From: an uncultured Mycoplasmatota bacterium
GTDB lineage: Bacteria; Bacillota_I; Bacilli_A; RF39; UBA660
DNA length: 39,036 nucleotides
NCBI GenBank assembly: GCA_948466735.1
Contig: CAOKBR010000005.1
Span: forward strand, 1-39,036
Direction of reading: 5' to 3'
Shown: positions 1 to 39,036 of the stretch, piece by piece
Layout: every line of letters begins with the position of its first letter
How positions within the stretch are numbered: the first letter of the stretch is position 1
Notes under the pieces: generated by a model
The model's database searches: none
Told to the model about the DNA's origin: nothing
Seen by the model: only the letters and a program-made list of their open reading frames with translations
Position numbers and translations under genes: made by a program

Positions 1-1009
1 GGAAGCGATCATTAAAATAAACGTGTCCCGATAACTCTCCCCCAAATGGCATATCCTCTTCCAACACCTTACTTTTCGTATACGAGTTTCCTGTTCGGTA
101 ACAATAAGGTATTCCCTTTAAACGAAGAATTTCATCTTCTAGGGCTTTAGAACACTTTACATCATAAAGGAATGTTTTATTTTCTACTTTTCCTATCATT
201 TCCCTAATCATTAAAATCATGTAAATGTCCATTGGAATAAACTTACCCTTTTCATCTACTAATCCTAATCTATCCCCATCTCCATCAAAACCAAGTCCAA
301 CGTCAGCATTTAATTCTTTGACCTTTTTTGCTAAATCAGTTAAATTTTCTTCAATCGAAGGGTCTGGGTGATGATTAGGAAAACTAGGATCACTTTCTTG
401 GTAAAGCACCGTTAAGTCAATCGGAAACTTAGAATATAACTCCTTAGCTAAAATACTAGTTGTTCCATTACCACAATCGATAACCACTTTCAATCTTTTA
501 CTTCCTAAGTGGGTGTGCTTTACCAAAAAGTCAATATATTCCTCCTTAATATCCACAAATGTAGTAGAACCATTTCCTACTTTTTTTTCTCCTTTTTGAA
601 TAAACGTTAAAAAATCTTTTATCTCTTGTCCTTTAGCATTTCCACTTTTATCAAAAGCAATTTTAAATCCATTATCATCTTTTGGATTATGACTAGCAGT
701 AATCATTATCCCTGGTTCAATTTCTAATTTCATACTAGCATAATAATACATTGGTGTCGTTGATAACCCTAAGCGTACCACATCACACCCAGTTTCTATT
801 ATTCCTTTTACTACTGCTTCTTCTAAAGAAGTAGATGAATATCGGTTATCATACGCCACTAAGCATTTCTTTTTTCCCATATTTTGAATATAACTACCAA
901 AACCAACACCTATCGTGTAAGCAACATCTTCGTTAATAGTAGTAGGATAAACTCCCCTAACATCATATTCTCTAAAAATATATGGATTAATGTCTGTTAA
1001 ATATTTCAT
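1..1009 (-). CDS. Phosphomannomutase/phosphoglucomutase, C-terminus beyond window edge
   Basis: Alpha-D-phosphohexomutase family: interconverts hexose-1-phosphate and hexose-6-phosphate to supply sugar nucleotides for cell-wall glycans. This ORF runs off the left edge, so only about 336 N-terminal residues are present. Seen: the phosphoserine loop TASHNPK (catalytic Ser about residue 106), the metal-binding loop DGDGDR (about 242-247) and the sugar-specificity loop GGELSGH (about 321-327). The fourth domain with the phosphate-binding loop lies outside the window. The start ATG (MKYLTDINPYIF) follows a purine-rich AAGAGTG site. Length and loop order fit the bacterial ManB/AlgC type better than the longer PgcA type, but mannose versus glucose specificity cannot be read from this. 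Confidence 0.93.
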   Translation of the reverse strand, partial: MKYLTDINPYIFREYDVRGVYPTTINEDVAYTIGVGFGSYIQNMGKKKCLVAYDNRYSSTSLEEAVVKGIIETGCDVVRLGLSTTPMYYYASMKLEIEPGIMITASHNPKDDNGFKIAFDKSGNAKGQEIKDFLTFIQKGEKKVGNGSTTFVDIKEEYIDFLVKHTHLGSKRLKVVIDCGNGTTSILAKELYSKFPIDLTVLYQESDPSFPNHHPDPSIEENLTDLAKKVKELNADVGLGFDGDGDRLGLVDEKGKFIPMDIYMILMIREMIGKVENKTFLYDVKCSKALEDEILRLKGIPYCYRTGNSYTKSKVLEEDMPFGGELSGHVYFNDRF

Positions 1010-1092
1010 TTTATTCACTCTTTTCTTTTTCCTATTTTTTTATCGTTCACTTTTTCTCTATCCTATAGAATTTTTTTCATCACCTACTTTTT

Positions 1093-1121
1093 ATTTTATC
1101 ATAGCTTAACCTTTTTTCCAT
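1093..1121 (-). promoter_or_regulatory. Candidate extended -10 promoter for the phosphohexomutase
   Basis: On the minus strand an extended -10, TGA-TAAAAT (-10 at 1093-1098, TG at 1100-1101), lies about 84 nt upstream of the start codon. The -35 region is poor, which is tolerated when the TGn extension is present. Inference from consensus only. Confidence 0.4.
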
Positions 1122-1124
1122 AAT

Positions 1125-1152
1125 AAAAAGTGTCAATTACTTAACACTTTTC
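1125..1152 (-). terminator. Rho-independent terminator after the FtsX permease
   Basis: Arms AAAAGTGT (1126-1133) and ACACTTTT (1144-1151) form an 8-bp stem; on the minus strand the stem is followed by TTTTTATT. It begins within 10 nt of the permease stop codon and separates that operon from the phosphohexomutase gene. Confidence 0.75.
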
Positions 1153-1157
1153 TTCTT

Positions 1158-3812
1158 TTAAATATTTTCTTCTCGAATGGCATCTAAGATGTTTTCCTTT
1201 TTAATTTTATTTGCTGCATACATCATGGTAATAAAGGTTAATAAGAATACAGATACAATAGTGATTATCATTTCTCTTTTTGGTACCATGAATTCAAATT
1301 CTACTACGCCATAGATATTCCTATAGATCAAATACATGACGCCAATGGCAACAGGAATGCCATAAATTAAAGCTTTTAGACCATAAAGAATACTCTCATA
1401 AAATAACATTTTATTAAATCCTTTTGGCGTTAGACCTGTGCTTCTTAAAATCGCAAATTCACGTCTTCTTAAAGCCATCGAAGTATTAATTGTATTAAAG
1501 ACACTAGTAACACCAATTAAAGTTACCAAAGCAATAAAACCATATAGGAACATACCAATGACTAAAATACCATTTTTTTGCATTTGCATATTCGCAGTAA
1601 TGTCAGAAGCATAAGCAAATATATCTTGTCTACTAAGATCTTCTGGTAATAAATCATCAATGTTTTTATACACTTTATCATGCTCTTTTGCTTGAATCAT
1701 AATGTCTAGTCCATTAGAATAATAAACTTCTCCTTTATCTAAGTCTACATACGTACGAAGTTTTTGCAGCATTTGGTTAGAGATAATCGCATATTTTGCC
1801 GTTGATATACTAATAGATAACATCTCAGGTTCAACATCACTAACAACTGCATCAAATTTAGCTAAAGAAATATCCTTGTCTAAATCAGTGTCATGGTTTA
1901 ATTTAAATAATTCTAATGTGATTTTTGAAACATCATTTTTAATGTACTTAAACTCTTTTACTTTTTGTTTTTCATAATCACGGTTTACCATTTTATTAAT
2001 GATAATTGGTTTAATTTCATCAGTGTTAAAGTCTTGATAAGATAAATTAGCTTTCTTTAAATACTCTTGATAACTAGTATCATCTAAGGAAATAAAGAAC
2101 ATATCTGCTAAACCATATGTATTATCATACTCTAGTCCTTCATCTTTTAGATAATCAAAATAAGCTTTGCTAAAAATATCATCTTTTGTCTTTACTCGAA
2201 ATAAAGTATCTATTTCACTAAGGGTGTAGTTATCAATTCCATCTAATTTTAAAATTGACTCATAAATCTTTTTGTATTCTTCCATCGCATTGATTAGTCC
2301 ACTATCTCCACTTGGATTATAAAATCTAACAATGATATCATAATTTTTATGTTCTACAAAAGTCGTTGTTCCTTTCATTCCTAGTTGCAAAATACTAGAA
2401 AATGATAAGAATAAGACAATACTAATAAATAAAGATAAAATTGTAATTCGATATTTTTTCTTATTTCTTTTCATGTTTTTTCTAGCGATTTCTGCTTCAA
2501 TTCCTAAAATTTTAGCAAATATTGGTCGTGATTTTATCCCATGTTTTGGCATTTTAATATCATCATTTAAGCGAATAGCTTCAATCGGAGAAATTTTTGC
2601 TGCTTTTCTAGCAGGTAAATAAGCAGATACAAAAATGGTAATCATCATAAATAAAATAGGAATAATGATTAAAATAGGATATAATGATATTTCAAGTGGA
2701 AAACCAAAATAATTTGGTAGTAAATGATTGGTAATTTTTAAAACAATGTCAATTCCTAATATACCTGAAATTAATCCAATAGGAATACCAACAATCGATA
2801 CTAGGAACGCTTCAAAAAACACCGTTTTCTTAAGTTGTCTAGAAGTTGCGCCAATACTTGAGAATAGCCCAAATTGTTTTTTTCGTTCCATTACTGATAT
2901 AGCAAATGAGTTATAAATCACAATTATACATCCAATAGATACTAGCGCTAAAACAATAGAGACTAATCCACCAATCATATTATTGATATTTTGATAAGAA
3001 CTTGCTCCATTAAATGCTAATATTCCCTCATTGTAATTTATCTTTTTATACCCATCTTCTTCGCTAAAACCCAAAGCTTGTGTTAATTCGTTTGTCAATA
3101 AATGCGCATCTTTTACCTTTTTATAAGTAATTTTAGATACTACTTTACTATTATAATCTAAATCTTTTTCATCAATAGGGGTAATGACTGTATATCCTGG
3201 AGCAGTATACCCCTCATCAAAAGGTCGTTCAATTATTCCAACAATGGTATATTCTTTGGTAAGTTCTATTTGTAATTTTTCATCACCAAAATAAGCATCA
3301 TCTTGAGTTAAAAATTCCTCTTCTTCTTGGTAATGGCGACTTCCGATATCTAGAGTAATTTTATCTCCAATATGATAATTTACTTTCCCGTTGGTAGCAA
3401 TATGACTAGAAATTAAAATTTCATTACTGTTTTTTGGTAAGCGTCCTTCTTTTAAGGTCACCACTTTTTCCAAATAATAATCATTTACTTCTTTGATATA
3501 TAAATAAGGCTTATATTCATTTTCTCCCTTTTCTAATCGTGAATAACCTAAGCCGTACTCTAAAGTAGCATTTTTAATCTTCGCATTATTTTTAATGTAT
3601 TTATAATCTAGATAAGAATAGTCTTTAATTTCTACATGATGGGCTCCACTATTTTTAATGACTTCTTTTAAAATTAATTCACGAAAACTTGAGGCAATGG
3701 TACCAATTCCTACCATTAAAGCTGTTGATAAAATAATACCAATAATGGTGACAATGGTTCTTTTTTTATTCATTTTTAAATGTTTAATGGTTAATTTATT
3801 TAAAATATTCAT
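1158..3812 (-). CDS. ABC transporter permease with two FtsX domains
   Basis: Integral membrane subunit of an ABC exporter-like complex of the MacB/FtsX superfamily. The 884 residues show the duplicated plan: TM1 about residues 20-40, a large extracellular domain (about 45-280), three TMs (about 283-305, 330-355, 378-400), then a second TM (about 455-475), a second extracellular domain (about 480-735) and three more TMs (about 740-765, 795-815, 845-868). Basic segments such as RKAAKISPIEAIR follow the first half, as usual in FtsX proteins. It starts 1 nt after the ATPase stop codon, so the two are translationally coupled. Together with the upstream two-component system it probably works in peptide or envelope-stress resistance (inference). 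It does not have the 10-TM, single-large-loop plan of BceB. Confidence 0.9.
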   Translation of the reverse strand: MNILNKLTIKHLKMNKKRTIVTIIGIILSTALMVGIGTIASSFRELILKEVIKNSGAHHVEIKDYSYLDYKYIKNNAKIKNATLEYGLGYSRLEKGENEYKPYLYIKEVNDYYLEKVVTLKEGRLPKNSNEILISSHIATNGKVNYHIGDKITLDIGSRHYQEEEEFLTQDDAYFGDEKLQIELTKEYTIVGIIERPFDEGYTAPGYTVITPIDEKDLDYNSKVVSKITYKKVKDAHLLTNELTQALGFSEEDGYKKINYNEGILAFNGASSYQNINNMIGGLVSIVLALVSIGCIIVIYNSFAISVMERKKQFGLFSSIGATSRQLKKTVFFEAFLVSIVGIPIGLISGILGIDIVLKITNHLLPNYFGFPLEISLYPILIIIPILFMMITIFVSAYLPARKAAKISPIEAIRLNDDIKMPKHGIKSRPIFAKILGIEAEIARKNMKRNKKKYRITILSLFISIVLFLSFSSILQLGMKGTTTFVEHKNYDIIVRFYNPSGDSGLINAMEEYKKIYESILKLDGIDNYTLSEIDTLFRVKTKDDIFSKAYFDYLKDEGLEYDNTYGLADMFFISLDDTSYQEYLKKANLSYQDFNTDEIKPIIINKMVNRDYEKQKVKEFKYIKNDVSKITLELFKLNHDTDLDKDISLAKFDAVVSDVEPEMLSISISTAKYAIISNQMLQKLRTYVDLDKGEVYYSNGLDIMIQAKEHDKVYKNIDDLLPEDLSRQDIFAYASDITANMQMQKNGILVIGMFLYGFIALVTLIGVTSVFNTINTSMALRRREFAILRSTGLTPKGFNKMLFYESILYGLKALIYGIPVAIGVMYLIYRNIYGVVEFEFMVPKREMIITIVSVFLLTFITMMYAANKIKKENILDAIREENI

Positions 3813-3813
3813 C

Positions 3814-4494
3814 TTACTTCACCGCTTCATCTTTAATGATTTTACCATCGTCTATTGTAATAATACGTGAAGCATGTAGTGCTAGCTCATGGTCATGAGT
3901 AATCATAATAATGGTTTGATTATATTTTTTATTGGATAGTTTTAATAGTTCAATAATTTCACGACTGGCCTTAGAATCCAAGTTTCCCGTTGGTTCATCT
4001 GCTAGTAAAATAGCGGGGCGATTCATTAAAGCTCTACCAATAGACACTCTTTGTTGTTGACCTCCAGATAGTTCATTTGGTAAATGATGAATTCTATTAC
4101 TTAGAGAAAGCGTTTGAATAATCTCATTTAGATATTCTTCATCGACTTTTTTATTATCTAGTAAAATCGGTAACGTGACGTTTTCTTTGACATTTAAAAT
4201 AGGAATTAAATTATAAAATTGATAAATTAATCCTACTTCTCGACGACGGAAAATCGCTAAATTGTGTTCGTTTAATTGATACACGTCTTCTCCATCAACA
4301 TAAACCTTACCACTAGTAGGGCGATCTACCCCTCCTAAAATATGTAAAAGCGTACTTTTTCCACTTCCTGATGCACCAACGATAGCAACAAATTCTCCTT
4401 TTTCAACAGAAAAAGATACACGATCTAGAGCTTTTACTAGGGTATCACCTTTACCATAGGTTTTACATAAGTTTTCAACTTTTAAAATTTCCAT
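3814..4494 (-). CDS. ABC transporter ATP-binding subunit (MacB/LolD type)
   Basis: Cytoplasmic ATPase partner of the adjacent permease. In 226 residues: Walker A GASGSGKS (40-47), Q-loop Gln about 92, signature LSGGQ (142-146), Walker B ILLADE (162-167), D-loop NLD, and switch His about 200 in MITHD. The start is placed at MEILKVENL because AAGGAAGAG sits 5-6 nt before that ATG. An in-frame ATG six codons upstream overlaps this ribosome site and is rejected. An 86-nt gap separates it from the kinase gene; within it ATTGAAA occurs twice, but I cannot assign a promoter. LolD/MacB-type ATPases typically pair with FtsX-fold permeases, as here. Confidence 0.95.
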   Translation of the reverse strand: MEILKVENLCKTYGKGDTLVKALDRVSFSVEKGEFVAIVGASGSGKSTLLHILGGVDRPTSGKVYVDGEDVYQLNEHNLAIFRRREVGLIYQFYNLIPILNVKENVTLPILLDNKKVDEEYLNEIIQTLSLSNRIHHLPNELSGGQQQRVSIGRALMNRPAILLADEPTGNLDSKASREIIELLKLSNKKYNQTIIMITHDHELALHASRIITIDDGKIIKDEAVK

Positions 4495-4580
4495 AATAAC
4501 TCTTCCTTTCACTAAGAAAGTTTATCCTATTCATCTTTCAATATGATGACATTTTTGTTTCAATTTTGTAATAATTCCCA

Positions 4581-5798
4581 TTAAATGGTTTCATTTTTAT
4601 AAAATTGGATAGTAAATTCAGTACCTTCTTTTATAATACTCGTTGCCATAATTGAACCATTTTGTCTATCAATAATGTTTTTTGCCATATTAAGTCCAAT
4701 ACCAATAGATTCTTTATGATTATGTTTTCCTTTATAGAAGCGCTCAAAAATATGAGGAAGATCTTCTTTAGTAATTCCCTCACCGTTATCGATAATCCTA
4801 ATCATCACATATAATGGATTATCTTGAAACGCAATTTGAATCGTCCCTTCCTTACTTGTGTGTTCAACAGCATTTTTTAAAATGTTAACTAACGCTTCTA
4901 TCGTCCATAGAAAATCACAAACGATCATCGTATTCATATTTCCTTTATAAGTAATTTTTAAATTTTTTAATTCGATCAAAATTTGTAAAGGCTCCATCGC
5001 TTTTTTTAATAAATCAATAACTTTTACTTGTTCTTTTTTTAAAGTAATCATACCACTTTCTAATCTTGATAATTTCAATAAGGAAGTCACTAACCATTCG
5101 ATTCTCTCTAGCTGAGCACGTTCTTTATTTAAAAACTCATTTTTCACTTTTGGATCTAGATGTTCATCTTTTAATAAGTCATTAATCATGTACATACTAG
5201 TAAGAGGCGTTTTTAATTGATGTGAAATATCAGATAATGTAGCTTCTAAGTATTTTTTATCCTTTATCATTTGATCATTTTGTTCTTTTAGTCGATTGGT
5301 TAATTTATACATATCATTTTTTAAACTAGAAAAGGTACCTTCTTCATATTCTTTAATATTAAAGGTGGCCTTTCCATTTAACACATCTTTTACATAAAGA
5401 TTAATGTAGTCAATTTTTTTATAAATGTGAAATAAATTTCTAACATAGATGATGGTAATAGCAATAACAATGACACTAAAAATGACAAATTCATCAAAAT
5501 AAATCTTTTGTTTTAAGGATTTCACTTCTTTTTCCATCAAAACTTTACCATCAATTCCATATTTTTCTAAGATGTTATTTTCTACTTTATCAGGATTTAA
5601 TAAGTTATTAATAATCTCTTCTTCTTCACTTGGATATTTTAAAATAAGGTTTCCTACAATTCTACTGGTGTCTTGATACAGTTGATGTTCAACTTTTTTT
5701 ATTGTCCAAGTAGTAATGATGTATGATACTACCAAAAGTAATAAAAGAATGATTAAAAATTGTCTTGTTACTTTTTTGATTTCTTTTTGATAGGTCAT
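4581..5798 (-). CDS. Sensor histidine kinase
   Basis: Membrane histidine kinase of a two-component pair. TM1 about residues 12-32, an extracytoplasmic stretch about 35-98, TM2 about 102-122, a HAMP-like linker, the dimerisation/phosphoacceptor motif SHQLKTP (His about 193), N-box LVNILKNA (Asn about 309), G1 DNGEG, F-box FERFYKG and G2 GIGL. The roughly 65-residue outer loop is larger than in the loop-less intramembrane-sensing BceS kinases, so a different sensing mode is likely. The start overlaps the regulator stop (ATGA), showing translational coupling. The signal is unknown; the downstream ABC genes suggest it reports on their substrate or on envelope damage. Confidence 0.93.
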   Translation of the reverse strand: MTYQKEIKKVTRQFLIILLLLLVVSYIITTWTIKKVEHQLYQDTSRIVGNLILKYPSEEEEIINNLLNPDKVENNILEKYGIDGKVLMEKEVKSLKQKIYFDEFVIFSVIVIAITIIYVRNLFHIYKKIDYINLYVKDVLNGKATFNIKEYEEGTFSSLKNDMYKLTNRLKEQNDQMIKDKKYLEATLSDISHQLKTPLTSMYMINDLLKDEHLDPKVKNEFLNKERAQLERIEWLVTSLLKLSRLESGMITLKKEQVKVIDLLKKAMEPLQILIELKNLKITYKGNMNTMIVCDFLWTIEALVNILKNAVEHTSKEGTIQIAFQDNPLYVMIRIIDNGEGITKEDLPHIFERFYKGKHNHKESIGIGLNMAKNIIDRQNGSIMATSIIKEGTEFTIQFYKNETI

Positions 5799-6478
5799 TT
5801 TATCACCACTTTGTATCCCATTCCACGAACGGTTTCAATAATTTTAGGATTATCTTTATCATCTTCGATCTTTTCTCGTAAACGTTTAATGTAGACGGTT
5901 AAGGTATTGTCGTTTACATATTCTTCATTAACATCCCAAATATCCGCTAGGATTTGCTCTCTAGTAAATACTTGATTAGCGTTAATGGCTAAAATGAGTA
6001 AAATTTTGTATTCTAGGGAGGTTAACATACAATCTTTGTTATCTTTAAATACCTTAGCCTGCATCATATCTATTTTTAAATTTTGAATAGTGATAATGTT
6101 TTTTGAAATATTACTTTGTCCATGACGTCTTAAAACATTTTTAATTCTTGATAAAAGTTCACGTGCTTTAAATGGTTTGGTAATATAATCATCTGCACCC
6201 ATATCAAGTCCCATGACAATAGAAATCTCATCATCTACCGCGGTAAGAAAGATAACAGGTATCTCACTTTTTTTACGAAACTCTTTATATAAATCAAAAC
6301 CATGTCCATCAGGTAAGGATAAATCGAGTAAAACAAGGTCAAAAGTATCTATTGTTTCTAATTTTTCTAAAGCTTCTAAAATAGATGATGCAACTTCTAC
6401 CAAAAAACCTTCTTGTTCTAAGTAATATGATAAGCCCATACTAATAGTTTTATCATCTTCTACTACTAATAATCTCAT
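5795..6478 (-). CDS. OmpR/PhoB-family response regulator
   Basis: 227 residues: receiver domain with acidic pocket VEDD (residues 6-9), phosphoacceptor Asp about 52 (LLDLSLPDG), Thr about 79, Lys about 101 (KPF), followed by a winged-helix domain ending in YIKRLREKIE...VRGMGYKV. It should bind tandem direct repeats and control the downstream kinase/ABC operon. The start is the second in-frame ATG: AAGGAGG lies 5 nt before it and overlaps the first ATG (6493), which is therefore rejected. It is first in a four-gene run (regulator, kinase, ATPase, permease). No strong promoter is visible in the 50-nt gap after pheT, so part of its expression could be read-through. Confidence 0.95.
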   Translation of the reverse strand: MRLLVVEDDKTISMGLSYYLEQEGFLVEVASSILEALEKLETIDTFDLVLLDLSLPDGHGFDLYKEFRKKSEIPVIFLTAVDDEISIVMGLDMGADDYITKPFKARELLSRIKNVLRRHGQSNISKNIITIQNLKIDMMQAKVFKDNKDCMLTSLEYKILLILAINANQVFTREQILADIWDVNEEYVNDNTLTVYIKRLREKIEDDKDNPKIIETVRGMGYKVVIK

Positions 6479-6503
6479 AGCATCCTCCTTCATTAAAGAA
6501 AAA

Positions 6504-6522
6504 GAAAAACGTGATTGTTTTC
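6504..6522 (-). terminator. Short hairpin after pheT, possible weak terminator
   Basis: On the minus strand GAAAAC pairs with GTTTTTC around a 6-nt loop and is followed by a T-rich run (CTTTTTC). It is short and GC-poor, so read-through into the response-regulator operon is likely. Confidence 0.4.
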
Positions 6523-6530
6523 CTTACTTC

Positions 6531-8915
6531 TTACTGTGCTCTTAATTTAGCTTGACACCCTTTTTCTACATCACTAATGATTTTTTTGAATACTTGCATG
6601 ACCTCTTCTTCGGTTAGGGTTCTTTCCTCATTTTCAAAAGTAATCGTAAACGCTAGCGACTTCTTACCTTCTTCAATACCAACACCTTCATAATGGTCAA
6701 ACACTTCAATATGCGTTACCATTTTTCCACTAGATTTTTTGATTTGTTTCTTAATTTTATCAGCTTCTAGACTCTTATCTACCACAAAAGCCATATCTTT
6801 TACTACTTTTGGATAACGATTTGGTTCCTTATAATGAATTTTCTTCGTTCTTTTCGTCATCAATGCTGTTAAATTAAGTTCAAAGACAAAGACTTTCTCT
6901 TTACTATACTTTGGATGCAATTGTCCCATATAACCAATAGACTCATGATCGATTGAAATCGAACAAGATACAAATGGATGCATTTCCTTAGGTAAGTCAT
7001 CTTTTTCAAATTCATAACGATTAGATAGACCTAAATATTTAAGTAGTAACTCAATCATTCCTTTTACTAAATAAAAGTCTACTTCCTTGGTATTTTCCTT
7101 TTGCCAAGGAGAGGAAAAATAATTACCACTTAATAAAGCACCTAACTTCATGGTCTCTTGATACTCATTATTTTCAATTCCATATACATTGCTAATTTCA
7201 TAAATCATCAAATCATTTTGTTGATGAGAAACATTATATTGATATACTTTCATTAAAGATGGTAATAAACTTTGCCGAAGTACACATTTTTCACTACTCA
7301 TCGGTCTATTAAGGTAAATATCTTGCTTCTTTTGATAGTTAAACTTTTTACTTTCTTCTTCACTAATTAAAGTATAAGTTCTACTCTCTTGATATCCTAA
7401 ACTTCTCATAAATTTAGAAATATCCTTACGATATAAGGCATTTTCTGTATAACCGCCGCGAACAATTTCTAACTTTGGCATCTTGGCTTTTATCTCATCA
7501 TAGCCGTAAATTCTTCCAACTTCTTCAATTAAATCTTGTAAAATGCTAACATCCATTCTTCGATTAGGTATTACAACTTGGAAAGAATCATTAACATACT
7601 CCACTGGAAACTTTAAACGACGAAAACAGTCTAATACTTCATCGCTAGTTAAGGTTAATCCTAATACCTGATTAATTTTATCTAAAGTAATCGTAACTTT
7701 CTTTTCTTGTTGTTCTAGATTATCATACTCTACAATATCACTTAATACTTTACCTGATGCATACTTTTCTAATAAATAACAAGCTCGATTTATCGCATCG
7801 TAGGTATACTCTTTATTTAGTCCTTTTTCCATACGAAGACTTGCTTCACTACGTAGGTCAAGTCGAATTGAAGTATAGCGAACATTTAAAGGATTAAAAA
7901 TAGCACTTTCAATAACAATGGTTTTGGTATCATTAGTAACTTCAGTTGATAAACCTCCCATAACACCAGCTATAGCAATAGGATTTTCTCCATCAGTAAT
8001 AATAATATCATCACTCACTAAATTTCTTGTTTTCTCATCCAAAGTAACAATGGTCTCATCTTCTTTAGCCATGCGAACACCAATGGTATCACCTAGCTTA
8101 TCTTTATCAAAAAAGTGTAGTGGTTGACCATATTCTAGCATAATATAATTACTAATATCAACAACGTTATTAATAGAGCGTATACCAACGGCATTAAGAC
8201 GATTTCTTAACCATAAAGGAGACTCTCCTACTTGAACATTTTCTACAATTCTTGCTAAATATAAAGGACACTTTTTTGTTTCGACTTTTACTTTTAATCC
8301 ATCTTTTGCTGACTCTTTTACTGGTGTTGTTTTAGTCTCTGGTAAAATAACTGGCTCATCTAATACAGCTGCAACTTGATAAGCAAAACCTAAGTGCGAT
8401 AAGCAATCATTACGGTTAGGATTCAAATCTAAATCATAGATAACATCATCTAATCCTAAATAGGTAAATGGATTACTCCCAATAATAGCATCACTTGGTA
8501 ACACATGAATTCCTTTATGATAATTGGCTTCTTTATCTTCTAAACCTAACTCTCCTAGGGAACAAATCATTCCGTTAGACTCTACCCCACGAATCGTACT
8601 TTTTTTAATTTCAAAATCACCAGGTAAAATAGCACCAATTTTAGAAACGATCACTTTTTGGTTTTCTAAAACATTAGGAGCCCCACATACGATTTGAACA
8701 ATTTCTCCACCTAAATCGACCATACAAACGTTTAAATGATCAGAATCAGGATGCGGCATTTTCGATACTACTTTTCCAACGGTTAAGTTTTCAATAGATT
8801 GCATCGTAATTTTTTCAATATTAATTCCAGACTTTGTTACTAAATTTGCAATTTCTTTTGGGTTTTTATCTTTTACTTTTACATAATCATTTATCCAATT
8901 TAAACTAATTTGCAT
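6531..8915 (-). CDS. pheT: Phenylalanyl-tRNA synthetase beta subunit
   Basis: Beta subunit of the alpha2-beta2 phenylalanyl-tRNA synthetase; it binds and positions tRNA-Phe and edits Tyr-tRNA-Phe. The 794 residues follow the bacterial order: N-terminal EMAP/tRNA-binding domain (about 40-150, starting ENLTVGKV), B3/B4 editing domain (about 215-390), B5 domain (about 405-475), catalytic-like core and a C-terminal anticodon-binding ferredoxin fold (about 702-794, beginning YKEPNRYPKVVKDMAFV). The start is set at MQISLNWINDYVK, which matches the family N-terminus and lies 4 nt after the pheS stop, with AAGGG inside the end of pheS as the likely ribosome site. An in-frame ATG 12 nt upstream (MCKK) is the alternative. 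Confidence 0.97.
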   Translation of the reverse strand: MQISLNWINDYVKVKDKNPKEIANLVTKSGINIEKITMQSIENLTVGKVVSKMPHPDSDHLNVCMVDLGGEIVQIVCGAPNVLENQKVIVSKIGAILPGDFEIKKSTIRGVESNGMICSLGELGLEDKEANYHKGIHVLPSDAIIGSNPFTYLGLDDVIYDLDLNPNRNDCLSHLGFAYQVAAVLDEPVILPETKTTPVKESAKDGLKVKVETKKCPLYLARIVENVQVGESPLWLRNRLNAVGIRSINNVVDISNYIMLEYGQPLHFFDKDKLGDTIGVRMAKEDETIVTLDEKTRNLVSDDIIITDGENPIAIAGVMGGLSTEVTNDTKTIVIESAIFNPLNVRYTSIRLDLRSEASLRMEKGLNKEYTYDAINRACYLLEKYASGKVLSDIVEYDNLEQQEKKVTITLDKINQVLGLTLTSDEVLDCFRRLKFPVEYVNDSFQVVIPNRRMDVSILQDLIEEVGRIYGYDEIKAKMPKLEIVRGGYTENALYRKDISKFMRSLGYQESRTYTLISEEESKKFNYQKKQDIYLNRPMSSEKCVLRQSLLPSLMKVYQYNVSHQQNDLMIYEISNVYGIENNEYQETMKLGALLSGNYFSSPWQKENTKEVDFYLVKGMIELLLKYLGLSNRYEFEKDDLPKEMHPFVSCSISIDHESIGYMGQLHPKYSKEKVFVFELNLTALMTKRTKKIHYKEPNRYPKVVKDMAFVVDKSLEADKIKKQIKKSSGKMVTHIEVFDHYEGVGIEEGKKSLAFTITFENEERTLTEEEVMQVFKKIISDVEKGCQAKLRAQ

Positions 8916-8919
8916 CTTT

Positions 8920-9966
8920 TTACACATCCCTTCTTGAAAATTGGGAATTACTTCGTAAATCATTCGTATAAAGTACTCTAATATCAGTAATTCCGTATTT
9001 TAACATCGTTAAACGCTCAATTCCAAAACCAAAAGCAAAGCCACTTACTTTATCAGGGTCGTATCCACTAGATTTTAAGACATTAGGATGCACTATCCCT
9101 GCTCCACCTACGGTAATCCAACCTGTTCCTTTACAAATAGAACAACCTTTCATACCGCAATTAAAGCAAGAAATATCTAACTCAACAGATGGTTCAGTAA
9201 ATGGATAAAAAGATGGACGGAATCTTGTTAAACGGTCACTTCCAAATAAATGTTTAGCAACAACATCAAACGTTCCTTTTAAATCAGCAAGCGATATTTC
9301 TTTATCGATAACTAACCCTTCCATTTGGGTAAATTGATGAGAGTGAGTCGCATCATCGTCATCTCGTCTATATGTTTTTCCAGGACAAATAATACGAATT
9401 GGCTCTTTTTCTTTATTTTTTAACATGGTTCTAACCTGTACTGGCGAAGTTTGACTTCTAAGCAAGATTTCATCTTTATCAATATAGAACGTATCTTGGG
9501 CATCTCTTGCTGGATGACCTTTAGGAAGATTTAACATTTCAAAATTGTATAAGTCTTTTTCAACTTCTGGTCCTTCTTCAACAGTATACCCCATACTGAT
9601 AAATAATCCCTCTAAGTCTTCAATCACTTTTTCTATCATATGAGCACCAGTTAATGGTTTTAACTTCACCCCATCAAGAGTAATATCAATAGCATCATTG
9701 GCTAATTTGATATTTAACACTTCATCTTCTAATGCTTCTTGTTTTTCATCGTATAATTGTTGATAAATATTTTTCACTTCTTGAATTTTCTGTCCTACTT
9801 CTTTTTTTTGCTCGTTTGGAATATCTCTCATCATCGAACTAACTTCAGTAATTAGTCCTTTTTTCCCTAAGTATTTTACTTTCCAATCATTTAGTTGTTC
9901 TAGCGATGTAATTTTTTGATATTCTTCTTGTAGTGAACTTTTTATTTGTTGTAATTTCTCATCCAT
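8920..9966 (-). CDS. pheS: Phenylalanyl-tRNA synthetase alpha subunit
   Basis: Catalytic class II subunit that activates Phe and charges tRNA-Phe. The 348 residues have an N-terminal coiled coil (about 1-85), motif 2 region with RFRPSFYPFTEPS, a bacterial Cys cluster (CFNCGMKGCSICKGTGW) and motif 3 GFGIERLTMLKYG. The start MDEKLQQIK is chosen because AAAGGAG precedes it by 9 nt. The longer reading from 9996 starts just beyond the T-box terminator hairpin and lacks a ribosome site. It is the first gene of a pheS-pheT operon controlled by a phenylalanine T-box. Confidence 0.97.
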   Translation of the reverse strand: MDEKLQQIKSSLQEEYQKITSLEQLNDWKVKYLGKKGLITEVSSMMRDIPNEQKKEVGQKIQEVKNIYQQLYDEKQEALEDEVLNIKLANDAIDITLDGVKLKPLTGAHMIEKVIEDLEGLFISMGYTVEEGPEVEKDLYNFEMLNLPKGHPARDAQDTFYIDKDEILLRSQTSPVQVRTMLKNKEKEPIRIICPGKTYRRDDDDATHSHQFTQMEGLVIDKEISLADLKGTFDVVAKHLFGSDRLTRFRPSFYPFTEPSVELDISCFNCGMKGCSICKGTGWITVGGAGIVHPNVLKSSGYDPDKVSGFAFGFGIERLTMLKYGITDIRVLYTNDLRSNSQFSRRDV

Positions 9967-10001
9967 ACTTTTTATCTCCTTTAAATTAGCAATCATTAAA
10001 A

Positions 10002-10231
10002 TAAAAAAGCGAACCCTTCATCCATAAGGACGAAAAATTCGCGGTACCACCTTAATTTATAGGAAAACTCCTATACACTTTATTGTTCTTAACGCGAACA
10101 AGACGCGATTGACTATAGGAGTGAATTCTTACTATTTTACTTTAGCTAGCTTTCACCTAACCTAGCCTCTCTAGAAAAGTAAAGTGTTTAGTAATACTAT
10201 TTTCCTAATGATTGCTTTCATTGATGAATTC
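10002..10231 (-). promoter_or_regulatory. T-box riboswitch, phenylalanine specifier, controlling pheST
   Basis: Minus-strand leader with the T-box sequence AAGGTGGTACCGCG (about 10041-10055). It has a stem I with the AG-bulge/GNTG pattern (AGAGAGGCTAGG ... AAAGCTAGC) and a specifier loop reading GAA-TTC-AC, so the codon is TTC (Phe; 10123-10125), agreeing with the gene downstream. The terminator hairpin (10009-10042, GCGAA ... TTCGC) is followed by a run of Ts at 10002-10008. Known mechanism: uncharged tRNA-Phe pairs with the specifier and the T-box bulge, forms the antiterminator and lets transcription into pheS. Confidence 0.95.
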
Positions 10232-10259
10232 ATTATACCACAAGTTTTTATAAGTGCAA
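10232..10259 (-). promoter_or_regulatory. Promoter of the pheST T-box transcript
   Basis: Minus strand: -35 TTGCAC (10254-10259), 16-nt spacer, -10 TATAAT (10232-10237) with an upstream TGG extension. It lies immediately before stem I of the T-box. Confidence 0.85.
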
Positions 10260-10288
10260 GATTTTTTTACTTATTAGCAATTTAAATT

Positions 10289-10390
10289 TTATTTTTTTAT
10301 CATTACTACTGCTCTACCACCACGATTATCATCTGCAGTATGATAACGAGCAATTGCACCGTTATAATCAACAAACACTGCATCAATTTC
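10289..10390 (-). pseudogene. Remnant of the C-terminal end of a surface-protein module
   Basis: There is no start codon or complete gene, but the minus strand reads AVFVDYNGAIARYH...DDNRGGRAVVMIKK and then stops (TAA, 10289-10291). The end matches the last residues of two other proteins in this window: ...GGRAVIMIDK (gene ending at 21957) and ...GARAVIVIEK (gene ending at 33781), including the pattern W/F-x-V-D before it. Upstream, in another frame, N-F-x-D-YLKD (near 10420-10440) faintly recalls YNYLKDS of the same module, which would mean an internal deletion plus frameshift; that part is weak. Best read as the decayed tail of a third member of the family. Confidence 0.7.
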
Positions 10391-10477
10391 TAAAAAGAAC
10401 AAGTCTTAAATTGGAACTCTTTTCCCCATATATCTTTTAAATAATCGCTAAAGTTCAAAGAAAAAAGAAAATTGTGA

Positions 10478-10975
10478 TCATACTAACACCTTTTCTCTAT
10501 ATTTTTGATTGGATACACCACATAACCAATCTAATGATACTCCAGTTTCTTTGGCTATTTGATAAGCAAAAGCGGTTAAAATTAGTCTTCTACCCGATTC
10601 ATATGCACAAATAGTCGATTGTGTCGTATTTAATAATTTGGCAAGTTTATACTGCGTATATCCCAAATCCTTTCTTATTTCCTTAATCCTATTTCCAATA
10701 TAAACCTTATCTAATTCTTTTTTCTTTCTTTTAGCATTTGGTATAGGAACTTTTAAATTGGATAAACTGGTAATATAATCCATATTACAATTTGTCAAAC
10801 GACAAAAATCAAAAAGTTTTGGCAAAGGAACTATTTCCTGACCTGTTTCCCAACGTGAATAAGTAGCTTGCCTTACTTTTAGATACCTAGCTATCTCTAC
10901 CTGCAAAAAATCAAGGTCTTGACGCATATTAGCCATTCTTTTAAAAATAACGACATCATTTAATATCACTAACAT
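10478..10975 (-). CDS. Transcriptional regulator with two tandem XRE-type HTH domains
   Basis: About 165 residues with two Cro/C1-type helix-turn-helix domains: the first about residues 20-70 (LQVEIARYLKVRQATYSRWETG), the second about 95-155 (YTQYKLAKLLNTTQSTICAYESG). Each ends with the family's typical tail (NMDYITSLS and SLDWLCGVS). A charged linker (NAKRKKKELDK) joins them. Two HTHs in one chain suggest that one polypeptide contacts two half-sites. The start is uncertain: ATG at 10975 or GTG codons at 10978 or 10969; a GGGTG run sits too close to the first two. It is divergent from the small gene at 11080, with ATACG repeats between them, so it probably regulates itself and that gene (inference). 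Confidence 0.88.
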   Translation of the reverse strand: MLVILNDVVIFKRMANMRQDLDFLQVEIARYLKVRQATYSRWETGQEIVPLPKLFDFCRLTNCNMDYITSLSNLKVPIPNAKRKKKELDKVYIGNRIKEIRKDLGYTQYKLAKLLNTTQSTICAYESGRRLILTAFAYQIAKETGVSLDWLCGVSNQKYREKVLV

Positions 10976-11020
10976 CACCCAATATTAATATCGCATTAAT
11001 GAAAGTTATTATAATTTTTT

Positions 11021-11056
11021 TATACGGAAATACGATTTTTATGTTATAATATACGA
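11021..11056 (+). promoter_or_regulatory. Promoter of the small coiled-coil gene with ATACG repeats (candidate operator)
   Basis: Extended -10 TG-T-TATAAT (TATAAT at 11044-11049) lies 30 nt before the small gene's start. ATACGAT occurs at 11029-11035 and again at 11050-11056, 21 bp apart (two helical turns), bracketing the -10; a third copy ATACGGA starts at 11021. This arrangement suits a repressor such as the divergent tandem-HTH protein. The operator role is inferred. Confidence 0.55.
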
Positions 11057-11079
11057 TAAGTTCAAAAGGAGGCAATAGA

Positions 11080-11271
11080 ATGAGCAAAAATAGCCAAGAA
11101 TTATACTCTTTATACGTTCTAACAGCACTAGAAGAAAAAAAGAAAGAATTAGAGAAAGAAATTAATAATTCTATTTTTCCTAGCCGCAAAAAAAAAGAAG
11201 AATTAAAGAAAGTAGAACAATTACTAAAAGAAAAACTTACTTATTTTGGTAGTTTTATTGATGTAATATAA
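11080..11271 (+). CDS. Small highly charged coiled-coil protein, unknown function
   Basis: 63 residues with no family I recognise. Residues about 15-50 are almost entirely Glu/Lys/Leu (EEKKKELEKEIN ... KKKEELKKVEQLLKEK) and should form a helical hairpin or coiled coil. There is no signal peptide or membrane segment. It is supported as a real gene by an AAAGGAGG ribosome site 8 nt before the ATG, an extended -10 promoter and a shared terminator at its end. It is divergently transcribed from the tandem-HTH regulator, so the pair may form a regulatory or toxin-antitoxin-like unit, but nothing in the sequence shows toxicity. Confidence 0.75.
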   Translation: MSKNSQELYSLYVLTALEEKKKELEKEINNSIFPSRKKKEELKKVEQLLKEKLTYFGSFIDVI

Positions 11272-11298
11272 ACCCAACTTTTTTCATTTTCTCTTATT

Positions 11299-11340
11299 AA
11301 AAAAAAGACCAAATTCTATCTTTTCGAATTTGCTCTTTTC
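11299..11340. terminator. Bidirectional terminator between the small gene and efp
   Basis: CAAATTC (11310-11316) pairs with GAATTTG (11326-11332), extended by AAAGA/TCTTT across a C-C mismatch. The minus strand continues with eight Ts, an excellent terminator for efp; the plus strand has a weaker T-rich tail that can serve the convergent small gene. Confidence 0.85.
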
Positions 11341-11359
11341 TTTATAAAAATTTCCTTAT

Positions 11360-11917
11360 TTATGCTTTTGATACATATTTTCCATCAGCAGTAGAAATCA
11401 CTACGCCCTCATCTTGATTGATAAATAACGGTACTTTAATGGTCATTCCCGTTTCAAGGGTTGCATCTTTCATCGCATTATTCGTTGTGTTTCCTTTTAC
11501 CGCAGGTTCTGTGCTTATTACTTTCATCTCAATTTTATCAGGAAGATTAATACCAATCATTTCGCCTTCATAAAAAGTAATATCTACATTTAAATTTTCT
11601 TTTAAATATTTAGCATTATCCCCTAGAAGTGACTTATCTAACTCAATTTGTTCATAATCTTGCATATTCATGAAATAATAAGTATCACCCATTGCATATA
11701 AAAATTGCATTTGCTTTTTATCAATACGAGCCGTTTCTACTTTTACCCCAGCATTAAATGTATTTTCAATTGTAGAACCTGTTTTTAAGTTTTTTAACTT
11801 TGTTCTAACAAAAGCAGCACCTTTCCCTGGTTTTACATGTTGAAACTCAACAATTGTATAAATATTATTATCTAGTACAATGGTCATTCCGTTTTTAAAA
11901 TCATTACTACTAATCAT
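11360..11917 (-). CDS. efp: Translation elongation factor P
   Basis: EF-P binds between the P and E sites of stalled ribosomes and stimulates peptide-bond formation at polyproline stretches. 185 residues, the usual length. The KOW-like N-domain carries the tip loop PGKGAA with the conserved Lys at about 32 (site of modification in many species), followed by two OB-fold domains ending TADGKYVSKA. AGGAGGAG lies 5-6 nt before the ATG. It sits 49 nt after rpmG with no clear promoter of its own, so it probably depends on read-through of the rpmG terminator or on a promoter I cannot see. The long proline-rich linker in the 1525-residue surface protein is a plausible client. Confidence 0.97.
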   Translation of the reverse strand: MISSNDFKNGMTIVLDNNIYTIVEFQHVKPGKGAAFVRTKLKNLKTGSTIENTFNAGVKVETARIDKKQMQFLYAMGDTYYFMNMQDYEQIELDKSLLGDNAKYLKENLNVDITFYEGEMIGINLPDKIEMKVISTEPAVKGNTTNNAMKDATLETGMTIKVPLFINQDEGVVISTADGKYVSKA

Positions 11918-11942
11918 AACTTCTCCTCCTATCTATCGCTAG

Positions 11943-11972
11943 AAAAAAATAAGTACTTAACTAACTTATTTT
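11943..11972 (-). terminator. Terminator overlapping the rpmG stop codon
   Basis: AAAAATAAGT (about 11945-11954) and ACTTATTTTT (about 11963-11972) make a 10-bp stem. On the minus strand it ends ACTTATTTTTTTC. The stem includes the rpmG stop codon and lies between rpmG and efp. Confidence 0.7.
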
Positions 11973-12130
11973 TCTTCTTTGTGTACAGTATGCTTTTGAC
12001 ATTTCGCACAATAACGGTTTAATTCTAAACGCTCAGTGGTATTTTTTACATTACGCTCAGTGCGCGCATCTTTATTACCACAAACCGTACAAACTAAAGT
12101 TTTACGTTGTCTGTTTCCTACCTTTGCCAT
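11966..12130 (-). CDS. rpmG: Ribosomal protein bL33
   Basis: 54 residues, small basic 50S subunit protein. It has two CxxC pairs (CTVC and CAKC), so it is the zinc-binding C+ form of bL33; many Bacillota also carry a C- paralogue. The start is MAKVGNRQRKT, preceded by AAGGAGG at 6 nt. The longer reading frame upstream crosses the promoter -10 and is rejected. It has its own strong promoter. Confidence 0.96.
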   Translation of the reverse strand: MAKVGNRQRKTLVCTVCGNKDARTERNVKNTTERLELNRYCAKCQKHTVHKEEK

Positions 12131-12155
12131 ATTATCCCTCCTTGCGTCTAGTAGT

Positions 12156-12184
12156 ATTATACCAAAGAATAGAGAAAATGCCAA
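12156..12184 (-). promoter_or_regulatory. Strong promoter of rpmG
   Basis: Minus strand: -35 TTGGCA (12179-12184), 17-nt spacer, -10 TATAAT (12156-12161) with a TGG extension. The transcript starts about 20 nt before the ribosome site. Confidence 0.88.
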
Positions 12185-12234
12185 AGCTTTTTTTCATTTT
12201 TATCATAAAATTTAAAGGATTTTATATTTTATTC

Positions 12235-14283
12235 TTATCGAGCAAAGTAATAATCCGTAATTCTTTTAGTAATTCTTCTTGTTACCATACTAGTATAATC
12301 AACTCTACTACTTGGATACGATACATCAGGACTCGTTACGACAATAGTCATTTTTGGTTCATCAAAGGGCGCATACCCAACAAATGCTGTAGAAATCGTT
12401 TCTTGATCAATTACACCATCACCATCAGTATCTAAAAAGCTTTCGCTTGTTCCTGTTTTTCCTGCTCCTTTATTTTGATTTGAAAAATACCCGTGTCCAA
12501 TGCCATAACTAGCATGGGTCACCGCATAGAATCCTTGCTTAATTCGATTAAAGTATTCTATCTTAGTGTCAATTTGATTTAAAATCTTTTTTTCATATTC
12601 CGCGATGACTTCACCCAATTCATGACCTTCTTTAGACTGATGAATTCGAAGAAGTAAATGTGGAGCAATTCTTTCTCCGTTATTGACCATGGTTGTGATA
12701 TATTGCGATAATTGAAGCGGCGTATAAGTTTCAAATTGACCCATGACGTAATCTAATAAATGCCCAGGAGCCCTTGAGTCACTAGTATACCCTATGCTTT
12801 CTATTGGTAAATCTATTCCTGTTTTTACACCTAATCCAAAATTATGATACATTTTTCGGTAAATATCAAAAGCACCCTCATCAATGACTAATGGTCTATC
12901 ATATTGATAATTTGCTTTAGCAACCCGCATAGCTACTTTAAATTGATACACATTACTAGATAGTGCTAAAGCTTCAATATCATTGATATTTCCTAAGGTT
13001 TTCCAGGAACATTTCTTAGGCGTTGATTGAATTTTAATGCATTCATCCAATAAATATTCTCCTATTTTTACTACTCCTTGATCGTATCCTGTTAATAGTG
13101 ATGCCCCTTTAACAACACTTCCAACCGTCATTGGAGAAGTTAAAATCATAGTCGTACAGTCAACAATCGTATAACCATTTCCACTTTTTATCGCTTGCTT
13201 TCCTGACATTGCTAAAATATCTCCCGTTTTTGGATCTTGAATAACAGCAAAGCTTCGATTATAAAACTTAGTATTTGCTTGATTTTTAGTAAGAAGTACT
13301 TCTTCTTCTAAAATCTTCTCCACTTCTTTTTGAAGATTAATATCAATTGTTAACACCAAATCATTTCCTCTAATACCTTCTTTAGCTAAAGTTAACTCGT
13401 TATTGACTAACTCATAAACAGCCTTTTGTCCTTTTAACTCATCTTCATATTGCTTTTCTAAATAACTAAGTCCTACTCGATCATTTAAGGAATACCCTTT
13501 TTCTAAATAATAATCTTTTAACTCCATAGGTAAACCTTGTTCAATCGTAGAAATATTTCCTAAAAGTGATTTAAACGTATCTTGATAAAGATATACACGA
13601 TCATAGCTAGAACTAATTTTAAATCCAGAAAGATTATCCATGTTTTCTACAATATAAGCAATTTCTTCATCAGTTACTTCCTTAGTTTTAATTTTTTTTA
13701 TCTCATAAGAATATCCTTTATTCATTAAATAATAAATGAGAGCTGCCTTTTTATCTAGTTCACTTAATTTTTCTAATTCTTCAGTTGTAATTCTTGAAAT
13801 TTTAAGGTTTTCAATATCACTTAAGGTAAGTTTTCTCTCATCAACTTTAGCATATTCTTCTTTCGTAATTTTACTATTTGCCACTTTTGGATACAATAAT
13901 AAATAGAACTCTTTTAAATTTCTCTCATATAATTTAGATAGGTCTAGTTGAATATGATTAGCTATGGTATAAGCTAAATCAATTTCTTCTTTAATGGTAA
14001 TTTTTTTAGGTTTTTGATAAGTAATGGTTAAAATTTCTTGATTATCGACTAATAATTGATAATTTCTATCATAAATTCTTCCTCTTGGTGCTTCATCTTG
14101 ATAAATAATGGTCTTTTGTAAATGTTTTAATTTTTCTTGATAGGTATTTCTTTTTATATACATCACATCATATAATTGAATGAATAGCACAACAAAAAGG
14201 ACGCCAAGTAAAATTTTTAGCACCAAAATACGGTTTAAAAACACACGTTTCATCGATGGCTTTTTACGTTTTGTCTTTTTCAT
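12235..14283 (-). CDS. Penicillin-binding protein 2-like class B transpeptidase
   Basis: Membrane-anchored DD-transpeptidase of class B (PBP2/PBP3 group) that cross-links peptidoglycan. 682 residues: basic cytoplasmic tail, TM about 18-40, dimerisation motif APRGRIYDRN (about 65-74), a non-penicillin-binding region, then the transpeptidase with SVVK (catalytic Ser about 389, Lys 392), SSN (442-444) and KTGT (609-612). The usual SxxK context PGSxxK is here VGSVVK. The start is set at ATG 14283 with GGGTG 7 nt before it rather than the GTG three codons upstream. No PASTA domains and no linked rodA/ftsW, so elongation versus division role is not decided by context. Confidence 0.94.
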   Translation of the reverse strand: MKKTKRKKPSMKRVFLNRILVLKILLGVLFVVLFIQLYDVMYIKRNTYQEKLKHLQKTIIYQDEAPRGRIYDRNYQLLVDNQEILTITYQKPKKITIKEEIDLAYTIANHIQLDLSKLYERNLKEFYLLLYPKVANSKITKEEYAKVDERKLTLSDIENLKISRITTEELEKLSELDKKAALIYYLMNKGYSYEIKKIKTKEVTDEEIAYIVENMDNLSGFKISSSYDRVYLYQDTFKSLLGNISTIEQGLPMELKDYYLEKGYSLNDRVGLSYLEKQYEDELKGQKAVYELVNNELTLAKEGIRGNDLVLTIDINLQKEVEKILEEEVLLTKNQANTKFYNRSFAVIQDPKTGDILAMSGKQAIKSGNGYTIVDCTTMILTSPMTVGSVVKGASLLTGYDQGVVKIGEYLLDECIKIQSTPKKCSWKTLGNINDIEALALSSNVYQFKVAMRVAKANYQYDRPLVIDEGAFDIYRKMYHNFGLGVKTGIDLPIESIGYTSDSRAPGHLLDYVMGQFETYTPLQLSQYITTMVNNGERIAPHLLLRIHQSKEGHELGEVIAEYEKKILNQIDTKIEYFNRIKQGFYAVTHASYGIGHGYFSNQNKGAGKTGTSESFLDTDGDGVIDQETISTAFVGYAPFDEPKMTIVVTSPDVSYPSSRVDYTSMVTRRITKRITDYYFAR

Positions 14284-14352
14284 TATCTTCACCCATTTAT
14301 AGTGTGTATATTTTTTGATAATTTATGAAAAATATAGAAAGGAGAAAAAATT

Positions 14353-14607
14353 ATGTATACGTTTTTCATTGAAAAATATATTAATAGACTATCACTTGAA
14401 GATTTTGCCACTCTAGCAAAAAATCAAGGAATTTCTTTTATAGAAAACGAGTTAGAGTATTGTTACCAATTAGTAAAAAACAACTGGAAAGACTTCTACC
14501 AAGGTGATAGAGAAAAATTCTTAAATCAAGTTAAGAAAAATGTAAGTGATAAAACTTTTAAAGAGATTATGAAGGTCTATCAAAGGTATCAAGATAAAAT
14601 AAAATAA
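14353..14607 (+). CDS. DUF2624-like small protein (YqfT type)
   Basis: 84 residues, soluble, helical and without recognisable catalytic motifs. The N-terminus IEKYINRLSLEDFATLAKNQG resembles DUF2624, and the position beside nfo (endonuclease IV) matches the yqfS-yqfT neighbourhood I recall from Bacillus, although here the two genes are convergent. Ribosome site AAAGGAG is 8 nt before the ATG. It is one of only three plus-strand genes in the window. Function unknown; family assignment is from pattern and synteny, not a search. Confidence 0.65.
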   Translation: MYTFFIEKYINRLSLEDFATLAKNQGISFIENELEYCYQLVKNNWKDFYQGDREKFLNQVKKNVSDKTFKEIMKVYQRYQDKIK

Positions 14608-14617
14608 GGATGAGGTT

Positions 14618-15490
14618 TTAGTGCTCATCTTTTTTTAAATTATGATCAAAAGTTTTATTTTTTAGCATCGCAATTTCTTCTTTATATGGAGCATTATCTA
14701 GGATGAATGGAGTCTCTAAAATCTTAGGGACGTCTTCTAATTTTTTGTGATGTACTATTTTTAATAAAGTATCAAAGCCAATTTTTCCATAGCCAATATT
14801 TTCATGACGATCTTTATGACTAGTTCGTTCGTTTTTACTATCGTTAACATGTACACATTTTAAATAAGATAGTCCAATGATTTTATCGAATTCTTCTAAA
14901 AAAGAATCAAAATTAGATAAATCGTATCCTGCATCGTGTAAATGACAAGTATCAATACAAACACCAATATGTTCTTTATCATTTACGTATTTAATGATTT
15001 CTTTTAACTCTTCTAGTCTACTTCCTATCTCACTACCTTTTCCTGCCATGGTCTCAAGTAAAATCGTTACAGTATTATCACTTGTTAGACAATCATTTAA
15101 AGCTTTTACGATAAAAGAAATTCCTTTTTCTATTCCACTACCTACATGACTTCCTGGATGAATTACTAGATTAGATATACCTAATTCTTGACAACGTTTT
15201 AACTCTTCTTTTAGAAAACAAGTAGAAAATTGATGTTTTTCTAAATCATTATTTGCTAAGTTAATAATATAGGGGGCATGTACGATAACTTTATCTAATC
15301 GCATTTGATATTCTTCCATTTTCTCAAGCGCTTTTTTTGTTAACTCTTCTGAAATAGGAAAACGTAAAGTATTTTGAGGAGCACCCGTGTAAAACATAAA
15401 CGTATTTGCTAAATAAGAATGAGCTGTTAAAACACTTCCTAGTAGTTGATCATTTTTTTTAAACGATACATGGCTTCCAATATACAACAT
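14618..15490 (-). CDS. nfo: Deoxyribonuclease IV (AP endonuclease)
   Basis: Base-excision repair enzyme of the Nfo/EndoIV TIM-barrel family that cuts 5' of abasic sites using three zinc ions. 290 residues, typical length. Visible motifs: N-terminal YIGSHVS, VIHPGSH, a Glu in LLETMAGKGSE, CIDTCHLHDAGYD, and HVNDSKNERTSHKDRHENIG carrying several metal ligands. The start is MLYIGSHVSF, with GGTGGTGA before it. The longer ORF reading begins inside the promoter -35 and is rejected. Only about 15 nt separate the predicted transcription start from the ATG. Confidence 0.96.
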   Translation of the reverse strand: MLYIGSHVSFKKNDQLLGSVLTAHSYLANTFMFYTGAPQNTLRFPISEELTKKALEKMEEYQMRLDKVIVHAPYIINLANNDLEKHQFSTCFLKEELKRCQELGISNLVIHPGSHVGSGIEKGISFIVKALNDCLTSDNTVTILLETMAGKGSEIGSRLEELKEIIKYVNDKEHIGVCIDTCHLHDAGYDLSNFDSFLEEFDKIIGLSYLKCVHVNDSKNERTSHKDRHENIGYGKIGFDTLLKIVHHKKLEDVPKILETPFILDNAPYKEEIAMLKNKTFDHNLKKDEH

Positions 15491-15506
15491 TTTTATCACC
15501 ACCATC

Positions 15507-15535
15507 ATTATAGCGAAAAAAAAGTAAAAAAGCAA
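15507..15535 (-). promoter_or_regulatory. Promoter of nfo
   Basis: Minus strand: -35 TTGCTT (15530-15535), 17-nt spacer, -10 TATAAT (15507-15512), very close to the ribosome site. The adjoining stretch 15541-15660 shows no gene I can support, only a seven-codon frame after AGGAGTG near 15575. Confidence 0.8.
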
Positions 15536-15666
15536 ACTCGTCTAATTTTTAATATTAATTATTTGTAACTACAATTTATCATCTTTCACTCCTATTATTT
15601 TTTTAGTATCGCCTTATTTTTCCTTAAATACTTAATTGTTAACTAAAATATAAATTCCTTTTTACT

Positions 15667-15698
15667 ACAAAAAAGAATAGAAATACTTCCTATTCCTT
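15667..15698 (-). terminator. Terminator after the prepilin gene
   Basis: GAATAG (15675-15680) pairs with CTATTC (15690-15695); on the minus strand the hairpin is followed by TTTTTT (15669-15674). Confidence 0.75.
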
Positions 15699-15736
15699 AT
15701 ATTTTAGTAATTTTATTTCAGAAAGGCAATATTATC

Positions 15737-16309
15737 TTATGAATAACGCGTAATATTTGCTGCTGCAACTGTTACTGCTGGAGTATTTTCACTAGATGCA
15801 ACTGGAATACTTAAACTTCCTGTACTAAGTGAGTTAAAGCTAGGCGCTGAACCTCCACCTTTTTTGATTTTACTACGAGCTAAATCATTTTCTGATACAA
15901 GCCCAGTTGTACCATTGCTAGCACTATCCACTAAGGCAATATAATATGTATACTTATCCTCTAAAGAACTTCCTGAATTATAAACAACAACATAACTTAA
16001 ATCATCGTTATAACTTTTTCCATAAGAACTTTTTTTACCCCCGGCAGTTAACTCTATCGTACTTGTTTTTACTACTAAGGCACTTCCTGGGGCAGGAAGG
16101 TCATATCCTTCCAAGGAATCAGAACCTTGAATTGCGGTATAACGAACAGCACTAATAAATCTTTTGGCAGTTTGAACATAAGTATCACGCTTAGAATTTT
16201 CAATATAACTATTCATCGCTGGCACAGCAACTAGTAATAATACGCCTAAGATAACAATAACTGCTAATAGTTCAATTAGAGTGAATCCCTTTCGATTTAA
16301 CTTTTTCAT
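15737..16309 (-). CDS. Type IV prepilin-like protein (pseudopilin)
   Basis: 190 residues with a class III signal: short basic leader MKKLNRKG, cleavage expected after Gly8, then FTLIELL with the conserved Glu five residues into the mature protein, and a hydrophobic helix to about residue 30. The remainder is a Ser/Gly-rich globular head (about 40-190) without cysteines. A prepilin peptidase and pilus ATPase are required but none is in the window, so this is an orphan minor pilin or competence/secretion pseudopilin served by genes elsewhere. AGGAGG lies 11 nt before the ATG, a rather long spacing. It has its own promoter and terminator, so it is a monocistronic unit. Confidence 0.9.
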   Translation of the reverse strand: MKKLNRKGFTLIELLAVIVILGVLLLVAVPAMNSYIENSKRDTYVQTAKRFISAVRYTAIQGSDSLEGYDLPAPGSALVVKTSTIELTAGGKKSSYGKSYNDDLSYVVVYNSGSSLEDKYTYYIALVDSASNGTTGLVSENDLARSKIKKGGGSAPSFNSLSTGSLSIPVASSENTPAVTVAAANITRYS

Positions 16310-16341
16310 GTTACGAATTTCCTCCTTTATTATCTATAAAA

Positions 16342-16371
16342 ATTTTAACACATTCCTTTTTGATAAGTCAA
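16342..16371 (-). promoter_or_regulatory. Promoter of the prepilin gene
   Basis: Minus strand: -35 TTGACT (16366-16371), 18-nt spacer, extended -10 TG-T-TAAAAT (TAAAAT at 16342-16347). Confidence 0.8.
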
Positions 16372-16407
16372 TAAAATTAAAAAAATTTATCATTTTTCCC
16401 TGATATT

Positions 16408-17787
16408 CTAAAAAAACAATAAATAAAATAGACTTGCTAAGAGAAAAACAAGAAAATTACTAGAAAAATTAACAATGTTATTCGTAATAAAAGAATATCC
16501 TGAAAAAAGGGTACCATTTTCTTCTTCCATAATTTTATTTTTTTCTTTATTGTAGTATTTTGCTTCTAATAATTCTCCTAAAATACTATCAATAACGGTT
16601 CCTAAAAAGCCAAAGGCAGTAACAAAAAGGAAAACGGAAAAACCTTTCATTTTAAAGTAAGACAATATTGCAATGAGCATAGCACCTAGGAATCCGCCGA
16701 TAAAACCCAGTTTGGTAACTCCACCAGATAATCCTTTTTCTACCTCTATTCTTTTTAAAATACTTTTTACTTTTCCATGTCCCATTTGTCCAATTTCACC
16801 GCTTAAGGTATCACTATTAGCACTAGCTAGAGTAGTAAAGAATAAGACAATAAAGTAGGAAGTAGGAAATAAGCCATAACCTAAAACCATAAGAAAAGGA
16901 ATCCCACCGTTAGCCAATACTTGGGTTAATCTCCTTGGCTTACTTTCTTTAGGAATTTTTCTTATTCTAAATTTTTCAATTAAGTTAGAGCCTACTAGAA
17001 ATAAAAGCAAAGCACCAAAGGCCAATCCTCCTAAAAAGTAATAGGTACTAAAACCAATTAAAATAGCAAACATACTACCTGCTAGGGTTAACTTTTTTAA
17101 AGAATAAAAGACTAGTGCTAAAAGAAAATGAAATGATAATATCATAAGTGGATATAGAAAATTAGGATAAATAGTTAATATAAAAATAAGGAAAAAACTA
17201 GCTAAGGGTAAATACAAATTATCCAAACCACGTTTTGATAATAGTTCAATAAGCATACTAATAGTAGCAACAACAAAACTAAAAGAAACAGGAAAAGAAA
17301 AGATTAAGCAAAGAAGAAATACACTAATAAATAAAGTGATACTCCCTTCCCAAGTTTTTTCTAATAAAGAATGTTTTCCGATAGTACTACCGATTAACCC
17401 TGCTAAGCCATCACCATAGCCTAAGATTAAAATGCAAAGAGCACCTTCTTGTTTTAGCCCAAATAAATAGGAAAAAAGAACAATGAGAAAGAAGGAAATC
17501 GCATAATACACAATTCCTAAATGATCTTCTTTTCTATCTATTGCTTGAAATAAATGATAGTGATGAATAAGATAATTAATAAAGATAAAACATAAAGGAA
17601 TACTAATGGCTAAATACAAATTATCAATAAAACTAATCAATAATAAGAAAATATTCGATAGTAAAATATGTAAAAACTTTCGACTAAAATTTTGGTTAAG
17701 ATAGTTTTTTTTATACAAAATTTTTGTTATCAGCAAGCAAAATATAAGATAGATAATTAGTATAATCATTCCATAAAATTCGTTCAT
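16408..17787 (-). CDS. Fused isoprenoid-alcohol kinase-like (VTE5/SEC59 type) and DUF92 (VTE6 type) membrane protein
   Basis: 459 residues, almost entirely transmembrane. The N-terminal half (about 1-205) has the CTP-dependent polyprenol/phytol/dolichol kinase signature GYGDGLAGLIGSTIGK ... KTWEGS. The C-terminal half (about 220-459) is DUF92/TMEM19-like: ASANSDTLSGEIGQ, GLSGGVTKLGFIGG and a closing GYSFITNNIVNF segment. In plants VTE5 makes phytyl phosphate and VTE6 (DUF92) phosphorylates it again, so a fusion suggests two successive phosphorylations of an isoprenoid alcohol, perhaps salvage of a polyprenol for cell-wall lipid carriers (inference; no photosynthesis genes here). AGGGGG is 5 nt before the ATG. 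It follows frr across a terminator hairpin. Confidence 0.85.
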   Translation of the reverse strand: MNEFYGMIILIIYLIFCLLITKILYKKNYLNQNFSRKFLHILLSNIFLLLISFIDNLYLAISIPLCFIFINYLIHHYHLFQAIDRKEDHLGIVYYAISFFLIVLFSYLFGLKQEGALCILILGYGDGLAGLIGSTIGKHSLLEKTWEGSITLFISVFLLCLIFSFPVSFSFVVATISMLIELLSKRGLDNLYLPLASFFLIFILTIYPNFLYPLMILSFHFLLALVFYSLKKLTLAGSMFAILIGFSTYYFLGGLAFGALLLFLVGSNLIEKFRIRKIPKESKPRRLTQVLANGGIPFLMVLGYGLFPTSYFIVLFFTTLASANSDTLSGEIGQMGHGKVKSILKRIEVEKGLSGGVTKLGFIGGFLGAMLIAILSYFKMKGFSVFLFVTAFGFLGTVIDSILGELLEAKYYNKEKNKIMEEENGTLFSGYSFITNNIVNFSSNFLVFLLASLFYLLFF

Positions 17788-17797
17788 CTTATCCCCC

Positions 17798-17832
17798 TAA
17801 AAAGGTAAGCATCTACTAGACACTTACCCTTT
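17798..17832 (-). terminator. Terminator between frr and the kinase-like fusion gene
   Basis: Minus-strand arms GGTAAG and CTTACC, extended by AAA/TTT with one bulged G, followed by TTTTT. It begins directly after the frr stop and ends just before the next gene's ribosome site, so downstream expression may depend on partial read-through. Confidence 0.75.
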
Positions 17833-17833
17833 T

Positions 17834-18379
17834 TTACACTGTTAATAATTCTTTTTCTTTATTTGCTAGTGCTTCTTCTGTTTTTTTGTTATATTTATTG
17901 GTTAACTCTTGTACTTCATTTTTTAAGTGTTTTTCATTATCTTCTGCCAATTCTTGTTTTTCAATATCATCTATCGCATCACGACGAATATTTCTAATCG
18001 CAACTTTACCTTCTTCTGCTAAAGCTTTTACTTGTTTTGTTAATTCCACACGACGTTCTTCAGTTAACATGGGAATATTAATACGAATCGTTTCTCCATC
18101 ATTATTTGGTGTATATCCTAAGTTAGATGCTAAAATTGCTTTTTCAATAGCACCTAAACTTCCACGGTCAAATGGTTTAATGGCTAATGTTCTAGCATCA
18201 GGTACAGCAATAGTTGCTAATTGTTTTAGCGGTGTATCTACTCCATAGTATTCTACCATTACGCCATCTAAACTACTAGGATTTGCTCTACCAGCACGAA
18301 CTGTAGCAAAGCGTTTTTCTAAGTTTTCGATAGCTTTAATCATTTTTTCTTCAACATCTTTTAATATTTGATCATCCAT
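17834..18379 (-). CDS. frr: Ribosome recycling factor
   Basis: Splits post-termination ribosomes together with EF-G. 181 residues, close to the usual 185. Three-helix bundle with RAGRANPSSLDGVMVEYYG in the N-terminal part, then TPLKQLATI, IKPFD and the long charged C-terminal helices (EERRVELTKQVKALAEEGKVAIRNIRRDA, given here in outline). Usually it follows pyrH/tsf/rpsB; here it stands alone with its own promoter and terminator. Confidence 0.97.
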   Translation of the reverse strand: MDDQILKDVEEKMIKAIENLEKRFATVRAGRANPSSLDGVMVEYYGVDTPLKQLATIAVPDARTLAIKPFDRGSLGAIEKAILASNLGYTPNNDGETIRINIPMLTEERRVELTKQVKALAEEGKVAIRNIRRDAIDDIEKQELAEDNEKHLKNEVQELTNKYNKKTEEALANKEKELLTV

Positions 18380-18401
18380 TTACAATTTCTCCTTTACCAA
18401 T

Positions 18402-18430
18402 ATTCTACTACATCAATTTAAAAAATACAA
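18402..18430 (-). promoter_or_regulatory. Promoter of frr
   Basis: Minus strand: -35 TTGTAT (18425-18430), 17-nt spacer, -10 TAGAAT (18402-18407). Confidence 0.65.
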
Positions 18431-18495
18431 ATAATTCCTACACAATTTCTATAAATTTTATCATTAGAATATCACCAAAGAAAAAGATAATATTT

Positions 18496-20139
18496 TTATT
18501 CGGTATCAGTTACAATAATATCACCATCACTATGAGGAATAACTCCTGTGACAAATGTAGTACCGCTACTATAACTTGTTATTACCTGCCACTCAAATTC
18601 TCTTCCTGTTTTATTAATAATCTTTTCTAAATTTGGATTTGAAGAAGAGTCCTTATATAATGCCCTATCCCCAATCGTTGTTACACTATTAGGTATTTCT
18701 ACACTTGTTAAGTCATTATAACGAAATGCAGAATCTCCAATTGTTGTTACACTATCAGGAATTGTTACACTTGTTAATTGATTATAAGAAAATGCATAAC
18801 CTCCTATTGTTGTTACACTATTTCCTATTGTTACACTTGTTAATTGATTAGAAGAAAATGCATATTCTCCAATTGTTGTTACACTATTTGGTATTGTTAC
18901 GCTCGTTAATTGATTATAACGAAATGCCCTTTCACCAATATTTTTTATACTGTTGCCAAGTGAGAGCATTGTTAAATTGTTTTTATCAAATGCACCTAGC
19001 TCAATGGTTGTTACGCTATTTGGGATTATAACCTCGTTTAACCCTAAGTTAAAAAATGCCTGTTCATTAATATTAACTACTCCATCAGGTATTACAACAC
19101 GATCACGACGCGCTCCTCCATAACTAACTAAATTAGTATAATCAATACTTCCATCGCTGTTACGTTGATATATAAACGCATCTTCATCTAGTAATTGATT
19201 ATTATTAAACGCTACTATTCCTATGTTATTAACTTTTTTTCCTATTGTTACGCTTGTTAATTGATTATTTAAAAATGCATAATCTCCTATTGTTGTTACA
19301 CTATCAGGAATAACAACAGATGTTAAACCCTTACTGCTAAAAGGACCCATGACTCTACTAACAGAAGATGCTTTTCCAATGTTAACAACATCTACTCCGT
19401 CAATTTGACGAGGAATGATAACATCCTTTGGACATTCATTACCACTTGCATCTATTTCCTGGTAATTGGTTATCGTTCCTGTTGTTTCATCAAACACAAA
19501 GCATGAACTTTCCGTTGGCTCATTTACAAAAACTCCTTGTTTAGCATACACATTGATTTTTATCCCATATTTCTTTTGAACATCTGTAATTTCTGTGTTT
19601 TCATCTACCCACATGCGTAAACGATAATTGTGGATTGTCACTCCTTCATTTGAAAATGTTCCAGTATCTAGTATCATGCTTCCAAGGGGTGATCCTATTT
19701 CACTTACTTCAACTCTTGGAATAAAATTCGTTGGTGCCATGATTTCAGTATATGCGGTTTCTGGATCAATTGCCCTTTCTAAATATAGTTTCACTTCATT
19801 ATCTAATAAAGGTTCCATATCGGTGATGGGTATTTTTACTGCTGTTACTTCATAAGTGATTACTGTATCCTTTCCTAGTGTTGCACTTACGGTAAAATCA
19901 AAAGTATTGTTTTCACCTGTTAACATTTTTCCTGTTTCATCTGATATAGGAAGGGCATCTTCTAAAATGATTCCTGTTTTTCCTTCCGTATACGTTAACA
20001 TTACTGTTCCTGTTTCAATTGTATTTTCTACTGTTCCAACTTTTACAAAAGTAAATGCTGCATATGTTACTCCTACTGTTACACATATTACTGACAATAA
20101 TAAAATTACTGTAATTACTATTTTCTTCTTCTCTTTCAT
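18496..20139 (-). CDS. TasA-like N-terminus plus BspA-type leucine-rich repeat surface protein
   Basis: 547 residues. Signal/TM about 7-27 ends in TYAAF, the YAxF pattern of SipW-dependent TasA/camelysin-type proteins. Residues about 30-215 form a beta-rich domain (IETGTVMLTYTEG...). A Cys-containing linker (CFVFDETTG ... NECPKDVIIP) leads into BspA/TpLRR repeats (about 235-500) of the form LTSVTIPNSVTTIGEYAF, with unusually uniform 22-residue units near the end. The C-terminus has no LPXTG, GW or TM anchor. Probably exported and adhesive or ligand-binding (family knowledge for BspA). It carries its own -10/-35 and, further upstream, one copy of the repeated leader element. The start ATG follows AAAGTAGGGAAAAAG. 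Confidence 0.9.
   Translation of the reverse strand: MKEKKKIVITVILLLSVICVTVGVTYAAFTFVKVGTVENTIETGTVMLTYTEGKTGIILEDALPISDETGKMLTGENNTFDFTVSATLGKDTVITYEVTAVKIPITDMEPLLDNEVKLYLERAIDPETAYTEIMAPTNFIPRVEVSEIGSPLGSMILDTGTFSNEGVTIHNYRLRMWVDENTEITDVQKKYGIKINVYAKQGVFVNEPTESSCFVFDETTGTITNYQEIDASGNECPKDVIIPRQIDGVDVVNIGKASSVSRVMGPFSSKGLTSVVIPDSVTTIGDYAFLNNQLTSVTIGKKVNNIGIVAFNNNQLLDEDAFIYQRNSDGSIDYTNLVSYGGARRDRVVIPDGVVNINEQAFFNLGLNEVIIPNSVTTIELGAFDKNNLTMLSLGNSIKNIGERAFRYNQLTSVTIPNSVTTIGEYAFSSNQLTSVTIGNSVTTIGGYAFSYNQLTSVTIPDSVTTIGDSAFRYNDLTSVEIPNSVTTIGDRALYKDSSSNPNLEKIINKTGREFEWQVITSYSSGTTFVTGVIPHSDGDIIVTDTE
18671..18934 (-). repeat. Four tandem 66-bp repeats encoding 22-residue LRR units
   Basis: Near-identical units begin at 18671, 18737, 18803 and 18869 (each starts CC[AT]AT[CT]GTTGTTAC on plus), with a degenerate unit from 18935. 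A further similar unit occurs near 19233-19310. Exact 66-bp spacing keeps the frame, so unit number could change by recombination or slippage without breaking the gene. Confidence 0.9.
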
Positions 20140-20162
20140 CTTTTTCCCTACTTTCTTTTTTT

Positions 20163-20191
20163 ATTATAACATCATCATTTCCTCTATTCCA
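20163..20191 (-). promoter_or_regulatory. Candidate own promoter of the LRR protein gene
   Basis: Minus strand: extended -10 TG-T-TATAAT (TATAAT at 20163-20168), 17-nt spacer and a weak -35 TGGAAT (20186-20191), located after the leader-element hairpin. Confidence 0.55.
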
Positions 20192-20214
20192 CCATTAAAT
20201 TAACAAATAATAAT

Positions 20215-20328
20215 TTAACACAAGAAAAAGAACAAGATTTTATCTCCTGTTCTTTCAAAGTCCTTATGATATATAGATTTTATTTTAGAAGGTGCCCCCC
20301 TAGTTAATTTTTGGTTAATTTTTATCAT
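20215..20328 (-). CDS. Small ORF of the repeated leader element, copy A (37 aa)
   Basis: Too short for routine gene calling, but AGAAGG lies 7 nt before its ATG and a good promoter lies just upstream. The peptide begins MIKINQKLTRGAPSKIK and ends ILFFFLC. It shares N-x-KLTRG, a following KIK and a hydrophobic Phe-rich end with the 45-residue copy at 34983-35120, and degraded relatives occur near 24032-24205 and 33026-33135. The 3' end of the ORF overlaps a terminator hairpin, so the FFF end may simply reflect the T-run. Either a small protein gene, a leader peptide controlling the surface gene behind it, or an RNA element that happens to be open; I cannot decide which. Confidence 0.5.
   Translation of the reverse strand: MIKINQKLTRGAPSKIKSIYHKDFERTGDKILFFFLC
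20221..20255 (-). terminator. Terminator/attenuator hairpin of leader copy A
   Basis: AAAGAACA (20227-20234) pairs with TGTTCTTT (20248-20255); on the minus strand the stem runs into TTCTTTTTCTTG. It lies between the leader promoter and the LRR gene. Confidence 0.75.
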
Positions 20329-20351
20329 CTTAACACCTTCTATTCTTCTTT

Positions 20352-20380
20352 AATTTACCACGTTTTTAAAATAAGTGCAA
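20352..20380 (-). promoter_or_regulatory. Promoter of leader copy A
   Basis: Minus strand: -35 TTGCAC (20375-20380), 17-nt spacer, -10 TAAATT (20352-20357). Confidence 0.7.
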
Positions 20381-20386
20381 TAATTT

Positions 20387-21760
20387 TTATAAAACAAATT
20401 GACTTTGAATATAAGATATCACTTCATCCACTGGTAGAGTAATTTGTTCCATTGTATCACGATTACGAATTGTTACCGTATGATTGTTGATTGTATCATC
20501 ATCGATAGTAATACAAAAAGGAGTTCCACTAACGTCTTGTCTACGATAGCGCTTACCAATATTACCACTATCATCGTAGGTCACACTAAAGGAGTGTGAT
20601 AATTTTTGATAAATTTCTAATGCTTTTTCACTATGATGTTTCTTAATTAGGGGTAACACTGCTACTTTATAAGGCGCTAAATCAGGAATAAAATGCATGA
20701 CCTCTCTAGTTGTTCCATCTTCTAGTGTTTCCATTTCATAAGCATTATCTAATAACGCTAGTACTAATCGATCACATCCAATGGTAGATTCAATAATATA
20801 AGGAATAAACTTTTCATTCGCTTCTTGATCAAAGTACTCTTGTGATACTTTTGAATACTCTTGATGACGGGATAAATCATAATTAGTACGATTATGCGTT
20901 CCATTTACTTCTCCCCACCCAAAATTAAAGTGATATTCAATATCGCAAGCTTCCTTAGCATAATGTGCTAGCTTCTCATGATCATGATATCTTAGTTTAT
21001 CCTCCTTAATTCCTAAATCCATAAAGAATTTTTTGGCATATTCCTTAAAATATTGATAAAGTTCACTATCGCTACCTTCCTTACAAAAAGTTTGGTATTC
21101 CATTTGTTCAAATTCAATCGTTCTAAACGTAAAATTTCCAGGTGTAATTTCATTACGAAAAGCTTTACCTACTTGACCAATGCTAAAAGGTAATTTTGCT
21201 CTCATCGAACGAGCAACATTTAAAAAGTTAGCATATTCTCCTTGAGCATTTTCTGGGCGTAAATAAATTTTACTTTTACTATCTTCTGTAACACCACGAT
21301 ATGTCTCAAACATCAAGTTAAATTGGCGAATATCTGTATAATCGCTATTTCCACACTTTGGACAAGGGATCTTTTGCTCTTTAATATACTTTATCATTTC
21401 CTCTTGCGTCATTCCATCAGCATGAGCTTCTTCATTAAAATCATCAATTAAATTATCCGCACGATGCCTTGTTTTACAATGCTTACAGTCAATTAGTGGA
21501 TCAGAAAAACTAGACACATGACCAGAAGCTTCCCATACTCTAGGGTGCATTAAAATAGCAGCATCCACCTCAAATGCATTTGCTCGCTCTTGAATAAAAC
21601 GCCTCTTCCAAGCTTGTTTTACATTATTTTTAAGCATAGCACCTAATGGACCATAATCCCAAGTATTAGCAAGTCCTCCGTAAATTTCACTCCCTTGAAA
21701 GATAAAACCGTATTGTTTACATAAATTTACTAATTTTTCCATGGTTAATTGATTTTCCAT
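20387..21760 (-). CDS. glyS: Glycyl-tRNA synthetase, single-chain (alpha2) type
   Basis: Class II enzyme charging tRNA-Gly. 457 residues: N-terminal FQGSEIYGGLANTWDYGPLG (motif 1 region), a Cys pair set CKHCKTRH ... CPKCGN that probably binds zinc, RPENAQG, motif 2 FRNEITPG, motif 3 GCDRLVLALLDNAY and a C-terminal anticodon-binding domain (about 355-457). This is the eukaryote/archaea-like form found in part of the Bacillota, not the separate GlyQ/GlyS pair of Bacillus subtilis. The start is MENQLTMEKL, with AAAGGAAGAG before it; the ORF from 21889 runs through the T-box and is rejected. An internal ATG seven codons in is possible. Confidence 0.97.
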   Translation of the reverse strand: MENQLTMEKLVNLCKQYGFIFQGSEIYGGLANTWDYGPLGAMLKNNVKQAWKRRFIQERANAFEVDAAILMHPRVWEASGHVSSFSDPLIDCKHCKTRHRADNLIDDFNEEAHADGMTQEEMIKYIKEQKIPCPKCGNSDYTDIRQFNLMFETYRGVTEDSKSKIYLRPENAQGEYANFLNVARSMRAKLPFSIGQVGKAFRNEITPGNFTFRTIEFEQMEYQTFCKEGSDSELYQYFKEYAKKFFMDLGIKEDKLRYHDHEKLAHYAKEACDIEYHFNFGWGEVNGTHNRTNYDLSRHQEYSKVSQEYFDQEANEKFIPYIIESTIGCDRLVLALLDNAYEMETLEDGTTREVMHFIPDLAPYKVAVLPLIKKHHSEKALEIYQKLSHSFSVTYDDSGNIGKRYRRQDVSGTPFCITIDDDTINNHTVTIRNRDTMEQITLPVDEVISYIQSQFVL

Positions 21761-21780
21761 AATTGTTCTCTTCCTTTCCC

Positions 21781-21911
21781 AAAAGAAAAAGATTCCCCTA
21801 ATGCATAGGGACGAGCAAATTACCCGCGGTTCCACCCTATTTATTCGATTGGAATCCCTTTTTCTTTTATCGCTCCTAGCTTTCCACACCAGTCATCGCG
21901 TAATCAATATA
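21781..21911 (-). promoter_or_regulatory. T-box riboswitch controlling glyS
   Basis: Minus-strand leader with T-box sequence GGGTGGAACCGCGG (about 21823-21837) and stem I pieces CTGGTGTGGAAAGCTAG. At about 130 nt it is short, as known for glycine T-boxes that lack stem II elements. The specifier is probably within AAAGGGATTCC (GGA or GGG, both Gly), but I cannot fix the register. The terminator is a short stem CCCTA/TAGGG (21795-21810) followed by TCTTTTTCTTTT, weaker than in the phenylalanine T-box. Confidence 0.9.
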
Positions 21912-21916
21912 CTTCT

Positions 21917-21944
21917 ATTTTACTGTTATTTTTGGATTTGTCAA
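21917..21944 (-). promoter_or_regulatory. Promoter of the glyS T-box transcript
   Basis: Minus strand: -35 TTGACA (21939-21944), 16-nt spacer, -10 TAAAAT (21917-21922). It begins only 12 nt after the stop codon of the upstream surface-protein gene, and no terminator is visible between them. Confidence 0.85.
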
Positions 21945-21956
21945 CTAAAAATCGTT

Positions 21957-24008
21957 TTATTTATCAATCATAATCACTGCCCTACCACCTTCTTGTGAAG
22001 AAGTGTTATAACTATTAACAAGACCAGTAAAATTGATATTCCATGTACTTGTTGCTCTAGTAGAATCAGCTGATAACGTCCAATAACTTGTATTTTTACT
22101 CGTTCCAGCATCTACTGTTCCTCCAAATCCTGTTGAATTATATAAATAATTATACATCCAAATAGGACAAGATTGTTGTGTCGTTTTACATCCTAAAGCA
22201 ATGGCCTCTTGCATGGAAATCATTCTTGCTTTAGCTGTTCTACTAGGTAGAGTATAAGTATTTTTCGTACAAGAAGTAGATGTACATCCAGTGTAATAAT
22301 TAGATTTAAAGGTTGTTGTTCCTAAAGTGTAAGTTTGATCTAGTACATTACTCCAGTTACTTGTAGCACTTTCTAAAATAGGAATAATTGTTGTAGGTCC
22401 ATAAGTATTATTGTTACTACCTTGGTACCATGCCGTTGGGTCAATTGTGTTTTCTCTTTGTTGTAGCGTTAATGTATTTCCATTATCCGAAATCACGAAA
22501 AAATAGAAGATTTCATCATCGTTTACCTTATATTTTACAATAGTGCCTTCTTTATAGTTGTTTGGTTTTTCCACTAATTCAACACAAGTAGACTCTTCTC
22601 CAGTTACACAAAAAGTGGAAGAATTTAATGTTTCATCATACTGATAAACGTTTAAAATATTTTCATTAGGCAAAGGTTGTAGAAAAAATGGGTTATCCTT
22701 ACTTCCTGTACCTGATATAGCTTTAATATCTTTATCTAAATATAAAGTGGGAAAAATTTTATGATTCGTAGAACTACCTCTAGCTTCATCAATATTACCT
22801 GCTCCAACGTAAAAATAATTATATAAATTTCTATTCAAGCCGTCTACTTGTTGTCTTTCATAACTTGAAATATTTAAAAGCCAAGCATCTTGTAACATAG
22901 GATAAGCCCATGAATTAGCACCATTACATAAACTTAAATCATTTAGACAAGAGTCTCCACTTGGATAAGTATATGCGTAATCTGATGGATAAGGTAGTTC
23001 TACTTTGCTAATTTGATTAATCTCAGTGGCACTATCAAAATCACTTGCTGCAATCGTACTAGTTCCTCGCTCTTCTTTAAATAATGTAGTAGCGTCCACA
23101 TCTCCATTGATTACCGCTGTATAAAACAGGGCATCTCCTATTTGGCTTCTAGCACTAGGTGTTAATCCTACATTAGAATACTTTCCTGTTTTATTATAAA
23201 AATCCGTTAAGTTTTGAGGATGATATGAAGTTTCAATACTTTGGCTTCTTACTAATTTAACTCTTTTTTCTTTAACATTTGTACCATTATCTATTGTATA
23301 TGACCCAAATATTCTCCATGTTTCACATGTTGTTTTATCATAAGGAGAACTACAGTTAAAGTAGACATAATTATTCACATCGCGTCCTTGATAAAGGCTA
23401 AGCCATCGTTCTGCAACTTTCCAAGTAGACTGTTGCGAATTAGAAGGAGCTTGCATTTGTACTAATCCATTTTCTCGACCATGCTTTTGGGTAATAATTT
23501 CAGCCAAGTTTAAATTTTGATACTTTGCAATTACTTTTCCCATTGGATGCATGGACTTTCCCCCTGTTGATAAGCCACTATCAATACTAAGAGCGAGTGT
23601 TTTCTCTGTTGTATTGTAATTTGTCATTTTAATCTTATATGTTTGTTTTTCATTAGTATCAAGAATTACTCCCTTATTATTTGGTGGAATATCTGCACCC
23701 ATTTGTTCGATATAACCATATGCCACACCCGTCGGCTCATCAATATAATATAAAATAAATTGTCCTGCCGCGTCATTTAAGTTCTCTAAGGTAACATTAA
23801 ACGTTTTCGTCTGTCCTGCACCTATTGTTAAGTATTGGGTTTCTACACCATCTACCTTTAACGTCGGTTCCATCGTTCCTACTTTAATTGTAATATTTCC
23901 TTTTTCCATCCTATCAATTTCAAAGATAGCATAAGACTGATAAAGTAAAACAACCCCTGTAAATAATAGAGTAAGACAAATTATAAACCACACTTTTTTA
24001 TTTTTCAT
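21957..24008 (-). CDS. Exported protein: TasA/camelysin-like N-terminus and two C-terminal modules
   Basis: 683 residues. Signal/TM about 5-25 ending SYAIF, then a beta domain (about 30-160; VGTMEPTLKVDG, VTLENLN). A middle module (about 190-450) contains W-R-I-F-G, paired cysteines and ends SGTGSKDNPFFLQ. The last module (about 465-683) has CVTGEEST-CVEL, YKVND, FFVISDNGNTLTLQQREN, a Cys-rich loop, ARMISMQEA, SYWTLSADS and GGRAVIMIDK. The last module recurs in the interrupted gene at 33781-34911 and as a remnant at 10289-10390. It resembles DUF6273/formylglycine-enzyme-like or C-lectin-like folds (inference, not a search). The start is set at MKNKKVW, with AAAAGGAAG before it. Leader copy B lies directly upstream with no space for another promoter. 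Confidence 0.85.
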   Translation of the reverse strand: MKNKKVWFIICLTLLFTGVVLLYQSYAIFEIDRMEKGNITIKVGTMEPTLKVDGVETQYLTIGAGQTKTFNVTLENLNDAAGQFILYYIDEPTGVAYGYIEQMGADIPPNNKGVILDTNEKQTYKIKMTNYNTTEKTLALSIDSGLSTGGKSMHPMGKVIAKYQNLNLAEIITQKHGRENGLVQMQAPSNSQQSTWKVAERWLSLYQGRDVNNYVYFNCSSPYDKTTCETWRIFGSYTIDNGTNVKEKRVKLVRSQSIETSYHPQNLTDFYNKTGKYSNVGLTPSARSQIGDALFYTAVINGDVDATTLFKEERGTSTIAASDFDSATEINQISKVELPYPSDYAYTYPSGDSCLNDLSLCNGANSWAYPMLQDAWLLNISSYERQQVDGLNRNLYNYFYVGAGNIDEARGSSTNHKIFPTLYLDKDIKAISGTGSKDNPFFLQPLPNENILNVYQYDETLNSSTFCVTGEESTCVELVEKPNNYKEGTIVKYKVNDDEIFYFFVISDNGNTLTLQQRENTIDPTAWYQGSNNNTYGPTTIIPILESATSNWSNVLDQTYTLGTTTFKSNYYTGCTSTSCTKNTYTLPSRTAKARMISMQEAIALGCKTTQQSCPIWMYNYLYNSTGFGGTVDAGTSKNTSYWTLSADSTRATSTWNINFTGLVNSYNTSSQEGGRAVIMIDK

Positions 24009-24031
24009 TTTTTCTTCCTTTTCTACCACAG

Positions 24032-24205
24032 AAAGAACGAAAAATCATTTCCTGTTCTTTTTCCTGGCGTTAAATAGTTTAATTTTAAAAATGCCCTTTT
24101 CCACCTTGATTAATCTGTATTATCCAAATTCGAGTTAGCGTTAAAATAATTAAAATTGCTTAGTACCTAGTAGATTCATTATTTTTAACACCTACTCTTA
24201 TCTTA
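24032..24205 (-). other. Repeated leader element, copy B (reading frame broken)
   Basis: The 5' leader of the preceding surface gene. One minus-strand frame reads SRWKRAFLKLNYLTPGKRTGN followed by DFSFFLW and a stop; its RTGxD...FF part matches copy A (ERTGDK...FFF), and NSNL upstream matches NSKL of copy D. However a TAA and a frame change separate these from the ATG that follows AGTAGGTG. The end hairpin AAAGAAC/GTTCTTT (24032-24060) has the same arms as copy A but no T-run, so it may not terminate. Confidence 0.55.
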
Positions 24206-24210
24206 CTTTC

Positions 24211-24239
24211 ATTTTAACAAAGTTGTTTACTTCTTTCAA
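24211..24239 (-). promoter_or_regulatory. Promoter of leader copy B and the surface-protein gene behind it
   Basis: Minus strand: -35 TTGAAA (24234-24239), 17-nt spacer, extended -10 TG-T-TAAAAT (TAAAAT at 24211-24216). The untranslated leader would be about 195 nt. Confidence 0.8.
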
Positions 24240-24245
24240 GTGATT

Positions 24246-25206
24246 TTAGGAGTTTTCTTTTAAATATTTTTCTACTTCTTCTTTAGATAATCCTGTAATT
24301 TTAACAATGGACTCAACATCATATTGCAAACTCATATATTTTATGATTTCTTTTTGTCCTTCCATTTTTCCTTGCTCAATACCTTGCTCAATACCTTGTT
24401 CAAGTCCTTCCTTTAAACCATCTTCTTTAGCATCAATAATTACTTGTTCTCTCCATGCTAATTCCTTATCGTATGATCCTCCAAATGATTCATCATCTGT
24501 TACCTCAATTGACTCATTAATATACTCATTCATGATTTCATCTCCTTTTCCTAGTTCTAAGGAAGTAGGAATGTCTGTTTCTACTAGTGCTAATAAATAT
24601 CGCTCTACTTCACTTAATTCCTCTTTATTGTACCATTTCTTTTTCAAATTTGGTATATATATTTCTATAAATATCAGTTTATCATTATAGATTTCTCCTT
24701 GACTATCTTGATCACAATGAATATTAAATACTTCATCCTTTCCCTCAAAAGCAAAGTTGTTGATTGATATTTGTATCACTTGTGTATATATGTAGTCTTC
24801 TCCACTTTTATTTTTCTTAGAAAACAACCGATAAAGCATATTCTTGATTTCTCTCCATGATATATGATTGACTATTGTTATTAATCTCTAAATTAAGGTA
24901 TGTTCCATTAATCACTGCTACATAATCAGCCCGTTGTCCTTTATCGTTTTCTTTTTCTTTATCTAGTTCGTTTTTTCCTAGCTTTAATTTTTTTAATAAA
25001 GTTTCATACTTTACATCAAGAAAATAGGAAAACAACTTACATGAATACTTTAAGCGATTTTCATTCATCATCATCGTTTTAAACATACTATCCCACAAAA
25101 GTGAAATTTTCATTCCCTCCTTTCTCTCTTCAAATTTAATTCGATTTTCTTTATCAATCGTTCGCTCATAAATATATGGCTTATCTAACCCTTTTATTTT
25201 GATCAT
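24246..25206 (-). pseudogene. Frameshifted Rpn/PD-(D/E)XK nuclease family transposase-like gene
   Basis: Two overlapping frames together make one family member. The first part (24817-25206) has LLWDSMFKTMM...LFSYFLD and the nuclease core RADYVAVINGTYLNLEINN (Asp ... Glu-x-Asn) and stops after ERNQEYALSVVF. The second (24246-24839) resumes with RLFSKKNKSGEDY, where the family normally continues in one frame, and ends with the characteristic EQGIEQGIEQGK repeat and a C-terminal helix pair. The join is near 24825-24835; one extra base explains it. Rpn proteins are annotated as recombination-promoting nucleases or transposase-like and are mobile in many gut bacteria. Ribosome site AAAGGAAAG precedes the ATG at 25206, so the break is probably recent. 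Confidence 0.8.
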
Positions 25207-25331
25207 ACTATATCTTTCCTTTCATGTATCTTTTATTCATATTCATCATTTGCGCGCTTTTTTATATCAACAAATGCTACAATAGCAAAGATAATTCCCT
25301 TTGTAAAATCGAGCTTTTGCCAAATCAATCG

Positions 25332-25393
25332 AAAAAAGACCTAAATTTTTTCTTTTCCTCTAAGAGGAAAATTTATTAATCTAAGTCCTTTTC
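25332..25393 (-). terminator. Long hairpin terminator after the 1525-residue surface protein
   Basis: Outer arms about 25332-25348 and 25378-25393 pair with one bulge and some G-T pairs; a perfect inner stem TTTTCCTC/GAGGAAAA lies at 25353-25371. On the minus strand the structure ends in TCTTTTTT. Between it and the Rpn-like gene (25207-25331) I see nothing else. Confidence 0.8.
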
Positions 25394-25431
25394 TTCCTTA
25401 AAAAGTCTTTTTCCTACTTTTTCAACTTTTT

Positions 25432-28400
25432 TTAAATTATTGGAATTTCTTCTTCTTTTCTTTTTCTTTTTTGTTTTCTTCTATCAATTAAGCTAGCAAC
25501 AAAGAAAACTGATCCAATTAAGAAAATAGTTCCTCCAATGATATACCACAAATAATTTTCTTCTTCTGTTTTCTCATCTTGCTTATAATATACAACATAT
25601 TTTCCTAACGCTTTTACTTCTAGCTCAATCTCTTGATTATTGTTCTTTTTATATTTTAGCTTTCTTACATCGTTCTTTACTACTTCATAAATTCCTAAAA
25701 ATTCTTTTTCCTTATCTAAAGGGATAATTAGCTTCATCGAAGTATTTACGTTTACCTTTTGATGATTCTCATTTTCTAAATATAACTCAATATAACGACT
25801 ATTTTTTCCAAATTGACGTTCTAGCTCATTAGTTAAGATAAACTTGCTTCCTTTTAATGTAACATCATCTTTGAGCGTGCTTGATGGCATCACTAATTTA
25901 ATTCCATCAAAAGTAAAACTTTTATCCTTTATCGGTGGCTTTTCTTCTTCACCAGGTTTAGACTCATCTGGAGTCGTTGGCGTTGATGGTTCACTAGGCT
26001 TTTCTTCTGGAGTCGTTGGCGGATTTTGATTTCCCTGATTTCCTTTATTAATCCACGTTACACTTGCTGTTACCACACCAACATTTCCAAGCTTATCTTG
26101 ATAAACAAAGTCAAAACTTCCATTTTCGTTAAATACATAAGTATTTGAACCATCGTTATTCACTATTTCAATATACTCATCACTTGTTATCGTTGCTACA
26201 ACAGAACCTTTAGTACTCGTTGTAATATCATAACTAACACTAGCATTAGGAGCTACTTTATCAATCCAGTTTACATATGCGCTACGACTAGACATATTTC
26301 CTGCTTCATCAACGTATTCAAATGTAAATTCGCCATTTTCACTAAATGTATAAATCGTACTACCATTATTATTTAACACCGTAACATTTTCTTTATTAAA
26401 AATAATTTCAACAACCACATCTTTATTGGTTAATTCTGTTGTACTATAACTAATTGAACCTCTTGGTTTTTCCTTATCAATCCAACTAACACTAGCAGTT
26501 GCCGTTGCCCTATTTCCTGCTTTATCCATAAATTCAAAAGTAAATTCACCATTATCTAAGAAATAATAAGTTAAAGGATCAGCATTCGGATTATCTGAAT
26601 TATAATCACCATTGTTTAAAACAATGATTTCCTCATCAGGTATCAACGTTGCTGTAACTTCCCTATTTGTAGGTGATTTAGTATTATAAACAATACTAGC
26701 CGTTGGTGCTATTTTATCAATCCAGTTTACCTTAGCAATTGCTTGTCCAGTTGATCCTGTTTCCTCATTTACAAATTCAAAAGTAAATTCACCATTTTCT
26801 GTAAATACATAAGTATCACTTCCGTTATTATTCGTAATCTTAATTTTAGTACTAGGATTTACTAAACGAGCAACCACATTACCATTAGTAGGCTCAACAG
26901 TATCATAAGCAACACCTGCCGTTGGATGAGGATTTTGGGTTAAATCTTGATAGAAGTTAAAATACCTTGCTGCAATAAAGTTTCCACCGCCGGCACTAGA
27001 TGTTCTTGTTCCTACTATTTTTATATATTGAACAAGTGGATGACCATCAAACTCAACCGTTTTTGTCGTTTCATTATTTGCCCATACAACCGTTGTTAAA
27101 TCAAAGAAATTTTCACCATCTAAACTTCCTAAAATTTGTCCGTTTAAAATTTTACCATTGCCACCTCCAGCAGGAACATAATCCATAGCAGATAGACTAA
27201 TTTCCCTATCAAATTTTATGGTAATATAACGCTCTTGATCATTTCCATTCCAATTCGAATGCCACCTAGTATTATAATTTCCATCGATCGCATAAGTTGC
27301 ATTTCCCTGATGAGCAGTTGCTTGGGTCGATACAGAATGAATAGATAAATGAGAAACTGGAATATATTTCCTTGTATCAGGTTGATTGTCTTCAGTAAAA
27401 TTAAATGTTAACACATTACTTGCTAGTTTAACTCCTGTAGGAGCCACCCTAATTTGTAGCGTTTTATCTCCTGTATTATCAGGTGAACTAACAGCATACG
27501 AAGTCCAAGGATCGTCCTCACTATTTCGCCATTCATGGGTTAAGTTAACACCAATTACCCGATTTTCTAAATCGTTTCTAAAATAACTACTCGCTTGAAT
27601 TACATTTTCCAAAATATCAATTTTTAAAATATTTTGATCATTGTAAGGGGCTCCTACAATGTGAATATAAATATCATTTTCTGCAGTAATGCTTGCTAAT
27701 TCTCTGTTCGTCAAAGGATGTTTATGTTCTTCTTCTCCAGTAAAAGATACCTCTTTCCATGTATTTTTTCCATCTAAGCTATAATCAAATCGAACTCCTG
27801 AACCATTAAAACGTTCTCCTAAAACAATTTTTCCATGATTTTCTCCATCAAAAGAAAATGTTGCCAAAGTAGTATCAATTATTCCCAATAAATAATTTGC
27901 TAATCCTCTAGTAACAGACGGTTGTAAGACATCACTTCCATTATAATTTTTACCCTTAGTTAAAGTATCTTTTAATAAAAGTGTATAGTTAAATTGATAT
28001 GCAGTGCTTTGGAAATGAGGGGCAAGTAATGCCATTAAATTATTATATGGGAAAGGATATTCTAATAAAGCCTCACTAAGTTTTATTGCTAATTGATAGT
28101 AATCCTCTTCAGTCTTTGTTGAATCGTTATTATATAAAACGATTAAGTTATACCAAGCATCTATATTAAAATCCAATTTTTCTAAAGCACTCCACAAATA
28201 TTCTTCTTGTTTACTAGGCTCATTTTGATATAAATTAGATAACATAACTATCTTTTGGGATTGTTGGTATTGATCAAAACGGTTAATCGCTTCTTGTGCC
28301 ATAATAATATAAGGTACGTTATATCCTTTTACATAGCGACGATCGTTTCCCCATCCAAGAGGCATTCTTTCTCCTTTTTCAGATAAAGCCCAGCCACTGA

Positions 28401-30009
28401 CATCATTATCTATTCCCCAATATCCTAAATTATCAGCAGTTTTAGAATAATAAATAATTGCGGCGTGACCTGGTTGCCCAATAACAGCAGCAGGAATTCC
28501 GTGAACAGTACGAATATTAGAGCCAGTCTTAGAAATACCACCACATACTGCTCCTGTTCCAAACTCATTTCTAAAGTTCATCCATACTTTATAAACTTTG
28601 TGATCTCCTTCACTATAAGTTACACCGTATTTAGAAAATATACCATCATATAAATTATCCCAATATTCTTTTCTATTTGGATCATGAAATACTGCATTAC
28701 CGTAATTTGGCCAAACATAAGCCATATAAGGATGAGGTGTCAAATAAGTCCATGCTTGATTAGGATGAGCTTCAATTTGTTTTTGGGTATAGGCATTTAA
28801 CCAAATAATCGACTCATCATCAATGATATTATTCATGATTACACGTAATTCTTCTACGGTATAACTTTCAAACCATTTATTAATATCAATAGTACTATTG
28901 ACAATAAACTTTCCCTCATCATAAAGCCACTTAAAAATTCGATATCTCTCCACAGAGTCTGACTGATTCGTAGGCTCACTTGGTTGCATCCATAAAGAAA
29001 CATTAGAAGAATGGGTTAAAGATAAAGCAATTGCCATTCTTTTATATAAATCCCCTATATTATTTCCATACTTTGATACTTGATCAACAGTAAAATCATC
29101 TTTATAAGAAATATACAAACGAACCAGTTGTTTTAAAGAACTAATATATCCTCCCGTCGGTGCTCCTCCAAGAATATATAATCGTAAATTTTCAACATTA
29201 GTCATTAACCAACGTAAAGTATTTTCATTATTTTGATCAATAAGAGCAAATTCTCTTAATAATTCATATCCAACATTTTTTACCAATTCTCTTTGTAATA
29301 ATACTAGTTCTTGTTGATTCATTTGTTCATCTAAAGAACTATTTTTTAAAATTGAATCATATTCTTCAATTGTCTTAATAAAATCAAATTGCTTATCTTG
29401 TGGATTTTCTACATATCCTTCCTTATATAATTTAGCATTTCCATATGCACAATGATCAGAAGTGGCACTACCATATTGAAGACAATACAATTTAATATAC
29501 TTTTTTCCTTTAATATCTACATTGATATATTCTGCTTCTGTATCTCCTTTTTTTATAGGAGGAGATACTAAGGTATGTAAATCCCAATTTTCTCCATCCG
29601 TTGATGTTGATATAGCAAACTTAACACCATCACTATTATTTCTACTTGCATCCACTCCATAATAAGTAGAAAAATAATCATAAGAATAATTAGAAATATC
29701 AAATACTACTGTACTTGTAGCATGGGCGCTAATTCCTTTTAGAAATAGTTTTTTCTCTCCATTTACAATTAATGAGATAAGTCCGTTATTATATCGTGTT
29801 TCTAAGTTAGAATCCATGGTCAAATTTCCCCAACCAACTTGACTTTGTTCTTTAATATAAGGAATATCCGATAAATAGACAAAATCCTTTTCTATAGCAG
29901 CAACATCAAGTGCACTACTTTTCTGATTAACGATTACAAGGCACACCACAAATAAAATTACTACACCAAATATCCAATACAAATATCTTTTTCCTATTTT
30001 TGCTTTCAT
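25432..30009 (-). CDS. Giant membrane-anchored surface protein: NPCBM, transglutaminase-like, F5/8C and Ig-like repeats
   Basis: 1525 residues. Signal/TM about 11-27; NPCBM carbohydrate-binding domain about 35-198 (FLKGISAHATSTVVFDIS). A large helical and catalytic region (about 215-650) has AVCGGISKTG (Cys about 489), QPGHAAIIYY (His about 515) and WGIDND (Asp 534 or 536), a Cys-His-Asp order like transglutaminase/papain-like enzymes. F5/8 type C lectin-like domain about 885-1025 (YAIDGNYNTRWHS). Four Ig-like repeats about 1028-1325. Pro/Glu-rich linker (PTTPEEKPSEPSTPTTP), a further domain, TM about 1483-1507 and a Lys/Arg-rich tail; no LPXTG. A glycan- or host-surface-binding enzyme is likely; substrate unknown. 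GAGGG lies 5 nt before the ATG. Monocistronic with its own promoter and terminator. Confidence 0.9.
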   Translation of the reverse strand: MKAKIGKRYLYWIFGVVILFVVCLVIVNQKSSALDVAAIEKDFVYLSDIPYIKEQSQVGWGNLTMDSNLETRYNNGLISLIVNGEKKLFLKGISAHATSTVVFDISNYSYDYFSTYYGVDASRNNSDGVKFAISTSTDGENWDLHTLVSPPIKKGDTEAEYINVDIKGKKYIKLYCLQYGSATSDHCAYGNAKLYKEGYVENPQDKQFDFIKTIEEYDSILKNSSLDEQMNQQELVLLQRELVKNVGYELLREFALIDQNNENTLRWLMTNVENLRLYILGGAPTGGYISSLKQLVRLYISYKDDFTVDQVSKYGNNIGDLYKRMAIALSLTHSSNVSLWMQPSEPTNQSDSVERYRIFKWLYDEGKFIVNSTIDINKWFESYTVEELRVIMNNIIDDESIIWLNAYTQKQIEAHPNQAWTYLTPHPYMAYVWPNYGNAVFHDPNRKEYWDNLYDGIFSKYGVTYSEGDHKVYKVWMNFRNEFGTGAVCGGISKTGSNIRTVHGIPAAVIGQPGHAAIIYYSKTADNLGYWGIDNDVSGWALSEKGERMPLGWGNDRRYVKGYNVPYIIMAQEAINRFDQYQQSQKIVMLSNLYQNEPSKQEEYLWSALEKLDFNIDAWYNLIVLYNNDSTKTEEDYYQLAIKLSEALLEYPFPYNNLMALLAPHFQSTAYQFNYTLLLKDTLTKGKNYNGSDVLQPSVTRGLANYLLGIIDTTLATFSFDGENHGKIVLGERFNGSGVRFDYSLDGKNTWKEVSFTGEEEHKHPLTNRELASITAENDIYIHIVGAPYNDQNILKIDILENVIQASSYFRNDLENRVIGVNLTHEWRNSEDDPWTSYAVSSPDNTGDKTLQIRVAPTGVKLASNVLTFNFTEDNQPDTRKYIPVSHLSIHSVSTQATAHQGNATYAIDGNYNTRWHSNWNGNDQERYITIKFDREISLSAMDYVPAGGGNGKILNGQILGSLDGENFFDLTTVVWANNETTKTVEFDGHPLVQYIKIVGTRTSSAGGGNFIAARYFNFYQDLTQNPHPTAGVAYDTVEPTNGNVVARLVNPSTKIKITNNNGSDTYVFTENGEFTFEFVNEETGSTGQAIAKVNWIDKIAPTASIVYNTKSPTNREVTATLIPDEEIIVLNNGDYNSDNPNADPLTYYFLDNGEFTFEFMDKAGNRATATASVSWIDKEKPRGSISYSTTELTNKDVVVEIIFNKENVTVLNNNGSTIYTFSENGEFTFEYVDEAGNMSSRSAYVNWIDKVAPNASVSYDITTSTKGSVVATITSDEYIEIVNNDGSNTYVFNENGSFDFVYQDKLGNVGVVTASVTWINKGNQGNQNPPTTPEEKPSEPSTPTTPDESKPGEEEKPPIKDKSFTFDGIKLVMPSSTLKDDVTLKGSKFILTNELERQFGKNSRYIELYLENENHQKVNVNTSMKLIIPLDKEKEFLGIYEVVKNDVRKLKYKKNNNQEIELEVKALGKYVVYYKQDEKTEEENYLWYIIGGTIFLIGSVFFVASLIDRRKQKRKRKEEEIPII
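26040..26940 (-). repeat. Four diverged repeats encoding about 75-80-residue Ig-like units
   Basis: The plus strand shows ATCAATCCA or a near variant followed by a conserved block near 26046, 26258, 26488 and 26727. At protein level each unit runs A-x-x-x-Y, T-N-x-x-V-x-A/V-x-I/L, x-N-N-x-G-S-x-x-Y-x-F, ENGEF-x-FE and V-x-WIDK. Diverged enough to be old duplications. Confidence 0.8.
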
Positions 30010-30055
30010 TTTTACCCTCTTAACTTTTTTATTGATTATCTATTTTATTAACTTC

Positions 30056-30084
30056 ATTTTACTATAAATTAGCGAACGTGTAAA
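30056..30084 (-). promoter_or_regulatory. Promoter of the giant surface protein gene
   Basis: Minus strand: -35 TTTACA (30079-30084), 17-nt spacer, -10 TAAAAT (30056-30061). Confidence 0.75.
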
Positions 30085-30095
30085 TATAATAGTAG

Positions 30096-30123
30096 ATAAA
30101 TTTTACCGTTTATAAATTTTACC
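30096..30123 (-). repeat. Perfect 12-bp direct repeat upstream of the surface-protein promoter
   Basis: ATAAATTTTACC occurs at 30096-30107 and 30112-30123 (plus strand; period 16 bp), beginning 12 bp upstream of the -35. The position suits an activator or other regulator site; the binding protein is unknown. Confidence 0.6.
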
Positions 30124-30124
30124 A

Positions 30125-30150
30125 TAAAAAAAAGCACAAATCATGTGCCT
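30125..30150 (-). terminator. Terminator after the M29 aminopeptidase
   Basis: GCACA/TGTGC hairpin (arms around 30134-30138 and 30144-30148); the minus strand continues with eight Ts. It starts at the gene's stop codon. Confidence 0.85.
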
Positions 30151-31258
30151 AACTATTTAATTCTTTTAACTCTTCAAGAACAAATTCTCCATCTTTTCTA
30201 ATTAATACATCATCAAAATAAATTTCTCCCCCACCATAATCTTTTCTTTGGATCAATACCATATCCCAATGAACGCTAGAATCATTTCCATTATAAGCAT
30301 CTTGATAGGCACTTCCTGGAGTAAAATGAATACTTCCTAATATTTTCTCATCATATAAAATATCTCCCATCGGATATAATATTTTAGGATTCAAACCAAA
30401 TGAAAACTCTCCTACGTATCTTGCACCATCATCAATATTAAAAATCTCATTTAACCGCTCGTTATCTTTTGACTCACTACACTCCGCTTTAACAATTTTA
30501 CCATTTTCAAAGGTTAAAGATACATCTTCATAAATCTTTCCTTGATAAGGACTCGGTGTATTATAAACAATTTTTCCGTTTACACTATTTTTAACTGGTG
30601 CTGTATAAATCTCACCATCTGGAATATTCATATTTCCAACACAAGGAATCGCAGGAATTCCTTTAATTGAGAAAGTAATATCTGTACCATTAGGAGATGT
30701 AATTCTTACTTTATCTGTCTTCTCCATTAATTCCTTTAAAGGTTTAATCTTTCTACTCATTTCTTGATAATCTACATTCATTACATTAAAGGCAAATTCC
30801 TTAAACTCATGAATGGTCATCTTTGCTTTATACGCATCAATTATCGATGGATAATTTAATAAAACCCATTTTCTATGATTAATTCTAATATCACGCGCCT
30901 TCTTACAAGCATCTCCTATTGCTTTAGTAGTTGAAGATTTAATATTTTTTCCTTCAAAATCATTTACACGGTAACAAATTTGAATAAAGGCATCAAAATT
31001 ATCTACTTCAAACTCTTGATATTTCCTAATTAATGAGATTCTTTTTTCCGTAGTTGTTTCGGTTAAATAATTTGATACAATTGGATCAATAAAATTAGTA
31101 AAACAAATGGCTCCTACTCTATTTGCCTCTTTAATTAATTCCATTACCAAATCACGTGCTTCAGTTGATTGATACATGATTAACACTTTCTCATTTTCTT
31201 TTAATGCTAATGAATAATTGACAATTGTTCTTGATAAATTTTTTATTTTCTCTTCCAT
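30149..31258 (-). CDS. M29-family metallo-aminopeptidase (AmpS/PepS/AmpT type)
   Basis: Cytoplasmic exopeptidase that removes N-terminal residues, using a dinuclear metal site. 369 residues, near the usual 370-410. C-terminal metal-ligand motifs of the family are present: NIPDGEIYTAP (Glu about 216), YVGEFSFGLNP (Glu about 284), SIHFTPG (His about 311) and SVHWDMV (His 330, Asp 332). The N-terminal Rossmann-like half holds substrate. GGTGAGGGA precedes the ATG. It is divergent from the Tyr-rich small gene with under 60 nt between them and no strong promoter visible. Confidence 0.94.
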   Translation of the reverse strand: MEEKIKNLSRTIVNYSLALKENEKVLIMYQSTEARDLVMELIKEANRVGAICFTNFIDPIVSNYLTETTTEKRISLIRKYQEFEVDNFDAFIQICYRVNDFEGKNIKSSTTKAIGDACKKARDIRINHRKWVLLNYPSIIDAYKAKMTIHEFKEFAFNVMNVDYQEMSRKIKPLKELMEKTDKVRITSPNGTDITFSIKGIPAIPCVGNMNIPDGEIYTAPVKNSVNGKIVYNTPSPYQGKIYEDVSLTFENGKIVKAECSESKDNERLNEIFNIDDGARYVGEFSFGLNPKILYPMGDILYDEKILGSIHFTPGSAYQDAYNGNDSSVHWDMVLIQRKDYGGGEIYFDDVLIRKDGEFVLEELKELNS

Positions 31259-31314
31259 AGTCCCTCACCAAAATTTTATTTTTACATAAACTATTACCAA
31301 AAGAGGTGTGTCTT

Positions 31315-31551
31315 ATGTATTATAATTATAATATACCACGTTCTAGGAGAAATATGTACCAAAATCATCGAGGAAATTATCATAATAATGAACGTTTTTT
31401 TACAGGAGGATTTGCTGTTCCTTTTCTTCTAGGAGGAATAACTGGAAGTCTACTTACACCAAGAAGACCTTATTACTATCCCCCTTATAACAATTTTAAC
31501 TATTACAATAATTTTTATTATCCTTATCCAAACTATCCTTATTACTATTAA
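31315..31551 (+). CDS. Small Tyr/Asn/Pro-rich protein, possibly coat- or surface-associated
   Basis: 78 residues from ATG 31315, with AGAGGTG 7 nt upstream; the longer reading uses a GTG inside that ribosome site. Composition is extreme: MYYNYNIPRSRRN at the start and a tail of PYYYPPYNNFNYYNN... ending YYY, around a short hydrophobic Gly-rich core GGFAVPFLLGGITGSLLTP (about 32-50). Such Tyr-rich small proteins occur among spore-coat and cell-surface proteins of Bacillota, where tyrosines may be cross-linked; the assignment here is inference. Its stop overlaps by 3 bp the end of the convergent KinB-like kinase, which would fit a sporulation theme. Confidence 0.75.
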   Translation: MYYNYNIPRSRRNMYQNHRGNYHNNERFFTGGFAVPFLLGGITGSLLTPRRPYYYPPYNNFNYYNNFYYPYPNYPYYY

Positions 31552-32804
31552 GCCGTAAGGCTTTTTTCATTTATAGGAAAACTCACTACTACTTTAGTAC
31601 CTTTTCCTAAACTTGAAAAATATTCAATTGACCCATTATGTAATTCGATAATTTCTTTTGATAGACTAACCCCCATTCCACTTCCTTTTTGCTTGGTGGT
31701 ATAAAACATTTCACTAATGTGATTTAAGGTTTCTTCACTCATACCTATACCATTATCCTTAATGGTAATATAAAAATAACCTTTTTCTTTTCTAGTCGTT
31801 AACCATAATGTTAACTCTTTATCTACCTTTTTTGCTTCCAATGCATTTTTAAATAAATTGACTAAGACTTGCTTTAAGCGGTTATAATCTACTTTTGCAT
31901 AAAGTTCTCTATCAGGAATATTAAAAATCGTTTTTACTTTATTTTCTTTAAAAAGAGTTTCTAGAGAGTCACAAGTATCTTTAAGAAGTAAATATAAATC
32001 AGTATCTTCTTTATTGATTTTGATTTTTGTGTAATCAAGATAATCATCCATTAAGATTAATGTTCTTGATATTTCTTGTTTTACAATTGGAATATATTTA
32101 TTAATTTTTTCTTGGTTAGATAAATCTAACATATCTAAGTATCCTTTGCATACTGCAATTGGATTTTTAATTTCATGAGTAATTTTAAACAATGATGCTC
32201 GTAACATTTTTTCTTTTTCTAATGCTTTAATTGTACTATTTAAGTCCATGATTTCTTCCCCTTTTTTTAATAGATAAAAGATAAAACACGTTACTCCATA
32301 TAGTGAGATAATAGTCGTGATGATGAGTAAAAAATTAGATAATTGATTATCGATGGGATAAATTACGCCATATACTTCAAAGGCTAGAATAAAAGCTTTC
32401 ATATAAATTAAGGTTTGTACTAAATCTCTTAGCTTTTTTCTTTTTAAAAGATAGATAAAATAAATAAGATAGTACAAAATGTACTCTAGCATAATAAAGT
32501 GAACGCTATTAAAATATTGCTGATAGAAAATGACAATAATTATAGATAGAATTCCTGCTAGATAAGATCTTTTTTTATAGAAGCTAATATATAATGGAAT
32601 GTTCCACAAAATTAATGGATATAATAATTCGTTGTCACTGCTAAATAAAATTAAGAAAAGCATACTAGTAATAATAGCAAAATCTAAGGATAATTTTTTC
32701 CGTTTTCTATTAGTGTTTTGACAGCTTAATAAATAAAATTGATAGATTAACATAGGTAATAAGATTAAAATAGTGTCTAATAATAAAAATTTAATATACC
32801 GCAT
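31548..32804 (-). CDS. Orphan sensor histidine kinase, KinB-like
   Basis: 418 residues. The first 180 are a polytopic membrane domain with about six TM segments and no large extracellular loop, as in KinB. The kinase part follows: KITHEIKNPIAVCKGYLDML (His about 210), N-box LVNLFKNALEA, G1 DNGIGM, F-box-like FYTTKQKGSGMG with G2 inside. HEIKNP-type H-boxes are typical of sporulation kinases that feed Spo0F. No response regulator is adjacent. The start is ATG 32804 (AAAGGAG 6 nt upstream) rather than the GTG two codons before. A -10 TATACT (32830-32835) and a tandem repeat over the -35 lie upstream. A role in sporulation or stationary phase is inferred from architecture only. Confidence 0.88.
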   Translation of the reverse strand: MRYIKFLLLDTILILLPMLIYQFYLLSCQNTNRKRKKLSLDFAIITSMLFLILFSSDNELLYPLILWNIPLYISFYKKRSYLAGILSIIIVIFYQQYFNSVHFIMLEYILYYLIYFIYLLKRKKLRDLVQTLIYMKAFILAFEVYGVIYPIDNQLSNFLLIITTIISLYGVTCFIFYLLKKGEEIMDLNSTIKALEKEKMLRASLFKITHEIKNPIAVCKGYLDMLDLSNQEKINKYIPIVKQEISRTLILMDDYLDYTKIKINKEDTDLYLLLKDTCDSLETLFKENKVKTIFNIPDRELYAKVDYNRLKQVLVNLFKNALEAKKVDKELTLWLTTRKEKGYFYITIKDNGIGMSEETLNHISEMFYTTKQKGSGMGVSLSKEIIELHNGSIEYFSSLGKGTKVVVSFPINEKSLTA

Positions 32805-32853
32805 AATCACTCCTTTATACTACTTTTTAAGTATAATCCATCATCTTTTTCTT

Positions 32854-32873
32854 TTTTGTCGAATTTTGTCGAA
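32854..32873 (-). repeat. Two tandem 10-bp repeats at the kinase promoter
   Basis: TTTTGTCGAA occurs twice without a gap (32854-32863, 32864-32873). The proximal copy overlaps the expected -35 of the kinase promoter (-10 TATACT at 32830-32835). A pair of sites on one face of the helix is what a dimeric regulator would bind. The stretch 32880-33020 beyond it contains no feature I can support. Confidence 0.55.
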
Positions 32874-33025
32874 TGATGTATGTTTTTTTTACTTGACAAA
32901 AAAGTATGTAAAGAAAAAGCAAGTTTTAACAAGCTACTTTTGCTAAAGTCTACTTTATCATTTGGGTATTCATATACTTTTCCTATTTATTACTCTTATC
33001 TATTTTTAAATAAATTTTAAAGCAA

Positions 33026-33135
33026 TAAAAAAATGCGAATTTCTTCTCATTCTTATAACAAAAGGGAGCCATTTTATAGTATCCTCTTCTTTCCTAATTA
33101 ATTTTTGGTTATTTTACTTCATCCTTATCAACCTA
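33026..33135 (-). other. Repeated leader element, copy C (no surface gene behind it)
   Basis: The minus strand repeats the core of copy A almost exactly (AACCAAAAATTAATTAGG versus AACCAAAAATTAACTAGG). The frame reads NQKLIRKEEDTIKWLPF, but the ATG after AAGGATG is closed by TAA at codon 3. The end hairpin has its own arms (AATG-x-GAA/TTC-x-CATT, 33032-33051) and a T-run. The next gene downstream is the KinB-like kinase, 220 nt away. Probably an orphaned, degraded copy. Confidence 0.55.
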
Positions 33136-33136
33136 T

Positions 33137-33166
33137 ATTATATTGACGATTTTACCAAAATTGCAA
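33137..33166 (-). promoter_or_regulatory. Promoter of leader copy C
   Basis: Minus strand: -35 TTGCAA (33161-33166), 18-nt spacer, -10 TATAAT (33137-33142). Confidence 0.7.
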
Positions 33167-33188
33167 TAAAAAATTAATGAAACTTAGC

Positions 33189-33635
33189 CTATTTAATAGA
33201 TAAAATTTTCTTTGATTGATAAAGATTATCCGCGTATTCTAAAAGATTTCCATAATCATTATCTATATATTGATTTAGTGATGTAAAATCGCTCACTAAC
33301 TCTTTAATAGGAACAATATCACTAGCAGTAATATCTCCGTATAAATTACTCGTTGCTACTAACTCATTCGTATCTAATTGATAATACCCTTTGGTAATAA
33401 TTTCATCCATTAATGTCTCTTGCAAACAAATATGACTTACCTTTTTCGTATCAATAACGTAGTATAGAGAATCAGATAAATACTTATCATTTTCCACATA
33501 AATGGTTGCTTTCTCTTTAAGAAGCGTATCCACTACTCCACATCCTACTAAAATGGCTACTACACTTGAAATCGTCACCCGTTTGATAATTACTGCTTTT
33601 TGATAAGTTTTTACTATTTTTAAATTTTTAATCAT
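33189..33635 (-). CDS. Small membrane-anchored protein of unknown function
   Basis: 148 residues. A basic N-terminus (MIKNLKIVKTYQKAVIIKR) is followed by a single TM about residues 20-38 (TISSVVAILVGCGVVDTLL), then an outer or cytoplasmic domain of about 105 residues rich in Asp/Tyr. The positive-inside rule puts that domain outside. No family recognised; the Gly-Cys in the TM is not a lipobox (no L-x-[AG]-C with signal length). The start is chosen by AAGGGAGAG just before the ATG; the longer frame from 33662 lacks a ribosome site. It has a consensus promoter about 55 nt upstream. It lies between two copies of the leader element and next to the interrupted surface gene. Confidence 0.75.
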   Translation of the reverse strand: MIKNLKIVKTYQKAVIIKRVTISSVVAILVGCGVVDTLLKEKATIYVENDKYLSDSLYYVIDTKKVSHICLQETLMDEIITKGYYQLDTNELVATSNLYGDITASDIVPIKELVSDFTSLNQYIDNDYGNLLEYADNLYQSKKILSIK

Positions 33636-33691
33636 AATCTCTCCCTTGTCAATTGTATGCATCTATTAAACATTTTATTTGTTTATGACCT

Positions 33692-33720
33692 ATCATATCA
33701 AGATAATTCTTTTCTGTCAA
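33692..33720 (-). promoter_or_regulatory. Strong promoter of the small membrane protein gene
   Basis: Minus strand: -35 TTGACA (33715-33720), 17-nt spacer, -10 TATGAT (33692-33697). Confidence 0.85.
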
Positions 33721-33780
33721 CTAATAAAGATATAGTGCTTATTATCATTTTTTAGCTATAATAACAAACATTCTTATACA

Positions 33781-34911
33781 CTATTTTTCTATAACAATAA
33801 CAGCTCTAGCCCCAGCATTAGTTGCAGTAAAACTACCGTCCACACGACTACGACTATCCACATACCATGCATAAGATGATGTCGTTGAATTAGCAGTAGC
33901 AGTCCAGTAGGAATAATTATTTCCATAATCTCCACCTGTTTGATTTACTGTTGCACCGTTATTAAGTGAATCTTTTAAGTAGTTATATGTAAATACTGGA
34001 CAAGTTTGATTTGAATAAGTACATCCTAGCGATAATAGTTCTTGAATGGTTATCATTCTTACCTTGGTTGTTCTTGTTGATAATGTATAGGTGTTTTTGG
34101 TACAAGTAAGGTTGTTAGCAGCATTAATACTACACCCAGTAAAGGCATTATCCTTAAAGACGGTTGTTCCTAGTGTATAAGTTTGATCAAGAGCATAGAT
34201 TGTGTTTTCTCGCTGTTGCATCGTTAAAGTGTCACCATTATCACTAATGATATGAAAATACAATTCTTTAGTATCATTCACTTTATATTTAACAATGGTT
34301 CCGCTTTCATAAGTATCAGGCTTTTCTGTTAATTCAACACACATTGATTCTTCTCCTGTTACACAAAAAGTACTTGAGCCCGCTATTTGATCGTACTTCC
34401 AAATATTAGAAATATTTTTATTCTCTTTTTCCGTTTTAGGAATCATCTTCCCATTCGTTGGCAGGCTTAATGGTTGATTAGATAGTCCCCCTTGAACTCC
34501 TAAAGTAATAGTTACACTTGACGTTGAGTTGTTTTCTAAATATACGGAATAAGTCTTCTTCCCATTTTTACCAATTAAACTTTCCTTTGGTACATCTACT
34601 CCTGTTTCCTCTATGTATCCAAAAGTTACTCCATCAGAAAGATTTCCTATATAATAAGGTTAAAACTTTCCCTCGATGAAATTTAAATTTTCTAAAGTCA
34701 CTATAAAGATATGCTTTTTTCCCTTAGCTAAAGTTAATTTATTTGTAGTCGTTCCATCTACTTTCAATGTCCCGTCCATTGTTCCTGCTTTAATCGTGAT
34801 TGCTGATTTACTTATCTGATTTGCTGAAAATAAGGCATATGAATGATACAAAAACATGATTCCGATGATAAGTGCTCCTATTACTCCAATGATTCCTATT
34901 CTTTTTGTCAT
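33781..34911 (-). pseudogene. TasA/camelysin-like surface protein gene interrupted by a single in-frame stop
   Basis: One continuous frame from ATG 34911 (AAGGAG 8 nt upstream) to the stop at 33781, 376 codons, broken only by TAA at 34660-34662. The N-terminal part has a signal ending SYALF, AGTMDGTLKVDG and VTLENLN; just after the stop the frame continues PYYIGNLSDGVTFGYIEETGVD, which aligns with FILYYIDEPTGVAYGYIEQMGAD of the intact gene at 21957-24008. The C-terminal module (CVTGEESMCVELTEKP, YKVND, GARAVIVIEK) is the same as there; the middle module is absent. So this is one gene with a nonsense codon after about 83 residues. The internal ATG at 34446 has no usable ribosome site. Sequencing error or phase change cannot be excluded. 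Confidence 0.88.
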
Positions 34912-34982
34912 TTCTATCACTCCTTAAAATTATTATTGTCTACTATTTTTCTTATCTACATGAAAATATTAAACTTTTTATT

Positions 34983-35120
34983 TTAGAGCAACAAAAAGAA
35001 TGGGAACTTTTTCCCATCCTTAATATTCAAGGGTTTTATTTTATAAGCTGCCTCTCCCCTAGTTAATTTTGAGTTAACAAGATTGGACATAAAACCATGA
35101 TTTTTCATTAATCCAATCAT
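34983..35120 (-). CDS. Small ORF of the repeated leader element, copy D (45 aa)
   Basis: Begins MIGLMKNHGFMSNLVNSKLTR, then GEAAYKIKP, and ends KKFPFFLLL. AGAAAGG lies 7 nt before the ATG and a promoter lies upstream. N-x-KLTRG, KIK and the Phe/Leu-rich end match copy A. The ORF ends inside the hairpin at 34998-35019. It sits 72 nt before the interrupted surface gene. The longer reading from 35183 starts inside the promoter and is rejected. Whether the product is a functional small protein, a leader peptide or only an RNA by-product is open. Confidence 0.5.
   Translation of the reverse strand: MIGLMKNHGFMSNLVNSKLTRGEAAYKIKPLNIKDGKKFPFFLLL
34991..35019 (-). terminator. Terminator/attenuator hairpin of leader copy D
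   Basis: ATGGGAA (35000-35006) pairs with TTCCCAT (35011-35017); the minus strand continues TTCTTTTTG. The arms differ from copy A yet pair equally well. Confidence 0.75.
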
Positions 35121-35153
35121 TTTAATACCTTTCTTACTTTTTGTTCTAATAAA

Positions 35154-35183
35154 AGTATACAATAATTTAAGGAAAGTAAACAA
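35154..35183 (-). promoter_or_regulatory. Promoter of leader copy D
   Basis: Minus strand: -35 TTGTTT (35178-35183), 18-nt spacer, -10 TATACT (35154-35159). The stretch 35184-35327 holds nothing else I can identify. Confidence 0.65.
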
Positions 35184-35327
35184 GTATAAATTGCATTCAT
35201 TTTACCTATTTCAAATCATCATCATTATAAATAAAATCTACACAAATCAGACACAAATAAGTATCTACATCTCTTTTGGTAAAAATTGTTTCATATTTCT
35301 TAACTATATTCACATATAAAATCAAGT

Positions 35328-35368
35328 ATTTCCCATTTTTAGCATCAAAACACTAAAAAGTGGTAAAT
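35328..35368 (-). terminator. Hairpin after the cysteine-synthase-like gene, possible terminator
   Basis: Arms about 35328-35342 and 35353-35368 pair over 14 positions with one mismatch and one bulge, 6 nt after the stop codon. The T-run after it on the minus strand is poor (ACTTGATTTTAT), so efficiency is doubtful. Confidence 0.45.
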
Positions 35369-35374
35369 GACTAC

Positions 35375-36340
35375 CTATTTTCTGATAAATTCATAATCGA
35401 TTAAATGAATTTGATTCGACAAAAAGTTAGGATTATCATCATTTTTTGTTTTTGTAAGGTCTGTTGATAAATATTTTTTATTATCATCTGCAAAAATAGT
35501 TACCATATTTCCATCATATTTTTCTTTTGCTAACACACTAGCAAGAAAATTAGCACCTGATGATATTCCTACACCAAGGCCTAGATTTTGAGCTAACTTT
35601 CGACTCATATTAATGGCGTCTAAATCATTAATATCAATTACATCATCAATTAAGGTGGTATCTACTAGGGAGGGGATAAAATCATCTCCAATTCCCTCAA
35701 TCTTATGTTCACCCTTAGCTAGATTATCCTTTAATAAAGGTAGACTATCAGGTTCCATAGCAATAATTTTTATTTTAGGATTAACTTCTTTTAACCTTTT
35801 CCCAACACCCATTAAAGTTCCCCCACTACCAATTCCAGAAATAAAACCAGTAATACTAGACAAATCTTTTAAAATTTCAATTCCTGTTGTTAAATAATGA
35901 GCATTAATATTTTCAGTGTTTTCAAATTGATTAGGTCGATACCCATTTAACTCTTTAGCTAATTCATCGGCTTTTTTAATACAGGCTTGAAAGCCACCTT
36001 CTTCTTTTGATACCAAATGTACTTTTGCCCCATAACTTTCCATTAATAATACCCGTTCTCTACTTGCCCACTTTGGCATAAAAATAATCACTTTATGCTT
36101 TAAATACGCTCCGATTGCTGCTAGAGAAATTCCAGTATTCCCGCTAGTTGCTTCAATAATCGGCATTCCATCTTTTAGTAGACCATTTTCCTTTGCCTTA
36201 GTCAGTAAAAAAAGAACCATTCGATCTTTGATACTTCCTGTTAAATTATAATACTCTAACTTTGCATAAAGATGGTACTTTTTTTCTTGGTAAAGATAAT
36301 TAATTTTAATTAAAGGGGTATTTCCAATTAATTCATTCAT
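35375..36340 (-). CDS. PLP-dependent cysteine synthase / cystathionine beta-synthase family enzyme
   Basis: Fold-type II PLP enzyme that makes Cys from O-acetylserine and sulfide (CysK) or cystathionine-like products. 321 residues: NTPLIKI at the N-terminus, PLP Lys about 38 in LTGSIKDR, SGNTG (66-70), phosphate loop GSGGT, and SSGAN near the C-terminus. The last 30 residues or so (after FADDNKKYLSTDL) form an extension ending YEFIRK that lacks a CBS domain. No cysE or met genes are adjacent, so the substrate is not fixed. GGTGATGAAAGA precedes the ATG, and a TATAAT at 36353-36358 could be its -10, with a very short leader. Confidence 0.92.
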   Translation of the reverse strand: MNELIGNTPLIKINYLYQEKKYHLYAKLEYYNLTGSIKDRMVLFLLTKAKENGLLKDGMPIIEATSGNTGISLAAIGAYLKHKVIIFMPKWASRERVLLMESYGAKVHLVSKEEGGFQACIKKADELAKELNGYRPNQFENTENINAHYLTTGIEILKDLSSITGFISGIGSGGTLMGVGKRLKEVNPKIKIIAMEPDSLPLLKDNLAKGEHKIEGIGDDFIPSLVDTTLIDDVIDINDLDAINMSRKLAQNLGLGVGISSGANFLASVLAKEKYDGNMVTIFADDNKKYLSTDLTKTKNDDNPNFLSNQIHLIDYEFIRK

Positions 36341-36395
36341 TCTTTCATCACCATTATATTAAATGATAAGCTTAAATTTTGGTGAAGATAAACCT

Positions 36396-38858
36396 CTATT
36401 CATTACTTTTTAGTGAATCAATCATATCAATTTTCTTTAAATTAAAATGAGTAATCTTACTGACAATAAAAGTAAATATCACTGAAATTACCGCGGTAAT
36501 TACATAACTTAACCATTTAATTTCTCTAGTAAACATGACAAACTGTGGTTCACATGTACTAATAACATAATGACATAAATAAAGTCCACTAATTAACCCA
36601 AAGAGGATACCGACGAAAGTGATAAAGTAGTTTTCATTGGTGATATAATGGTCTACTTCTTCATCATAAAATCCTAAAACTTTTAACGTTGAAATTTCTC
36701 TTTTTCTTTCACTGATATTAATTGATGATAAATTATATAAAATCACAAACGCTAACATCGATGATGCAATAATTAAAATCATCACTACAGAATCAAGTTT
36801 CGATAATACATCATCCATCAATTTAGACGTTATTGATTTTTCGATTACATTAGATACTAATTTGTTATCTACTAACTTTTGATTAAACTCTTTATTATAA
36901 TCATCGCCTACTTTCATTAATATCACATTTTGCTTATAAGAATCAAATAGTTGTTGATAACTACTTGATGATAAGTAAGCATAATCTTTAACATAATTTT
37001 CAACAATCGAAGTAACTTCAATTGCTTCGTATTTATCGTTGATTAAAAAGTATACTTGATCATGGACTTTTACTTTTAGAGTATGTGCTAATTTTTCACT
37101 TAAGACGATTCCTTCTTTAGGAAGAGCTATTTCTTTCTTTCCTTGATGAACATCATTTAAACGGATTAAATTATTAAAGGAGTCTTCATTTGCTTTTACC
37201 ATTAAAGTAATATCTAGGCTTTCCTTTTGTTCATTATATAAAGGGAGTACTTCATATAAAATAGACACTTTATTTTTAATACTTTTATTTTCATCTAACA
37301 TTTTAAATAAATCATCAATGTATGCTTCATCTTTTAAATAAAGCATATAATCATATTGAAAAATACGGCTAAATTGATAATCCACTACATTACTAACCGA
37401 ATCTTTTAATCCAAATCCAACAAGAAGTAATGCTGTTGATCCTGTTAAGCCAATGATTGTTGCTATAACTCTTTTTTTATAACGGAAAACATTACGAATC
37501 GATATTTTGGTGGAAAACTTTAACCTATTCCAAAAACGAAAATGTTCTAGAAATATCTTTTTTCCTATCTTAGGTGTTTTAGGTCGCATTAATTCACTAG
37601 GTTTTTCTAATAAAATTTTATGTGTAGTAACAAAAGCTGCCCCTGGAATACAAATGATGACAATGGCTAATCCGACTATCGCATAGTACCAATTGAATTC
37701 ACATACAAAAGAGGAAATACTAAATAAAGTGGTATAAATATTCCAAATGACTCTAGGAATTAAGTTAAATCCAATAATCATTCCGATAAATCCACCTAGA
37801 AAAGTGGCCAAAATAGCATAAAGTAAATTTTTACCATAAAGATGAATATTGGAAAAACCAAGTCCTTTTAATGTTCCTAATTCGCTACGCTCTTCTTCTA
37901 CCATTCTAGACATGGAAATTAAACTAATCAAAAGAGCTACAACGAAGAAAATCAAAGGAAATACAGAACCAATTTGCGTTAGACTTTCCGTTGAATCAAT
38001 GAATGTGGTATAGGCTTGATTATTTTCGCGAGTAAACGTATACCAAATAGCTTTAGGAAATTCATCTAGGTTAACTTCCATTCCCATACTCTCTAGATTA
38101 TCTATTGTATCTTGGTATAACTCATCAAACCTTGCAGTAGTTCTTGCTTTTTCTATTTTTTCAACTTCTCTTTTAGCATCATTTACCAAATCTAAATATT
38201 TTTTACTACCAGTTAACTCTTTTTTTGCTAAAGAAACAGATAAATAGATGTTCGTAAAATAATCCATTTCAAAAGCATCTTCTAAAACATAAAGAAAATA
38301 TGACCATTCCCTACCTTCTATAGTACTTATTCCTCGGTAAGAGGTAAAATATATGGGGCTTTCAATAACACCAACTATAGTAAAAGTATTTTCTTTTAGT
38401 TGATTGCTATTAATAGTAATGGTATCATCTAACTTTAACTGATACATATCTAAAAAGGCCTGTTCTACTACTATTTCATGATTATCTTTTGGTAGCTTTC
38501 CTCCTTTAAGTAACACTTGATTCATCTCATTTAACGAATGAATCCTTAACACTTTTTCACTTTTTTCATTAGAAAATAAATAATCAATATATTTATTTCC
38601 TACTACTTGGTCAATCTTTTCTATTTTGGTTAACTCTAAAATATCATCATTCGTTAATCCTAATGTAGATACAATTTCTAAATCGTAAACTTGTTGTTCA
38701 TCTAAATATTTATCTAATGTTTTTTTCATATCAGGGGATGTTGCTTTAATTCCCACAAAAAAGCCTACCCCTAGTAAAGCCATACATAAAAGGGATAAAA
38801 ACTTCTTTTTGGTACTACTAATTTTCCGGTAACTACTCACTAATAATTTATTTTTCAT
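36396..38858 (-). CDS. ABC transporter permease with two FtsX domains (second system)
   Basis: 820 residues with the duplicated MacB/FtsX plan: TM1 about 20-38, extracellular domain about 45-285, TMs about 290-312, 340-365 and 385-412, then TM about 465-485, a shorter extracellular domain about 490-685, and TMs about 690-712, 740-765 and 785-808. Motifs include ERSELGTLKGLGFSN and ERKREISTLKVLGFYDEEV at the coupling-helix positions. ATG 38858 lies 2 nt after the stop of the upstream ATPase gene; the GTG three codons before overlaps that gene and is less likely. No sensor kinase is seen next to it, unlike the system at 1158-6478. Substrate unknown. Confidence 0.9.
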   Translation of the reverse strand: MKNKLLVSSYRKISSTKKKFLSLLCMALLGVGFFVGIKATSPDMKKTLDKYLDEQQVYDLEIVSTLGLTNDDILELTKIEKIDQVVGNKYIDYLFSNEKSEKVLRIHSLNEMNQVLLKGGKLPKDNHEIVVEQAFLDMYQLKLDDTITINSNQLKENTFTIVGVIESPIYFTSYRGISTIEGREWSYFLYVLEDAFEMDYFTNIYLSVSLAKKELTGSKKYLDLVNDAKREVEKIEKARTTARFDELYQDTIDNLESMGMEVNLDEFPKAIWYTFTRENNQAYTTFIDSTESLTQIGSVFPLIFFVVALLISLISMSRMVEEERSELGTLKGLGFSNIHLYGKNLLYAILATFLGGFIGMIIGFNLIPRVIWNIYTTLFSISSFVCEFNWYYAIVGLAIVIICIPGAAFVTTHKILLEKPSELMRPKTPKIGKKIFLEHFRFWNRLKFSTKISIRNVFRYKKRVIATIIGLTGSTALLLVGFGLKDSVSNVVDYQFSRIFQYDYMLYLKDEAYIDDLFKMLDENKSIKNKVSILYEVLPLYNEQKESLDITLMVKANEDSFNNLIRLNDVHQGKKEIALPKEGIVLSEKLAHTLKVKVHDQVYFLINDKYEAIEVTSIVENYVKDYAYLSSSSYQQLFDSYKQNVILMKVGDDYNKEFNQKLVDNKLVSNVIEKSITSKLMDDVLSKLDSVVMILIIASSMLAFVILYNLSSINISERKREISTLKVLGFYDEEVDHYITNENYFITFVGILFGLISGLYLCHYVISTCEPQFVMFTREIKWLSYVITAVISVIFTFIVSKITHFNLKKIDMIDSLKSNE

Positions 38859-38860
38859 CT

Positions 38861-39036
38861 CTACCACTCTATTTTCTCAATTGACTTTGGATTTTTATTG
38901 ATGATGATATCTTGAACCTTACCACTACCAAATTTAATGACTTTATCGGCCATATCAGCAATCACACTATTATGGGTAATGATAATAACTGTCATTTTTT
39001 CCTTTACAAGCTCATATAGATTAGGATAATTATCTA
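38861..39036 (-). CDS. ABC transporter ATP-binding subunit, C-terminal end only
   Basis: Enters from the right edge. The 58 visible codons include TVIIITHN (switch His after Walker B), the helix SVIADMADKVIKFGSGKV and a short tail ending EKIEW. This is the C-terminal end of an MacB/LolD-type ATPase; the Walker and signature motifs lie outside the window. It is coupled to the permease gene that follows 2 nt later. Confidence 0.85.
   Translation of the reverse strand, partial: DNYPNLYELVKEKMTVIIITHNSVIADMADKVIKFGSGKVQDIIINKNPKSIEKIEW

Follow-up and report, generated by a model that had tools for sequence, protein, structure and literature searches.

A bacterial surface protein that frames a candidate transglutaminase-like cysteine enzyme, possibly a glycoprotein peptidase, with sugar-binding modules

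A 1525-residue protein encoded by an uncultured Mycoplasmatota bacterium holds, between two sugar-binding modules, a region with an invariant cysteine and histidine which, by sequence comparison, is a real conserved family. Taking sequence comparisons and structural models together, we see about an even chance that this protein is an extracellular cysteine hydrolase, anchored in the membrane and targeted to host glycans, which probably acts as a glycoprotein peptidase. The architecture of the protein, the conservation and predicted topology of its core and the breadth of the family were computed and are presented below.

Gene and domain architecture

The source genome comprises 1.06 Mb in 58 contigs and is ~93% complete. 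The protein is encoded by one minus-strand gene with an ATG start, running from 30009 to 25432 of the window, i.e., the whole analyzed stretch of 39,036 nucleotides of contig CAOKBR010000005.1. The following features were assigned (window coordinates):

25432..30009, minus strand: whole gene, 1525 aa (open reading frame and translation; RBS-like AGAGGG 5′ of the ATG)
30132..30150, minus strand: hairpin resembling a terminator, assigned to the M29 peptidase gene upstream; it lies between that gene and the one for the 1525-residue protein
30056..30084, minus strand: promoter-like site TTTACA-17-TAAAAT on the 5′ side of the gene (10/12 consensus positions; consensus match only)
29908..30009, minus strand: hydrophobic N-terminus, aa 1-34, either a signal peptide or a signal anchor (read from the sequence)
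29428..29880, minus strand: NPCBM/CBM51 glycan-binding module, aa 44-194 (Pfam PF08305, E 3e-21; nearest solved sequence 7js4_A, E 1.3e-16)
28810..29382, minus strand: conserved all-helical domain, aa ~210-400 (alignment and AlphaFold model)
28210..28809, minus strand: probable transglutaminase/papain-like cysteine enzyme core, aa ~401-600 (conservation, core model, Foldseek, profile comparison)
28543..28545, minus strand: Cys489, proposed nucleophile (107/107; helix N-terminus in the model)
28465..28467, minus strand: His515, proposed base, within the invariant Q512..H515 (107/107; strand start in the model)
28405..28407, minus strand: Asn535, proposed third residue (104/107)
27874..28209, minus strand: TPR-like helical part, aa ~601-712 (alignment profile of the region against consensus TPR proteins, best E 2e-6)
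27340..27867, minus strand: two conserved beta-rich modules, aa ~715-890 (FSF(D/S)G and ENR motifs kept in relatives)
26950..27336, minus strand: F5/8C (CBM32) module, aa ~892-1020 (Pfam PF00754, E 5e-20, match aa 894-1005; nearest solved sequences are glycosidase CBM32s)
26044..26925, minus strand: four Ig-like repeats, aa ~1029-1322 (repeat pattern; Big_3_2 weak, E 0.0027)
25915..26043, minus strand: Pro-rich linker, aa ~1323-1365 (sequence)
25570..25914, minus strand: C-terminal beta-rich domain, aa ~1366-1480 (sequence reading, without Pfam assignment; similar stretch in relatives L018, L020 and L024)
25435..25557, minus strand: transmembrane segment and basic tail, aa ~1485-1525 (sequence; without LPXTG)
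25353..25371, no strand assigned: palindromic terminator-like hairpin 3′ of the gene (reported by the scan on the plus strand)

The order given in an initial annotation of this DNA, namely hydrophobic N-terminus, NPCBM module, enzyme region, F5/8C module, four Ig-like repeats, Pro-rich linker and C-terminal transmembrane segment with basic tail, was confirmed by Pfam searches and by the sequence. Both binding modules exceeded their Pfam cut-offs (76.2 vs. 23.9 bits for NPCBM; 72.2 vs. 28.2 bits for F5/8C). All parts of the earlier list are present, but it had omitted the C-terminal beta-rich domain and the two beta-rich modules, for which the Pfam search gave no significant match. The enzyme region, which had been taken as one unit, is likewise real and conserved, but consists of the helical domain (~210-400), the core (~400-600) and the TPR-like part (~600-710). 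Except for TPR-type repeats, the ~520 residues between the lectin modules yielded no match to Pfam, NCBIfam, PHROGs or PDB sequences. The Ig-like repeats each close with WI[DN]K and end near residues 1099, 1179, 1251 and 1322; an 810-residue frame rich in the same type of repeat is found on another contig of this genome (C14; L233 2280-4709).

As the terminator-like hairpin of the M29 gene is followed by a promoter-like site and by AGAGGG before the ATG, the gene appears to stand alone; these promoter, RBS and terminator calls are consensus matches and not proof. A shared operon with the M29 gene was rejected because the hairpin lies between both genes. Directly 3′ of the gene, a weak match to the PDDEXK_2 transposase family is located at 24817-25206 of the window. 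Two further probable surface proteins are encoded nearby (18496-20139 and 21957-24029), this pair being a BspA-type leucine-rich-repeat protein and a 690-residue protein with a hydrophobic N-terminus.

Conservation and predicted fold of the enzyme core

Conservation was counted over 107 distinct aligned enzyme cores, all of which contain Trp476, Cys489, Gln512, His515 and Trp531. The initial annotation had named Cys489, His515 and Asp534/536 as the catalytic residues, and all four are found at the positions claimed. A role of the aspartates as third catalytic residue is, however, less well supported, as Asp534 is kept in 86 and Asp536 in 87 cores, compared with 104 cores for Asn535, which lies four positions C-terminal to Trp531 and is replaced by Tyr in three cores. 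Mycoplasma-like relatives (TGA = Trp) also keep the Cys, the His and Asn535, but carry Asn, Lys or Gln at the position of Asp536. Asn535 is therefore, as far as conservation can tell, most likely the third catalytic residue; asparagine is accepted in this role among papain-like enzymes (PMC10318531). A relative from Enterococcus has Tyr at this position when aligned by eye on its GW, its profile match being too short for inclusion in the count. Weak NCBIfam matches to haemolysin models were seen in two of 67 family members.

The first AlphaFold model (aa 194-743, 10 sequences) had a pLDDT of 83. As helical repeats dominated a Foldseek search with this 550-residue model and made it uninformative, the trimmed core was used instead. 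The model of this core (aa 376-600, 67 sequences) reached a pLDDT of 94.1 and a pTM of 0.89. Therein, a helix begins at Cys489, a strand spans 507-512, the following strand (515-523) begins at His515, and a further strand (529-534) lies just before Asn535. The cysteine is thereby placed at a helix start and the histidine where the following hairpin begins, and these secondary-structure positions are compatible with a triad.

The initial annotation had proposed a comparison of the structure with transglutaminase and papain folds. Foldseek ranks 1-13 of the core against the PDB comprised TglA, TgpA, TG2, TG3, a putative protease, Rad4 and PNGase (2f4m, 2f4o); these leading matches belong nearly all to the transglutaminase superfamily, yet with a best E of 0.24 none of them is individually significant. 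Using hhalign, the core profile was compared with a Transglut_core profile of proteins from related genomes, which yielded a score of 31.4 (41 columns, probability 34%) and matched the Cys and the His of one profile to those of the other. Control scores did not exceed 18.7 for 60 column shuffles and 13.0 for reversed profiles. NLPC_P60 (19.6) and C39_2 (11.8) were rejected as source of the fold, as their scores are at or near noise. None of 67 members gave a hit to Transglut_core (PF01841); the best score of any member, 13.2 bits vs. a cut-off of 23, was that of the Enterococcus relative, where the weak match spans the Cys. As model topology, Foldseek ranks and profile score agree, although each is weak alone, the core is probably a transglutaminase-like member of the papain-like superfamily. 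The transglutaminase- or cysteine-peptidase-like core suggested earlier is thus supported by the invariant Cys and His, the helix-strand-strand order, the Foldseek leaders and the paired profile columns.

With the transglutaminase-like superfamily (PF01841; TgpA, TglA and the putative protease BDI_1141) the core shares the order of Cys-helix, strand and His-hairpin. It differs from it in that the family stays below every sequence cut-off, in that the likely third residue is Asn and not Asp, and in that a helical N-terminal and a TPR-like C-terminal flank as well as the NPCBM/F5/8C frame are added.

Binding modules, anchors and spread of the family

The nearest solved sequences of the NPCBM module are 7js4, presumably a Zmp enzyme of C. 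perfringens, and a blood-group-cleaving endo-beta-galactosidase. Those of the F5/8C module are CBM32s of hyaluronidase, NagJ and sialidase, and the alignment retains the WHSxW motif and the Asn of NGxI, positions which presumably contact the sugar. The resulting CBM51/CBM32 frame is also that of the M60 and M60-like mucinases (PF13402) of mucosal bacteria, which occasionally end with dockerin or LPXTG (PMC3267712, PMC13003899). This likeness concerns the way of working and not membership: M60 enzymes are zinc-dependent HEXXH metallopeptidases, whereas the protein studied here would be a cysteine enzyme of unrelated fold, in which neither a PF13402 match nor an HEXXH motif was found. An M60 peptidase with fn3, F5/8C and internal dockerin is encoded elsewhere in the source genome (contig C3 3575-8725, L244). 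The next gene after it (2751-3587) encodes a small membrane-anchored protein without Pfam match, which might be a cohesin-like partner of the M60 dockerin; a Pfam cohesin was not found in the source genome. Across relatives, M60 and the enzyme co-occur in three genomes vs. ~1.7 expected, which is not convincing as an association.

Relatives of the enzyme region were found in 10 of 60 related genomes, and relatives of the core in 16 of 395 genomes of the class and 13 of 392 genomes of the phylum. In bacterial genome contigs 231 stretches encode a relative, 80 of which were kept. Phages and viral contigs contained none, and a phage or viral-contig origin of the enzyme was rejected for this reason. 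The relatives are labeled as uncultured Bacilli, Clostridia and Tenericutes, many of them from gut-type samples, with the gut habitat being our reading of the sample names. All six relatives examined by Pfam scan retain the arrangement NPCBM-enzyme-F5/8C, which was also read in translations of mycoplasma-like relatives. As the enzyme region and this frame recur in many genomes, they are more than chance. One or two relatives are present in mycoplasma-like genomes (L224, L225, L226, L227; TGA = Trp), and some of these proteins have N-termini resembling those of lipoproteins. Enzyme paralogues lie in adjacent tandem in L094, L099 and L102.

The C-terminal ends of the relatives differ, being transmembrane, LPXTG-like (in a few cases) or dockerin; Dockerin_1 was found in three of the six Pfam-scanned relatives, while end types outside these six were assigned by simple rules. 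On a tree of 75 cores, anchor type needs eight changes, compared with a possible minimum of two. Anchoring without LPXTG, which the initial annotation had stressed, therefore holds for the 1525-residue protein but is not a defining trait of its relatives. Cohesins occur in all ten tested genomes with a dockerin-tailed copy and also in two genomes with other anchors. In G360 and G401, a cohesin gene lies directly 3′ of the gene for the dockerin-tailed enzyme (L245 5614-6564; G360 C5 75952-76260), an adjacency which suggests a two-gene surface complex. A comparable combination of signal peptide, transglutaminase-like domain and dockerin is listed as uncharacterised in Ruminococcus flavefaciens FD-1 (PMC2930009); compared by description alone, these proteins differ in that an NPCBM/F5/8C frame is unreported there.

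The Enterococcus plasmid protein WP_103301357.1 (“putative mucin/carbohydrate-binding domain”) has the same core (~26% identity over ~275 aa, E 6e-8) with the motif GGVCG...VGQPGHC. It differs in carrying two Mucin_bdg (PF03272) modules in place of NPCBM and F5/8C, and no anchor was seen. This version sits on large, mostly conjugative Enterococcus plasmids (L200 4291-6720, L201 4297-6720, L202 8291-10720).

Proposed function, alternatives and implications

The nearest neighbors of both binding modules, the conservation of the frame across different anchors, the mucin-binding modules of the Enterococcus relative and the M60 peptidase of the same genome together argue, with moderate strength, for a glycoprotein as substrate, and the enzyme may act on mucin. 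Against a glycoprotein-specific reading, CBM51 and CBM32 occur in glycosidases too, and F5/8C modules can bind other ligands. In the proposed mechanism, CBM51 and CBM32 would bind galactose/GalNAc-type sugars of host glycoproteins and hold the substrate, while Cys489, which His515 would activate and Asn535 orient, would attack an amide carbonyl, most likely that of a peptide bond in the glycoprotein backbone. The acyl-enzyme formed would then be hydrolyzed, and the Ig-like stalk and transmembrane tail would hold enzyme and products near the cell. Peptide-bond cleavage appears most likely because the frame is that of M60 mucinases and because AMUC_1438, an orphan enzyme with an NPCBM module, is a Tn-dependent O-glycopeptidase (PMC9513282); by this analogy, peptidase chemistry is favored weakly to moderately over another amide chemistry.

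A different amide bond would be cleaved if the protein were a secreted peptide:N-glycanase-like amidase, whose Cys-His-Asn/Asp core frees N-glycans from Asn and leaves the chain uncut. The glycan-binding frame would fit such an enzyme, the Foldseek matches include PNGase and the related Rad4, and NGLY1, which likewise acts on glycoproteins, combines the transglutaminase fold with a Cys-His-Asp triad (PMC9102325). Yet the PNGase matches are weak and no better than those of TgpA or TG2, NGLY1 is a cytosolic protein with a zinc-binding motif and not a bacterial surface protein with CBMs, the core sequence lacks zinc CxxC pairs of the PNGase type, and the Mucin_bdg modules of the Enterococcus relative point to O-glycosylated proteins, which makes this reading improbable. 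We give similarly little credence to a true transglutaminase or ligase, i.e., a covalent adhesin cross-linking the cell or its neighbors to host glycoproteins. TglA, TG2 and TG3 are among the leading Foldseek matches and an adhesive role would be in keeping with membrane, LPXTG-like or dockerin anchors, but the likely third residue is Asn where Asp is usual in transglutaminases, the fold superfamily also includes proteases, amidases and deubiquitinases (PMC10318531), and invariant chemistry with freely swapped anchors fits a hydrolase at least equally well.

Adhesion could also be served by an inactive core that is a mere scaffold between lectin modules, which would agree with the many binding modules and with the few members differing in the third residue. 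This is quite unlikely, since Cys489, Gln512, His515 and Trp531 are invariant down to distant identities, which would hardly be expected without catalytic constraint. Least of all do we expect an NlpC/P60- or C39-like cell-wall enzyme directed at the cell's own peptidoglycan or at leader peptides. These are papain-like folds as well, but their profile scores fall below that of Transglut_core, the family is kept in mycoplasma-like genomes, which are presumably wall-less, and the binding modules are of host-glycan types.

Returning to the glycoprotein peptidase, neither the fold superfamily nor the binding modules are new. What does appear to be new is the family itself, together with its Cys-His-Asn signature and its occurrence in a CBM51/CBM32 frame, as a literature search of open-access scope found no publication on this enzyme family. 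The characterized mucinases compiled in a recent publication fall into the metallopeptidase families M11, M26, M60, M66 and M72 plus G9 (PMC13003899); in an early survey, CBM51 was seen in no MEROPS peptidase (PMC3267712). We tentatively suggest, while considering it rather less probable than its opposite, that the protein represents a founding family of cysteine-dependent instead of metal-dependent glycoprotein peptidases or mucinases, in which an enzyme of transglutaminase fold evolved a CBM51/CBM32 frame like that of the M60 mucinases. Its members would be anchored to the membrane, to the wall or by cohesin-dockerin pairs, and its carriers would be gut Bacilli and Clostridia, mycoplasma-like bacteria and Enterococcus plasmids. 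As no Pfam or NCBIfam model exists for the enzyme domain, genes of this family are recognized by their binding modules only. If the proposal is true, a conserved cysteine enzyme would provide bacteria with ~1-Mb genomes with a second chemistry for the attack on host glycoproteins, one that chelators would leave unaffected and thiol inhibitors could block.
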